Below are positions 1 through 64,000 of a stretch of 64,000 bases of DNA, piece by piece. Below the pieces are notes generated by a model. It did not search any database. It saw nothing but the letters and a program-made list of their open reading frames with translations, and was not told the DNA's origin. This DNA comes from Candidatus Altimarinota bacterium (lineage in GTDB: Bacteria > Patescibacteriota > Gracilibacteria > Absconditabacterales > Absconditicoccaceae): NCBI GenBank assembly GCA_027046965.1, contig JALTWR010000008.1, positions 1 to 64,000 on the forward strand. The letters are read 5' to 3'. Position 1 is the first letter of the stretch, and the number at the start of each line of letters is the position of its first letter. The translations under genes were made by a program, and so were the position numbers.

Positions 1-1956
1 TATTGGTTGTTTTTGCTTTTGCTTGATCTTTCGACAATATTAACAATTTCAGTAGGAGCATTGCCGCTTGAAATAGGTAGTGAAACTAATGTAAAAGTTC
101 CTAATGTGGCCCCTCATGTTAAAATTACGCCTTGATGAGTTGCGGTGTATTATAGTGTTACTACAGAAAATGGTGAATTGAGTAAAGGTAATATTGTCTC
201 TTGTGTGTTTGAATGATGAGTGCTTTCTGAAGAAAAAACAAAAAAATTAGCTCAAGAGACGCAGAAGGCTTTTGGAGGTGTTCCTATGGGTGAGGAATTT
301 TGTCTACTTTCCATGAATCGTGTGGCATCCTTGGGTATGGCTGGTAAGACATACGAGGAGGTATTGAGTAAATCTATAGGGGTCGCAGAGGCTAAAAACA
401 CCTTAAGTGCTTATATGGCCAATCCTTTAACCCCTTTGTTTACTTCATTGCTTAATATGTCCAATACTTTGGAGGTATCAGCTACCCAATCTATATGAAA
501 CCAGATCTTTACGTTTTTGTTTAATCTTTTAATCTCGTTGGCTTTGTTTATTCCATTAGCAGTTTTGGCCGTTGTGCTTTTAATGAGGGGAGTTGTTTTA
601 CGAGCTTTAATAGCTTTTGCGCCGTTTTTGCTTTTGGCATGGATATTTGGATTTAAATGGGGTGACACACAGGGTAAATACTCTATTTCTTCGGTTCTTT
701 GATTAATCTTTTTGCCGGTGACAGTTGTGTTTTCTATTTCATTGTCATTAATCTTTTTAAGGGCTTTGTCGGGAGTAGATTCTAACGGACAACAAAATAT
801 ATTCACAGTATTGGGATTTGAGTCCATCAATAATGAATTAAAATACAATATATCGGAAGGTGTAGGAATTAGCCTTTCTCAAGAGTCTGATGGTATAAAT
901 TTTAAAAGTATAGGAGATTTTTTTAGTCTGCTTTTTAAAACAGGAGTAGGAATAGCGTTGATGTGGATTATTGTATTTGCAGCCCTTAAAACAACAAAAA
1001 TAACAGAAGGAGTTGTGAGCAGTGTTCAAGGTTTTGCAGAATGATATTTAAAATCCTTACGTGTTGTCCCTGTTCCTGGTATGGGTATGATGAGTGTCGG
1101 TGGTATTCAGAGAGGATTTAGTCAAGTTACACAGACACTACCTGGAGAATTAATTCAAAAGCAATATAGTGACCAAGTGGAACCTGTATTAGATGAGGTA
1201 AGAGCAAGGTTTTCTTGAGGATCTGGAGATAAAAAAGAGATTCTCAAGATGGATAGTAGCTTATCTAAGGCACAATCTGCTTCTGAAGCTATGCCAATAT
1301 TGTCCGATATGCTTTCTAAATTAATTACTTCTAAGGCTGCTGATTTGAATACTTATCGTGAAAAGGTGGCTTTGGCAGAAGATACTAGAAATTTTTGGAC
1401 GAAAATAAAAGATATAACTTGAGATGATTTCAATAAAGATTTGATAAAAGCCTTGGAGGATCCTAAATTTGTGGCGTTATTTGCTCAATCTTTTGGAAAA
1501 GAAAGAGAAGAATTTGAGAAGTTTTTTGAAAAGGCAACAGGGAAGCCTATCTCCTCTATAAATCCAGAGAAAGATGATAAGTTGAAAAAATTATGAGATA
1601 GCGGTGTTTTAAATAATATTTATTATATTCCAGGCTTCTTCCCAAATTCAGTAATTATGAAGGATGATGACAAAGGAGTGCTCTTTTGAGATGAGGTTTG
1701 GTCTGCTATTAGATCAAAAATTGAAGATAGAGATACACTAGAAGAAACTATTAAAACTCTTGCAAGAGCTAGAGATTCTAACTTTGATAGTTTAGATAAA
1801 ACTCATAAAGAAGAAGTTGTCAGAGAGGTGGTTTACAAATTGTATTGAGATCAAAATGAGATTGCTTGAGTTAAAAAGGATGAGATCGTCAAGAAAATAA
1901 TCGAACCAGCTGGAAATAACGACCAGTCTACGACTTCTAATTCTTCAGGGCAATAG
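1..1956 (+). CDS. Polytopic membrane protein, TrbL/VirB6-like (5' partial)
   Basis: The frame is open from the first base, so the start lies outside the window; 651 residues are visible. Hydrophobic segments lie near residues 2-20, 173-196, 200-216, 238-256 and 315-330, followed by a long charged C-terminal half (about 370-651). The segment with 'LLMRG' and 'IAFAPFLLLAWIF' matches a block in the next gene ('LMRIF', 'IFAPFLVLDWVF'), so the two are probably paralogues. This layout of clustered helices, a proline-containing 'APF' helix and a soluble tail resembles the TrbL/VirB6 channel components of type IV secretion systems, but I see no diagnostic motif. Glycines in the membrane part are often TGA. 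It ends in TAG, 24 bases before the next ATG, so the two genes are likely one operon. The family is moderately uncertain; the gene itself is certain. Confidence 0.6.
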
Positions 1957-1980
1957 CAACTTAAATGTTTATGTTACAAG

Positions 1981-3915
1981 ATGAAAAAGACAGATAAAAT
2001 GAAAAGGCTTATAGTTAAAATGATATGATTACTTTTTTTGTTTTTAACCATTAGTTTTTCATTTGCTCAAGTTAAGTTATCTTGAGGATGAGGAGCTGTA
2101 GAGGGCGTTTCTTCCCAGCCTAGTTTTGATATTAACATTTTGCTCGGTAATATAGTGGACCTGCTCAATATAATATGGCTTCCATTTGCTATACTAGCAG
2201 GGAATTTACTTACAAACAAAATGATCTTTTGAGCAGGTCTGGGTGAGCAACTTTTTGCTATGTGGACATCAATGAAAGTTTTCGCTTTTTTTGTCCTTGG
2301 AGGGATGTTTTTGTTTATGATATTTTCTTATTTTTTTAGATCGCAGGGAGATGCTTTGAAAAAATATTTACCTAAAATCATTTTGGCTGCTTTGGGAATC
2401 CCTCTTAGTTGGTTCTTTTTGGTGTTGCTTTTGGATTTGTCTAGCATTATGATGGTTGCCGTGTGAGCGTTTGGGTCTTCTTTTGTAAAAAACCAGCAAA
2501 CAGTAGAAACTTTTTCTATACCCAAAAGCATTAGCTTAGTGGATTCTCAAGAGTTAGGCACAGTAAAGATCAATTGGAGTCAAGATTCTCAGTCAGTAAG
2601 TATGGACTCTCTTTTAAAAGACGTGAATTCTTTGGCTGGGCCTTTGGTGACATTAGGTGCCTCGATTTTGCAATTTCCTAAGATAAATAGCAACGTTCAG
2701 AAAGCAGATGGGGTGTCTTTAAATGTTGAGCTAATTTTGAAATTGGTAATAATAGGAATGTTTGTAATCCCCTTGATATTGCTAATAGTGGTCGCTTTAA
2801 TGAGGATATTTTACATATGGGTTTATTTAATTTTTGCCCCATTTTTGGTTTTGGATTGGGTTTTTAATGGCCCTTTATCTAAAAAACCATATTTCCAATT
2901 GTCCAATGTTATTGGTTTGATTTTTCAACCTGTTTGAGTGATCGCTGGAATGTCATTAGGTTTGTTGTTTGTAAGATGGATGGCTTCTGTTATAACAAGC
3001 ACCTGAACTACTGTTTCAGAGAGATGAAAGGCCATATTGGATACAATAGGTTTGCAGGGTTCTCAGATGGTGTTTTCTACAGCTCAATGAACACAGGGAA
3101 GTGTAGAATGGGGAATGGAGCTTTTTGATCAAACCGTTTCCTTTGTCGGAGGGATATTTGGGTATTTAATTTTATGGGGGATTACGGTTGCATTGTTGTG
3201 GGCTTTAATAAAAATAGCATTTGCCACTACACAAATTACTAAGTGAGTAGTTGATTGATCATTTAATTTTATTGAGTGAATGGCAAAAGCTGCTCCAGTA
3301 GTGCCATGGGTCGGAGGACCGGTTTCAGTATGAGCTTTAGCCCAAGCTCCTAAAAAGCTTAAATCCTTTACTACGGAAGACAAGATATCCGCCGACTCTA
3401 CAAAAGTTTTAGACACTTTTAGAAAATTTATGGGCTTAGAGGGCTTTGGTTTAAACGCGAGTGATAAAAATAAATTGGAGAAGGCTATAACGAGTTGAGC
3501 AGGGGGAAATGTTTATTTGACAGAGTTTTTTAGGGAGTTGCAATCTATCATTAAAACTAAACAGAATGTCCCTTACAACGATCCTATTTTGCAAGATGTG
3601 TTAAAGAAATTTGTTTCTAGTGATAACTTTAGAGCGTGGTTGTTGTCTAATCCATCTATTCAAAGAGTGCTTTTTTCAGATAGGAATGTAGGAAAAATTC
3701 AATCTAGCATAGATAATCTCAAGGAATGGAAAGAAGTAGCGCCTACTTTAATAAATGATCCAAAATTTCAACGTTTCGTAGCTTGGTGATTATATACCAC
3801 ACCAGACTTTGTTAGTCCTGATGAAATTAATAGAGCTTTGCAAGGGCTAACATCTGCTGGCATAGGATATTCTAATCTTGTTGAATTTGCCAACGGTACT
3901 AGAAAGCCAAATTAA
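1981..3915 (+). CDS. Polytopic membrane protein, TrbL/VirB6-like, with signal peptide
   Basis: This 644-residue protein begins with a basic stretch and a hydrophobic run ending 'SFSFAQ', a good signal peptide (a second ATG six codons in would also serve). Membrane segments lie near residues 57-77, 94-119, 130-158, 250-295, 310-335 and 388-418. The tail from about 430 is soluble and contains 'NDPKFQRF', echoing 'EDPKFVALF' in the tail of the preceding gene. The shared 'LMR...FAPFL.LDW.F' block makes the two proteins paralogues, and both may form an inner-membrane channel like TrbL/VirB6. Its 3' end overlaps the convergent FecR-like gene by 17 bases. No function beyond a membrane channel or scaffold can be read from the sequence. 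Confidence 0.6.
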
Positions 3916-5215
3916 AATTTATTCATTTTAGTGCTTCCAGTGCTTTTTCAAATTGTCCTTGGGTTGCCAATTTGTTGGCTTGATTTATTATGTACGTTTT
4001 AAGATATTCTATATTTTTTTGAGCTTGTGATTTTAGGTAATCAAGTTTTAATTTTTCTATGGATGGGTTTAAAGGAATAGTCACCAAATAAGCATTTATT
4101 TGCTCTAGATTTAGTTTAATATCCCCTCCTTGAGTCAATAATTGATAAGTTTCAAATTGTTCTAAATTTTGTTTGTAGGTGGGATTTATCAAAGATAGTG
4201 CTTTCATTTTCCATACAGAAAGTCTTTTGAGTTGCTGAGTTTGGCTCCAGGCTGTATCAAAGTTTTGTTTTATGAAGTTTTGTAGGGATTGATAATAGTC
4301 TTGGACAAATTGTTTGTCTAATTGTGGCATTAGCTTTATGAAATCAGAAATTTGTTGTCACAAAAGCTGCTTTAATTGATCAAGATCCAGTTGATTTAAT
4401 GTTGATTGGGTGAATTCTACAATTTGTCTAGGAGCGACAACTTTTTGGAATTTTTTTGTCTTGATCTCTAAAAAATGATCGTGAGGGAAAACAATGGTCC
4501 CTGAGGCAATCTTTGAAATCAAGCCAGCTGTTCATCTGATTATAACTGTACCATCTTGGGTATTTATATTAAAAGAGTCGTCTTTAAGTATTGTTCTAAC
4601 GTTTGAAAACCAAATATTCCCTCTTTGGAGTTGTAGATGGGTCTTTGAAAGTAGAGGATTGTCTAAGTTTTTGAATATTTCAGACAAATAAAGACTTGTT
4701 TGAGGTAATATTCTAATGATGGTTCCGTCCCATAAATAAATGTTTGCCCAGCTTTTAATGTTCTTGCTTTTTGAAACAAATAAAATTCTATCTTGAGAAA
4801 AAACTTCATATTTCTGGGAGGTTAAATTTTCATCTCGTAATGGAATTGTAATGGTGGTAGGCGGGTTCAAATGTTTTATTATAATGGTCGCTTTTTGTTG
4901 TTTTAGATGTTGTGTTGAGTCATTGATGCTAAATGTTAAATAATTTTTTTGTTGTTGGAAAAAAGGCTTTAAATCTATTTTTTGGGAATATATAGGGATT
5001 TGAGCAAAAACTAATAGTCCTAAGTTAACTACAATTATGATTACTCAAACTACTAATGTGGCTGCTGGTGCCCGTTTTTTGGTGAGAAAGATAATTACTA
5101 AAGAAAGTAGAAAAATTCAAACAATCCATAAAGGCAGTTTCAACAAAATAGCAAGGAATAGTCCTATTATAATTAGAGTGATAGTTATAATAGTGGAAGA
5201 AGTATTGATTTTCAT
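3899..5215 (-). CDS. FecR-like domain membrane protein
   Basis: 438 residues. Two hydrophobic segments at residues 10-43 and a third near 55-72 anchor the N-terminus. A beta-rich region around residues 130-230 carries 'DGTIIRILPQTSL' and 'LQRGNIWF', which match the FecR pattern (a decorated-strand motif followed by 'G.vWf'). In classical systems FecR domains sit in envelope sensors of anti-sigma type, but in other bacteria they occur in surface proteins; no sigma factor gene adjoins it here. The C-terminal 150 residues are helical and rich in Gln and Lys. The ATG at 5213-5215 is the first start after a TAA at 5240. The stop is a TAG at 3899-3901, reached only if the TGA at 3923 is read through. 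The FecR call is fairly good; the role is unknown. Confidence 0.6.
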
Positions 5216-5248
5216 TGGGAAATGGGGTAGGGATAATTTTTATCTTTG

Positions 5249-5276
5249 TTGAAGTTTAGGTAAAAATAGATAAAAT
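5249..5276 (+). promoter_or_regulatory. Probable sigma-70-type promoter for the sugar transferase gene
   Basis: TTGAAG at 5249-5254 and TAAAAT at 5271-5276 are separated by 16 bases. The ATG at 5317 follows about 34 bases after the expected start of transcription, the same leader length seen for other isolated genes here. Confidence 0.45.
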
Positions 5277-5316
5277 TCAATAATTAGTTACTTTAATATG
5301 CAATTTAATATGCAAT

Positions 5317-6654
5317 ATGAAAATTACGTTGTTAAGGATATTTATTCACATTGTTTTGTTAGTATGAGTTTTTCGGGAAGTTTTTAAGGTTCGTCAAATT
5401 AGAGATTTAATCCCAGGGATCCATTTGCCTATACCTAGTATGGATTTTAAAGAATTTGTCCTTTTTTTGGGGCTAGCTGTTTTAGCTTGGGTGATAGTCG
5501 GGATTTATACAGGTTTTTATAGCCTTACAGATAACATTAGAAATAGTGTTGCAAAATTCTTTAGAGCTTGGCTGTTGTGGCTTGTCTTTTTGAGCTTTTT
5601 AGTGTTTTTTGGTCAAGGATTTTGGTTCAAAAATGGTATCTCTAGATTGGTGCTTTTGTGGGGATGGCTTTTTAGTGGTTTGATTATTGCTTTTTCAGAT
5701 AAGGTGTTATTGTGGTTAAGGCAAAAACTAGGCTTCAAAGACAAAATACTAATTATCAGTTTTTCAAAAAAGCTCCTTGACTCAGTTAAAGAAGTTTTGG
5801 AAGAATATGGGAGAGTAGATGTTGTAGAAGGCAAAGATTTCTTTGACAAAAAAGATAAAGCAAACATTGACCCATCTTCGAAGGTCTTAATATTGTGAGA
5901 TCCTGATTTAGAGCAGTTACAATTAATAGTTGATATACTTAGAAACAAGTGAGTGAAAATTTACCATCTTTCCAGTCATAGCCTTGTAGAGGATATTGTT
6001 TTTTCTCCTTCTACTTTGTGACCACTAATTGTGACACAATATAAGCCCTCTCCTCTTGATGGACGATGGGTGGTAGTCAAAAGAGTATTTGACATCATTT
6101 CAAGTCTAATATTTTTGCTTTTGTTTGGGTGGGTATATATATTGATTGCACTTTATATATTGGTTAAAGATGGTCGTCCTGTTTTGTATGTGTCTCATAG
6201 GGTATGAAAAAACGGTCAATTATTCCCCATGTTTAAATTTAGGACTATGATTAAAAATGCTGATCAACTTAAGGATAAATTACAAAAGTTAAACCAAAGA
6301 ACAGGTCCTTTGTTCAAAATTAAAGATGATCCTAGAATCATCCCTTGAATGCATTGGATACGTAAATTTTCGTTGGATGAATTGCCACAAGTTTTTAATA
6401 TATTGCGCTGAGAAATGTCATGGGTAGGTCCCCGTCCGCATTTGCCTCAAGAAGTTCAAAATTACAAATCTTGGCAAAAAAGGCTTTTGAGCTTCCCTCC
6501 GTGACTTACAGGTTATGCCCAAGTTTTTTGAAGGGATTCCTTAAGTTTTGATGAAGAGGCAAAGCTAGATTTGTGGTATATACAAAATCGGTCTTTATGG
6601 TTGGATATTTATGTTATTTTAGCGACTTTTAAGGTTTTAGCACAAGGTAAATAA
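5317..6654 (+). CDS. Polyprenyl glycosylphosphotransferase (bacterial sugar transferase)
   Basis: 445 residues. It transfers a sugar-1-phosphate from a nucleotide sugar to undecaprenyl phosphate, the first membrane step of exopolysaccharide or glycan synthesis. The N-terminal half has about four membrane helices (residues 4-20, 47-70, 85-105, 108-125) and a nucleotide-binding-like soluble region, the usual WcaJ/WbaP plan. The catalytic domain (about 250-445) has 'RVFDI' before a further hydrophobic segment, 'FKFRTM', 'RKFSLDELPQ', 'VGPRPH' and 'GLTGYAQV', all standard for Pfam Bac_transf (PF02397). The final glycine of 'LRGEMSWVGPRP' and that of 'PPGLTG' are TGA codons. The length is typical for the family. 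It is followed after 8 bases by the methyltransferase gene. Confidence 0.9.
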
Positions 6655-6662
6655 AAAAATTA

Positions 6663-8117
6663 ATGGCGAGAGTATCTGACAATTTTCTTAATGAACTTCA
6701 CAATATATTGCCTTCTGATGAGGTTGAAAAATTTTTAAATGTATGCTTCAAGCCGCTTAAAAAAAGCATTAGATTTGTAATCAATAAAATTGATATCGAG
6801 TTCTTAAAAAAGCATTTAGAAAATTTATGATGGCATTTTACTGATCCAGGGTTTGTAGAGGATGATAGGTTCCCTATGGATATATTTTATGTTGATAGAG
6901 ACGATACTAGTATTCCTCTAGGAAATACATTTGTTCATAAAGCCGGATATGCCTATATTCAGGAGGTTGCTGCTGCTTTGGCTGCCAGGGCTTTGGATTT
7001 GAAAAAATGAGATCTAGTGTTAGATATGAGTGCTGCTCCTGGAGGAAAAGCGACTCAGATAGCAGATTATTTGATGTTTTTGGGAAGCGATAAGCCTTGA
7101 CTAGTTGTTGCAAATGATGTATCTAAAGCTAGAATAAAAAAGATGGCCTATAATGTAAATAGGGTGGGAGCATATAATATAGCTCTTAGTGCTTTCAATG
7201 GCTTCTCATTTGGCAAAAATTTGCCTGAATTTTTTGATCATGTCTTGTTGGATGCGCCTTGTTCTGGAGAGGGAACAGGATTTAAGTCGGAAACAGCTTT
7301 GAAGTTTTGGAGAAAAGAAGAGATTAATAAAATCAAAGGAACCCAATTTCAGTTGTTGATCTCAGCCATAAAGACATTGAAAAAAGGATGAACATTGGTT
7401 TATTCCACTTGTACATTGAATCCATATGAAAATGAACTAAATGTGGCACAAATATTGGAGCAATTCAAAGGGGTTGTAGAGCTGGAGGAGATCTCTAATA
7501 TAAGGACGGATAGAGGAATCTCTACGGTAGATGGACAGCAAATATTGGGGGCTGAGGAGGCTCAAAAAATCAGAAGGTTGTGGCCTCATCGTCAATGAAG
7601 TGGAGGTTTCTTTATAGCTAAGTTTAGAAAGATAGGCTCTTTGGATCAGAGGCTAAAAATTGAAAATAAATTGTCTCCTAAAAATCCATTCAAACTAGAC
7701 ATGAGTAGTGCTTTACAAAAGGAAGTTTGGAAGACTCTAAAAGATTGGTATGGAATTAGTAATGTGCCTGGAGTTGTTTTTGTAGCTTCTAAAGAGCTGG
7801 TATATGCAGTTTCTCAAAAATTTTTGGAGATAAAAGATTTTATAAATTTTGAGAAAGTATGAATTCCTGTTTTGAAGAGAACAAGATGATATGTTCGTCC
7901 AACTCATAATCTTGGAAATATCTTTGGTAAATATGCAACAAAAAACTATATTATTCTTACTGATGAGCAGGCTCAGGAATATTCACTTGGGAAAGATCTA
8001 GTTATTTTTCAAACTTTTGATCCCAAGATCGATTATGTAATTCTTAAATGGGAAAAATTTGGGTTTAGTGTAGGCAAGATAGTTGGAAATATGATTAAAA
8101 ATAAAATGATAAAGTAA
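6663..8117 (+). CDS. rRNA cytosine-C5 methyltransferase (NOL1/NOP2/Sun, RsmF-like)
   Basis: 484 residues. It methylates C5 of a cytosine in rRNA using S-adenosylmethionine. Residues near 120 show the SAM-binding motif 'DMSAAPGGKA'. The motif IV cysteine is in 'DAPCSGEG' (about residue 200) and the motif VI catalytic cysteine in 'YSTCTLNP' (about residue 250), both diagnostic of the RsmB/RsmF family. The C-terminal 150 residues ('LRPTHN'-like region) correspond to the PUA-like extension of RsmF/YebU, so RsmF is more likely than RsmB, which would carry an N-terminal NusB domain. It starts at an ATG 8 bases after the sugar transferase stop and is followed by recX after 23 bases. The specific rRNA position cannot be read from sequence. 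Confidence 0.88.
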
Positions 8118-8140
8118 ATTTAAAAATTATTAAGCAAAAT

Positions 8141-8584
8141 ATGAGCGAGAAAAAAAATATCATTGAGTATGCTATTCATTATCTTAGCAGGTACCCAAAG
8201 ACAGAAAAAGAAATGCGTTTGCAATTGTTGAAAAAGTGATATTCAGAAGATGAAATAGATAAAGCTATTAAATGGCTGAAGAGAGAAAAATATATTGATG
8301 ATGATTTGCGAGCGCAAATGTATCTAAGTTCAGAGGTGATAAGAAAATGAAAGCCTCTTTGAATGGTTATAAAAAAGCTTTATTCCAAGGGAGTCCCTAG
8401 TGAAATAATTGATAAACTGGTGTCCCAAATGGAAGAAGATTTGCAAAATTGACAGATCCAAAAGGTGACCAAAGAAATAGATAAACTAAAACAAAAATGA
8501 CTTGACTGATTTGAAATTGTCAAAAGGCTAATGGGCAGAGGCTACAAGTATGATGTTTTAAAAAAGGCTATAGATAACCTCTAA
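8141..8584 (+). CDS. recX: RecX family regulatory protein
   Basis: 147 residues, an all-helical protein with the tandem three-helix repeats of RecX: 'ALNYLSRYPKTEKEM'-type first helix, 'GYSEDEIDKAIKWL', 'YIDDDLRAQMYLSS' and a second repeat ending 'GYKYDVLKKAIDNL'. RecX modulates RecA filaments. The gene carries six TGA glycines and is invisible as a single frame under the standard code. recA is not in the window. A gap of about 110 bases separates it from the pilus operon. The family assignment is good; the length matches RecX (about 150). Confidence 0.82.
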
Positions 8585-8634
8585 ATTTAGTCAAGCTATT
8601 TGATGGTTAAATTTTTTGCACCTGGGGTTTAATT

Positions 8635-8663
8635 TTGACAAAAATAATACTTATAAGTAAAAT
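8635..8663 (+). promoter_or_regulatory. Probable sigma-70-type promoter of the type IV pilus operon
   Basis: TTGACA at 8635-8640, 17 bases, then TAAAAT at 8658-8663, with the ATG at 8698 about 28 bases downstream of the expected transcription start. The TTG of the -35 box is in frame with the gene but should not be taken as its start codon. Confidence 0.65.
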
Positions 8664-8697
8664 AAAATATGAAGAATTTTACATAAACACAAATAAA

Positions 8698-9930
8698 ATG
8701 GTTGCTTTTAGCACGAGTTCATCCGGAAATGCTAAACCTCAAAAACCATCAGAGAAAGCGTCGCTAGAAATTGATATAGATGAAATTTTGAATGAGGAGG
8801 GTGATGCAAAGTCCGAAAAAATTGAAGAAACTAAGTACAAGGGGAAGAAGGTAATTTCCTATTTAAAATATTTTTTCCTAGGATTGCTGGTAGTTGGTAT
8901 AGTCTATGAAATACTTGTAATAAAATATTTGAGTTTACTGAGTTTGAATACACCAACCCAGCAAGATAAAGACACAATAAGTGCTTTAAAGCCTTATGTC
9001 AGTTGGTTGTTTGGTCGTTCTCAGATGAGTCCAGGAAACACCTATGTTCAGATAAATAGCTTTTTGAATTCTTCAGCTCCTTATGGAGAAAAGAAAGAAG
9101 CTGTTGAGCAATATCTTTCGAATTCTTCAAGAATGTTAAAAAAAATAGATAATCAGATTAGAAAGATAAAAGAAGAATTAGGGGCTTATCCTTACGTACC
9201 GGCAGAAGTCTTTGATAAGATGGGAGATACCTCTGGATTAAAAAAGCTATTGCTTGCGGTGGAGGCCATCAGAACTTATAGTATAGCGAGTCTTTATCAG
9301 TATTTAGATTCTTATATTAGGGAACTATCGATTAATGTTGTAAAAGAACCAACATATGAGGTGAAAAACAAATTGTCTTATTTTTTGAGTAGGTGAGAAA
9401 AAGATATTGTAGCTTATCTTAATATGTGCTATATGAATTCATATGACCCAGAATGTGTGATCAATAGTGATTTTGACAATTATCTGGCCAACCAGCTTTT
9501 GGAGGATGGAATCCCTCAAGCCAAAGTTGACAGATATGTAACATTTTTCAAAAGATTTATAAAAAATTTACTAACAAAAATAGAGGTTGAGCCTAAGCCT
9601 GTAATATCGCTTGTGTTGAACAATTTAGATCCAGAAAAGAATACGGTTTCTTTCAAAATGGAAATAAACATCCCTCAAGAAGTATATGTACAACTGCTAA
9701 AAAAACTTCCTTCCCAAGAACCTAACTTATTTGTAGTGTCTCAGATGATGAATTTGCTCAGAGGCTCTCACTTTATTGTGGGTGATAATTTGGGGGTAGA
9801 TTCTATAAAGGTTACTTTAAGGAAGGAAAAAATTGGCAATATATTTAGGAACTATTATGTGTCTAACTATACATTTACTGTTCCAATTCAAAAAGAAGCT
9901 CAAGTTGAAATTTATGACTTTAAATATTAG
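8698..9930 (+). CDS. Bitopic protein of the pilus operon, unknown family
   Basis: 410 residues. An acidic, charged N-terminal 50 residues precede one membrane helix (about 55-80, 'FFLGLLVVGIVYEILVI'), then an outside-facing domain with a coiled-coil-like stretch near 155-180 and two mixed alpha/beta regions. I do not recognise the family. It is first in an operon with another bitopic protein, pilB and pilC, the position taken in other bacteria by PilM/N/O-type alignment proteins, so it may be a highly diverged inner-membrane platform component. The ATG is chosen over an upstream TTG because that TTG forms the -35 box. Only one TGA occurs, near residue 233. The next gene starts 5 bases after its stop. 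Confidence 0.7.
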
Positions 9931-9935
9931 TCTAG

Positions 9936-11735
9936 ATGTCAAAAGAAAAAAAGTCAATTGCCCAAAACCTTTCAAAACTTGTCAACAAAATACCTAAGCC
10001 GGTTAGAGATAGATTAGGTAAAGTTTTTGTAATTGTAGCTATTGTAATGTTTTTGGGATTGGGGGTATATATATTTTTTAAAAACAATCAGTTGCAATCT
10101 CAAGCTATGCAGCTAAAGAACTTGCCTACTGATTATAAGCTTAAATTGAAAAAGCTTACAGAAATTACTTTTACAGGCTCTTTGAATACTTTAAAAGATT
10201 TAGATGCTCTTTTGGCAACAAGCAAATCTCAACAACAAAAATGGGAAAATTATTATTCAGATCATAGAAGTCATTATGAATACTTTTTAAAGGAATTGTT
10301 TTTCCCTTCTATGGATATTTGGCTAAAACCCTATGATAAGGATCTTTATGATTTTGAAGTAAGGGGGAAAAGATTTTTCAAGGAGAACCAATTCTTGGAT
10401 GTTAATCTTTTGGCCAAGTGGTGAAGTTTTATCAAATATGGTTCCTTCAATTTTGGGAATGCCCCTAAGCTATCTAATGAGGTTAAAAACCTAAGATTAG
10501 GGGGTATAACCTTTGATAAAGAAGATAACACATTATTGGTTAAAATAGATTCTCAATTTGAGGTACAAGAAAGAAAAAACTTCCTTTATCTTATAGATCT
10601 ACTCTCTTTAACTACTAATAAAGCTAATGTATCTCTTTTTAGTGAGTTTGTATATTACCTTTGGCAGCAAATACGTATCAATAATCTTTCAAAACTTGAG
10701 TGGGATGCTCAAAACCTTTGAAAAAGTGTGGATGAAATCATTGGGGAGATATTGTTGGGTGCACTAAGAGAGAACTACAAGACTATAGAATTCAAGCCTT
10801 ATCAGGGATTTAAAACATATAAGGTTATAAAGCCTTGAGGAGAAAGGCTAGTATTTGTTTTGGACTGGCAAGATAACTGGTGAGGTAGTGGGGTGTTATT
10901 TTTAACTTCTACAGATGTGATAGGCCTTTATGATATGTTTTTTGAAAAAAGCTACATAGAGTGACTCAATACCAAAAACAGGATGAAAGATGCTTTAGAT
11001 ACACAAATATTGAAAAAGTATATAGATAGGTATTTGTTTGGAGATACTAACGTGATACGTTTATTTGACACAGGGGAACCATTGGTTATAATAGAAAACA
11101 GAGATGATAAATATATAGTCAAAAAGGATTATTCTAAGGCTTATGAAGAGATTGTCAGTGATGAGGTTGTTAAAGAAGCTATGAGAAATTCAGCGGCTTG
11201 TGAAGAGGGAAGTGATGATCTTGTTTGTGCTGCAAAATTTAGGAACAAGTTTAGAGATCTTCCTTTTATGGCTTATGAGCTCACGGTTCCTTCATATAGG
11301 GGATATGGTATGAAGGTTGCCGATTTGCTAAGATGATATCCTCCTTTAATGAAATTAGAAAGATTTGTGTTTAGGAAAAAAGAAGATGTGGTCAAGGGAG
11401 GAGTAGGAGATGTATTTGACGTGCAATTGAGCTTTTATGTATATGGAAGGGGAATATCTGATGATGAAGTTGAAAAGATTAAACAACTGCTAGGTCAAAA
11501 ATGTTTAGGGAAAAAGACGTTTAATTTAGACCTTGCTCTAGCACAACTACAAAAGAAACTTAACTTTGCTGGAGAGGATGTGGATTCTAAAGAGGTTGTA
11601 AATCTACTTGAGTTAAAAAATATATTTGAACAAAGGAAAGAAGAGTTTGATAAAAAAAATCCATATGACCAATTAGTGATTTTGCTAGAATCTTATCAAA
11701 TGCTTAAAAAAGCTAATTTATGTGAATCTAAATAA
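9936..11735 (+). CDS. Bitopic protein of the pilus operon, unknown family
   Basis: 599 residues. A basic N-terminus (1-30) is followed by one strong membrane helix (31-49, 'VFVIVAIVMFLGLGVYIFF') and then by a large extracytoplasmic region beginning with a helical, Gln/Lys-rich segment. The layout, short cytoplasmic tail, one helix, coiled coil and alpha/beta domain, is like PilN/PilO or GspL/M, though the protein is two to three times longer. No catalytic motif is visible. It lies between another bitopic protein and pilB with gaps of 5 and 8 bases, so co-expression with the pilus motor is almost certain. The role as a pilus alignment or platform protein is inference from position and topology. 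Confidence 0.7.
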
Positions 11736-11743
11736 AATAACCC

Positions 11744-13072
11744 ATGGCAGAGCAATATAATTTGGAGCAATTAAAAAAGGATTTGGAGGAAGCTATAGTT
11801 CAAGCAGATATATTGAAGATCTTTGATTATCTTTTAACTATTGCAGTAGAAGAAGGAGCCTCAGATATCCATATTGAGCCATTTGAAAATTATTCTAGAA
11901 TTAGGATAAGGATTGATGGAGTCTTGTATGAACTTATTCAATACCCAAAACAGATTCATGAAAGCATTATTGCGAAGTTCAAGATAGAGTCCTGACAAAT
12001 GCGTCCTGATGAAAAGAGAGTTCCTCAAGATGCAAGGGTGTCTGCCATAACTTTAACGGGTAAAGAAGTAGATCTTCGTGCAAATACGCTGCCTACTGTT
12101 TGGGGAGAAAAATTAGTAATGCGTATAGTAGATAAATCAAAAAAAATTCCACCATTAAATGCTTTGGGTATAGAAGGTTCAAATGAAGAAATTTTGTTTA
12201 GGAACTTAGACTCTCCTACGGGCATTATTCTTACCACAGGGCCTACAGGGTCTGGTAAGACTACAACTTTGTACTCGGCCTTAAGTTACTTGAACAAAGT
12301 AGAAGTTAATATTACCACTTATGAGGATCCTGTGGAGAATAAAATGGACTGATTAAATCAATCACAAATAAGATCAGATATAGGCTATACTTTTGCTGCT
12401 TGATTGCGTGCTGCTTTGAGACAGGATCCAGATATTATTATGGTGTGAGAAATTCGTGATTGGGAAACCTTGGATACAGCTATGGAAGCTGCTATGACCT
12501 GACACTTGGTTTTTTCAACGATACACACTAATTCTGCAGCAGAGACTTTAACTAGAGTGATTAATTTGGGAGCCAAGCCTTATATGATAGCGGGTACCTT
12601 TAATTTAGTAATGGCTCAGCGTTTGGCTAGAAAAATTTGTCAAGAATGCAAAGAAGAGTACTCTTTGAAGGAAGAAAATCCCAAGGTTTACAAATGGATC
12701 GTGGAAGCTCTTTCGTCTATGGGCCCAGCTTTGGCAACAGAGCTTCAAAAGAGAGGAATAGACCCTCAAAGGTTAAAAGAGGGAGTGTTTTTTAGACCCA
12801 AAAAGGATGGTTGTCCTGAAAGTTGTGGAGGGAAGCAATTTAAGGGTAGAATCTGAATATACGAGATGATGGAGTATACGGATGAGCTTAAAGAACAAAT
12901 ACTTAAGGGCTCTTCTTGATTTGAAGTAGAAAAGTTTGCTTTGGCAAAGGGGATGATAAACTTGGAAAGAGATGCTATATTCAAGGCTTTGCAGGGGCAT
13001 ATTCCTCCAGATGAGATTTATAGGTTAGTGAAACATAAGGACTATTCAGCTGTTATTAAAATGCAATGATAG
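11744..13072 (+). CDS. pilB: Type IV pilus assembly ATPase PilB (GspE family)
   Basis: 442 residues. This cytoplasmic hexameric ATPase drives pilin polymerisation. The middle N2E-type domain has 'ASDIHIEP' near residue 40. The Walker A 'GPTGSGKT' is near residue 166, the Asp box 'ITTYEDPVE' near 188, Walker B 'DPDIIMVGEIRD' near 228 and the His box 'TGHLVFSTIHTN' near 253. A four-cysteine zinc site is present ('ICQEC' near 300 and 'CPESC' near 357), which is typical of PilB/GspE and absent from the retraction ATPase PilT. It lacks the long N1 domain of E. coli-type PilB, so it is shorter than the usual 560 residues. The glycines of 'VGEIRD' and 'TGHLVF' are TGA. It ends in TAG and overlaps pilC by 7 bases. 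Confidence 0.93.
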
Positions 13073-14163
13073 AAGTCAAAGAGGTGAAATTGTCTTTGCT
13101 TGATCAATTCAAATTGCAATTGAGTATGCCTCCTTTTGAAAAAAAGGTAGGACTATTTAGGCTATTGGCTATGACCCAAAACGCTTGATTGGGTATCAAA
13201 GAATCTTTAAAGGCTATTTTGAAATCTGAAAGCCATCCTTCTATGAGGAGGATTGTTGAGAAGTTACTAGAAAATATTAATCAATGAATTTCATTTTCTG
13301 CTGCTATGAAAGAATTCCCATTTTTTTTCACTAATCAAGAAGTTGCTTTGGTTAAATCCGCAGAAATCATGGGGAATTTGCCTCAAGTTTTGAATTCTAT
13401 AGCAGATGAGCTTGAAAATTCTCAAAAACTTAAAAAAAAGATAAAGGGCGCTATGACCTACCCAGTTATGGTATTAATTTTTGCGCTTTTAGCAGTTGTA
13501 ATATTGTTGATTAAGGTAATTCCAACTATAGTTAACATGTTTCCTAGTGAAGGGCAACTTCCTTCCATAACCGTGTTTATGTTAACATTGTCAGATTTTA
13601 TAAAGGAATGGTGGTGGATGTTAGTTTTGATTGGTGTGCTTGTTCCAATTGTGTATAAGGTCTTATATGAAGGAGTTCTTCCATTTAAGATAGTGGTAGA
13701 TAGGCTTTTGCTAAGGGCTCCTGTAATAGGAGAATTAAATAAGACTTATAATTTGTATAAGTTTTCGAGAATGTTGGGTGACTTTTATAATGCAGGGGTC
13801 TCTCCTGTAGTTGCCATAGATTATATGATAGATACCTTTGATAATTACTTTTATAGAGAAAAGCTTAAAACAATAAAACATGACTTAAATATTTGATTAA
13901 CTTTTACTGAAAGTATGGAGGGATCTTGGCTGTTTTCACCTGTTCTTGTACAAATTATTTCAGTTTGAGAAGAAACTGGTAATTTTGGTGAGGTACTGAT
14001 AAAAATGGCCAACTTTTATAGAGAAGATATAGAAACTAAGTTAGAGGCTTTGATGAAACTTATCGAGCCTCTGATGATGGCTTTTATCGCTGTAATTGTT
14101 GGAACTATTGTGGCTGCCGTATTCTTGCCATTGGCAGACTTGGTAGGTCAAATAGGTCAATAA
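13066..14163 (+). CDS. pilC: Type IV pilus inner-membrane platform protein PilC (GspF family)
   Basis: 365 residues. It forms the inner-membrane platform that couples PilB to pilin assembly. Two T2SSF domains are visible, each with the pattern of five helices and a conserved 'E..G.L...L..ma' segment: 'SAEIMGNLPQVLNSIADEL' in the first and 'EETGNFGEVLIKMANFY' in the second. Membrane helices lie near residues 133-152, 182-199 and 339-358. The start ATG overlaps the pilB stop region, a translational-coupling arrangement. It is slightly shorter than the usual 400 residues, mainly at the N-terminus. A hairpin terminator follows 33 bases after the stop, closing the operon. No pilin or PilT gene is in the window. 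Confidence 0.92.
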
Positions 14164-14195
14164 TTTGCTGTAGAAAAGAAAAAATAAATAATTAC

Positions 14196-14220
14196 CCTTA
14201 TTGATGTAAGGGGCTTTTTA
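14196..14220 (+). terminator. Rho-independent terminator after pilC, overlapping the recG leader
   Basis: CCCTTA at 14196-14201 and TAAGGG at 14207-14212 form a six-pair stem with a five-base loop, followed by a run of T. The 3' arm contains AAGGGG, which could also act as a Shine-Dalgarno sequence for the ATT at 14222. Confidence 0.6.
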
Positions 14221-14221
14221 G

Positions 14222-16282
14222 ATTTTAAAATATTCAAACATTATTTCTCTTCAGAAGTTTTTAAAAACTACGCCGAGGTATGTAGCTAATTTAAATGAGG
14301 CCTGAATTAGAACACCGCAGGATTTTTTTGAATATTGGCCCAGAGCCTGGGAAGATAGACGTAAAATTAAAACAATTAATGAGGTCTTGTTAGATTGAAA
14401 TATTCATATTGTTAAATGAGAAATTATTAATAAGTCTCTGATCACAACTCCTAAAGGAAAAAAATTGGTTGAAATAATTTTGGAGGACAAACTTGGCAAT
14501 AAGGCATATTTGCATTTTTTAAACTCTACGTATGCTCTCAGAGAGGTCAAAAAAGGGCAGGTCTATCTTGTGATAGGTAAGCCTAAGCTAGAATATTGAA
14601 AAATCACTTTTTGGCATCCTGAGTTGGTATTGTCTGAAACAAGCAATAGTAATTGGCAGGCAGGGAATATTTATCCCATCTATTCCCAACTCTGACCTAT
14701 TAAACCTTCGTGGTTTGCTCGCAAAATTTGGGAAAATTTAGATCAAATCCCTAAATTTTTTGAAGAAATCTTCCCTAAAGAATTTCTTAAGGAGTTTGAT
14801 TTGATCACCAAGGTTGAGATGGTAAAAAATATGCATTATCCCACAGATTTTACTATACTTAAAAAAGCTAAATATAGGCTTTGGTTTGAAAAGTTGTTAT
14901 TTTTGCAGCTTGTTTCATTATTAGGTAAACAAGATTACATAAGCAAGACACTAACTCAGACACAAGGACATCCAGATCGGGAGCTTGTTAGAGAGTTTTT
15001 ATCGCATTTACCATTTGAGTTAACTAAAGCTCAAAAAAAAGCTATAAAGCAAATAGTTGATGACTTTCATGCAGGTAAACCAGCAATGAGACTATTGCAA
15101 TGAGATGTGGGAAGCGGTAAAACTGTAGTTGCAGCAACGCTTGCTTGGTATGTTGTTAAAAAATTTAATTGACAAGTAGCTTTTTTGGCCCCCACAGAAG
15201 TGCTAGCGAAGCAGCATCTGTCTAGTTTGGCAAAGTTATTCCTTCCTCTGGGGATTAAAATCAAGTTGCTTGTAGGTTCCCTGACACCTAAAGAGAAAAA
15301 GACAATTAAAAAAGAGATAGAGCTTGGATATGTTGATTTAATCGTGGGAACGCATGCACTTATTCAAGAAGATGTTAAGTTTAAAAATTTAAAGCTTGCA
15401 GTAATAGATGAGCAACATAAATTTGGGGTTAAGCAGAGGGCGTTCTTAAAAGCGCAAGGATCCCCTCATATTGTGCAGATGAGTGCTACTCCTATACCGC
15501 GTTCTTTGGCTTTGGCTTTTTTTGGGGAGTTTGATGTGAGTGTAATAGATCAAATGCCCCATTGACGCAAACCTGTAATAACCAAGATTATTGCGCAGGA
15601 AGAACTCGCTAAAATGAAACCCTGGTTTGAAAATAAACTTCAACAGGGAGAACAAATATTTGTAGTTACTCCTTTGATTGAAGAAAGCGAGTTTTTGGAT
15701 GAAGTAAGCTCAGCAACACAAGAATTTGAATCTATGAAAAAATTTTTTGATAGACGGAGGGTATGATTGCTTCATGGTAAAATGAAATCAAAAGAAAAAG
15801 AAAAAGTTATGAAACAATTTAAGGATGGAGAACTTCAGATTCTTGTTTCGACAACAGTGATAGAGGTTGGAGTGGATGTGCCTCAGGCTACTATAATGAT
15901 AATTAAAAATGCTGAAAGGTTTGGTTTAGCTCAGCTTCACCAACTTCGTTGAAGAGTTGGAAGAAGTGACAAACAGTCTTATGCTTTTTTGCTTACTAAA
16001 TCAAAAGGAGGAGATACTTACAAAAGGCTCAAGGCGCTGGAGAAAACGACAGATGGTTTTAAACTTGCTGAACTTGATATGGAATTTCGCTGAACTGGGG
16101 AAATATTGGGAGTAAGGCAAGCTTGAGTTTCAGACTTGCCATCGTCTGTGTTGAGTGATGTAAAGCTTTTGGAAAAGGTCCAACAGTGAGCTCGTTGGTT
16201 GTTGAGCAAATATAAAAACTTGAATTGATTAGATAAACTTAAAGAGCAACTTAAAAAGTTGGATAAGGATATATTGGTGTAG
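14222..16282 (+). CDS. recG: ATP-dependent DNA helicase RecG, apparent ATT start
   Basis: About 686 residues. RecG remodels stalled replication forks and branched DNA. The N-terminal wedge/OB region begins at once ('[19 protein letters not shown]', matching the family's 'GI.T..DLL...PR.YEDR'). Walker A 'GDVGSGKT' is near residue 295, the DEQH box 'IDEQHKFGV' near 396, '[12 protein letters not shown]' near 420 and motif VI 'QLRGRVGRS' near 575, whose first glycine is TGA (15950-15952). The frame is closed by a TAG at 14219-14221, and there is no ATG, GTG or TTG before the conserved wedge sequence. The likely start is therefore ATT at 14222 (others at 14240 and 14243), with AAGGGG 8 bases upstream. 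It ends in TAG. The product is certain; the start is the open point. Confidence 0.93.
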
Positions 16283-16305
16283 GTTAGAAGTTTCATTGTT
16301 TTTAG

Positions 16306-16333
16306 TTGCAAAAAGTACAAAATTCACTATTAT
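16306..16333 (+). promoter_or_regulatory. Probable promoter for gatC-fusA
   Basis: TTGCAA at 16306-16311, 16 bases, TATTAT at 16328-16333; the gatC ATG lies about 25 bases after the expected transcription start. A short 82-base gap after recG separates it from the upstream gene. Confidence 0.5.
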
Positions 16334-16364
16334 AAGTCAGCTTCAGTTTTTTGTGTTTAAAAAA

Positions 16365-16652
16365 ATGGACAAACAACTTCTGAGACGTATTGCTCGCTTG
16401 GCGCGTATTAAGGTTGCTCCTGAGCAAGAAGAGAATATGATATCTCAACTTAGCGGTATTTTGAAATGGGTGGGGATTATCCAAAAAGTCGAATTGGATG
16501 ATGAAGAGGAACTAAATCAACCTGTGAAGGCTCAAATGGAAGTGCAGCAATGAACTCAGGATTTTGGAGAACCGGACGCCTTTTTGAGGAATGTTAAGCA
16601 TCCTATTAAAAATAAGCAAATTGTGATAAAATCACCCATTAAAGGAAATTAA
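16365..16652 (+). CDS. gatC: Asp-tRNA(Asn)/Glu-tRNA(Gln) amidotransferase subunit C
   Basis: 95 residues, the usual GatC length. GatC is the small subunit that stabilises the GatA-GatB amidotransferase, which converts Glu-tRNA(Gln) to Gln-tRNA(Gln). The N-terminal helix 'LLRRIARLARIKVAPEQEE' corresponds to the family's 'v..iA.LArl.l..eE', followed by a helix containing 'QLSGILKWVGIIQKVE', and a C-terminal 'FGEPDAFLRN' that matches the family's 'R.D......d..l.n' segment. gatA and gatB are not adjacent. The ATG at 16365 is preferred over an upstream in-frame start because a promoter and leader fit it. fusA follows after 27 bases and is probably co-transcribed. Confidence 0.85.
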
Positions 16653-16679
16653 ATTTAATTTGTTAAATATCAAAATATT

Positions 16680-18794
16680 ATGGCTGTTGGAACTAAAACT
16701 CCTTTGGAGAGAGTAAGAAACATTGGTATTATTGCTCACATTGATGCAGGGAAAACAACTACTACGGAGAGAATTCTTTTTTATACAGGAAGGAAGCACA
16801 AAATTGGTGAAGTGCATGAAGGTGCAGCAGAAATGGACTGGATGGAACAGGAAAAAGAAAGATGAATTACAATTACTTCAGCTACTACTGTTTGCTTTTG
16901 GAAAGAGCATCATATTAACATTATTGATACTCCAGGGCACGTAGATTTTACAGTGGAGGTAGAGCGTGCACTCAGAGTTTTGGATGGAGGTGTAGCAGTT
17001 TTTGACGCCTCTCAATGAGTGGAGCCTCAGTCTGAAACTGTATGGAGGCAAGCTGATAAGTATAATGTACCAAGAATAGCATTTGTTAACAAGATTGACA
17101 AGCTTGGGGCAGATTTTTTTATGTCATTGGATTCTATTAAAAATAAATTAGCTGGAGATAAAGCTGTAGCAATTCAGCTTCCATGGGGAGAGGCTTCTGA
17201 AGCCAAAGGTGTTATCGATTTGATAAAAATGAAGGCTTATACTTTTGAGTGACAATATGGTGAAAATGTGGTTGAACATGAAATACCACAAGAACTTATG
17301 AGCCAGGCTCAAGAATATAGGGAAAAACTAATAGATGCTGCTTCTATGTTTGATGATGAGATAGCTGAAATGTTTTTAGAAGGAGCTGATATTCCAGAGG
17401 ATAGATTGAAGGCGGCTATTAGGAAGGGAGTTGTAAGTAATGAGCTTTATCCAGTATTGGTTGGTTCTGCTCTTAAAAACATTGGTGTGCAGTTTGTTTT
17501 GGATGCTGTGGTGGATTTCTTACCATCTCCACTAGATAGGTGAGAGGTGTGTGGGGAAAATCCTGATACAGGAGAAACTGAGTGTAGGAAACCAGATGAT
17601 AATGAGCCTGTTGCGGCATTAGCTTTTAAGATTATGACAGATCCATTTGTTGGTACATTAACTTATGTTAGAGTTTATTCAGGTATTGTTAAATCAGGTG
17701 ATACGTTAGTTAATCCAAGAACTGGTAAAAAGGAAAGAATTGGTAGGTTGCTTTTGATGCATGCCAACAAAAGGGAAGAAGTAACAGAAATTCATGCGTG
17801 ACATATTGGAGCGTTTTTAGGACTTAAAGATGTTAGAACTGGTGATACATTGGCAGATCCAAAAAAGCCAATAATTTTGGAATCAATGGAAATTCCAGAA
17901 CCAGTGATTAGTATTGCTATTGAACCTAAATCTAAAAAAGACCAAGAAAAACTGGGCGTTGCCCTCGGTAAGTTAGCATATGAAGATCCATCTTTCAAAT
18001 ATTGGACAGATGAGGAGTCTGGACAAACAATTATTGCAGGGATGGGAGAACTCCATCTAGAAATTATTGTTGATAGGTTAAAAAGAGAGCATAAAGTAGA
18101 AGTGGTTACTGGTAAGCCACAAGTAGCTTACAGAGAGACAATTCAAACGCCTGCTGAAGGGGAAGGTAAATTTGTGAGGCAAACTGGTGGTAGAGGTCAG
18201 TATGGACATGTATTGCTGAAGCTTGAACCTATTTCATTGGAAGACGAAAAAAATTATGAATTTGTTGATGCTATTGTGGGATGAGTAATTCCTAAAGACT
18301 TTATTCCAGCAATTGATAAAGGTATCCAAGAAACAATGGAAAAAGGTATTTTAGCTGGCTATCCAATCATAAAAGTTAAGGCAACTGCTTTTGATGGTAG
18401 TTATCATGAGGTTGATTCTTCAGAAGTCGCCTTTAAAGTTGCTGCTTATAGAGCATTTAAAGATGCATTTGAAAAGGCTAAGCCAGTGCTATTGGAACCA
18501 ATAATGGATGTTGAAGTCACAACTCCTGATGAATATATGGGTGATGTTATGGGAGATTTGAGTTCAAGGCGTGGAAGAATTGAATGACAAGAGCAAAGGG
18601 GTAATGCTACTGTTATCAAAGCTAAAGTTCCTTTGGCAGAGATGTTTGGGTATGCTACAACTTTAAGGTCTTTGACACAAGGTAGGGCAAACTATGTAAT
18701 GCAGTTTCATAATTATGAAATAGTTCCAGATGGTATTGCTCAAAAAATTATCGAAGAGAGAAAAGGTAAAGTTAAAGGATTAGATGAGGAATAA
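16680..18794 (+). CDS. fusA: Translation elongation factor G
   Basis: 704 residues, normal length for EF-G, the GTPase that drives ribosomal translocation. G1 '[10 protein letters not shown]' is near residue 20, the switch 2 sequence 'DTPGHVDFT' near 83 and G4 'NKIDK' near 138; domains II-V follow, with '[13 protein letters not shown]' in domain IV. The gene is the clearest evidence for recoded UGA: TGA occurs in frame at 16863, 17016, 17250, 17541, 17799, 18282 and 18585. The first lies in the invariant 'ERGITITSA' and the second in 'ASQGVEPQSE', both absolutely conserved glycines. It ends in TAA with a strong terminator 24 bases later. No rpsL, rpsG or tuf gene adjoins it, so the usual str operon is broken up here. 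Confidence 0.98.
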
Positions 18795-18817
18795 AAATGT
18801 GAAAAATGTTCTATATA

Positions 18818-18850
18818 AACTTCCGTCGCTTTTGTGATGGAAGTTTTTTG
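18818..18850 (+). terminator. Rho-independent terminator after fusA
   Basis: A 10-base stem (18818-18827 with 18836-18845, one G-T pair) closes an 8-base loop and is followed directly by T-rich sequence. Confidence 0.8.
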
Positions 18851-18878
18851 TTTGAAAGGGAAAAGACAAACATCTATC

Positions 18879-18906
18879 TTGACTTTGGTTTATAAATACA
18901 TATTAT
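18879..18906 (+). promoter_or_regulatory. Probable promoter for the small secreted protein gene
   Basis: TTGACT at 18879-18884, 16 bases, TATTAT at 18901-18906; the ATG at 18940 is about 27 bases after the expected transcription start. Confidence 0.5.
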
Positions 18907-18939
18907 TTAAAACGTGTTTAATACATAAGATTCTCAGAA

Positions 18940-19347
18940 ATGTATAATAAAGCAGTATTAATTTTCATCTGAATTCTCTTTAGTTTATGATGGGGTTTTT
19001 CTTATTCATGTTGAGATATTTCTTTAGCAGATGATGGATATATAGAGTTTAAGATGGCGAAGGAATTTGGCAGGGCATCGGTTTCAAGAATTGATGCTAT
19101 ATATAATTATATTGTTTCACAAAGTGAAAAAGGTGGACCTAATTACGATTATCAAATTGCTTTTGTGGGAGAAATAATGAATAGTTTGGAAAAGAAGTGG
19201 TGTTATCTAGATCAAGACAATCTTGATGGGAATCCTTATCTTGTATGAAAAAAACTCACTTACCAACTTTTGTGGCTCAAGTTGGATGCTTATCTTTACC
19301 GTTTAAATATTCAAAAATTTCAATCCTTGCTGGGGATTAAGGGTTAA
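18940..19347 (+). CDS. Small secreted or membrane-anchored protein, unknown
   Basis: 135 residues. The N-terminus 'AVLIFIGILFSLWGFSYS' is a signal peptide or anchor, followed directly by a cysteine (residue 25) in a weak lipobox context (S-Y-S-C). The rest is helical and contains a second and third cysteine far apart. I recognise no family. It stands alone between the fusA terminator and a convergent membrane protein gene, with which its last 11 bases overlap, and has its own promoter. Four TGA codons fall in the signal region and near residue 103. Function unknown. Confidence 0.65.
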
Positions 19348-19918
19348 TTGATTCTTCAAATAAGCTCGCTGGAGAATTGTTTTCTTCTGATGAGGCATCT
19401 TTTTCAAAATGGACAGTTGGAGAGTGGTTTTTTCTTTTAGAAGCAGAAAAGTTTAATGCCATAATGAATGATAAAATCAATCATCCAAGAATAACAAAGG
19501 ATATTAGATTAAAATAGCTCGAAAGTATTATAATCTCACTTGATATTTCATTATGAGCCAAGGAAACAGTTGAAGCAATAGCCAAGAGGGTTGTTCCAAG
19601 CAAAAATAAGAGTCAAAAGCTTACCAAAGCTTCATTTTCCCTGAAGCCTATTAAAGAGTAAAAAAAATTTCTAAATTTGGAACTCAAATTTCGCAGTATA
19701 CCAAATATCAATATACCTAATATTAACAGATCTAGACTATAAAAATAAGGATTGATCAATTTGAATGTTTGATAAGAAGTTCAATTTGGGACTTGAATAA
19801 TTGGAAGGAATAATACCAGGCCCGAGAGAATTAACCAATATCCTAAAAACACTTTTTCTATTAGGGAAAATCCTGCCCATTTCTTTTGAACCCTTTTGTA
19901 GGCCAATTTGTTTATCAT
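19337..19918 (-). CDS. Four-helix membrane protein, unknown, hidden by UGA recoding and antisense frames
   Basis: 193 residues from ATG at 19916-19918 to TAA at 19337-19339. The protein starts with a basic segment ('KLAYKRVQKKWAG'), then has hydrophobic stretches near residues 20-40 ('VFLGYWLILSGLVLFLPII'), 62-76, 98-118 ('VSFGLLFLLGTTLLAIAST') and 130-150 ('YFNLISFVILGGLILSFIM'), and ends in an acidic, Ser/Asn/Glu-rich tail. The helices alternate with basic inner loops as expected for a real membrane protein, and only two TGA codons interrupt it. No family is recognised. It has a convincing promoter just upstream and converges on the secreted protein gene. Other frames over this region give long but implausible translations. 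Confidence 0.75.
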
Positions 19919-19950
19919 TATTGGTGAATATTAATTTAAAATTCTTTTTG

Positions 19951-19978
19951 ACTATATATGTTTTTTGGTTTTTTTCAA
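19951..19978 (-). promoter_or_regulatory. Probable promoter for the four-helix membrane protein gene
   Basis: On the minus strand TTGAAA (19973-19978), 16 bases, TATAGT (19951-19956); the ATG at 19918 follows about 26 bases after the expected transcription start. Confidence 0.5.
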
Positions 19979-19981
19979 TAA

Positions 19982-20009
19982 AAATAAAAAGCTCCACTAC
20001 TAGAGTGGG
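19982..20009 (-). terminator. Rho-independent terminator after the peroxiredoxin gene
   Basis: On the minus strand CCACT and AGTGG (20004-20008 and 19994-19998) form a short stem, extended by one wobble pair, followed by GC and a T-rich tract. It lies 25 bases beyond the peroxiredoxin stop. Confidence 0.55.
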
Positions 20010-20033
20010 TTAGTATAACTTTACATACGGGAC

Positions 20034-20486
20034 TTATATACCTTCTTTTTTTATATAATCCAGCACTTTTTGTGCATGTCAGGCAGCTCTCACGTTCTTT
20101 CGCTGTTTTATAATTTCTCAATCTTTAATCAAAAAGGTTGATCTTATTGTCCCTTCTACTTCTTTGCCAAATCTTTTTTTAGTTCCCCACGCTCAGAAGT
20201 TTTTGTGCAAATATAGGTCTGGATCTGAGATTAAAGGGATAGTTATGTTCAATTTTTCTTTAAATTTTTTGTGTGATTCTATACTATCTTTGCTTACGCC
20301 AATTACTTTCCATCCTAGTTTTTCAAACTCTTTTGCTAAGGCAGAGAATTCTTTTGCTTCAGTAGAGCATCCAGGGGTATTATCCTTTGGGTAAAAGTAA
20401 AGAACAATTTTGGGATGATGTGATATGATTTCCTCCCATCTTTTTTGTTTTACATCACCTTTTGCAGATAAAACGTTGAATTCCAT
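20034..20486 (-). CDS. bcp: Thiol peroxidase of the Bcp/PrxQ peroxiredoxin type
   Basis: 150 residues, standard Bcp length. It reduces hydrogen peroxide and organic peroxides in the cytoplasm, with electrons from a thioredoxin-like donor. The active-site motif 'YPKDNTPGCSTEA' holds the peroxidatic cysteine in the PxxxTxxC context; a resolving cysteine at the usual +5 position is absent, which occurs in part of the family. The C-terminal half 'GAWGTKKRFGKEVEGTIRSTF' matches Bcp closely, and its first glycine is TGA at 20193. The gene lies 3 bases after the stop of an upstream membrane protein gene and is closed by a terminator. Together with the Mn-type SOD at 48461 it shows exposure to oxygen or to host-derived peroxide. 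Confidence 0.92.
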
Positions 20487-20489
20487 TTT

Positions 20490-20969
20490 TTAAAGTTCAG
20501 TAGGTAAATTGGTTGGAGAGGGTAAGGTATCTGGCATTTGGGTGTTTGTTGTATCATTTCTGAAAAATATGAAGCGTATTATGTAAGATGCCTTTTGAAA
20601 AACTTTATCTGCTGTGAATTGATCTGATTGAGGGATGCCCAATTTTTGCAAAACAAATGGAAATATAAACAATAAAAACAATGTTAACAAGATCCCCAAT
20701 AGAGCGAATCTAAAGCTATTAAAAGCTTTTTTCAGGTTTTCTTCCGAGCCTTTAGAAAAGATTAATAAAAAAATCCCGTACAAAAAAGAGTACAGGGAAC
20801 CTCCAAATATTATAATTACCAATATGGCAATAATGTTTAATAGTAAGTTTGCAATATTTACATATCCTGGAGTAAACATAGAAGATTGAGCATAAACTAC
20901 TGGTAAAACATCAAGATAGTGTTGATTACAATTGGAAGAAAAGCACCATATATAGTAATTATAATACAT
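20490..20969 (-). CDS. Small membrane protein with two helices, pilin/VirB2-like layout
   Basis: 159 residues from an ATG at 20967-20969. The N-terminal 28 residues end in 'LPVVYAQ', which looks like a signal peptidase site although the preceding core is only weakly hydrophobic, so the true start or signal is uncertain. Two hydrophobic helices follow, near residues 38-68 and 85-112, separated by a short Lys/Glu loop ('SKGSEENLKKAFNSF'). The tail is Pro/Thr-rich. Signal, two helices and a charged hinge are the plan of TrbC/VirB2-type pilins and of three other proteins in this window (50664, 51180, 59047). There is no TGA in it. It is 3 bases upstream of bcp, which is probably just operon crowding. 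Confidence 0.6.
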   Translation of the reverse strand: MYYNYYIWCFSSNCNQHYLDVLPVVYAQSSMFTPGYVNIANLLLNIIAILVIIIFGGSLYSFLYGIFLLIFSKGSEENLKKAFNSFRFALLGILLTLFLLFIFPFVLQKLGIPQSDQFTADKVFQKASYIIRFIFFRNDTTNTQMPDTLPSPTNLPTEL

Positions 20970-20995
20970 TAAAAATTGTATAAATCAATTAATTT

Positions 20996-21298
20996 TTATT
21001 GACTTTCTTCTTCTTTCCTGGGCTTTCTTTGAACTTCTCTATGCTTAATGAACTTTTTGAACATCTCATCGTTACTTTCTTTGTATGCTAATTTAGCTGC
21101 TCTTGAAGACATTTGTGCTCATTTTTTTACCCATTCTTTTATTTTTTCTATTTCTAGATGATATGTGTGTTTAATAGGATCCAGCCATCCTAGAACTTCT
21201 TTATATCCACTTTTTGGAGGTTTTGTATGCTCTGTTAATACAACTCTAAAAAATGGTCTTTTGTGTCTACCTTCTCTAGCCAATCTTATAGTTAACAT
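20996..21298 (-). CDS. rpsP: Small ribosomal subunit protein bS16
   Basis: 100 residues. The start 'MLTIRLAREGRHKRPFFRVV' and 'KSGYKEVLGWLDP' are the bS16 signature. The C-terminus is a Lys/Arg-rich tail, as often found. One TGA glycine (in 'KKGAQMSSRAAK') falls in the middle. It lies upstream of the pilin-like membrane protein gene on the same strand and after rpmG, so rpmG-rpsP form a small ribosomal cluster behind the two tRNAs. The usual partners ffh, rimM and trmD are absent here. Confidence 0.95.
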
Positions 21299-21326
21299 TT
21301 ATGGTGATAACTTTAAAATTTAAAAA

Positions 21327-21497
21327 TTATTTAAGTTTATCTTTGCATTTGTGTAATGTGTGTTTTTTACAATGCTTACAATATTTCATAAGTTCAAGTT
21401 TTGGTGTATTTAGCTTGTTTCTTTCAGTGGTATAATTACGAGCTCCACACTCGCTACATTCTAATGCGCATAAGATTCTAGCTCCTTTTTTTGCCAT
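21327..21497 (-). CDS. rpmG: Large ribosomal subunit protein bL33, zinc-binding form
   Basis: 56 residues. It has two CxxC pairs, '[16 protein letters not shown]' and '[11 protein letters not shown]', making this the C+ zinc-ribbon form of bL33. The ATG at 21495-21497 gives the standard 'MAKKGAR' start; an in-frame start ten codons upstream would run towards the tRNA and is rejected. Order on the minus strand is tRNA-Ser, tRNA-CAU, rpmG, rpsP, so one transcript probably carries all four. Confidence 0.95.
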
Positions 21498-21531
21498 AAT
21501 ATGAAAGTAAGATATTAAATAATCCACAAAT

Positions 21532-21605
21532 TGGCACCAGGTGGATTCGAACCACCGACCTCGCCCTTATGAGAGGCGCGCTCTAACCGCCTGAGCTATG
21601 GTGCC
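21532..21605 (-). tRNA. tRNA with anticodon CAU (Met or Ile2)
   Basis: 74 bases folding into a full cloverleaf: acceptor GGCACCA/TGGTGCC, D arm with 'AGCTCAGGCGGTTAGAGC', anticodon stem CGCCT/GGGCG with loop CTCATAA, and T arm with 'GGTTCGAATCC'. The anticodon CAU could serve elongator methionine or, after lysidine modification, AUA isoleucine; sequence alone does not settle it. It lacks the initiator's three G-C pairs, so it is not initiator tRNA. CCA is not encoded. Confidence 0.95.
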
Positions 21606-21616
21606 CCAAATCAATT

Positions 21617-21703
21617 CGGTGAGGGGGGGATTCGAACCCCCGGTACCCTTTCGGGTACGCTCCCTTAGCAGGGGAGTGGTTTCAGCCTCTCACCCACCTC
21701 ACC
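21617..21703 (-). tRNA. tRNA-Ser (anticodon GCU)
   Basis: 87 bases with the long variable arm of serine tRNAs ('GTACCCGAAAGGGTAC'). The anticodon stem CTCCC/GGGAG holds the loop CTGCTAA, anticodon GCU, reading AGU and AGC. The discriminator is G, and CCA is not encoded. It is 11 bases upstream of the CAU tRNA on the same strand. Confidence 0.96.
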
Positions 21704-21719
21704 ATTTTTTCAAATACCA

Positions 21720-21780
21720 AAAAGTAGCTGGGTAACTATAGCTATTTATAGTTGAATTTCAATATCAAATAGCTACTTTT
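21720..21780. other. Nested inverted repeats between tRNA-Ser and the next plus-strand gene
   Basis: An outer pair, AAAAGTAGCT (21720-21729) and AGCTACTTTT (21771-21780), encloses an inner hairpin AACTATA (21734-21740) / TATAGTT (21747-21753). It lies in the 106-base divergent gap, so it could be a structured leader for the gene at 21810 or an operator. Confidence 0.45.
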
Positions 21781-21809
21781 AAAAATGCTTTTTATATTTA
21801 AAAAGTGAA

Positions 21810-22310
21810 ATGAGTGTAGAAGAGTTCTCTTTGGAAGAGGGACAAGTCCAAGAGCAAGAATCTTGAGTCAAAGAAAAAATTCCAGATGTTGTTAAAGGTC
21901 GTGCTCAAGCAGCTCAAATTCAAGCACAGATTCAACAATTTGTTGCAAGTGGCAAAAAGACTAGTAAAATTTGGGAATTTTTGCTACAAAGAGTAAAAGA
22001 TGAACAGCTGTTAAGCCTTTTTTTTGAGATGTATCAAAAGTGAATATCTATTCAAGTTTTGGCGTATATGTTGTGTCCTTTTATTGGTCATTTTGAATCA
22101 TCTAAAAGCTGTGATATAACCATAGTCAAAATTAGTGATTATATAAATTGGATAAAAAGGGAAATGAATGATCCCAATTTAACTACGACCCCTCTTTTTA
22201 AGGAAGCTGTGGTTAGAATTATTACGATATGGAATATAGGTGAAGTATCAGATTGAGAAATCTCAAGATCGCAATTAAAACAGGCTATATTTAATGAATT
22301 AGAAAAATAA
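21810..22310 (+). CDS. Soluble helical protein, unknown
   Basis: 166 residues, acidic at the start, Gln-rich near residues 30-48 ('AAQIQAQIQQF'), then helical with two cysteines. There is no signal peptide or membrane helix, and no recognisable motif. Three TGA codons occur. The stop is two bases before the ATG of the ABC ATPase gene, so the two are co-transcribed and the protein may work with that ATPase, though nothing in it resembles a permease or a binding protein. Confidence 0.65.
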
Positions 22311-22312
22311 TA

Positions 22313-23050
22313 ATGTATGCCATCTATGTTGAAGGGTTAAAAAAATCTTTTAAGGTTAACTTCAAAAAAGTTGATGTTTTAAAACAGGTAGATTTAAAGG
22401 TAAATCAAGGTGAAATCTATTGATTTATCGGGCCAAATGGTGCAGGAAAGACAACAACTATTAAATGTATATTGGGGTTTTTAAAATACGATGCAGGTAA
22501 TATAGAGATTTTGGGTAAGCAACCTACAAAGAATAAAGAAGTTTTTTCAAAAATTGGATTTGCACCTGAAAACACGTACTTTTATGATCATCTAACTGGT
22601 GAAGAGTTTTTGTTGTTTATGGGGATGCTTGCGGGGATGAAAAAAACAGAGATAGCTCTTAGGGCGATTGCTTTGCTAGAAAAAGTGGGTTTGCTAGATG
22701 CCAGAAAAAAACTTATAAAGTCTTATTCTAAATGAATGAAACAAAGATTGGGGATAGCTGCGGCTATTATTAATGATCCACAAGTAATATTTTTTGATGA
22801 ACCAATGTCTTGATTGGACCCACTAGGAAGAATTTTGGTAAAGGACTTAATCAAGCAATTAAAATCTCAAGGAAAAACCATATTTTTTAATACTCACATC
22901 CTTTCAGATGTTCAAGAAATTGCTGACAGATTTTCTATGATATATAACTGAAAAATAATTTTTGAAGGAGCTGTGGGAGATGTTAAAGGACAAAATTTGG
23001 AAGAATTTTTTATTAAAAAAGTAAATGAAGTTAAGATAGAGGCTCATTAA
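22313..23050 (+). CDS. ABC transporter ATP-binding protein
   Basis: 245 residues. The Walker A 'GPNGAGKT' is near residue 40, the Q loop near 'IGFAPEN', the ABC signature in 'YSKGMKQRLG' (a relaxed LSGGQ-type segment) near 138, Walker B 'VIFFDEP' near 158 and the D loop 'SGLDP' after it. The sequence is closest in style to the CcmA/NatA/DrrA-type ATPases of multidrug and lipid exporters ('[15 protein letters not shown]'). The glycines at 'IYGFIGPNG' and 'MSGLDP' are TGA. No permease gene is adjacent; the partner must be elsewhere or be the unknown protein upstream. The last 20 bases overlap the convergent lysozyme gene. Confidence 0.9.
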
Positions 23051-25430
23051 ATAGGTTTATTTCTCTCTTTCTTCTATTAACTAATCCTTGTAATTTTTTG
23101 CCGCTAGCATATACGTATTTTTCCATAATTTTAGGGATTTTTGTTTTTATCTCTTCAAAAGGTGTATTTGGCTGTGCTAAAAAAGGGAATGCTTCCTTAA
23201 AATTTCCTAGTCCTACATTGTATGCAAAGGACAAAAGTGCTATTTTTTGATTTTTATTTAGCTTTTCCCAATATTGGTCATTAACAAAACCTTCGATTTG
23301 CCTCAAAAGAGTTTCCAGATGTTGGGTTAACTCTTTTTCTGCTCTCTGGCGATCTATTGTTAAATTTGGGCCTGGAGCTCTGGTCCCATATCACCGGCTT
23401 CGTTGTTTATGATCCCATTGTGAGGTAGGTAAGAATCCTTCTTGGGTTTTTATAAACTCTGCTGCGGATTTTAAAAGATCCTCTTTGCTTTCTGTTGTTT
23501 CTATGGGATCGTCGGGAGATTTGTTAGGGTGAATAATTTCTATTTGAACTCCTGTAGGTGTTTCTTTTTGGGAAGAAGGGTTTTGTTCATTTTGAGGTGA
23601 TCCCGTAGTGTTTTCTGGAGTTTGTGATGGTTGTGAAGTTGTATAGACGGTGATACGGGGAGTTGTATTTTGAGAGGAGTTTGTTTTTCAATTATCAGGT
23701 GATTTATATGTACTTCCAAATATAAAATATTGAGTTTGCATTTGGAGCAGGAACTCATCGAATGTCTTAATGCCTCCTTGCCTATTTTTTTGTTTTGCAA
23801 AATCTATATAGGCTTGTAATAATTTATCCAACTCATTGAGATCCAATATAGTCCTCCCATTTTGAAGTTTTAGCAAAAACTGGCGTCTTTCGAAACGCTG
23901 TTTAAATTCATCTATGGTTAGAGCTTGATTTATTAATCTGGTTAATCTCCCTTTCTTTTCATCACTGTTAAACAACTGTTTAATTAGGTTTGTTTGTTGT
24001 TTGGGAGTTGTTGGTATAGACATTTTTAGATTTTTGAAAAAATCCAGTGACGTTTCAGTTAAGTTTCATTTAACACCTTTAACTTCCTTCCAGTTGCTTT
24101 GTTCAAACAAGGTTCATTTAAACTCTTCTTTGTCTTGATTTAAGAATGTGATTAAAGAGGGTTTAATAGATAACTGTAATGCTCTGGCTTTTTCTACCCA
24201 GAAGGATTCGATTCATCCTCTGAAACCTAGCCAAGACATGATATTGTCCAAAAAGCCTTTTAGTTTGCTTCCCCATTCTTTGTTAAGGGAACTTAACATT
24301 TGTTGAAGATCTGATAGTCAATTTATAAGAGCTCACCATACTGGATTGGTTAGCATATTGTTTTTGAATTGCTGGATGCTTTCATCAACTTCTCTTAACA
24401 TAGGAGTTAAATTAGCTAGGTAATCCATACTTTTGAGCATAGAAGGGTTTTGCTCCAATAACTTTGCTGTTTCATTAGCAATTTCTTTAAGATGAGTCTC
24501 ATCTATTTTAGTACAATCTTCAGAAAACGGTTGCTGGCAGATGTATTTTTTAAGCTCATTTATTGGATCATAATTCTGAGGGTTTTGTAAGTATCAAGAT
24601 ACAATATCTGCCCAAACACTTGGGTCTTTAAGAGCTTTGTTACTTTTAGGTTTTAGCGAGTCTTTGTTGTCAGCAAGCTCTCTAACAAGAGTAGTCGAAG
24701 ATTGCAAAAAGCCTATCACGTTTTTAGATCACATTAAGCCTTTGAGACCAGATTGGATGAGCTGAGTTGCGTTTTGATTGCTTAATTTGGCTATATAGTT
24801 GTTTACTTCTTCTATATTTTGTGGATTTCTGACTAGCCACTTCATAAACCCAAAACTGAAACCAGTTGCCAGGGCTTTGATATTTTGCTGATCGAATTCT
24901 CCTGGCAATGCTCTTTGCAAATACAGCCCCCAGATACTATTTATAGCCTTGGAAAGATTCTCTGTTTGTTCTATGGCCTCTTTGTGGCTAGCTCCTTGTT
25001 TTTCAAAGTAATCAACAAAAACATCGAACAAAGAGGTCCCTTCTAAGTATTTCAAGATTTCTTTGGACTGGAGATTCAAAAATAGGTCTTCTTTTAGGTC
25101 TTTTAATTCCACATAAGCTTTTAATGTTTGTTCAATAATTTCTTTTTCCTTTTGCTCATCTGCCTCTTTTAATGCCATAGCTAGATTAAATATCTGGTCA
25201 AAAGGAATTTTCCCTTTGATTTTTTCAGGAATTCAATCTCCATCTAAGTCATACTCAAAACTTTTGCCCCAAAGTAAATACTTAATAATTGGATAAGTTT
25301 GGGAAGCTTGGATTAAGTCTTCTTTTTGTGACGGGGATAGCTTTGCTATTTCTGCTTGATATACAGGGAAGGTTGTTTCTAAGTCTTTTGGATTTGGAAC
25401 TACTTTTTCAGGAGTGTCTTCGTATGGCAT
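23031..25430 (-). CDS. Large protein with C-terminal GH24 (phage-type) lysozyme domain
   Basis: 799 residues in one frame. The first 570 residues are helical, charged and of no known family, with a moderately hydrophobic patch near 385-430. A Ser/Thr/Pro/Gln-rich linker follows (about 575-645), then a muramidase domain (655-799). Catalytic Glu664 lies in 'KTQEGF', Asp673 in 'QWDHK', and Ser678 stands two residues before 'GYGT', where T4 lysozyme has Thr26. The segment 'ALLSFAYNVG' and the terminal '[12 protein letters not shown]' complete the GH24 pattern. No signal peptide is present, so export, if any, must use a dedicated route. A consensus promoter drives it, back to back with the giant gene at 25592. 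It could cleave peptidoglycan of its own wall during apparatus assembly or that of a prey cell; which is inference. Confidence 0.85.
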
Positions 25431-25466
25431 AGGATATATTTTTAAATTTAAAATGTTTTATACCTA

Positions 25467-25495
25467 ATTATAATATTTGTCAAAAAAACTGTCAA
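25467..25495 (-). promoter_or_regulatory. Perfect-consensus sigma-70 promoter for the lysozyme-domain gene
   Basis: On the minus strand TTGACA (25490-25495), 17 bases, TATAAT (25467-25472), both boxes matching consensus exactly. The ATG at 25430 is about 30 bases after the expected transcription start, with no Shine-Dalgarno sequence. Confidence 0.8.
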
Positions 25496-25528
25496 ATAAT
25501 TTGGTGATTAAAAAAGTGTTGGGAAAAT

Positions 25529-25557
25529 TTGCAAAATTTTAGGGCAAGGAGTATTAT
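25529..25557 (+). promoter_or_regulatory. Probable promoter for the giant protein gene
   Basis: TTGCAA at 25529-25534, 17 bases, TATTAT at 25552-25557, with the ATG at 25592 about 28 bases after the expected start of transcription. It lies 33 bases from the opposite-facing promoter, so one regulator could control both directions. Confidence 0.55.
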
Positions 25558-25591
25558 ATAGTTAGGATTTTTATATTTTTATGTTTATACC

Positions 25592-28500
25592 ATGCTCATT
25601 TGATGAGTTTCTAAAAAACAACAAGAATTTGGAGAGTTTATGAAAGATTTAGGTTATCCAGATTTACATTTGCCTCCACTTGATGATAGTAAATTATGAG
25701 AGCTGGGAGATAAAATTGAGCAGCAGTGTGGGGATGATGAGAATTGCAAAAAGCAAAAATTTATTGAATTGGTAAAAAAAATTAGATGATTTGATACATT
25801 GCCCTCTGAACAAAAAAATGAGTTGATAATGCAGCTATTTGCTTTGTGGCTAGAGCTGGGTGCAGCACTGGAAGAAGTTAAGCAAGAACTTGAAAAACTC
25901 AAAGATGCTATTGGTAATCAATCATCCACTCAGGGAGAGAGGACTCCTGAATCCACTCAGGGAGAGAAAAACCCCGAATTAGAACCCGATGAACCTTTGA
26001 CAAAGGAAGCCGATTTTTTAAATCCGTTTTTTGACAAAAGTGCTTTAGAAAAATTAAATAATAATGAAATTTCTCCTCAAGAAGTTTTGATGTATGCAGT
26101 GGATGTAGTACTTTCTAAGCCCGAATATCAACAAGCATTTGTTAAAATGGTTCAAAATCCAGAACTTGTGAAAGCTTGTAAGGGTGAGATAGATTGTGTC
26201 TTAGAAAATGCCCTACTAGCTGGATTTGCAAACAAAGATGGAACACCTACTAATAATTATTTAGCACTTCAACAAGCCCTTAACACAATTCCTTTTAAGG
26301 AAAGAGAGGAAATTTTGGAAAACCTTTATGAAAGTGCTGTGATAGCCGAGGCAGTGGATGATATTATGAAATCATATATGGACTCTATTGTAAAAAAAGA
26401 TGATATGACTAAAGATGAGGCACAAACTTGGGAAGAAGTCTTAAATCAAGAGGGGATTGTAGGTGCTATCAAAAAGGCCTATGAAACAATGAAAACGGGG
26501 ATTAAGGGTATGCTGGAGATGTTAAATATGAAGGACAAAAAGGCAGAAAATTGGTCAAATATTATTACTCTTTGATGAGTTGTTTTAGGTGGTTGGATGG
26601 CATTTAAAAAAGCTGTCTCACCAACACTTCAAAAGTGGTGGAAAAAGTTTAATAAGTTGCCACTTCGGTGAAAAATTTTAGGAGGAGTCGGCCTCTGGTT
26701 TGGTAAAGATGTGGCTGAGGCTAATTGAATCACTGTAGAGTGGATTAGAGAATTTCTTTTTGGAAAGGCTGCTAGCGAAGAATTGGAAATCCAGGAAGGT
26801 AATAATGAATCTAAACTTTTTTATTTGGATGCAGTTGTTGCCGCTATTTTACCGGCTGATGAGTCTTTAGAGAGTCTAGAAAGAGAGGGAATAATTGTTT
26901 ATGATAAAAATAAAAAAAGATATGAGTTTGATTGGGAAAAAATCAAAGATCATCCTTTAATTAAAACAGTTATAAAAAGCAAATATAATGGTGATGAAGG
27001 GCGTTTTAGGAATGATTTAACCTTATCCTTGAATTCAATCATACAGGTTGTCCCTCAAGATAACAACCTTTCAAAAAAAGCCAAAATAAAGGATATAGTG
27101 GCTCAAAAATGGAGGATGGTATGAGATCTTAAAAAGATGATAACTCCTGAAGATTGGAATAGGCTTAAGGAAGAATGAAAATACACTAAAGTTATGAGTG
27201 TGATTTTAAGATTTGAAATGGGGGATATTACCTTTGAAGAGGCTAAGACAGAAATTCAAAAATTGTTGAATGAAAGTTCATGATTTATATGATTATCGGA
27301 TGATCCTGATCTGCCACCCAACTCTCCATCTTATGGAGGAGCTTTTGTAGGAGGAGCGGCTAGTGTGGCTTCAATGCCTAGATCTAGTTGATGAGGCGGT
27401 CCAGAACAAAAGCCTGCAGGAGGCGGTGGATCTTGAAATAATCCTCCTGAATCAACTTATGAGGCTTCATCTGAAGCTGATTGAAAAAAAAAATGATTAG
27501 AGGAGCTTAACCATTCATTTGATAAAATAAGACAGCTTATTGAGGATGAGGTGAGCTCCTGTTTTTGTCCTGAATCTCAAAAAGAAGAGGTAAGGGTTGA
27601 TGCATATGCATTAGCGTATTTTATCTTTATGAATAATCCCAGTGCGGACCCAAAGTATGTCGAGCAACAAATTAAGGATTATATAAGGCAGCAATCTGTT
27701 AAAGAGACTGTAGATGTATTGGTAGGCAATCCGGAACCTTATTCGGATATATTTGAATTTATAAAAACTGAGATTGACAAACTAGATAATGAAGAAGCAG
27801 AGAAGCTTGCTAAAAAAATGGTTGTTTTGAGTTGAGCTCAAAGCTTACTAAATATCCTTCTTCATCATTGTGATGATAGTTGTCAAGAGATTAGAAGTGA
27901 GATAGCTCAACAAATACTTGAAACCAATCTAAATGCTGAAAAATTTTTTTATCAAAATATTGAAAACGCTTCTGAGGAAAAGAGAATTGAAAATATATTA
28001 AACGCATATGTGGGGCTATTCAATTGGGCTATAACTGAGTTGGCTGGTAATTTGTCAGAACAAAATGAGTTGTATGAGTTTTTTAAAAATAAAAATTTAA
28101 ATGATCTTTTTGGATGCGAGGAAACAACTTCCTTTGAAGATTGTAAAAAGAGTGTGGATAAAACTATAGCTGAGGTTTTAGTAAGACTTTGAAGTACTGA
28201 CTTGGCGGTGAGTCGGTTGGGGCAGTATTTTGGGCCTCCAGAGAATTTAGACGAAGAGCAATTAAATACTCACAAAAAAAGTACTGAAAAGCTACTGATA
28301 ATTTGGGCTTATTCTACTAGTTGATTTAAGACTAAGTATGATGTGTTAACTAGTGAAGGAGTTTTGGACTGCAAAAAAACATCTGAGGGTGCTTATGACT
28401 ACGATGAATGTGACAAAAAGTTACTATGAACTCTTCACTCAGAAGCATCGAATGCAAAAAAGTTTTATGGAGATTTTACCTTTTTTGGTAAAAAGATATC

Positions 28501-30838
28501 TGATATATTAGATGCTGATATACAGGATAGGATTGTGGAGAATGCTTATTTAAAATTTTCAAAGGTAATAAAAGATCCTGATGTTTTAAGTACATATGGA
28601 ATTGATGGGGATAAATTAAAATGGCAGAAAACATATAGGCTAGATTGGTCGGAAATCGATGAACAAACTCGTGAAAAATTGGTAAATTTGTTTGATGCCT
28701 ATTTAGCTTCAGAGTTTTTAATAGAATCGATAAAAAAAATATCAAAGTCTGAGGAGATGTTAGATACTATAGATAAGCAGTATCCATGAGCAAAAGAGGT
28801 GATAAAGCTTGTGGCAAAAGAAAGTAAAACAGATTGGCGAAAAATCACTAAGTTTGTACTAATAGCGTTAGTAGGATCAATGGTTCTGCCTATGCTTTTT
28901 TGAGCTATTGGAGTGTGAGTAGCAGGAGCAGCGGCTTCTGCTCTTAGATTGTGAGTACGATGAGCTAGGTGAGCTAGAATGATTTGAGGATGAACATTAT
29001 TTTCTGTAGGGTTGTGGTGAGGTGAGGAGATGGTGGAAAGATGAGCGTTTTCTCCAAGTGTTTTTGTTTGAGGTGTTATGGAAAATAAAAATGCAAAAGA
29101 CTTTTTGCTCAACATTGGTTTCTTTGGGATTTCAGAGGTCTCCTGATTTATTAGCAGCTGGAAAGCAGTTGCTGGCAAGCCATTGATGCAAAGAGCTGTT
29201 GTAGGAGGAATTACAGCCTTTGGATATGGAACTATTGAGACTTTATTTGATAAAGAATTTACTTTTTCAAATTTCGCTGAAGCTATTACGATGTGATTGT
29301 TAATGGCATTTTTACATTGAAGACCTGTGAAAGTAGAACGTAGAGGTGGTAAATATGCGGTGGTTGGGATAGAGAATGCTATTAAAGATAGTAGGATGGA
29401 AGTAAATATCTCTCCTAGAATTAGAGTTGAGGTTAGTAATGGGAAGATCAGAGTTGTGTCTGTTGACCAACCTTCATCATTACAATCATTTAAGGGGCAA
29501 AAATTTATGAGAACTAAAGGAGGAATAATTGTCCCTTATAAAGGGGATATAATAGTCTCTAGAAATGAGTTTTTAAATGAATCTGATTTAAGGGCGCGTT
29601 TTGGACAACTAAATCTTACTGACGATGAGATAAAAGCTTTGGAGCTTATTCAACAACAGTTGAAAGTTTTAGAGGGTTATAATTTTAGACTTGCTACAGG
29701 AGGTATTACTGGGGGAGCCAAAGAAATGATTTGATTAGAATTTAACAGATGACGACAAACAATTAAAAATACGCTTAATTATCGGCTTATGAGGATGCCC
29801 AAATGAAAACCTTTAATTGTCAAAGATAATGGAGGAGCAGAAGTTGGAAGAATTCTAAGAGAGGGAAGTGATATTATAGTCGAACTGCCTAACCAGGGGA
29901 GCTACTCATTTGATGAAATGCTGCGTCTACGTGCTCAAGGTAGGGGAAACCAGGAGATTAATAGATTTTTTGAAGTGCTGGAAAGGGGATGATGGAGAGT
30001 TGCTGTTCCAGCTAATTTAGTCAAAATAGATCGTTCTTTAAAAAATCCTAAAGCTTGGGATAAAATTTTATGAAACCAAGATTTTGTTGAGAGGGAACTT
30101 AGTAACAATTATAATATACAAGTTTTTAGAGATGGTAAAAAAATAAAAGTTACAGTTAAACAGGGCAACAGAGTTATTGTAGATGATCGTCCAATTAATT
30201 CGAACCGAGAAGAGCAATTACTAAGTCATGATCCAAGCCTACCTGGCATTGTCAAGTCTTGATTAAGGGAACGAATGTTTTTGAATAGTGATTTTGGTAA
30301 GGAACTGCTAAAAAATAAGCTTTTAGCTTTTCAGGTCGGAGACCAGCAATTTGCTAGACTTCGTTTTATAAAGAAATGATGAAATAAAGTATCATATAGA
30401 ATAGAAACTAAAAGAGGCGGGAGGCGAGTAGAGCCAAAAGAATTTAATAGTCTTGAAGAGGCGTTTGAAGAATTGGAAAGAAGCGGGGTTTTGGTTTCTT
30501 ATACTGAAGCTTTGCTAAAAAGGGTGGGATTGTGGACAGAAGTAAAGGCTAAATTGGGAACAGAGGGATTTATAGAAAGTGTTAAGAAGTATTGGAGAAC
30601 GGGTTTGGATGGGGCTGGCTGGATACTTGTTGGTGTAGAAGGGTTTAATGATTTTAAAGATGGGGTCGACACAGCCGACATCATGCAAATTGGACTTGGA
30701 GGACTTTGAATGTGAGTTATTAGCAAAATACCATCATTAAACAAGTTAGAAAGCTTTGTTTTCTCGTATTATTTAGCAAAAATTGGTTTAGAGTGGTTAG
30801 GACCTGCCAAAGAATATCCTATGGAAGATAATGGATAA
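25592..30838 (+). CDS. Giant protein of 1748 residues, unknown family
   Basis: One frame of 5247 bases broken by some thirty TGA codons, many in Gly-rich stretches. Residues 1-330 are acidic and helical and include two imperfect copies of a nine-residue repeat. A hydrophobic patch lies near 328-345, and a Gly-rich linker ('SSGGGGPEQKPAGGGG') near 593-612. A helical middle region spans 620-1080; a strongly hydrophobic Gly/Ala-rich zone at about 1085-1235 ('FVLIALVGSMVLPMLFGAI') may insert into a membrane. Beta-rich segments ('NISPRIRVEVSNGKIRVVSV') run from about 1245 to 1620, and there are two further hydrophobic patches near the C-terminus. There is no signal peptide. The gene is followed after 24 bases by another large unknown protein of similar style. 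Candidates are a secreted effector, a surface adhesin or an injection component; none is supported by a motif. Confidence 0.8.
25925..25978 (+). repeat. Two-copy 27-base tandem repeat within the giant gene
   Basis: Units 25925-25951 and 25952-25978 encode STQGERTPE and STQGEKNPE. They keep frame and form an acidic, polar linker at the end of the first coiled-coil-like segment. Confidence 0.8.
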
Positions 30839-30862
30839 TATTTAAAAGCAAAAATTAAAGAT

Positions 30863-33703
30863 ATGACCTTTACTAAAGATTCTTTAAAAGGAGAGTTAGA
30901 ATCACTTTTGTCCCACAGGGAGCAGACCAAAGAAATCCCTGTTGATAAAGAGCAGGTGTTAGATTTATTGAAATTATTTGAAGATTTAGGACAGCAAGCC
31001 ACTGAACTTGTATCGCGAGTTGAAAAAGATGAAAACATTACTATGAGAGAATTCGAAACTATTGTAAAAAGGCTTATAAATATTATTGACGCTGCAGAAC
31101 AAGAATCATTAGCCACCTTGTTAGATGCCGAAGGGAAGGCTATTGAAAAAGCTATCTCTGATATAAAAAAGGAGTTGGTGGCTTTAAAAAGCGAAATTAC
31201 TGATTCTTCATCGAGTTTATGAAAGGAGTATCTTTCAAATAACAATAACTTATTGTTTCCAGAACAGGCTATTGAGGATAAACTGACCCAATTAGAGCAA
31301 AGTATATCTGATAAAAAACTTTTTGGTTTTTTGAAATTGGAATGAGTCTTAGCGGGTTTTAAAGAAGTTGTTTTAAAAGAAGCAAAGGGAGAGGAACTCA
31401 CTTGGTGGGAAAAGATAAAAAAATGGTGATATACGCTGGTTCTAGGATTAGTAGCAGGGGATACTTTAAGGGAGATAAATGCTATTTTAGCAACTATTGA
31501 TAATCCAGTTGAAGAACTTAAGAGCAAGTTTTGACCTGAAGCAATTAAGCAATACAAAGAAAAACTTTGAGAAACATTTTTGAATTACCTAAGGCCTGTA
31601 ATTCCAGCTAATTTGTCCTCTGAGGCTGTAAAAGAAAAATGGGGAAATGTTTGGCAAAATATGCGGACAAAGTATGAAGCAATTTTAATGAGAGCGTTTC
31701 CGGAAAATGGAGATTTGTCTAATTTAGAAGCTGGTAGTTTGTTTACCCTGGGGGGTATGTTTGCCTTTGATTTAGTTAAAAATTTATGGGAAGAGGGATT
31801 AATAAGCCTTAAGCAACTAGGATTTGAAGCGGTAAAGGAAGGGAGTTCTTATGTATTCCATATGAGTATTCAATGAATTCATATGCTCGGAGGAGTTATA
31901 TCTATTAGTTTAGGTAAAATTACATTGGAGGATTGGAGAAAATTGATAAGTATGGAGTGAGAGTCTGCCAAGGCAAAAGCTGTTTGGCTTTATAGGTTAA
32001 TGGAAACTTGGATATGAGAGATATTAAAATTTGGAGCTAAGATTCCAGGATATGCACTTTCTAGTATGGCTTCGTTGGATGAGGTGGTAGCAAAGTTTAA
32101 AGTATTTAAGGATATGTGGAGAGGAGAAGGAGAGTTTGTATTGAATCAGTTAAAAGCTCTTTCTCAATCCCTTGGTGGATGAGGCGAAGATTTTAAAAAA
32201 TTTGGAGATATAATGAGGCAGGTTGAAGAGTCTGTTGCTGTTTATAATGCTGCCAAATTTGCAAAGACACAGAAGCAGTTTAGAGATAATTTAAGTAAAT
32301 TTCTTCCTCCAGAAAGCGTTGAAAGTATAATAGCAGAAATTGAAAAATCTTGAGGAGATGATTTTTTCAAAAAGGCAGGAAATTATTTGGTTTGAAAGGC
32401 AGCAGAAATAAAAAATATTGATGCTGTAGTAGTTAGAAGTTGGTCAGAAAAACTTTGATTAAAATGGAAAACATCAGACCTTAGGAAATCAATTATATAT
32501 CTAGGAGATGTGGTAGAGGAAAGCTGAAAGGCACTTATAGACAAGAGAAGTTTTTGGTGAAGCATTACAAGTATTTTTAAAAAGGCAGAGATTGCCTGAA
32601 AATCCATGATAATGGTAGATGCAAAAGTTTTGAGTGAATCTTCAAAAGATTTACGTGGGGCACTAAAGCTTGCTATGAAGCAATCCCCACATTTGTTTAG
32701 TGAGTTTTTGGGAGCATCACCAATATTTTTATTAGCTTGATTGGAGGTACAAGAGTGTAAGGATGAGGGATGTTCTCCTAAAAAACTTTTGGGTGCTTGA
32801 TTAGATGTGATGATGGATCTGATTCCAATAGTAGGTCCAGTTAGATTTTTGTGGGGGAATAGACAAGATGCTAATAATTGGAAAGAAAATATAGCACAAT
32901 ATGCTGCTGGATTTGGATGGTTAGGCTTAGATAGCTTTTATTTTGTGAGAAGTCTTGGTAAAAAAGGGCTTTCCAAAGCTGTGATAGATGCCTTTTTGGA
33001 ACCTGCTAGAGCTGTAGGCAATGTTGGTAGATTCGCCAGCAGATCAGCCACTGTATGATGGGATTTGCTAAAGGCAATAGGGTCAGATGTTAAAAACTTA
33101 AAGTTTACCACATTTAGAAGAACATTGACCCAGGGTTGGGAGTTTGTTAAAACTCCTCGTGGGTGATGGATAGGAGTTGCTATTGCTTCAGTATTTGCTG
33201 TAGTTGAGGGTTATAGGTGGTGGCAGGATAAACAAAAGATGGACAAATTCCAAAAAATGGTTGAGGAAATACAAACTAATTGTGAAAATCAATATTCACA
33301 GGATTGTGAGCAATATTTGCGTGAAAGATTTGCCAATAGCAAAGATGATGCTGAAAAAATACTTATTACTGCCGTACTCATATATCGAAATTTTGGAATT
33401 TGACCCCAAGGCGTAGAAGTCGAAAGAAGTGAAAATAACGGGCTTAAAATAGTCTTCAATGGTCGTTATAATTTACCAAATCCGAATCCATTTGTAATGA
33501 GAGAAAGCTCCTCAAAAAAAACAGATGAAAATCCTATTACCAAAGTTTATACCCCTACTCCTTTAGCAAGACAAATAGTAGAGTATGTTGAACTTTTGTG
33601 GTGAAAAGAAGCTTATGTAACAGTCAGATGAGATGTTATTAATCCTTTTGGTGGTGAAAATAATAATATAGCTGAGACTCAGCTTACTCAAACATCCTCT
33701 TAA
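30863..33703 (+). CDS. Large protein of 946 residues, unknown family
   Basis: The ATG is 24 bases after the giant gene. Residues 1-190 are helical and acidic (possible coiled coil). Gly-rich hydrophobic patches lie near 190-205, 335-350, 620-660 and 770-790 ('GWIGVAIASVFAVVEGYRWW'). The segment 'VMMDLIPIVGPVRFLWG' near 655 recalls the 'DxIPxVG' hydrophobic motif seen before toxin domains in polymorphic toxins (pre-toxin TG type), but the resemblance is short and could be chance. The C-terminal 100 residues are polar with two cysteines. No signal peptide and no enzyme motif are visible. Its organisation, helical start followed by amphipathic Gly-rich patches, resembles the upstream protein, suggesting that both serve one apparatus. 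Its last 20 bases overlap the convergent DUF59 gene. Confidence 0.78.
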
Positions 33704-33986
33704 TATCTTCATCTCTAATTTTCTGAGGTGACCAAGGGGGATCAAAGGTTAGAGCGATTTCAATGTCTCGAGCCTCTCCTAGCTCATCTTGAACTGCATC
33801 TTTGACGTTTTGTATTATCATATCACCAACTGGACAGGCAGGAGAGGTTAGAGTCATGGTAATATGAGCCTTTTTGTTTTTTTTATCTGCTGTGATATCA
33901 TAAATCAATCCCAAGTTGTAGATATCCAAGTATGGGAATTCTGGGTCATATACTCCTTCTAAGGCCTTAATAATTTTTTGTTCCAT
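33684..33986 (-). CDS. DUF59/MIP18-family iron-sulfur cluster assembly protein
   Basis: 100 residues. The start 'KALEGVYDPEFPYLDIYNLGLIYDI' is the DUF59 signature ('L..V.DPE.....iv.LGLv..v'), and 'LTSPACPVGDMI' holds the conserved cysteine that binds or transfers Fe-S clusters in SufT and MIP18. Such proteins help to mature Fe-S enzymes or act in phenylacetate oxygenase complexes (PaaD); with no paa genes here, the Fe-S role is more likely. There is no TGA. Its start overlaps the end of the upstream membrane protein gene by 20 bases, and its end overlaps the large plus-strand gene by 20. Confidence 0.88.
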   Translation of the reverse strand: MEQKIIKALEGVYDPEFPYLDIYNLGLIYDITADKKNKKAHITMTLTSPACPVGDMIIQNVKDAVQDELGEARDIEIALTFDPPWSPQKIRDEDIKRMFE

Positions 33987-34371
33987 TTGTTCTGCTTGAT
34001 GAGGTGTAAATATTGTAAGAGATGAGGACTTCTATCAACAGTATGATCAATAGTGAGAATATCAAAAGCGGCTTGGACCATATTTTTAATATTAAAAAAG
34101 CGATATTAGCCAATACAAATATCATTATAAGTAATGCCTGCCATCGACTTAAGTTGGCCACAATGAGTCTAGGAATATGAGGCAAAAGCAATAGTTGAAT
34201 TATGTAAAAGAGAAAAAAAAAGATTCATCGACTTACCAATGCTACTCATATACTAAAAGCACTAATAGCAAAGGCTGTGTCTTCAAACGGATTTACAAAC
34301 TTCCATATAAAAAACAATATGCCTAATCCTGTTATGATTTTTAACAATGCTACTAATGGATAGTACTTCAT
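33967..34371 (-). CDS. Small four-helix membrane protein, unknown
   Basis: 134 residues from the ATG at 34369-34371. Helices lie near residues 6-22, 34-64 (probably two, containing two TGA glycines), 76-94 and 98-116, followed by a short polar tail. No motif is recognised. It belongs to a run of small envelope genes on the minus strand (34390-35971) and is translationally coupled to the DUF59 gene, whose start lies within its end. Confidence 0.7.
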
Positions 34372-34389
34372 TTTTGATTGTTTGGGTAT

Positions 34390-35142
34390 TTAAGATATTG
34401 AATCTACATTAACATCTTCTGTCTCTTCTTCGTTGACGCTAACTTCATCTGAGGAAGGATAATACAAAAAATTATTACCATTTTCATAAAATATTTTCGA
34501 GTATATTATAACCCATATTACTTCTCCCAGAGGAATGAAAAAAAATGCAAGTATAGGGGGTAATGCCATAAGCAAAGCTTTTGTGTATGAAGATCAAATC
34601 AAAGAAGGGGAAGACAACAAACTTACAAAAATCAAAAAGGTAGTTAGCCCCATTAAAAATCATAGGCTGGTTCAGATCAGATGGATGCCGCTATAGTTTG
34701 GATCTACGCTTGCTTCCACAAAATTGAATGAAACAAAGGTCGCAAATCCTATATGAAATGCCATAACTCAAAGCAATGCTGTGAAATTACTTAAGAACAA
34801 AAAATAAACAGGAGCTATTAAAAAAGTTAACAATATATTGAACAAGAAAATTCTGCTAATAGATGATAATGATTCATAATGTATCGATGGAAATACCAGA
34901 TTTAAAATAGCAGCAATAAAAATATTTCCTAAACTGCTAACACCGAAGGCGATTAAAAGCAATAACAAAGCAGTTATTGGATTGGGATCATTCCCATTTT
35001 TTAAAAACATGTTTCCAACAAAAAACAATCCTGCAAAAACCATTACGCTTACAAGCCCTCATATTAGCAGCCCTAGAAAAATTTTGGATATAAAGTAGGT
35101 TGTTGTATAAGGAGGCATTTCGTGAGAGAGTTGTTTATTCAT
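34390..35142 (-). CDS. Polytopic membrane protein, unknown
   Basis: 250 residues with about seven hydrophobic helices (near 20-45, 50-72, 80-92, 98-120, 126-140, 150-180, 188-210) and an acidic C-terminal tail ('EVSVNEEETEDVNVD'). The polar N-terminus carries 'HEMPPYTTTYF'. I recognise no transporter family. The ATG at 35140-35142 overlaps the stop of the upstream lipoprotein gene, so the two are translated together. Confidence 0.7.
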
Positions 35143-35668
35143 TTTTGAAGCATTTTATATTGTAAACTATTTTGGCAAGATCTGCAGTTGGTTGTTTGGA
35201 CTCACAGGAGATAACAATGGCTTCATAGCTGTTATTTAAAGGGATGATGGATTGATAAAAGTAATAGTTTTGATCTGTATGAGGTATCACAAACGTTGTA
35301 AGATGTATATTGTAAGTTTGTTCTCAGCACTGGAGCTGCTTACTACTCAAATCCTCTAGACTAAATCCTGGGAAGAAATCTTCCAGAGTCTTAATATAGG
35401 CTGTAGCTATTTTTCAATTTCCATTTTTAAAAGACAATTTCTGTATTGAGCATGTTTGGTCTGGAGCTATCTTGTAGGCTTTCAGGATACTAATTCCTGT
35501 AAAAGTAGGGACTAACAAATTAGGAATAGGTTGAGCCTGTTGAGGTATACTTATACCAAGGGAAGTTTGCTCGATGGGAATCTGTTGCTGTGGCGGTTGA
35601 GACGTACATCATCCTAACAAGAGAGTACTTCCTAAGATACTTACTAATAAAAAAATTTTTTTAATCAT
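35135..35668 (-). CDS. Putative lipoprotein, unknown function
   Basis: 177 residues. The N-terminus 'MIKKIFLLVSILGSTLLLGG' followed by Cys21 is a lipoprotein signal; the glycine just before the lipid-modified cysteine is encoded by TGA, so the lipobox is complete only under code 25. A Gln/Pro-rich linker follows (residues 24-48), then a compact domain with three further cysteines. It should be anchored on the outer face of the cytoplasmic membrane. No family is recognised. It sits between two small membrane protein genes, 3 bases after the upstream stop and overlapping the downstream start. Confidence 0.8.
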
Positions 35669-35671
35669 CTA

Positions 35672-35971
35672 TTATCCAGCAAATATATAAATTAGCCCCA
35701 TAGCTAGTCAGACTATTCAACCGATTAGATAGCTATGAAGTAGGATAGATGAAGCTTGGTTAGAGGATGGGTCTAAATCTTTTTTTAAAACAATCAATTC
35801 TCCTATAATACTTCCTAGAACCATTCCAAGTAACACCCAAAATCCTGGAAATAAAAACTTCAAAACCAGCTTGGGGTCTGGAAAGATAAAGGCGCCTCTA
35901 AGGATTACTAAAGATAAGATAACTGTCCAGATAAAGAATATTAATCTTATTAGCAAGATGAATTTTCCCAT
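35672..35971 (-). CDS. Small membrane protein, unknown
   Basis: 99 residues with three helices (near 4-26, 38-60 and 80-98). The loop 'KKDLDPSSNQASSILLHSY' separates the second and third. The last helix contains two TGA glycines, which truncate the gene under the standard code. It lies between pnp (5 bases upstream) and the lipoprotein gene (3 bases downstream), so all belong to the pnp transcript. Confidence 0.7.
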
Positions 35972-35976
35972 TTTTG

Positions 35977-38103
35977 TTATATTAATCTTTTAAGTTGTAT
36001 TTTTCAATCGTCTCATATCCCTATTATTTGAACTTTAATTTTATCCCCTATTTTGAAATGGGAGTTTATATCTTGTATAAATCCTCATCATAGGTTTTTG
36101 ATATGACACAATCCAACTTTGCCTTTCCCTAGGTTTACAAACAAACCATATGGCTCTATCCTTGTAATTTCTCACTCTATGATATCTCCTTCTTTGGGTT
36201 GCCAAGTTGCCTCTTGAATCAATTTTAAAGCTCTTTGTAGCTCTTGTTCATTTTTAGCTGTTATATGTACTGTTCCATCATCTTCAATATCTATTTTTAC
36301 TCCTGTTTGCTTAATGATATCAGTAATGGTTGCGCCTCAAGGACCTATTAAATCTCTGACTTGAGTTGGTAACAATTTTATATCAACTATTTTAGGGGCA
36401 AATCTACTGACTTCCTCCCTAGGTTTAGATATAATTTGGTTCATTGATTCTAGAATTTGATTTCTTCATTTATTGGCTTGTCTTATTGCTTGTTTTAATA
36501 CTTCCAATGGGACTCCCTTTAGTTTGATATCCATTTGTAAAGCAGTAATGCCATCTTTAGTCCCGGCTACCTTAAAATCCATATCTCCTATAAAGTCTTC
36601 AGTGCCTTGGATATCGCTAAGTATTTTATATCATAAATCAGGATCTCCGTCTTTTGCTATTAAGCCCATGGCAATACCACTAACTCATTTTTTGATTGGA
36701 ACTCAGGCATCCATCAATGAAAGGGAAGAAGCACATACTGAAGCCATAGAGGTGGAACCATTGCTAGAGAGAACTTCTGATACCACTCTGATAGTATATG
36801 GAAATTCCTCTTCTGAAGGGATTACCGGCTCTAAGGCTTTTTCTGCTAATCTTCAATGTCCGATTTCACGTCTTGAAGGTGCTCTAGTTGGCCTAGCTTC
36901 ACCAGTACTAAACGGCGCAAAATTATAGTGATGCATGAACCTTTTTTCTTCATCGTCTGATTCCATTGTATCTATGAGTTGAACGTCACCTGGAGCTCAT
37001 AGTGTAGTTAAGGATAGGACCTGAGTTTCTCACCTCTGGAACAAACCTGATCCGTGTGTCCTTGGCACTAGTCATATTTCCATATACAAAGGTCTTATTT
37101 CGTCCAATTTCCTTAAGTCAGGCCTGATTTCTTTTTCTAATATTTTTTTTCTTAAGAATTCTTTGAGTGTCAAAAACACACCTATTTTAACTTTTGATAA
37201 TGTAAAAATTTGGTTTTGTTCGTCTTCAATTTTATCTTTGAAAGCCTCAATTACTTTTTGCTCCATATCATCAACCATTTTCCAAAAGTTTTTTTTATCT
37301 TTGCCTATTAGCTGCTCTAACCACGCTTCGTCCATGATGGTTTTGATAGCTGTTAATAAATCTGGAGAAGGGTAATTTACGGTGATTTCCAAGTTTTGAG
37401 GGGAAAAATTCTTTAAAAACTCTTCTTGCCAATTTACTAATTTTTTTATTTCTTGTTGGGCAAGCTGAAGAGCTTTAAGTAAAATTTCTTCGGATACTTC
37501 TTTTGCTCAAGCTTCTATCATAGATATAGTGTCTTTTGTTCAGGCAACTACTAAATCTAAGGCTGATTTTTGTAACTGTTCATAAGAAGGATTGATAATA
37601 TATTCTCCATTTATATATCCTATTCTAACTGCTCACACAGGTGAAGGGAGAGGTAGTCAAGCTAACATTAGGGATAAAGAAGCTCATATGATTGAGGGGA
37701 TAGCAGGGGGGTTTTCTCTATCAATAGATAAAGGAGTGATGGTTATAACAGTGTCATTTATCATTCATTTTGGAAATAGGGGTCTGAAGGCTCTGTCTAT
37801 TAGCCTAGAAATCAAAATAGCTTGATCAGATGGTTTGCCTTCTCTTTTTTGATAAGCTCCTCCTCCTATTTTGCCGCTAGCATAGTAAGACTCTCTAAAG
37901 TCTACAGTAAGAGGTAAAAAATCCTTGTTCTCGTCTGGATGTTTTTCTACTACAACTGTTGCCAAAACACATGTTTCTCCCAAGGATGCAGTAGCACTTC
38001 CGTCTGCTTGCGGAGCTAATTTCCCACTTTTAAAAATTAGCTGTTTTCCATCCCAAAGAATATCGTAAGACTTTTCCTCAGGATTTAGTGTCTTAATGTT
38101 CAT
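35977..38103 (-). CDS. pnp: Polyribonucleotide nucleotidyltransferase (PNPase)
   Basis: 708 residues, full family length. PNPase degrades RNA phosphorolytically from the 3' end. The first RNase PH domain begins '[19 protein letters not shown]'-like and includes '[18 protein letters not shown]'. An alpha-helical linker and the second RNase PH domain follow ('[16 protein letters not shown]', '[12 protein letters not shown]', '[19 protein letters not shown]'), with the catalytic acidic residues of '[10 protein letters not shown]' preserved. The KH domain ('DLIGPGGATI') and the S1 domain ('[17 protein letters not shown]') complete the protein. The start at 38103 is chosen because a promoter lies at the right distance; an in-frame ATG at 38136 would leave almost no leader. 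Small envelope genes follow in the same direction. Confidence 0.96.
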
Positions 38104-38142
38104 AATATTTTTAAATCTATCAAATTGTAAAATCATTACTAA

Positions 38143-38170
38143 AGAATATTAAAAATACCTTTAATTGCAA
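38143..38170 (-). promoter_or_regulatory. Probable promoter for pnp
   Basis: On the minus strand TTGCAA (38165-38170), 16 bases, TATTCT (38143-38148). It places transcription start about 33 bases before the ATG at 38103 and favours that start over 38136. Confidence 0.5.
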
Positions 38171-38187
38171 GTAAGATAGAGATTGCT

Positions 38188-38216
38188 TTGGACGGGTAAA
38201 TATATAAATTTAATAT
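38188..38216 (+). promoter_or_regulatory. Probable promoter for the CYTH gene
   Basis: TTGGAC at 38188-38193, 17 bases, TAATAT at 38211-38216; the ATG follows at 38240. Confidence 0.4.
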
Positions 38217-38239
38217 TATTTAATCTTGAATATTTTGCT

Positions 38240-38959
38240 ATGAATGCTATCCCTATAGAGAGGGAATTGAAGGTCTTGGAAGTTGATTATAAAAACCTCA
38301 AAAGTAAGCTAAAAAATTTAGGTGCTAAAGAAATATTTAAAGGATGGATCCATGATATATACTTTGACTATCCTGAAAGAGTCTTGTATGATGCGGGCAT
38401 TAGAATAAGGGTTAGAAATAAAAATAACGAAAAAATAATTTTTTCTTTTAAAGATAAATGACCAGAACCTGAAGGAATAAAAAGACTTTTGAGCAAGAGG
38501 AGTTTTATTAAAAAGATAGTTGATATTGTTTCATTAAGAGAAATTATTAAAGCTCGCACAATAGCTAACATTAAAAAAAGATTGCAAAAAATGAAAAAGG
38601 AGGTTTTGTGAAATAGTTATTCATCAGAAGAATTGAAAATAAAAGAGGCCAAAGAAATAGAATTTGTAGTACCAGGTTTTGAGGAAATATCTTATATATT
38701 GAATGTTTTTGGGTTGCAACCGATAGCTGAAAAGAAAAAACATAGGGTCTCTTATGAAATTCTTACTGATCAAGGGAAGGTGGTATTTGATTTTGATAAA
38801 TATGACGGAATTCCATGGCTTATAGAAATCGAAGGTCCTAGTGCTGAAGTTATATATCAACGGGTAAAAAAACTGGGGCTGCAAAATAACCCCATCAAGA
38901 CTTTTGGTTCTAGAGGGTTGTTTGCTTATTATGGGAAGCCTTATATGGAGCTAATATAG
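38240..38959 (+). CDS. CYTH domain protein (triphosphate tunnel fold)
   Basis: 239 residues. The start 'IPIERELKVLEVDYKNLKSKL' followed by 'GAKEIFKGWIHDIYFDYP' and 'LYDAGIRIRVRNKNN' matches the CYTH pattern: an ExExK-type N-terminus, a short-strand aromatic-Asp pair, and the basic RxR strand. CYTH enzymes hydrolyse or cyclise triphosphates (class IV adenylate cyclase, thiamine or inorganic triphosphatase); the exact substrate cannot be told. A helical, Lys-rich insertion lies near 95-130, longer than usual. The C-terminal half has 'VFDFDKYDGIPWLIEIEGPS', where the acidic tunnel residues are kept. It converges on a VTC-domain gene four bases away, a member of the same structural superfamily. 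Confidence 0.85.
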
Positions 38960-38963
38960 TAGA

Positions 38964-39818
38964 TTATTTGTTTGGGCATTTTATTTTGGGTAACTCTTTG
39001 AGTGAAGTTATTTGAGGTGAAGAAATTTTTTCGATTTTTTTCATTGTAGGCAAAAAATGTAAGAAGGCATCTGCCAATCAGCTATAGGCTACACCTAAGG
39101 CATATTTTGAACATCCTTTTGCTGACCTTATCTTGAATTTTTTCATAATTTCCCATGAAGGACCTCTTTTTTTTGAGGATTTGCTTTCCAAAATTACCAC
39201 GTCTCCCATATTTACCTGTTTAATATTTTTGCCTATTAAGGAGGTAGTCTCTATATTGAAATCAATAGTTATTCTTTCAGCAGAATGCATATGTACCAAG
39301 GTTATCCTATTGTAATTGGTTCTCATTACCGGCTGAATCTCTGGTGGGTTTTTATCACAAAGAGTCTGATATACTCCTGAAAAAAATCTTTTAGCTGATT
39401 TTGTCATCTTACCATGATCCCCAGCATCACGTTGGTATCTAAACTTACGGGTTATTCCATTGGCTTTATGTTTTATTTCAAAGAAACTTAAATTGCTCTC
39501 TACATAGCATCTACTTCTTACCTTCATCCTTGGTTTAACTCATCTTTCATGTTGATAGTAAAACATCAGATCATCAGTATCCATATATACGTTGTCATAT
39601 GAAAAAATTCTGTGGTTGGCTATTTGCAATATGTAAAACTCTTTGGCGAATAGAGGTAACAACTCTTCAAGCTGATTAAAACTCAAAATATATTTTGTAT
39701 CTATTCTGTCAAGAAATCTTGCAGTTGCATTTAGTTCAGAAAGGCTAATGGGATGAAAAAAATCCAGGTTTTGTTTTTTGTGTTTATGAGTTTTTGTTTT
39801 TGTAGAGGAGTAAGGCAT
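38964..39818 (-). CDS. VTC domain protein (polyphosphate polymerase-like)
   Basis: 284 residues. The pattern 'RIDTKYILSFNQLEELL', 'NVYMDTDDLMFYYQHERG', 'KPRMKVRSRCYVES' and 'FFEIKHKANGITRKFR' is that of the VTC domain (PF09359): a basic tunnel with Lys/Arg pairs and an acidic 'FEIK' strand. In yeast Vtc4 this domain makes polyphosphate; bacterial homologues are often next to CotH or to membrane proteins, which is not the case here. A further 'DFNIETT' and 'VVILESKS' supply the C-terminal strands. The end is at 38964 only if the TGA at 39078 is read as Gly. It has its own strong promoter and no signal peptide, so it should act in the cytoplasm. Confidence 0.82.
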
Positions 39819-39865
39819 CTATGTAAAAGCTTGATGAATTAAATCCCTCTAAATTTACACTTATA

Positions 39866-39894
39866 ATTATATCAAATAGTTCAAATTTTTGCAA
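39866..39894 (-). promoter_or_regulatory. Strong promoter for the VTC gene
   Basis: On the minus strand TTGCAA (39889-39894), 17 bases, TATAAT (39866-39871); the ATG at 39818 is about 40 bases after the expected transcription start. Confidence 0.65.
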
Positions 39895-39903
39895 AAAAAA
39901 TAG

Positions 39904-39922
39904 TTGACATTTTCTTTGTCAA
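39904..39922. repeat. Perfect inverted repeat, possible operator
   Basis: TTGACA at 39904-39909 and TGTCAA at 39917-39922 around a 7-base spacer, 10 bases upstream of the VTC -35 box. It may bind a dimeric regulator or simply be two opposed -35-like boxes. Confidence 0.4.
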
Positions 39923-40060
39923 TAAATGGAGCAACTCTCAGTATAGATAAAATACTTAAAACTTCAAATGTTGATATTAATTTTATATCAGGTTTTTTAA
40001 AATAATCCATATAAAATGGTGACATATTTTAACAAGGCAAACAAACATTTTGTTTATTGC

Positions 40061-40088
40061 TTGAAAAGTATTTAAAATATGCTAAATT
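40061..40088 (+). promoter_or_regulatory. Possible promoter for the gene at 40122
   Basis: TTGAAA at 40061-40066, 16 bases, TAAATT at 40083-40088; the leader to the ATG would be about 27 bases, as for other genes here. Confidence 0.35.
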
Positions 40089-40121
40089 AACATTAATGAA
40101 GTTTACAAATGAAATGATGGA

Positions 40122-40538
40122 ATGGAAAAATTCAAAGCCTTGGATGCTTATCTTGCTTTAAATGTACAAGAGTTAGATGGCGAATTGATCTTAGAGATTA
40201 AAAAAGCTGCTCAAATGTTTGATAAGCTATTTGTGTTGACCAAAAAAGCTTTTATGTTGTCTTTTTGGCAGCAATATGCTCAACAAATTATAAATTTGGA
40301 AGAGTTTATATATCTATGAGATTTTTCAAGAGACAACTTGGGGATTTGGGAAAGTTGATGGAAACTGGAGTGAATGTATTTTTTGTGGGGGTTGTTTTTG
40401 AGCGGAAGCTTAAGTTCCAATACTGGATATATAATAGATAAATTATCTTTGAAAGTATTTAGAGACAAGCACGATGATGTATATCAAAGGTTAACTAAGG
40501 CTTTAAGGTTAAAAAATTCTGAGATAATAGCGATTTAG
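40122..40538 (+). CDS. Small helical protein, unknown
   Basis: 138 residues. The first 60 are a regular amphipathic helix pair ('LILEIKKAAQMFDKLFVLTKKAFML'). A Trp-rich middle ('IWESGWKLEGMYFLWGLFLSG' region, residues 74-95) may touch a membrane, and the C-terminus is basic. There is no motif and no signal peptide. It ends in TAG, 15 bases before the winged-helix gene, and is likely co-transcribed with it. Under the standard code it would stop after 65 residues. Confidence 0.55.
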
Positions 40539-40553
40539 ATTATAGCTGATATA

Positions 40554-41090
40554 ATGAGACTAGATAAATTGTTAGGCTCTCAAGCAAAAGCAGATATACT
40601 TAAATTTTTGGTATTTAAAAGAGAAGGAATAAGTGCTAGGGCTTTGGAAAATTATTTGAGCTGGAGCTTCCCGTCCATAAAGAAACAGATAGATATGTTA
40701 GAGTCTATATGAATTCTTACCATAGATAAAAATCATCAAAAATGGGAAATATATCTAGCAGAGTCATTTAAGCCACTGCTTTATGAGTTTTTAATGAATT
40801 TTCTAAAGCGAGAAACACAGGCTACATTTGAACAATATAACTGGATTGATAAATATTTTTTGGGAAAAGTATTTAATCCAAATTTAAAAATAGATGTGGA
40901 TTTAGTCATTGTTCATCAGCCTGTGGAGGAAAAGGCTATAGCTGCTCTCAAAGAGGAAATTAACTCTTTGTTTGCTTCTTATTTTCTGGATAATATAGTT
41001 ATAACATTTATGCCTGCTTCTCAATTTGAATTGCGTTATAAAATGGCAGATAAATTTGTTCTTTCTCTTTTGCAGGCATCTAGAAATTAG
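40554..41090 (+). CDS. Winged-helix DNA-binding protein
   Basis: 178 residues. The N-terminal 65 residues, 'LLGSQAKADILKFLVFKREG', then a helix and 'SFPSIKKQIDMLESIGILTI', form a MarR/ArsR-like winged helix: a recognition helix followed by a beta wing. The C-terminal region includes 'DVDLVIVHQPVEEKAIAAL', which has the look of a minimal nucleotidyltransferase-type strand-helix, but no catalytic 'GS..R.D.D' motif is present. It may regulate the preceding gene or the VTC region. It ends in TAG and overlaps the convergent recJ end by 4 bases. Confidence 0.65.
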
Positions 41091-42730
41091 TCTCGTATTT
41101 GAACACCCTCTATATATATTCATCCGTTAAAGGAATCTTGTTTTATTTTTCATATAAGATTGTAGAGGACTCATTTTTGTATTTGTTCTTCAAAATCTCC
41201 CTTTTTCCAAAATAAAATTGAAAATAACTTTCAGTCAAATTCTCATATTATTTTGAGATGGGAACTCCCATTTTTGCCCACTGTCGAGGTTTCTTTGATC
41301 AATATGCCTTTGAAAAGTAAAGTAGGCTGAGGATTGCTCTCTCAAAATGGAGCCAGGAGAGGAATGTTGACTAGCTGAGCTGTCTCTCCAGGATAAAGGG
41401 GGGTATCTACTTCAACAACTTTTTTTAAGAGTTCTGGAGATATATGTTTGTGTCAGTACTCATACGCTTTTTGTTTAAATTCTTCAAGTTTTTCAATTGA
41501 TATGGTAAGTCCTCATGCTTGAGCGTGACCTCAATATCTGATTAAGCAACTGCTAAGGCTGTTTAGCATATCTATAGTTGAAAAATATGATGGGCTTCTT
41601 AGAGAAGCAACACCGATGTCCTTGTCTTGGTTTATGGCTATAACAATTGATGGTTTATTGTATTTTTCTGTCAGCTTGCCTGCAATTAGTCATATGATAC
41701 CTTCGTGGAAATCTGGATGGGCTGCTATAAGTATAGGCTGGCTTTTGTCTATAAGACTTTCAGCTGCTTTTAATAGGTCAGCTTGAAGGGTTTTTCTTTG
41801 GGTATTGAGTTCTTCAAGTTGGGAGAAATGTCAATTTCGTTTTTCTCCAGAGGAATAAAGCAATGTTTTTAATGCATCATATGGAGAGTCCATTCTTCAA
41901 GAAGCATTTAATCTTGGGGCTATCATAAAAGAAATATGAAAAGAGTCTATGTTTTTAATGTTCAAATGTTTGATAAAGTTTCTTAAAGATTTAGGGCCTC
42001 TACCTTTGTTTAATAAATCTAATCACTTTTTTGCGAACAACCTATTTTCATCAAGCAATGGGACCATATCTGCGATGGTTCAGGTAGCCACTACAGGTAG
42101 GAAAAAGTTTATGAGCTCTCTTTTTTGCGTAGGATTTAAAAGGTCTTGACTTAATGCACTAATTAACTTAAAGACCACTCATACTCCAGCTAACCCTTTG
42201 AAAGGATATTTTGGAGAGATATGAGGATTAATAACAGCTGTCGCTTCGGGAATTTGATCTAAATTTTTATGGTGATCAGTTATTATCATATCTATTCAAA
42301 GCTCCTGAGCATATGTAGCTTCTTTAATAGAGGTAATGCCATTGTCTACAGTTATTATCAGTTCTCATCCAAGGGATTTAATCTCGTCAATATGGTGAGT
42401 TTTTATTCCGTATCAGTCTTTGATTCTTGAAGGGAGTCTTATTGAAATATTTGTATAATTTAAAAATTTGCGAAAAAACATATAAAGTGTATAAGATGAG
42501 GTAATGCCATCTACATCATAATCTCCAAATATTATTATTCTTTGATTGGTTTTAATAGCTCTTTTTATCCTTTCAATGGCTAAATCCATATCATTTAGGT
42601 CAAAAGGATTTTTTCGGTATATTTTAAAGGAAGGATTAATAAAATCCTCAGGTTTGTCGTCAATTCCACGAATTTTTAACAATCTGGTAATCAGATCCTC
42701 CTTTGGATTGTCATATAGTATTTTGAACAT
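41087..42730 (-). CDS. recJ: Single-stranded-DNA exonuclease RecJ
   Basis: 547 residues, normal length. RecJ degrades single-stranded DNA 5' to 3' in recombination and mismatch repair. The DHH-family motifs are clear: 'IFGDYDVDGITSS' near residue 75, 'ITVDNG' near 130, 'IITDHHK' near 154, and 'RLNASGRMDSP' in the second half of the core; the DHHA1 domain carries 'YGGHAQAGGL' near 400, and an OB-like C-terminal segment ends 'IYIEGVQIRD'. The ATG at 42728-42730 is chosen; a GTG nine codons upstream would lie inside murA. It follows murA after 4 bases. Confidence 0.94.
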
Positions 42731-42734
42731 AGTT

Positions 42735-43973
42735 TTATAATCTAGATATATTAACACCTATGGTTTTCAGCTTTTCTTCTACCTTTTCATATCAGCGTAA
42801 AATAATATCTTCATTTAAAATATTTGTTTCTCATTGGGCTATTACTCAGGCGACCAGCATTGCCCCTCCTCATCTGATATCTGTTGAGGAAATATAATTT
42901 CATTTTAATTTTGTTTTCCCTATGATGATAACCTGGTGTGGATTTAATATTTCAAAATTTGCTCCTAGGTTTTCCAATTGATATAGATAATTGAACCTAC
43001 CTTCAAAAAGAGTTTCATGGATTTTGCTTATTCAACTTACTTGGGTTAAAATTGTGGCAAAGATAGGTTGTAAATCTGTGGGGAAGCCCGGGAATATCAT
43101 AGTTTGAATTTTTGTTGGTTTGTAGTTTTTTAAGTTTTTGGATGAAACTTTAATTGTATTGTCATCCAAAATGTTGAAGTCTATACCTACTTGTTGAGAC
43201 TTTTTTAAAAATGAAAGCAAGTCTTCAACATTTAATCAGCTTAATATAATCTCACTTTCAGGACTTAGAGCTCCTAAGGCAAAATAAGTTCATGCCTCCA
43301 GGTAATCTCATATTATATTAAATTTTTCTCCCATAGGTTTAGGTTTAGCCACTGGACGGATAGTGATTTTGTGATTGGGGTGAAGTTTTATTTTTCATCA
43401 TAAAAAATTTAAAAATTCTATTAGATTGACCACATGTGGTTCAGTGGCTACATTATATATTGTTATTTGTTCAGGGGCTCCTTTTAAAAAAGTCAAGTAT
43501 ATTAGTAAAGCTTCTGTTGTTGTTACGCTGAATTCTGACAATACTATTTTAGACGAAGGCTGAGTTTGTTTCTTGTAAACCTTCTTATCTTTTTTGTTCT
43601 TAATTTGTATCCCAGCTTGAGTCAAGGCATCGTCAAATGCATCTAGTGGTCTTTTCCCAATTTTGCATCATCCAGCTCCATAAAAATGAGTTTCTCCAAA
43701 AAGGTTTAGTCCTACAGGTATTAGCAGTATGCTGCTGCGTATTTTTGAAGCTAGATCAGAAGTTAAGTCGAAGTATTTTTTTGAGCTCTGTTGGGCGATT
43801 TCTCCCAGCTTTATTAAATTATGTAGATCCAATATTTGTGGAGCGTTTTGTAGGAAAATTCTTTGGGACTCGGGAAGCAAAAAATTGGCTGCAAAAATTG
43901 GTAGAGCAGCATTTTTGCTTCATCAAATTTTAATCTCTCATTTAAGTTGAGGAGAGAATTTTATTTTGAACAT
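42735..43973 (-). CDS. murA: UDP-N-acetylglucosamine 1-carboxyvinyltransferase (MurA)
   Basis: 412 residues. MurA catalyses the first committed step of peptidoglycan synthesis, the transfer of enolpyruvate from phosphoenolpyruvate to UDP-GlcNAc. The start 'GEIKIGGSKNAALPIFAA' contains the active-site Lys-Asn pair. The PEP-binding cysteine (near residue 104) lies in 'GAGGCKIGKRPLD', its preceding glycine being TGA, and 'PGFPTDLQPIFATILTQ' near 275 is the family's most conserved block. 'HETLFEGRFNYLYQLENLGA' completes it. The gene shows that this organism makes, or at least modifies, its own cell wall precursors. It is preceded by pheS (9-base gap) and followed by recJ. Confidence 0.95.
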
Positions 43974-43982
43974 AAGTTGGCT

Positions 43983-45011
43983 TTATCGTGATTGGGTAAA
44001 TCTTAAGTCTCAATTGGTTAGGAGTCTGATGTCGGAAATAGAGTATTTTATGGCGACTAATCTGTTGATGCCTACTCCAAAGGCAAAGCCAGAGTAGTTT
44101 TTTGGATTTATTCATCAATTTTCTAATACTTGTGGGTGTATCATTCACGCTCCTAGTAGCTCGATTCGACCGGTTCTTTTGCAAAGCTTGCATCCTTTAC
44201 CATGACATATTGGACAACTCACATCTATTTCAAATCATGGTTCTACAAAAGGAAAATAAGATGGACGCAATCTTATATGAGTCTGTGATTCGAAATAGGC
44301 ACTTAGAAATTCTTCCATTATATATTTGAATGTTCCCACAGAAACATCTTCATCTACCATTAATCATTCTAGTTGCCGAAAGGCGCTATCATGAGATGCA
44401 TCTAATTTTTCATTTCTGAATACTTTACCTGGAATAACGGCTTTGAGAGGAGCTCCGTATTTTTTCATTAGGCTTATTTGGTATGATGAAGTATGAGTCC
44501 TTAACACCATATTTTCGCCTTCGTTAGAATCTTTGACTGATACATAAAATGTATCATGCATTTCTGTTGCAGGATGATCCTTTGGGATGTTTAAAAAATA
44601 GAAGTTATGAGATTTGTCTGTGATCCATGGGCCATCTTCGATATTGAATCCGAGTTTATCAAATATTTTAGCTATTTTTCTTAGTTCTTTTTCAATTAGA
44701 GAGTAGTGTCCTAACCTTGATTTAAATGTGGGAGTATGAAGACTTAAAGTGTCTTTTTGCATCTTTTCTTGTAGTGATTTCTGCGTTATTTCTTCTTGTT
44801 TGTCTTCAAAGGCTTTTTCTAATGTTTTCTTTAGATCTGAAAGCAATTTTCCTTGCTGCTTTTTTTCTTCCAAAGGCAAGCTTGAGAGCTTTTTAAACTG
44901 CTGAGCTAATAATCATTTTTTGCCCAAGTACGTATAAAAAAATTTTTTAAGTTGCTCTTGAGTATTTATTTGCTGGAGCTGTTTTAGTATTTTTTCTTTA
45001 TCTAGATCCAT
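43983..45011 (-). CDS. pheS: Phenylalanyl-tRNA synthetase alpha subunit
   Basis: 342 residues, the normal length. The N-terminal coiled coil (residues 1-85) binds tRNA. The class II core has 'MHDTFYV', '[14 protein letters not shown]', motif 2 in '[18 protein letters not shown]' and motif 3 '[11 protein letters not shown]'. The 'FPFVEPGFEIDVSC' segment is typical of PheS. It contains a cysteine cluster ('[12 protein letters not shown]') before motif 3, suggesting a bound zinc, which many PheS proteins lack in this form. pheT is not adjacent; murA follows instead. A divergent promoter region with the gene at 45137 lies upstream. Confidence 0.95.
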
Positions 45012-45039
45012 CTTTGCCAATCAAGATTAAAACTTTTTT

Positions 45040-45068
45040 AGTTTAAGTTTTTTTGTTTGATTTTCAAA
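45040..45068 (-). promoter_or_regulatory. Probable promoter for pheS-murA-recJ
   Basis: On the minus strand TTGAAA (45063-45068), 17 bases, TAAACT (45040-45045), about 30 bases before the pheS ATG after allowing for the transcription start. Confidence 0.4.
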
Positions 45069-45079
45069 TTGATATTATT

Positions 45080-45108
45080 TGACAACAAGCTTTTCAGAAG
45101 TTATAATT
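45080..45108 (+). promoter_or_regulatory. Perfect-consensus sigma-70 promoter for the gene at 45137
   Basis: TTGACA at 45080-45085, exactly 17 bases, TATAAT at 45103-45108. The ATG at 45137 lies about 22 bases after the expected transcription start; an ATG at 45129 opens only a 15-codon frame. Confidence 0.8.
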
Positions 45109-45136
45109 AAGAGTAGTTTATTAAATCTATGTTAGG

Positions 45137-47365
45137 ATGCAACAACTATCTTTGTCTCCTGAAGCATACAAAGTAATAAATTTTTATAAGACCTTGTCTA
45201 AGATCTTTTTTTGATTGCTTTATGGGTTGTTGCCGTTCCTAGGGGCTATGACAATAGTATTTTATATTTCTTTTAGACAAGTTGATGCTTCTGGATGAGG
45301 AGTTCAGGAAACTTGGCAGTTAATTAGTTCACAGCAGACAAAGACCTATATGAAGGTAACAAGAGGAAACTATGAAGGAATCTTGGGCAACTTGATAGGG
45401 GAAGCGCTACCAGTTGGAGATAGTATAAATGGAGAATTTATTGCATGATTTCTGGGCAAAGATGCCTCAAAAGAAAATAGTTATATAGGAGCTAATGTTC
45501 TGGCAAAATATCATTGAATGGTTTTGCCTAGAAGGTTTTACCTAAAGGCGGGAGACGATATGCAATATAGTTGAATCAACAAATTTAATTTTTATTTAGA
45601 TATCTTAGAACTTGCCTCCATCAATAATATTGATGCTAAGCAATTGGGATATCCACAGGATTTTAAAAATCCTAAATGAATTAATATCAAAGGAACGTTG
45701 AGGGATAAGTTCCGTCTCGATTGTTTAGATGCACCAGGAGTAGTTATGCCATTTTGTAAAAAGAGTTTTGAATCTTTTTTGTCTGTCTTACCAAAAATAA
45801 ATTTAACTCCATCTCAAGCCAAAGAGCTTGATGATCTGATTAAAAAGTGAGCTTCAAGATTTGGAGACAAGGTTAAAAAGCAGTTTTGTCAAAAACTTTA
45901 TCAAAACTTAAAATTTACAGCTGATCCGTTTAATGCTATTTTTCCAGAGCTTTATTATGAATGCGACAATTCCTCAAGATTTGATAAATTAAAGGAATTT
46001 ACTTTTGTGGATAAAATGTTTTTTGATAATGATATATTGAATCTGTGAAATCTAAGCTTATCTACCTATGAAGACTTAAGAACATGGACATTGCTGAGTC
46101 TATATCAGCTTTTAAAAGATAACTGATTCTCCAAAGATTCTTTGCAAAATTATTCTGACTTCTTGTACAAAAATCAAAACAATCTATCTTTTGAAGATGC
46201 ACAGCTGATATATTTTTTCAATGCTCGCTTGGTTAAGCCTGTTTTAAAAAATAAATGATTTAATGAATTATATGCCAAAATTGATACATACGACTTGAAC
46301 TTAAAAAATAAATTTAAAATAGGTTTATCGTTATCTGGCGAAGATTTATGAAAAAACTTTAATAACTTGATCAGTGCTCAAACTATTATTAATTACATTT
46401 TTTCTTCTTACCAAGGGGAGTTTGCTTTAACTTCCAAATCTAAAATAAGAGACAACCTAGATACGAAGTCCTCATTGTGGGAGGTTCAGTGAATTTTAAA
46501 TATTGACTTTAAGGGAGAACAAAAGGCTTCTTACTCTTTGCCATTGTATATGAAGATTGAGGTTTACTCCCCTTGGAGCTACCTTATTAAGGACGTCAAA
46601 ATTGATTGATATAATGAGATAAGCAAAATATTGCACACATATGTAACTAATAATGAGGTTAATTCATTCTCTTTGATACTCTCTAGGATTAAAGATTACT
46701 TTAGGGTATATCAAGAGCGCAAATCCAAGGAGGATATATTTTGTGTGCAAGCTCAAAATGTATTGCAGAGGGAGTCTCAAAAAGCTACTATAATTAGTTG
46801 TGAATGAGGAGAAATGGTTATTAGAATTGGGTCTATAGATAAAACTTTGAAGATAACATATAGAGGATATCAGATACTAGATATGCAAATAGATGACCCT
46901 GTTATCCAAGCTAGGCTAAAAGAATCTCTAAAAAACAAAATATTAATAGTATCTTCTTTACCGGTGATTTTAGAGAGTATCTTGGCATCTCCTACCACCC
47001 ATGAACCTGTTGGCGATGTAGAAGATTTATTAACTATAGAAAAATTGTTTAAAATATACTTTAAAACAAAACCTGTTGTAGAAAAAAAGCTGGGTGATAA
47101 AAAATATTCTGTTAATTTTAATATAAAAACCTTTAAGTTTAGAGCTTTTGTGGATTTAAACAAAAAGAAAATCTATCGCTTATTTGTGGAAGTAAAAGAC
47201 CCTGGCTCTCAAAAAACTGTTTATAAGATTTTAATTCTTCCTAAGGATAAATCATTGTGCTTCTCTTACACTTGCAAAGAGACTATAAATTTACTTATTT
47301 CTTCACCTGAGGAATTTCTAAAAAGGATAGGACCTTCTATATGGGAAAAATACTTTCAGGAATAG
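45137..47365 (+). CDS. Large bitopic membrane protein, unknown family
   Basis: 742 residues. One membrane helix near residues 27-50 ('LLYGLLPFLGAMTIVFYISF') is followed by a large domain, presumably outside the membrane, of mixed alpha/beta content. Pairs of cysteines occur near residues 197 and 212, and near 258 and 277, which could form disulfides. No repeats or known motifs are visible. About twenty TGA codons break the frame, so it would be missed entirely by standard-code gene finding except for its last 183 residues. It has a perfect promoter and stands alone in transcription from the downstream exonuclease gene (66-base gap). It is likely a surface structure component; this is inference from topology. 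Confidence 0.75.
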
Positions 47366-47431
47366 TTGATTTGCTCCTAGTTTTTAGTAAACTTGGTAAA
47401 TGAAAAAGGGTTTTAGTTTTAGTGGGAGCAA

Positions 47432-48442
47432 ATGTATAAAAATTTAAGTTTGGATGAATTGCAAAAAATAGACACTAAATTTTTTTCTTATCTTTCTCAG
47501 CTTTTAAAGACCCAAAGATATACCACAATAAAAGATTTTTTAGGGTCCTTTAAAAGCTATGAAAAAGAGTATATATTTTTTAAGGATTCAAATCCCTTTT
47601 TTAGGGTAGAAAAATCCGATGGATATTTTATATTTAGATCTGATGCGGAGTGAATACAATTAAAAATAGAAGAGACTAATCTTACTAGGTTGCACCAGCT
47701 TTTAAGGGCATATGAAAATGGAAAGGGAGATTTTAGCATAAATGGGAATGTAATATCTATTTTGGAAAACAAATTTAAAAAGTGAGATTTAAGGGAAGTA
47801 GCGTGAAAACCTTTTATTGTTTATGATATTGAAACCTTAGGGAATCCATCCGACTTATCTTCGTTACAATTTGAGATGGGGTATTTTATTGATTCGTCTG
47901 AGTGATATGATGGAACTATCAAATATAGGTTTGTAGGAGCGGATAGGTTAAAGAAATTTGTTGATTTTTTGCTAGAGTATAATGGGTGGATAGTAGGCTT
48001 TAACAATATTTCTTTTGATAATAGAGTTATAAATTATGTAGTAGGTTATGGTCAAGAGCAGCTTGATATTATAAATAAAAAATCTTTGGACCTCTTTTTA
48101 TTTGTATGGAAGCTTACTTGACGTAGACTTGGGTTAGACAAGATCGCTTCTGCTTTGGTAGGCATAAAAAAAACTCTTTCGTCAGGATTAGAGGGCGAGA
48201 AATTAATATTGCAGTATAAAAAAACAGGAGACGAAAAACTATTGCAAAAAGTAAAGAATTATTGTAAAAATGATGTGAAGATGACTTTGGGCATTTTACT
48301 CTATTTGTTGGAGTTTGGCAAAATTTCCCTGGATGGTAAAGATTATAATTTTAGTGAGGAAGATATAATAAGGGTGGCAACAGAAGAAGCCAATCCTTCC
48401 AACAAATCAACTAAAGAGCTTAAGTTAAATACCTTATTTTAA
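47432..48442 (+). CDS. DEDD-type 3'-5' exonuclease, DnaQ-like fold
   Basis: 336 residues. The RNase H-like exonuclease domain spans about 125-300. ExoI 'IVYDIETLG' (near residue 130) gives the first Asp and Glu, ExoII 'GFNNISFDNRVI' (near 190) the second Asp, and ExoIII 'VKNYCKNDVKMT' (near 275) the last, a 'YCxxDV' form found in predicted exonucleases that lack the usual ExoIII histidine. The first 120 residues are a helical extension without a known fold. It may act on DNA repair intermediates or on RNA; the sequence does not tell which. No polymerase is adjacent. Confidence 0.8.
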
Positions 48443-48460
48443 ATTATAACAAATATAATT

Positions 48461-49087
48461 ATGAATACTCTACCTTTGAAAATGATAGATATGCCATATG
48501 ATTGGGATGCATTAGAACCTTATATTGATAGGGCAACTATGTGTTATCATTATAAAAATCATTATGGAGGCTATTATTCAAAATTTGTTAATGCACTTAA
48601 AGAAATAGAAGTTAATTCTTCCGAAATTGATTTGGAGTTTTTTTATAGAATAGATGATCTGGATGTAAAAGATAGTTATAAGAGTCTTTTGAAGAACAAT
48701 GGAGGTGGGCGATGGAATCATTCTATGTTTTGGTTGTGGATGAGTCCCTCTAGTAAGTTAAGCGGGGCTTTTAAAAAAGTGCTGGAGAGTGAGTTTTGAA
48801 GTGAGGAGTCTTTCAAGGATAAATTTTTGTCAGCAGCTGTGGGAAGGTTTGGGAGCTGATGGGCTTGGCTTGTTAAAAGAGAAGACAAATTGGTTATATA
48901 TTCTACTCCTAATCAAGACAATCCATTGATGAAAGGTGATTTTCAGGTGCTTTTGGGAGTAGATGTGTGGGAACACGCATATTATCTAAAATATCAATAT
49001 CGTAGAGATGAATATCTGCGTAATTGGTGGAATATTATAAACTGGGAAAGGGTAGAGCAATTACGAAATGGAGCTATATGATTTTAG
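48461..49087 (+). CDS. sodA: Superoxide dismutase, Mn-type signature
   Basis: 208 residues. It converts superoxide to hydrogen peroxide and oxygen. Metal ligands are His30 ('[13 protein letters not shown]'), the His of 'WNHSMFW', and Asp and His of '[13 protein letters not shown]'. The residue four before the second ligand is Gly, and a Gln sits in '[10 protein letters not shown]' at the position of E. coli SodA Gln146; this pairing marks manganese rather than iron enzymes, though cambialistic use is possible. The gateway His34 and Tyr38 are kept. No signal peptide, so it is cytoplasmic. The stop is TAG at 49085 after a TGA Gly near the end. With the peroxiredoxin at 20034 it forms a basic oxidative defence. 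Confidence 0.95.
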
Positions 49088-49111
49088 ATTGAAGTTAAAA
49101 AGTAATATCGA

Positions 49112-50671
49112 ATGAAAAAAGTAAAGACAAGGATAGCGCCTTCTCCAACTTGATGGTTGCATTTAGGTACTGCTAGGGTGGCACTTTATAATTGGCTTTT
49201 TGCGAAACAACATGGCGGTGAATTTTTGATCAGAATTGAAGATACAGATTTGGAAAGATCAAAAAAAGAGTATGAGAGAGATATCTTAGCTGGACTGAGA
49301 TGGCTTGGATTAAAACCAGATAATGAGATAGAGGAGGTTGAGACAGATATCGACATTCCTCATAATTGGCGGGAGTTATTAGAAAAATATGAGTCAGTTA
49401 AGCCTGATGAGTTCAAAAGCAAATGGAGGCAAACCCAGAGACTGCCATTGTATCGAAAATTCATTTATAAACTTTTAAAAGAGGGTAAAGCCTATTTTGC
49501 CTGGGAGACTTCCGAAGAACTCAAACAAATGCGTGATGATGCTCAAAGACAGAAAAGACCATTTGTGTATAGGCAAATTGATTATTCTTCAAAGCAAATA
49601 GAAGAGTTTAAGAGGCAATGACGTAAGCCGGTTGTAAGATTTAAAATACCATCCAAACAAATAAAATATTATGATCTTGTAAAGTGAGAGATTAGTTTTG
49701 ATGGTAATTTGGTGGGTGATATTGTTATAGTTAAATCTGATGGGATACCTACTTTTTTGTTTTCAAATGTTGTTGATGATTTTTTTATGGGGATTACACA
49801 TGTTATCAGAGGAGAAGATCATGTGCCAAATATGCCTAAGCAGCTGCCTATTTATGAAGCTCTTGGTTGGGAAATTCCTCAATATGGCCACCTTCCTTTG
49901 CTCTTGAACAAAGATAAAACAAAGATGAGTAAGCGTAGTGAAAATGTAGGATTAGTTTTTATCAAAGACTTTAAAGAAGAAGGATTTTTACCCCAGGCAT
50001 TGGTAAATTATTTTGCATTGCTTTGATGGCATCCATCTTGAGATAGAGAATTTTTTAATGTGGAGGAACTGTTAAAAGAATTTTCTTTGGATAGGGTGCA
50101 ATCTTCAAATGCTGTATATGATTACCAACGTGCCTTGTGGATGAATTGAGAATATATTAGAAATTTGGAAGATGCACAATTTGTAGAAATATTGCAAAAT
50201 TATTTAAAAGAATACGGTGATGAGCAATGGTGATATATATTGGAGGCATTTTCCATAGATTATTGGCTTAAATTAACCCCCTTTATAAAAGTTCGTCTTC
50301 AAACTTTAAGGCAATTTAGGGATTATGGTTACTATTTTTTTCAACCTCAGTATCCTTCTAAAGAAATACTGTTAAACCCCAAAATGAAAGTTAGTATGGA
50401 GCTTATAAGAGAAATTTTGCCAGATATTATTAAAATCTTAGAGGGCATAGAAGAGGGCAGCTGGACTTTGGAAATATTAAAGGAAAATTTGTTGGAGTTT
50501 GTTAAATCTAGATGATTAAAAAATGGTCAGGTTTTGTGGCCAGTTAGAGCAATTCTTACATGAGTTGAGGCATCTCCTTGAGCTTTTGAGATGCTTTATG
50601 TGCTTGGCAAACGCGAATCATTAAAGAGATTAAAACATTTTTACAATATATATATAAAAAAATATGAATAA
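49112..50671 (+). CDS. gltX: Glutamyl-tRNA synthetase
   Basis: 519 residues. The catalytic start '[21 protein letters not shown]' contains the class I HIGH box ('HLGT'); the invariant glycine of 'SPTG' is a TGA. The KMSKS loop reads 'KMSKRSEN' near residue 271. '[10 protein letters not shown]' and '[15 protein letters not shown]' confirm a Glx synthetase. With gatC in the same window, the enzyme is probably non-discriminating and also charges tRNA(Gln) with Glu for later amidation, although gatA and gatB and the absence of glnS cannot be checked here. The stop TAA overlaps the following pilin-like gene by 8 bases. Confidence 0.96.
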
Positions 50672-51155
50672 ATTTGTTTTTAAAACGGCATTGTTGGGGG
50701 GAATAAGTTTTTTGGGTATTGTGACACTGAATCTAGGATCTTTTGCTTATGCTCAGCAAGCATGTGATTTTGTAGGGTGTCCTGATGATCAGCTTACTAA
50801 TGACCCGACTGTAAATGATGTAGGAGATAATCCTCTTTCTCAAGGAGCAGAAGCTGTAGGTAATAATATTGAAGGTATAAAAAATGATAATGCATCAAAT
50901 TCTGCTCAAGCTCAAAACAATCTGTTACTTTATATAAAAACTATTGTAGATTATCTATTATGATTTTTGGCAGCGGCTGTGTTGCTTTATTTTTTGTGGT
51001 GAGGTTATCAAATGGTTGTGGCAGCTGGAGATGAGTCCAAATATAATGAATGAATAACGAAGATGAAAAGGTGATTGATCGCTGTTGTGGGTATATGAGT
51101 AAGTTGGTATATAATTTCATTAATTTTTCATATTGTAGGAGTAGGAGTAGCTTAA
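50664..51155 (+). CDS. VirB2/TrbC-like small membrane protein with signal peptide
   Basis: 163 residues. A signal peptide ends 'SFAYAQ' (near residue 30), followed by a short polar, cysteine-containing segment (two Cys), then a Gln/Asn-rich stretch and two membrane helices (about 90-115 and 132-156) separated by a charged hinge ('GDESKYNEGITKMKRG'). This is the layout of TrbC/VirB2 major pilins and also of related small membrane proteins found in many CPR genomes. The ATG lies inside the last codons of gltX. It is followed by a similar gene, so these may be two subunits of one structure. The pilin call rests on topology, not on an identifiable motif. Confidence 0.6.
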
Positions 51156-51179
51156 ATTTATTACTTAACTAACATTACA

Positions 51180-51716
51180 ATGGTGGCTAAACTACTAAAA
51201 ATTTTTCTGAAAATGATTTTGATTTTATTTGCTATAGTAGGGATCAATGTTTTTGCAGAGGTTTTGCCTCAAGACCCTTATTATGACACTCCACAGCAAA
51301 GCATAGAAACAGATGTGGATGTGGGACCAGTTAATGTGGAAATTGACATTTGATTGTGAGGGGACCAAGGAAATATTGATACTGTTAAAGAAGATGTTGT
51401 GGCCGCTTCTGTAGGAGGAGGAAGTGTGTTGATAAAACTGATTAGATCATTTGGATTTAATTATCTGGACAAAGGGCCTTCTACAGCAGCTTATTATGTG
51501 GCTTTAGTGGTGAATTATTTCTTAGGGATATTAGGCTTTTTGGCGTTGCTGGTGTTGATCTATGGGTTTGCAAGAATAATTTGAGCATCTGATGACCATG
51601 CTATAGAAGATGCCAAAAAAATTGTGATTTCAGCTGCGGTAGGAATTTTAGTTATTGGGATAAGTTGGTATTTGGTATCATGGGTATTCCAACTTTATTT
51701 TAACACTGTTTGATAA
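51180..51716 (+). CDS. VirB2/TrbC-like small membrane protein with signal peptide
   Basis: 178 residues. Signal peptide 'KMILILFAIVGINVFA' (cleavage near residue 27), an acidic stretch with two TGA glycines, then helices near 100-125 and 145-165 around the hinge 'IGASDDHAIEDAKKIV'. The hinge and helix pair match the preceding protein's plan, although the sequence is diverged and has no cysteine pair. Spacing to the preceding gene is 24 bases, so the two are one operon. It probably forms a filament or membrane pore with its neighbour; this is inference. Confidence 0.6.
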
Positions 51717-51836
51717 GATATTTAATTAGGATTTTGTAAATTGATAATTATCACAAAACATGGTAAAATTTGGTTTAGATTGATAAATGATGTATTATTT
51801 AAATATAGAAGTTTTTTAATTTCAAAAAGTTTTGTA

Positions 51837-52442
51837 ATGTATGTTACTCAGGACTTAGAGACACAGATAGAATCGCTTAAAAAGGCCAAAAAGCGAGATG
51901 AGGCACTAAAGATTTTAAATTCTATCTTAGCTAAAGATCCTCATAATGAGTATGCTCTGTTACAAATAGCTGACATTAAGTATCAGCAGGGCTTAATCCA
52001 AGAAGCTCAAAAGCCGGTGGATTTTTTGATAAAAACTATTAATCGCAATGATCCGATGGTATGGTATGTAAAGGGTGTTATTGAAATGGAAAAAGCTAAC
52101 TGGGATGAAGCAATAAAATATCTTAAAAAAGCTATATATATAACTGGAGAAACCAATCCTGAGCTCTTAAGAGCTTATTGACTCAGTCTTTATCGAGGGG
52201 GGCATAGAGAAAGATGATGGCAAACACTTGAAAAAGCTCATCATTTAAATCCCTTGGATGCAGAGATTCTTTATAATATGGTTCAGCTTTGTATATTAGA
52301 AAACAGATGTAAAAAAGCTCAAAAATTGGTGGATTACTACTTTGCAAATATGCATAGGATTCAAACTTTTGATAAAGATAAGAGTTTTTATGATAAAAAG
52401 TTTGAAATGTTTAAAGATTACATTCAAAGCAAATGTTTGTAA
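51837..52442 (+). CDS. TPR repeat protein
   Basis: 201 residues with about four tetratricopeptide repeats, for example 'LLQIADIKYQQGLIQEAQKPV', 'AIKYLKKAIYITGETNPELL' and 'QTLEKAHHLNPLDAEILYNMV'. TPRs bind other proteins and do not define a pathway. No signal peptide or membrane helix; an in-frame ATG 32 codons upstream is less likely because the intervening sequence is not TPR-like and overlaps the promoter region. Its last ten bases overlap the ftsX start, so it is translationally coupled to ftsX and may scaffold the divisome. Confidence 0.8.
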
Positions 52443-53356
52443 AAAATGTTTTTGTTTTATGGAGAAGATTTTGGAAAGAATTTGTGGGAATTATATTTTT
52501 GGTATCATTTTTGTTGGTATTGTTAAATATTCTTATAGGAATATCCGCTGCAATAAACAAGGCTTGAGAATCTCTTAAGGACAGATTGGGAATTTATATT
52601 TATATTCAAGAGTCTGGTCATAGTGAAGGAGAAATTCGTAGTGCTTTGTTAAATATGAGGCGTGACCTTTCTGTAATAGGAGTTAGAGTAAGATATATAC
52701 CTAAAGAAAAAGCTATAAATTTGCTTGAAAATGAGTTGCCTCAAATTGTGAAGGATTTTGAAGAGTTTGGGATACAGAATCCATTGCCTGATACAGTGAT
52801 AGTAGACTTTTCTAGTATTGATCAATATCATAAAGTTGAAAGTGTTATAGACAAATATAAAGACTTCATTAAAAATTCTGATAATATAATTTCTATTGAA
52901 AAATATGAGATTCAAAAACAGAGGGTTAAAAATGTTATATGATTCGCGAATGTTGTCAGATTTTTGTCTATTGGCTTAGTTGGTCTGTTAGGAGCTGTTA
53001 TTGTATATATTCTGATATTGGTATTGCAATTGCTTTTTTATGGCTTTTATCCTCAGCTTGAGGTAGAAAAACTCTTGGGAGCTTCTTTTTGGCAGATAAA
53101 GATGCCATTTTTAGCCAGTATAATAGTAGTCCTAGTAATCTGATGAGGTATAGCACTTGGAAGTATATATTATTTGTCTAATATTTTGATTTCTTATGTT
53201 GTTAAAATTTTTAATCAAGATAATATAGAGACCTTCAAATACATTACTAATCCTAGCTTGATTAGTAAAACTGTAGCAATTGAAATATTAATATTAATTG
53301 CAATTTCTGCAGTAGTTGCTAATTTCTTTTTAAATAGGATGCTTAAAAAAGTTTAA
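52433..53356 (+). CDS. ftsX: Cell division ABC-type permease FtsX
   Basis: 307 residues, normal length. FtsX is the membrane partner of the FtsE ATPase and controls wall hydrolases at the septum. Four membrane helices (about 13-40, 172-200, 225-247, 285-302) surround an extracytoplasmic domain of about 130 residues after the first helix, which begins 'IYIYIQESGHSEGEIRSAL', the usual FtsX pattern. 'EVEKLLGASFWQIKMPFL' in the second loop is the family's conserved cytoplasmic coupling segment. The start at 52433 lies inside the preceding TPR gene. FtsE is not adjacent, which is unusual. Confidence 0.88.
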
Positions 53357-53445
53357 AGAAAGGAAATTACAACTGCTATCGTGGAGAGAGAAAATATTAC
53401 AATTGTTATTAAAGCTATTATTGCTTTGATCTTTTTCCTTTGCAT
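53353..53445 (-). CDS. Possible 30-residue single-helix membrane peptide
   Basis: An ATG at 53443-53445 opens a frame of 30 codons to TAA: a short basic start ('MQRKKIKA') then one continuous hydrophobic helix. It lies 27 bases after the TPR membrane protein gene on the same strand, and its last four bases overlap the end of ftsX. Small membrane peptides are common, but chance frames of this size are too. Confidence 0.35.
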   Translation of the reverse strand: MQRKKIKAIIALITIVIFSLSTIAVVISFL

Positions 53446-53472
53446 ATTTGATTTTGTATTGACGAGATAAAC

Positions 53473-54354
53473 TTATTTCATTCTTTCTTTAACAATAGGG
53501 TTATCAGGGTCTATTAGGTAAGCTTTTTGAACAAATACTTGAGCTCTCTGAGGTTCTCATATTTCCTCAAAAAGGTCTGCTAGTGCAATCAGATATTTTA
53601 CATTATTTGGCCTAAGTTGGGTTATTTTTTTTAGAGTAGTTATACAACTATTGTAATCTCCTAAAGAATAATGAATGTCAGCTAAAGTAGTTAAGTATTT
53701 CACATTTTCTGGAGATTTTTCTATAGCCTTATTTATTAGTAATTTGGCATTTTGGGGTTCTCAAACCTCTAAGTAAATTTTGGCCATTTTCCAAATTATT
53801 TTGTGATCGTTGTTTTTGTGCTTGATGATTTTTTTGAATAGAGAAAATGCTTTTTTATATTGTTTGTTGGTAAAGTAAAAGTCTCCTAACATTTCGGTAA
53901 ACTCGATGTTTTGTGGGTCAAGTGATAATCATTCTATCAGCTTTTTTTCATATTGGTCTCGTTTTTGTCTCTCTTTGAGTGCTAAAGCTTGAATTTTTAT
54001 TTCTTTAATTTTTTCTTTTAATTTTTCTTCTTTTTTTCTGGAGATGGCCTTTGAAATTATGTTGTTTTTAATTTTTTTAGATTGCTTTGTTTGTTTAGGC
54101 TGAGGGGGCGGTGTCTTTTCTTCTTTTTTTGGGGAGGATTGGGTTTTTTGCTGGACTTTTTCGCGAAGCTGTTTGAGTACTTCTCTTTGTTTTTTGATTT
54201 TGGTTACCTTTTTAAATATCATTTGATATATTTTGGTCCATATCTTGGAACATAACCTTGCAATAAGCAAGGATAGTTTGATCAAAGGGTAACCTATTAC
54301 AAAAGCTGTTAGAGCTAGCCAAATTATGATTTCTGTAGATTGCACGTTGAACAT
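53473..54354 (-). CDS. Membrane-anchored coiled-coil TPR protein
   Basis: 293 residues. One N-terminal helix near residues 10-32 ('IIIWLALTAFVIGYPLIKL'), a basic Lys/Gln-rich linker and coiled coil (about 50-140, with 'KKEEKTPPPQPKQTKQ'), then three or four TPRs ('FTEMLGDFYFTNKQYKKAFSLF', 'LTTLADIHYSLGDYNSC', 'LIALADLFEEIGEPQRAQVF'). The C-terminal TPR domain probably binds a partner at the membrane. Its start lies inside the end of the PSP1-domain gene, so the two are translationally coupled. Confidence 0.8.
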
Positions 54355-55178
54355 TGTGCTAAAGGTTGGTTTAGTAAAATTCTACTTATCTCACCACTTT
54401 GAGTGTGTTTTGCAGTTACTTCTCAGGTAAACACATTATTGGACAGACATATGTATTTTTCTCAATCATATTCAAATTCGTCTCCTTTTAAAGGATAATT
54501 TTTTAATAACTCTTCATAGGTTTCCTGTTCAAAATTTAAGCAACATTTAAGTTTGCCACAAAATCCTTTGAGATTTTCTACTCATCTTGCTTCTAAGTTT
54601 TGGGTTATTATTGTTTCTGTTTCCACGGAAGGCAGCGGGTGTTTATACATGGTGCAGCATAATTGCCCTTTACCGCAAGTTGGACATTCTCGATAGGAAG
54701 AGGCAGGTGAGAGTCTTACTCTTTCTCTGGCGCCTACTTGATATAAAAAGAAGTTGATTTTTATTTTTTGCCTAAAGTCCTTTACAAATTGCGAAAAGTT
54801 AAACCTAGTCTCTGCAAAAAAGTAAAAATACACCATTTTTCCTCCTCGGCTCATTCTGGCATTTACTGGCACTGCTTCTTCAAACTCTTTTTTAAATTCC
54901 TTTTTGAAGATTTTGAAAAGATCTTTGGCTTTTTCTTCTCGTTGTTGTAAGTTTTTCTTATCTAAGGGAGAAAGAGGCCTTATTAAGATGCCTTCTTTGT
55001 CTGTCTCTACAGGATATCATAGCACAATTCATAGAGACAGGTCCTTGTTTGTTTTCTCCTTTTTGTAAAGTATCTTTTGGCCATATTTGATTCCCAGTTT
55101 TTTATTAATAGATAATCTAATAGGTTTGTTTATTAACCGATCCATTATATATATGTAAGTCTGTTGTGTCTTTTTCAT
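54324..55178 (-). CDS. PSP1 domain protein, RicT/YaaT-like
   Basis: 284 residues. The PSP1 C-terminal domain is recognised by 'FFAETRFNFSQFVKDFRQK', 'LYQVGARERVRL', and the two cysteine groups 'CGKGQLCC' and 'FCGKLKCCLNFE', in the spacing seen in RicT (YaaT). In Bacillus RicT forms a complex carrying Fe-S clusters that affects RNA processing, sporulation and biofilm. An extra CxxC ('ECPTCGKG') is unusual and might hold a zinc or a further cluster ligand. The N-terminus before residue 90 is poorly conserved, and the ATG could be either 55178 or an in-frame one at 55145. Confidence 0.8.
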
Positions 55179-55260
55179 GATTTGAGTGTTGACTATTTTT
55201 TTAATACTATTAAAAATATGAATATAACTCTTAAATTCAACCTTTAGACTATAACTAAAT

Positions 55261-55605
55261 ATGTACAAAAAACAAAAGGGGTATATTTACGAGCAGATAG
55301 TTAAAAATTTCTTGCTTGAAAAAGGCTGGATATTTGTTGAGAGTAACTTTACTATGAGAGGGTGAGAAATTGACTTAATTTTTTTGTCTCCTCAAAACAT
55401 TTACGTATTTGTAGAAGTTAGGTCTGTAGATTATCTAGATGATATAGGAGGTTATATAACTAATAAGAAGTTGAAAAACCTTGTAAAAACTATAGAGTAC
55501 TATTTGTTGAAACATAATATGGAGGAAGTAGAGCGAAGGTTAGATGTGATATTTGTGAAAGATTGAAAAATTTTGGAACATATCCCAAATGTTTTAATTG
55601 ATTAG
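55261..55605 (+). CDS. YraN/UPF0102 family endonuclease-like protein
   Basis: 114 residues, normal for the family. 'YEQIVKNFLLEKGWIFVESNF' is followed by 'RGGEIDLIFLSPQNIYVFVEVRS', the PD-(D/E)xK-type core of YraN (E-ID-xxK replaced by 'EVR'). The second glycine of 'GGE' is a TGA. The cellular role of YraN proteins is not settled; some link to Holliday junction or membrane functions. It precedes the S41 protease gene by 9 bases. Confidence 0.85.
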
Positions 55606-55614
55606 GCTACGGAG

Positions 55615-56901
55615 ATGAGAAAATCATATACCAATACCTTGATAGTATTGTTGATGATACTTAGTATCATATTAAGTTTTTTGTTAGGAGTAAACATAGG
55701 AATTAGGGGATATAATGCGGCCATAAGTTATTGAGAACAAAAATTGCCTTATCAGCTTGTTTTAAGAGGACTACAAAATTCTTTGAGCTCATTGAATATT
55801 GGATGAGTATGAGAGAGGTTCTCAAAAATGTGGAAAATTTGGCAACTTTTGAACGAAAACTATTTTGATGAAGAAAAGGTAGTATGGGATAAAATGTATG
55901 AAAGTGCTCTTAAATGATTTGTAGATGCTATAGGTGATCCTTATACAGTTTATTTTACTCCTCAAGAAAATGAGTCTTTTCATGAGGCTCTCAAGGGGAC
56001 AAAAGATTTTGAATGAATTGGTGCTGTGGTTAGCAAAAAGAAAGATGGAGTATTGATTGAGGAAGTTATAAAAAATGCACCAGCTTATAAAGCAGGTCTT
56101 AAGCCTTTGGATCTTATCTTAGAAATAAATTGAGAATCAACGGCAGATATGGATTTAGGTGAGGCGGTTAAAAAAATCCGTGGTCCCAAAGGGACAGAGG
56201 TAGAGCTAACGATTTTTAGAGAAAGTGAAAATAGAGTTTTCAAAGTAAAAGTGGTTAGAGACAAAATAGTTGTGCCTTCTGTACTTGCCAGAGTTGAGGA
56301 TTTAAGTTGAACTAAGGTGTGATACATAGATATATCGATTATAGGAGAGGATACTTTTGATAAATTCAAAGAGGCGGTGCTTGATTTAAAATTGAAAGGG
56401 GTTAAGTGAATAATTTTGGATTTAAGATGAAATGGTGGGGGATTTTTGGAAACAGCTGTGGAAATTATTTCCTTTTTTGTGCCTAAATGAGAAAAAGTGC
56501 TTACAACAAAATATAGGACTTTCCCCAATCAAACTTTTTATTCAAAAGGATACAAATACTTGGAGTGATATCCAGTAGTAGTATTGGTAGATGGTTTAAC
56601 AGCTTCAGCATCAGAGATAATTGCCGGGGCTTTGAGGCAGCTTGTGGGAGCAAAACTTGTTGGGACTCAAACATTTGGCAAGGGGTCTATACAAACATTT
56701 ACGCCCAATAATTATTTTGGTGACAATTCTTCTTTGAAATATACTATTGGCAAATGGTATCTTCCTGATTGACACAATATAGACTGAACAGGTTTGAAAG
56801 TGGATGTAGAAGTCCCTTTTGATTTTACTTGATTTGTTCAAAGCGGGGTAGATCTGCAGCTTCAAAAAGCTCAGCAAGAGATTTTAAAAATGATAAAGTA
56901 A
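55615..56901 (+). CDS. C-terminal processing protease (S41, CtpA-like)
   Basis: 428 residues. An N-terminal helix ('LIVLLMILSIILSFLLGV', residues 10-27) anchors it or serves as a signal, placing the protease outside the membrane. A PDZ domain near 140-220 includes 'APAYKAGLKPLDLILEING'. The catalytic Ser (near residue 332) is in 'GLTASASEIIAGAL', and the Lys general base (near 356) in 'TFGKGSIQT', the classical S41 pair. The region around 'LDLRGNGGGFLETAVEI' is strongly conserved, with glycines as TGA. Such proteases trim C-termini and process wall enzymes or pilin-like subunits. It is followed by ruvX after 9 bases. Confidence 0.94.
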
Positions 56902-56910
56902 TATCTTTAG

Positions 56911-57324
56911 ATGAAAAAGTCTCAAAAAAATATATTAGGGATAGATTGGGGGAGTAAATATGTATGAACGGCTTACTGGAATTCTGCAGCAAATATAGTT
57001 ATGCCGATATGATATTTGCAAAATGACCCGTCATTGTTTTTTAATTTAGGTGATATTATCTCTAGATATAATATTGGAACTATAGTGGTAGGATTGCCTA
57101 AAGACAAAAAAGTGGCTCCTCAAGTTGAAGAATTTATAAAGTGAGTTAAGTTTATAGCAGGAGAAATTCCTGTTGAAGTAGAGGATGAGGAGTATAGTTC
57201 TGTAGAGGCTAACGCCCAAAAGTCCCATATGAACAAAGATCACTTAACTGATACTTTAGCAGCGATGATAATATTACAAAGATATTTAAAAAGATTTGAT
57301 TGACTTAGCAATTGAAATGTATAA
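56911..57324 (+). CDS. Putative pre-16S rRNA nuclease, YqgF/RuvX-like
   Basis: 137 residues with the RNase H-like fold of YqgF: 'NILGIDWGSKYVGTAY' supplies the first catalytic Asp, 'TIVVGLPKD' the second strand, and 'KDHLTDTLAAMIILQRYL' the C-terminal 'DS/DxxAA.iiLq.yL' motif. The middle 'EVEDEEYSSVEA' matches the 'DER.tt..A' segment. It processes the 5' end of 16S rRNA in E. coli. Five TGA codons, including 'YVGTAY', are in frame. It shares an operon with the S41 protease. Confidence 0.85.
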
Positions 57325-57367
57325 ATTATCAAATAAAGGGATTTAATTTTTTAAGCTTAAGGCAAAT

Positions 57368-58456
57368 ATGAATTTCAAAACAAAGCTCAAAGATAGTTCT
57401 TTAAATGTAGACCTTTCTGGTACTAAGTTAAAAGATGTTTTGCAATACTGTAAGCCCAAAGAGCAGTTGGTGTTGGTTAGAAAATATGCATTGGGCGATC
57501 ACAAAAAGACCTCTTTGCAACAGATTTGAAAAGAATATGGGTTAACTAGAGAAAGGGTTAGACAAATCGAGGCACAAGGGTTAAGTAGGTTCAGAAGGCT
57601 TATAATGAGGCATGATAAATATCTGAAAGTAATTGAAGATGCGAAGCTGCTGATAAAAGAAAATGAGGGGATAATGCTTGAAGATGATTTAATAGCTCAA
57701 TTGGTCAAAAACAACTATGGCCTAAAGGGTAATGAAATTAAGTTGATACTGGTATCTGACTTTGATCTATATTATCTTAAGAGAAATAGGATACTTAAAA
57801 AAAGTTTTTATATAGAGCCATTGTATGAATCATTACTCACTCAAATGGCTCAGTTTGTATTGGATTATTTCAAGAAGAAGCAAAATTCAGAAGATTTGTA
57901 TGAGTTTGTTGATAGAATGAAAGATGCTTTTAGTGAAAAACATCCAAATATTGGATATTTAAGTAGTCCTTTGTTTTACAAGAACTTTTTGAGTTTTATA
58001 AAAGGGGTGGTTGTTTTCGATGGTAAGGTTGGACTTGAGGAGTTCGATGATGTTAATCCAAAGACAATAAAGGCTAAAATGGTATATGTGTTGAGGAAGC
58101 TAAAAAAGCCTTTGCATTACCAAGAAATGACAACAAAAATAATGGAAATGTTCCCAGGAGATGTGGTAAAGGTAAATACTGTTCATAATGAGTTGGTTAA
58201 AAATGGAGATATTTTTGTAAATATGTGATTGGGGTTGTATGGGCTTAGAGAATGGTGAATTAAATGATGAACTGTTAAAGATGTTCTTGTGAGAGTGATG
58301 AAAGAAGCAAAAAGACCTATGAATGTTAGAGAGATTATCAAAGAAGTTTCCAAAGAAAAAATTGTATCTCCAAATACTGTTGTTTTGAACCTTCAAAGAT
58401 ATCCTGAGCTCTTTGAAAGGAAAGAAAAATGAGTTTATGAATATATAGGAGACTAA
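57368..58456 (+). CDS. Sigma-70 region 4 domain fused to HARE-type winged helices
   Basis: 362 residues. Residues 25-80 are a sigma-factor region 4: 'TSLQQIGKEYGLTRERVRQIEAQGLSRFRRL', with no region 2 or 3 present, so it cannot be a normal sigma factor. Further on, 'KKPLHYQEMTTKIMEMFPGDVVKVNTVHNELVKN' and 'KRPMNVREIIKEVSKEKIVSPNTVVLNLQRYP' are two HARE-HTH domains, as in the delta subunit of RNA polymerase. It probably binds the polymerase or promoter DNA as a regulator. The tRNA-Leu gene follows after 19 bases. Confidence 0.85.
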
Positions 58457-58475
58457 TTATTATTTTCTCAAAAAT

Positions 58476-58558
58476 GCCCAAGTGGTGGAAGTGGTAGACA
58501 CGCACGCTTGAGGGGCGTGTGGCCATAGGCCGTGGGGGTTCAAGTCCCCCCTTGGGCA
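58476..58558 (+). tRNA. tRNA-Leu (anticodon GAG)
   Basis: 83 bases. Acceptor GCCCAAG pairs with CTTGGGC, the anticodon stem CACGC/GCGTG holds loop TTGAGGG (anticodon GAG), and a variable stem is present in 'GGCCATAGGCC'. The T arm reads 'GGGGGTTCAAGTCCCCC'. The discriminator is A and CCA is not encoded. Confidence 0.96.
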
Positions 58559-58587
58559 ATTGTTTTGATTTGCTTACTAAAACAAAT

Positions 58588-59040
58588 ATGGGTCTAAAAG
58601 AAAAAATAATGAACGATTATAAGCAGGCTATGAAGGACAAAAATGATATCAAAAAGAACATATTAAATTATTTGATCTCTCAATTAAGGTACAAAAGGAT
58701 TGAGCTAGGCAGGGATTTAAAAGAAGAAGAAATCATCTCTGTGATAAAAAAAGAAATTAAATCTAGAAAAGAAGCAATGGATTTGTATACTTCTAGTTGA
58801 CATGAAGATATGGCCACTCAAGAAAAACAAGCTCTAGAGGTCTTAGAGCAGTATTTGCCCCCTATGTTGGATGAACAACAGACTAGGGAGCTGGTCAAAA
58901 TGTATATATCTAAGATATGAGGATCTCTTACTCCCAAATCAAGGTGAAAGCTGATAGGTCTGATTATGCAAGAACATAGAGCAGAGATTGATCCTCAGCT
59001 TTTAAACAAAATCATTGATGAGCAATTAAATTTAAATTAA
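58588..59040 (+). CDS. GatB/YqeY domain protein
   Basis: 150 residues. The start 'LKEKIMNDYKQAMKDKNDIKKNILNYLISQ' and 'ELGRDLKEEEIISVIKKEIKSRKEAMDLY' are the YqeY helical bundle; 'LEVLEQYLPPMLDEQQTRELV' completes it. YqeY proteins resemble the tail of GatB and are thought to bind tRNA or to aid amidation. The C-terminus lacks the usual 'G...GkvM' signature and has instead 'KLIGLIMQEHRAEIDPQLL'. It follows tRNA-Leu by 30 bases. Confidence 0.88.
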
Positions 59041-59046
59041 AATATC

Positions 59047-59481
59047 ATGAAAAGATTCTTAGTTTCGGTGGGCTTGCTATTAGTTTTGTCGGTAAATATC
59101 CCGTTTTGAGTGGTTTTAGCACAAGATGCCGGTTCAAATTCGTCGTCAAGTAATTCATGTAAATGAGTGGAGCTTAATACTGATATCTGAAACTATGTTG
59201 GAATAAAAGATGGTTGTATAAGTACAGAGGAAATGGAAAAATGAGCTTCATTGTTTGGAAATACCATAGCAGGTCTTGGTAAGTTTATAGTGCAAATATT
59301 AGTATTAGTTGCATTTTGACTAGTTATCTTTGGGGGAGTTATGATTGCTTCATCAGGGGCTTATGAAGAATGATATACTAAAGGGAAAGCCATGATTATG
59401 AAAGCAATTGTTGGTATTATTTTGTTGGGATTGATGGGCACTATTCTTTATTGGCTCAATCCGAACTTTTTTAAGATATAA
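59047..59481 (+). CDS. VirB2/TrbC-like small membrane protein with signal peptide
   Basis: 144 residues, not visible as a frame under the standard code. The signal peptide ends 'VVLAQ' near residue 26. A Ser/Asn-rich linker with two cysteines follows, then two membrane helices (about 84-105 and 119-140) around the hinge 'SGAYEEGYTKGKAMIM'. The helix-hinge-helix plan is that of TrbC/VirB2 pilins and is shared with the proteins at 50664 and 51180. It starts 6 bases after the YqeY gene. Pilin function is inferred from architecture only. Confidence 0.65.
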
Positions 59482-59497
59482 TGATATTTAAGAAATT

Positions 59498-59884
59498 ATG
59501 TTGGAGATTAAAAACGAGGAGGAAATTGTGCTGATTGGTGAACTTTTGGTTCTTCATAAAAAAGATACGTCTACTCCTATTGAGGGAAAAATAAATTTAT
59601 ATCTTTCTAGCAGATCTGAACAACCAGAGTTTGTTTGAAATTATTTGATAATTGACTATCCGGGAGAGTATGATCAAGAAGGGGTTTATTTCAAGGTAAT
59701 AGAAAGGTGAAATTTGAATTACTTGATAAAATATCAAGGGGAGTTTATTTCTATTTTGCAGGATGAAGAGGCTTTGGAGGATGTAGAAGAGGTAGATAAT
59801 ATGGATTGGCGGATATTGTCAAATCAAAAACTTGCCAAAAAGCTAGAGGAATTAGACACAGGAGGAGAAATCATTAAAATTTAA
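59498..59884 (+). CDS. Small soluble protein, possibly a degenerate metallo-hydrolase fold
   Basis: 128 residues, acidic at the C-terminus. The stretch 'IIDYPGEYDQEGVYFKVIE' faintly recalls the 'PGEYE..G' strand of UlaG-type metallo-beta-lactamases, but no histidine motif is present, so an active metal centre is not supported. Two TGA codons occur. It overlaps the convergent methyltransferase gene by 11 bases and is 16 bases downstream of the pilin-like gene. Function unknown. Confidence 0.55.
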
Positions 59885-60422
59885 TTATTAGTAGATAATC
59901 ATTCTGCTCTGTTGGTAGCATATCAAAGTTTAGCTTATTTTGCTTAAGGTACTTCAAAAGGTTATGAGTTTTGTTATGGAATGAACCTATATCATCTATC
60001 ACAATTATTCAGTTTTGTTTGAGATGGGAAATAGATTTTTTAAAAAAATCTAAGTACAGGTTTTTTTGAGCATCAATAAAAATAAAATCAAAAAAAGGAA
60101 GATATTTGGTCGGATAAGACAAAAAGTCGATATTAAAAGGTTTAACAACTGGTAAATATTCATGGAAATGGTTGAGATTTGAGAGCAGATGGAGATAAGC
60201 ATTAAGGGAAATTTCAAATGAGTAAATAATCCCCTCAAGCGAGTAATGTTTTATATATTTGGCCATTATCAGGGTGCTATATCCTATAGCAGATCATATC
60301 TCCAATATGGATATAGGCCTGTAGGTGGTCAGAAGATTACCAAGTATTTGCTCAGTTTGCGGAGAAATAATAGGTATGTTATGGCTTTGAGCATATTCCC
60401 TCAGGTCGGGGAGACTAAACAT
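59874..60422 (-). CDS. SAM-dependent O-methyltransferase (family 3)
   Basis: 182 residues. 'FSLPDLREYAQSHNIPIISPQTEQIL' is the family's N-terminal lid, and motif I 'ILEIGSAIGYST' (glycine by TGA) binds SAM. 'FDFIFIDAQKNLYLDFFKK' holds the metal-binding Asp, and 'GIIVIDDI' the second. It belongs with the catechol and caffeoyl-CoA O-methyltransferase fold (PF01596), slightly short. The substrate is unknown. It converges on the gene at 59498 and is divergent from rnj with a 37-base gap. Confidence 0.88.
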
Positions 60423-60459
60423 TTTAATAAACTAAATTTATAATTTAAAAACAAAATCA

Positions 60460-62364
60460 ATGAGTGAGGAAAGCTTTAATAGTGTTATAGGAAATGTTAA
60501 TATAGATTTTAATATTAAAAAAAAGGAAAAAATGCAAAAACAACAAGAAGTGAACAACAAATTGATGTCTGGCGCTAAAAAGGAAATTCCTGTTAAGATA
60601 GCTGCTTTGGGAGGGCTTGAAGAAGTTGGTAAGAATATGATGTTTATAGAATATAGAAGTGATATTATCATAATAGATGCAGGAATGTTAATGCCAGGTT
60701 ATGAAATGCTAGGTATTGATTATATAATACCTGATGTTTCTTATCTAAAAGCTAGGAAACACAAAATAAGAGGACTTTTGATAACGCACGGTCATTTAGA
60801 TCATATATGAGCAATTAAACATATTTTACCAGAGTTAGATTATCCACCGATTTATACTACTCCTTTGGCTGCAGGATTAATAAAAAAGCTTATGGAGTGA
60901 TTTGTTGATCCAGAGAAGGTTACTTTTAATATGGTGAATCCAGATATAGATATTTTAAAGCTGGGGGTATTTACTATAGAGTTTTTTCGCGTGAATCACT
61001 CTATCCCAGAAGCAATGGGGATGGCAATTCATACTCCCAAATGATTAGTTGTGCATACAGGAGATTTCAAAATTGATTTTACTCCTGCAGTAGATTTGCC
61101 AGCAGATTTAGCAAAAATAGCCAGAATTGGGTCTGAGGGGGTTAAATTATTATTTGCCGACTCTACTAATGCCACTAAACCTGGTAGGACTCCTTCAGAA
61201 AAGCAAATATGAGAAAGTTTAGAAAAAATAATAAAAGAAGTAGATGGAAGATTAATAATAGCTACCTTCAGTTCTTTGGTAGGTAGAATCAAGCAAATAA
61301 TTGATTATGCTGTAAAGTACAACAAGGTAGTCTTTTTGTCCGGTAGGTCAATGATTAATAATGTAGAAGTTGCTAAAGAGTTGGGATATATAAAGGTTCC
61401 AGCTGGTACTATCAGACAGCTTAACTCTGATGCTGAGGCAATGCCAGATGATAGAGTGGTGATTCTTACAACTTGATCTCAAGGGGAGGAGTTTTCGGCA
61501 TTGGCTAGGATAGCTAGAGGAGAGCATCCTCAAATTAAAGTAAGAGAAGGAGACAAGATATTGCTTTCGGCATCTCCAATTGCTGGTAATGAAAGATCTG
61601 TGTATGATATGATAAATGCTTTAATTCGTAAGTGAGCAGAAGTATTTACCAATAAGGAGTTGGACTTACATGTGTCAGGTCATGGTTATCAAGATGATCT
61701 AAAATTAATGTTATCTCTAGTAAGGCCAGAATATTTTATTCCAGTACATGGAGAAATTTATATGAGAAATGCTCACAAAAAACTTGCACAAGAATTAGGT
61801 ATTCCAGAAGAAAATATATTTTTGCCTGATAACGGTCAATTCATAGAACTTTATTCTGACAAAATAGAAATTTCTCCAAAAAAGATCAAATTGGATACTG
61901 TTATGATAGATGGCTTAGGTATAGGACATCTTTCGGGAGAATATGTAATGAAGGCAAGAGAAATTATGTCAGAGGATGGTGTTGTATCTTTGATTTTTAA
62001 GGTTGATTCTGTCACAAAGGAGTTGGTAGGGAATTTGCAAATAGAAAGTAGAGGTTTTGTATATTCCTCAGAGGTTAAAAAGATACACACAAATATTGTC
62101 GAATTCGCTAAAAAAAGATATCAAAAATATCTTAAGCAAGACCCTTCTAAGCCGGTAAAAGAAATTTTAAAACAAATAAAAGAAGATTTAAATGATTATT
62201 TAACTAAGACTGTGGGTAGAACTCCGATGCTCATACTTTCTTTTGTGTATATAAACAGGAATCCTTCTCAGGTCCCAAATTGAAATTGAGATGAGGATGA
62301 TGTTGTTGGCATGACTCTAGAGGAACAATGATGAGAAGCTAAAATATACAGCAAAGAAAAATAG
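60460..62364 (+). CDS. rnj: Ribonuclease J
   Basis: 634 residues. RNase J is a metallo-beta-lactamase/beta-CASP nuclease with 5' exo- and endonuclease activity, central to mRNA decay and rRNA maturation where RNase E is missing. An N-terminal extension (residues 1-40, Lys/Gln-rich) precedes 'LGGLEEVGKNM'. The metal site 'THGHLDHIG' is near residues 109-117, its glycine being a TGA. 'LFADSTNAT' and the beta-CASP motif 'HVSGHGYQDDLK' and 'PVHGE' complete the active site. The C-terminal dimerisation domain ends in an acidic Gly-rich tail. With pnp in the same window it supplies the main RNA degradation pair. Confidence 0.96.
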
Positions 62365-62466
62365 AGCACAGTCAATCTATTTTTAAAAAATAAGATATAA
62401 TTAGCTTAACATTTTGCAATAAGTCCTTATTATGATAGTAGTTTAATTAAGCTTTAATTGTATTTT

Positions 62467-62943
62467 ATGAAAACCTCATCTTTGAGAGAGAATATAATAG
62501 CTATCATCGTCGCAGCCATCTTGTCATTTTTAATAGTGTTTTCAATAGGTAATCTTTGACTTTTGCAAAGTAGTGTTATTTCTCCATCTAGAACGCCTCA
62601 AAAGGCTTTAAAGGATGTCGAACTGGTCTTGAAAGGATGAGACATTAATATAGTTTCTAACGTGCCTTTACAAGGAGTTAAATGAATATCTTTAACTTTA
62701 TTAGTTAATCCTGAAGTAAAGCTTTCTAGCTGAGTTAGCGTCTCTACTACTTTAAAAGGGGCTCAAATATCCTTTTCAGAAGAATGAGATGGTATTTATA
62801 CCTTTTATATAGATTACAAAGGAGATATTAAAAAGTGAGATGTAATTTTGTTATTCCCATTTAGTTGACAAAGTAAAGATATTAATATTGGTGATGTAGT
62901 TGTCTCTGATGGGGTTGGACAAGGTAGACAACTAACATTTTAA
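62467..62943 (+). CDS. Anchored beta-domain protein, cohesin-like
   Basis: 158 residues, invisible under the standard code. One N-terminal helix ('IIAIIVAAILSFLIVFSIG') anchors the protein, and the remaining 110 residues alternate in beta-strand fashion: 'DINIVSNVPLQGVKGISLTLL', 'SSGVSVSTTLKGAQISFSE' and 'DGIYTFYIDYKGDIKKGDVI'. The pattern (a start strand, 'F..pf..gD', a final acidic loop) recalls cohesin/dockerin-binding-like modules, but no dockerin or known binding residues are seen. It is followed by the secreted Ig-like protein gene after 20 bases, and both may be surface partners. Confidence 0.6.
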
Positions 62944-62963
62944 ACTATAATAAGGGCTTTAAG

Positions 62964-64000
62964 ATGAAAAGAACATTTATAGGTACATTAATAGGTTTGA
63001 TTTCAATGAGTTTTGTTTTAGCGGCTGATCCTGCTGCTATAAAGGTGGACATTTCTCCAAATCCTTTAAAGGCTAATCAAGCTGGAGATTTAATTTTGGA
63101 AGTTGTAGATGCGAATGGGGACACGGTTACTGATTTTGAAGGAGATGTTATTTATTATGTACAAGATGAGAATGGACAACAAGTAACAGATGTTACCTTG
63201 CCCAATGCTGAAGATGATGTTGGGCGATATACCTTTACTTTGGAGGATCAAGGAAAAAAAGTTTTTAGATGATGAATATCTTTTCCCAGTCCTGGTACTT
63301 ATATAGTATATGCTGAATCTTTGGATAATAATGAAATAGCAGGAGAAAAAGAAATAAAGGTTTTGGATGAAAATGAATTAGCTTGATATATATCTATCAC
63401 ATCTCCTATTAGTTGAGAGGTTATAACTACTCCTGTTGCCGCTGTTGTTTGAGAATCAGATCTCCCTAATTCTTTAATTCAGATTTATGTAGATGGTAAA
63501 GAGCTTGTTACAGTTAGAAGTGATGAGTGAGGTAATTTTTCTACCAACATTTCTGGTTTAGAAAAATGAAATCATAGGCTAAAAGCCGTGGTAAAAAGCT
63601 TGGATTGAAATGAAGTAGTTGCTCAATCTGAAGAAGTGCCATTTGTTTATGATTTTGACGATAATCTTTTGGAATCTATTACTTTTTTACCATCGAATGT
63701 AGTAAAAGTTGATGAAAAGATTCAAGTAAATGTAAAAGCTCGTGATGATGTTAATAGTGCTATTTTGAAAATATGAGGAAAGGCAGCTCCTATGGCTCAA
63801 GAGGATATAGGGAAGTTTTCCTCTATAGTAGTCCTTAAAGAGGCTGGTACTTATCCTGTATCACTGGTTTTGGAGACGGAAAATTTCTCCAAGACTTATA
63901 CTTGACTAGACCAGATTATAGTTGAAGAAACTCAACCTCATCCTGCAGCGGGAGAGGAATATACTATTAGTAATGTAAAAATTGAACCAATTGCACCAGA
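62964..64000 (+). CDS. Secreted multi-domain Ig-like protein (3' partial)
   Basis: About 345 residues are visible and the frame runs out of the window. The signal peptide 'LIGLISMSFVLA' ends before 'ADPAAIKVDISPNPLKANQAG', which starts a filamin/Big-like Ig domain. Others follow: 'SPISGEVITTPVAAVVGESD' (near 150) and 'ITFLPSNVVKVDEKIQVNV' (near 235), each about 90 residues with a repeated beta-sandwich rhythm. The first domain resembles invasin/Big-type domains ('LEVVDANGDTVTDFEG'). It is likely a surface or secreted adhesin-like protein. The C-terminal anchor, if any, lies outside the window. Confidence 0.75.

Follow-up and report, generated by a model that had tools for sequence, protein, structure and literature searches.

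The gene at positions 57368..58456 (+ strand) of the window, the 64,000-nucleotide stretch of Candidatus Altimarinota bacterium DNA that was analysed, encodes a protein of 362 amino acids that looks, in its predicted structure, like a sigma-70 region 4 followed by four winged-helix-like domains, the last two of them HARE domains (sigma4-wH-wH-HARE-HARE). The protein is not a sigma factor, nor is it a broken one. Our preferred reading, to which we assign a probability of roughly 45%, is a chromosomal regulator that binds promoters and has its region 4 capped, most probably competing with the RNA polymerase holoenzyme at −35 sites. Region 4, with its recognition helix retained, would read a DNA site that resembles a −35 element. 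Its groove, with which a true sigma factor grips the beta-flap tip, would be capped by the first winged helix (wH1), leaving a DNA reader that works without holding polymerase. The other winged helices, and the two HARE domains in particular, would extend the contact with DNA or touch RNA polymerase as the HARE domain of the delta subunit does. Competition at −35 sites would amount to repression or tuning of many promoters, while recruitment is the alternative outcome of promoter binding; here we infer DNA binding, the target sites and the sign of regulation alike.

The stretch reads TGA as glycine, and translation with table 25 gives glycine at six in-frame TGA codons of the gene; with table 11 the frame is split, and a 207-amino-acid piece alone is listed. 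The start is backed by relatives that share the N-terminus. TGA use varies strongly among homologs from the same family, three of which (L009, L013 and L014) have no in-frame TGA while others have up to 15. A promoter scan of positions 56800-59200 returned 11 sites against 9.1 expected.

In Pfam, residues 30-76 scored 40.1 bits with Sigma70_r4 (cut-off 24.1), and HARE-HTH (PF05066) scored 41.6 bits (cut-off 25.9), covering two stretches when E values up to 1 are admitted and one at 0.01. Both domains were matched at E ≤ 0.01 in all 14 A2 members, while neither region 2 or 3 nor RNA_pol_A_CTD was matched by Pfam in the 362-residue protein (P0001). An AlphaFold2 model computed from 14 sequences, the protein itself and 13 named homologs, had a mean pLDDT of 90.8 and a pTM of 0.74, and showed region 4 followed by winged-helix-like domains at about residues 83-150, 154-224, 233-296 and 301-361. 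Region 4 (residues about 20-80; 57425..57607, +) superimposed on 1ku3 with a Z of 9.6 and an rmsd of 1.8 over 61 aligned residues, and sigma region-4 chains as a group matched the model at Z 9.1-9.7 (VIA). The first HARE winged helix (residues 233-296; 58064..58255, +) was assigned from the model, from a match to 7viv_A (Z 11.1, rmsd 1.1, 62 aligned; VIA) and from two homologs, L049 and L056, in which HARE-HTH scores above cut-off at the equivalent position. The second (residues 301-361; 58268..58450, +) was assigned from the model and the Pfam match at residues 301-334, and the protein ends no more than three residues past its final strand, with no acidic tail. The two middle domains, wH1 (residues 83-150; 57614..57817, +) and wH2 (residues 154-224; 57827..58039, +), had no Pfam match; they are predicted winged helices, assigned by the order of helices and strands in the AlphaFold2 model, with residues 83-232 barely probed by fold comparison. 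The initial annotation had described a region 4 fused to two HARE winged helices: the fusion was borne out, and the number of winged helices proved to be an undercount, the model having four. Foldseek matched the model to tandem winged-helix proteins at low overall TM. Global fold kinship with UFL1-DDRGK1, SelB or RPC62 was rejected, since query TM values of 0.15-0.22 and rmsd values of 12-22 mean that these matches reflect tandem winged helices and nothing more.

The Pfam architecture and a region-2 search of the locus also bear out the earlier statement that the protein, which has no regions 2-3, cannot initiate transcription alone. The source genome (854,813 bases, 94.78% complete) contains four region-4 matches at three loci: the gene at 57368-58456 and a locus each on C2 and C7. 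Region 2 was matched solely close to the C2 and C7 region-4 matches, at C2:12778-12975 and C7:53495-53653, and Sigma70_r2 had no match at the 57368-58456 locus. A full sigma factor in another frame, which the initial annotation had named as a point against its reading, was looked for at this locus and ruled out by the frame listing and the region-2 search. The gene is the only HARE match in the genome at E ≤ 0.001. The RpoB flap tip, judged by the beta-flap-tip motif, and region 4 of the primary sigma factor both looked intact and ordinary by eye, which indicates that a normal holoenzyme is present as a competitor.

Near full-length homologs were found in 39 of 40 close genomes (the source genome, 23 of its family and 16 of its class), at 30-59% identity outside the source genome; the one genome without, G017, has a completeness of 85% and was matched by region 4 only. 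So wide an occurrence excludes chance. Invariant positions in a 41-sequence alignment include R61, E62, R63, R65, Q66, H250, H273, N274, G287, G289, Y291 and G297. A profile of the part after region 4 matched 163 of 286 Patescibacteria genomes (145 of the 254 good ones), the 123 without a match comprising 20 listed individually and a remainder obtained by subtraction. Within sampled families presence was uniform, with f35 alone mixing both states (by eye), a pattern that suggests vertical inheritance. Among the best 80 of 522 candidates, the 13 full-length matches in the named collection belonged to Patescibacteria lineages or to records named "bacterium"; 41 loci among these best 80 were covered, with 16 of 41 genomes matched. 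Several Gracilibacteria-class genomes gave two matches each: L038 (two places), L036 and L046 (one genome), G100, G114, G189, G211, G232, G251 and G318. A phage origin was considered and rejected: of 50,697 phage records searched with tblastn, 22 matched, all over less than 80% of the query, and the 20 rows listed were confined to residues 2-91 of the query, where region 4 lies.

The −35 recognition helix carries the motif TRERVRQIE (residues 60-68; 57545..57571, +). The equivalents of sigma70 R584, E585, R586, R588 and Q589, numbered by the E. coli sequence, were identical in 97 of 98 homolog rows, in an alignment anchored on a motif that requires the three arginines and leaves E585 and Q589 free to vary; the one row without the anchor motif (L157) is left out of the count, and identity was thus seen in all 97 anchored rows. 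Two further positions, 561 and 593, do not vary among the 18 primary sigma rows obtained from 20 loci (two loci gave none) but are not kept in the sigma4-HARE family. The invariance of the recognition residues fits a constraint on −35 reading. Two relatives from Bacillota, L269 and L271, have TRARIQQI instead, and the site that they read may differ from that of the 362-residue protein. Degradation of the helix-turn-helix domains, a further point that could have told against the original proposal, was not observed, the pLDDT being 90.8 and the recognition residues unchanged. The same evidence bears on the idea of a decaying sigma-factor remnant: regions 2 and 3 are indeed missing, but length and domain order are alike across the phylum, residues are invariant and the fold is confident, and we regard decay as highly improbable.

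The predicted fit of wH1 against region 4 was compared with known structures of region 4 bound to the flap. Two chains, 7kuf_B and 6ido_B, are chimeras of sigma region 4 with the beta-flap-tip helix. VIA aligned 7kuf_B to residues 18-133 of the 362-residue model (81 of 85 residues, rmsd 2.2) and 6ido_B to residues 19-131 (77 of 77, rmsd 2.0), whereas flap-free region-4 chains aligned inside residues 16-84 (50 rows). The wH1 helix at residues 121-129 (57728..57754, +) apparently takes the position of the flap-tip helix, a placement deduced from the first and last aligned residues of the two chimeras rather than from coordinates. A second model, of the region 4-wH1 fragment of a 29%-identical homolog (L049; pLDDT 90.4), gave a comparable picture: 7kug_D aligned over 91 of 96 residues (Z 12.0, rmsd 1.9), 7kuf_B over 83 of 85 and 8d5v_B over 93 of 97, with the chimera alignments stopping just past the third wH1 helix, whereas flap-free sigma chains aligned over 60-71 residues (VIA, 50 rows). 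Z scores for flap chimeras and plain sigma chains were tied (within 1), the contrast lying in the length covered, and the chimera entries 8cyf, 8cwt and 8cwr were absent from the 50 VIA rows for either model. In Foldseek, most chimera chains covered 56-63 columns of the 362-residue model, that is, region 4 alone; 8d5v alone was longer (111-112 columns, rmsd 5.1). With the L049 fragment, 7kug_D covered 117 columns and 8d5v 97-100, at rmsd 4.7-7.0, while 7kug_B, 8cyf, 8cwt, 8cwr and 6ido covered 53-66; 7kuf_B covered 72 columns at rmsd 2.8. In these models, then, the wH1 helix seems to occupy the groove of region 4 into which the beta-flap tip normally fits. Our confidence in the capped groove is reduced because Foldseek agrees only partly, and AlphaFold may have filled a hydrophobic groove wrongly.

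An apparently occupied groove makes a reader of −35-like DNA that works on its own more likely than a protein that binds the flap and −35 DNA at once. The original suggestion that region 4 could hold the polymerase and −35 DNA together is accordingly unsupported in the form in which it was made, given two AlphaFold models in which the groove is seemingly occupied and partial agreement from Foldseek. A related explanation, which we consider a distinctly weaker candidate than promoter binding by a capped region 4, is that of a polymerase accessory subunit, with region 4 on the beta flap or on −35 DNA and the HARE domains docked on RNA polymerase as in delta. The delta subunit (RpoE) shares the HARE-HTH winged helix with the 362-residue protein, and its N-terminal domain is described in part of PMC7749165 as docking on RNA polymerase between the beta' shelf and jaw. 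The region-4 groove positions remain hydrophobic across the family, which also fits real flap binding, and the coverage of region 4 alone by most chimeras in Foldseek points the same way, as do the alpha-CTD fusions described below. The delta model TIGR04567 matched weakly, but its 22.3 bits lie far below the cut-off of 42. The acidic, disordered C-terminal tail of delta is missing from the 362-residue protein, which, unlike delta, combines region 4 with two HARE domains and a further pair of winged-helix-like domains, and the apparent occupation of the groove in both models also speaks against an accessory subunit. From sigma-70 factors (PF04545), with which it has the region-4 fold and the −35 recognition helix in common, the protein differs in having no regions 2-3, in not keeping positions 561 and 593 and in the apparent capping of the groove by wH1.

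Relatives outside the phylum were sought with the profile of the part after region 4. It matched 15 of 301 genomes in a Chloroflexota sample, 47 of 348 in the phylum of a Neobacillus genome (Bacillota) and 2 of 349 in the phylum of a Pseudomonas genome. In the Neobacillus phylum 15 matches were at E 3.4e-13 or better and the rest mostly covered a HARE-sized stretch; both matches in the Pseudomonas phylum were weak and short. Ten proteins from outside Patescibacteria, chosen from the stronger matches (5 from the 15 matched Chloroflexota genomes and 5 from the 47 of the Neobacillus phylum), were scanned with Pfam. Seven of the ten, all five from Bacillota (L269, L271 and L275-L277) and two of the five from Chloroflexota (L175 and L178), carry RNA_pol_A_CTD above cut-off, N-terminal to region 4. 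The relatives in both phyla are longer than the 362-residue protein. The family profile, of 356 positions, was colinear over most of its length with L271 (positions 9-355), L269 (15-354), L175 (16-353), L178, L168, L275 and L277, and with L276 up to position 290; in all seven alpha-CTD relatives the colinear match took in at least about three quarters of the profile. In L173 the profile matched in two pieces with the middle missing, and L177, taken from its first ATG onwards, matched positions 90-354. HARE scored above the Pfam cut-off in L178, L173, L269 and L271 and below it in L168, L175, L177, L275, L276 and L277. One Chloroflexota protein (L168:3383-5476), of sigma4-wH-HARE-like layout, has a C-terminal extension ending in RNxxxH that resembles HEPN by eye, though Pfam named no HEPN domain in this extension.

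These colinear relatives, with which the 362-residue protein shares its core, identify it as a version without alpha-CTD repeats of a wider sigma4-wH-wH-HARE-HARE family. In RNA polymerase the alpha-CTD reads the UP element and region 4 reads the −35 element, and the two are the enzyme's upstream DNA readers. Their fusion in one protein ties the family to promoter DNA. A broader proposal, which we hold to be possible though rather unlikely, is that the family consists of polymerase-derived readers mounted on a four-winged-helix scaffold in which wH1 imitates the flap tip, and that it regulates transcription globally in more than half of the Patescibacteria sampled. The free-standing readers, region 4 throughout and alpha-CTD in addition in Bacillota and some Chloroflexota, would then hold −35 sites without polymerase.

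Resemblances to defence and chromosome-silencing proteins raise the explanation of a nucleoid-associated silencer or sensor of invading DNA, comparable to Rok or to the DNA-binding half of BREX PglW. PglW profiles matched the alpha-CTD and sigma4 stretch of two relatives (L276, E 5.8e-17; L178, 9e-11), with which PglW may share a block that reads DNA. In layout, too, PglW is alike, since PMC12839542 describes three winged helix-turn-helix domains after an alpha-CTD-like domain. The BREX type 2 protein, however, is a kinase and nuclease of about 1400 residues, which the 362-residue protein is not, and the PglW profile did not match the latter. WH_Rok matched weakly in L173 of Chloroflexota (23.7 bits, cut-off 27.6), and the Rok domain 5zuz was among the Foldseek matches (E 0.073). 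With MzaA of the MZA anti-phage system, region 4 is the sole matching part: the PADLOC MzaA model gave 28.1 bits there, and NF041931 gave 42.7 bits, below its cut-off of 800. The Rok, PglW and MzaA matches are thus weak or partial; moreover, no defence genes were recognised beside the gene by eye or with Pfam, and presence is family-wide rather than patchy. We judge such a role improbable, somewhat more so than the translocase role to which the gene neighbourhoods point.

In the window, ruvX (56911..57324, +; Pfam RuvX 74.6 bits) lies directly upstream of the gene, and a tRNA-Leu (GAG) gene (58475..58559, +) directly downstream, where yqeY is also found. A small protein encoded after yqeY, at 59047-59481, scored 25.3 bits with T4SS_pilin, under the cut-off of 26.6. 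The same order occurs in a few relatives, and no general partner gene was seen among the 23 own-family loci, most of which have only about 1.5 kb of flank: ruvX was present at 3, ychF at 9 and yqeY at 3, and ruvX was present at 3 of 19 class loci. A yqeY-dnaG-rpoD operon is known elsewhere, and yqeY was considered as a hint of this operon and dropped, since just 5 of 42 Gracilibacteria loci carry it.

Outside Gracilibacteria, the sigma4-HARE gene is usually followed by genes for a protein of about 430 residues, membrane-bound to judge by eye from its hydrophobic start, and for a TraG/HerA-type ATPase that lies beside it or is fused to it. The two were counted as one unit, as their iterated profiles cross-match. 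The unit was present at 48 of 54 non-Gracilibacteria loci, and at 44 it came immediately after the gene in the same orientation, as scored from stop-to-stop frames; one locus (L155) was left out of the count, being from the same genome as L189, and the pairs L056/L188 and L039/L048, each from one genome, were kept. The unit was seen at L049, L051-L054, L056, L058, L060 and most of L188-L227. At 23 of the 54 loci secD/secF was also present, upstream on the same strand at 20. As gene order, going by these sequences, the linkage is real, and its occurrence at most sampled loci outside Gracilibacteria hints at another role, that of a DNA-binding adaptor for the translocase encoded alongside. Two scanned ATPases matched TrwB_AAD_bind, DUF87 and TraG-D_C, all above cut-off. 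The unit was nevertheless seen at none of the 23 own-family loci, mostly with flanks of 1.5 kb, and at only 2 of 19 class loci, all of them Gracilibacteria loci with short flanks, and the 430-residue protein has matches in 283 of 286 Patescibacteria genomes, against 163 for the C-terminal part of the sigma4-HARE protein. In 9 of 20 genomes without a sigma4-HARE gene, a selection of our own, secF is followed by the 430-residue protein with no frame of at least 90 residues between them. Strict dependence of the unit on the gene was rejected, the unit's protein existing without it. An adaptor role therefore appears unlikely, less probable than an accessory subunit. By its sequence matches the unit itself is near-universal in Patescibacteria, and its 430-residue protein had no Pfam match at E ≤ 0.01 in any of three scanned.

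Both kinds of domain are already known, and their combination is probably visible in public annotation because it lies within reach of Pfam. Among the papers listed in literature searches, judged by title and abstract opening, none described the sigma4-HARE architecture, and Aravind and Iyer (2012) may mention it. The family is widespread and apparently unstudied. If promoter binding by a capped region 4 is correct, the protein would be a widely kept transcription regulator of Patescibacteria, in which gene control is poorly known, and the family would show that the modules with which RNA polymerase reads promoters were put to new use in DNA readers that work without the polymerase and carry their own mimic of the flap tip.
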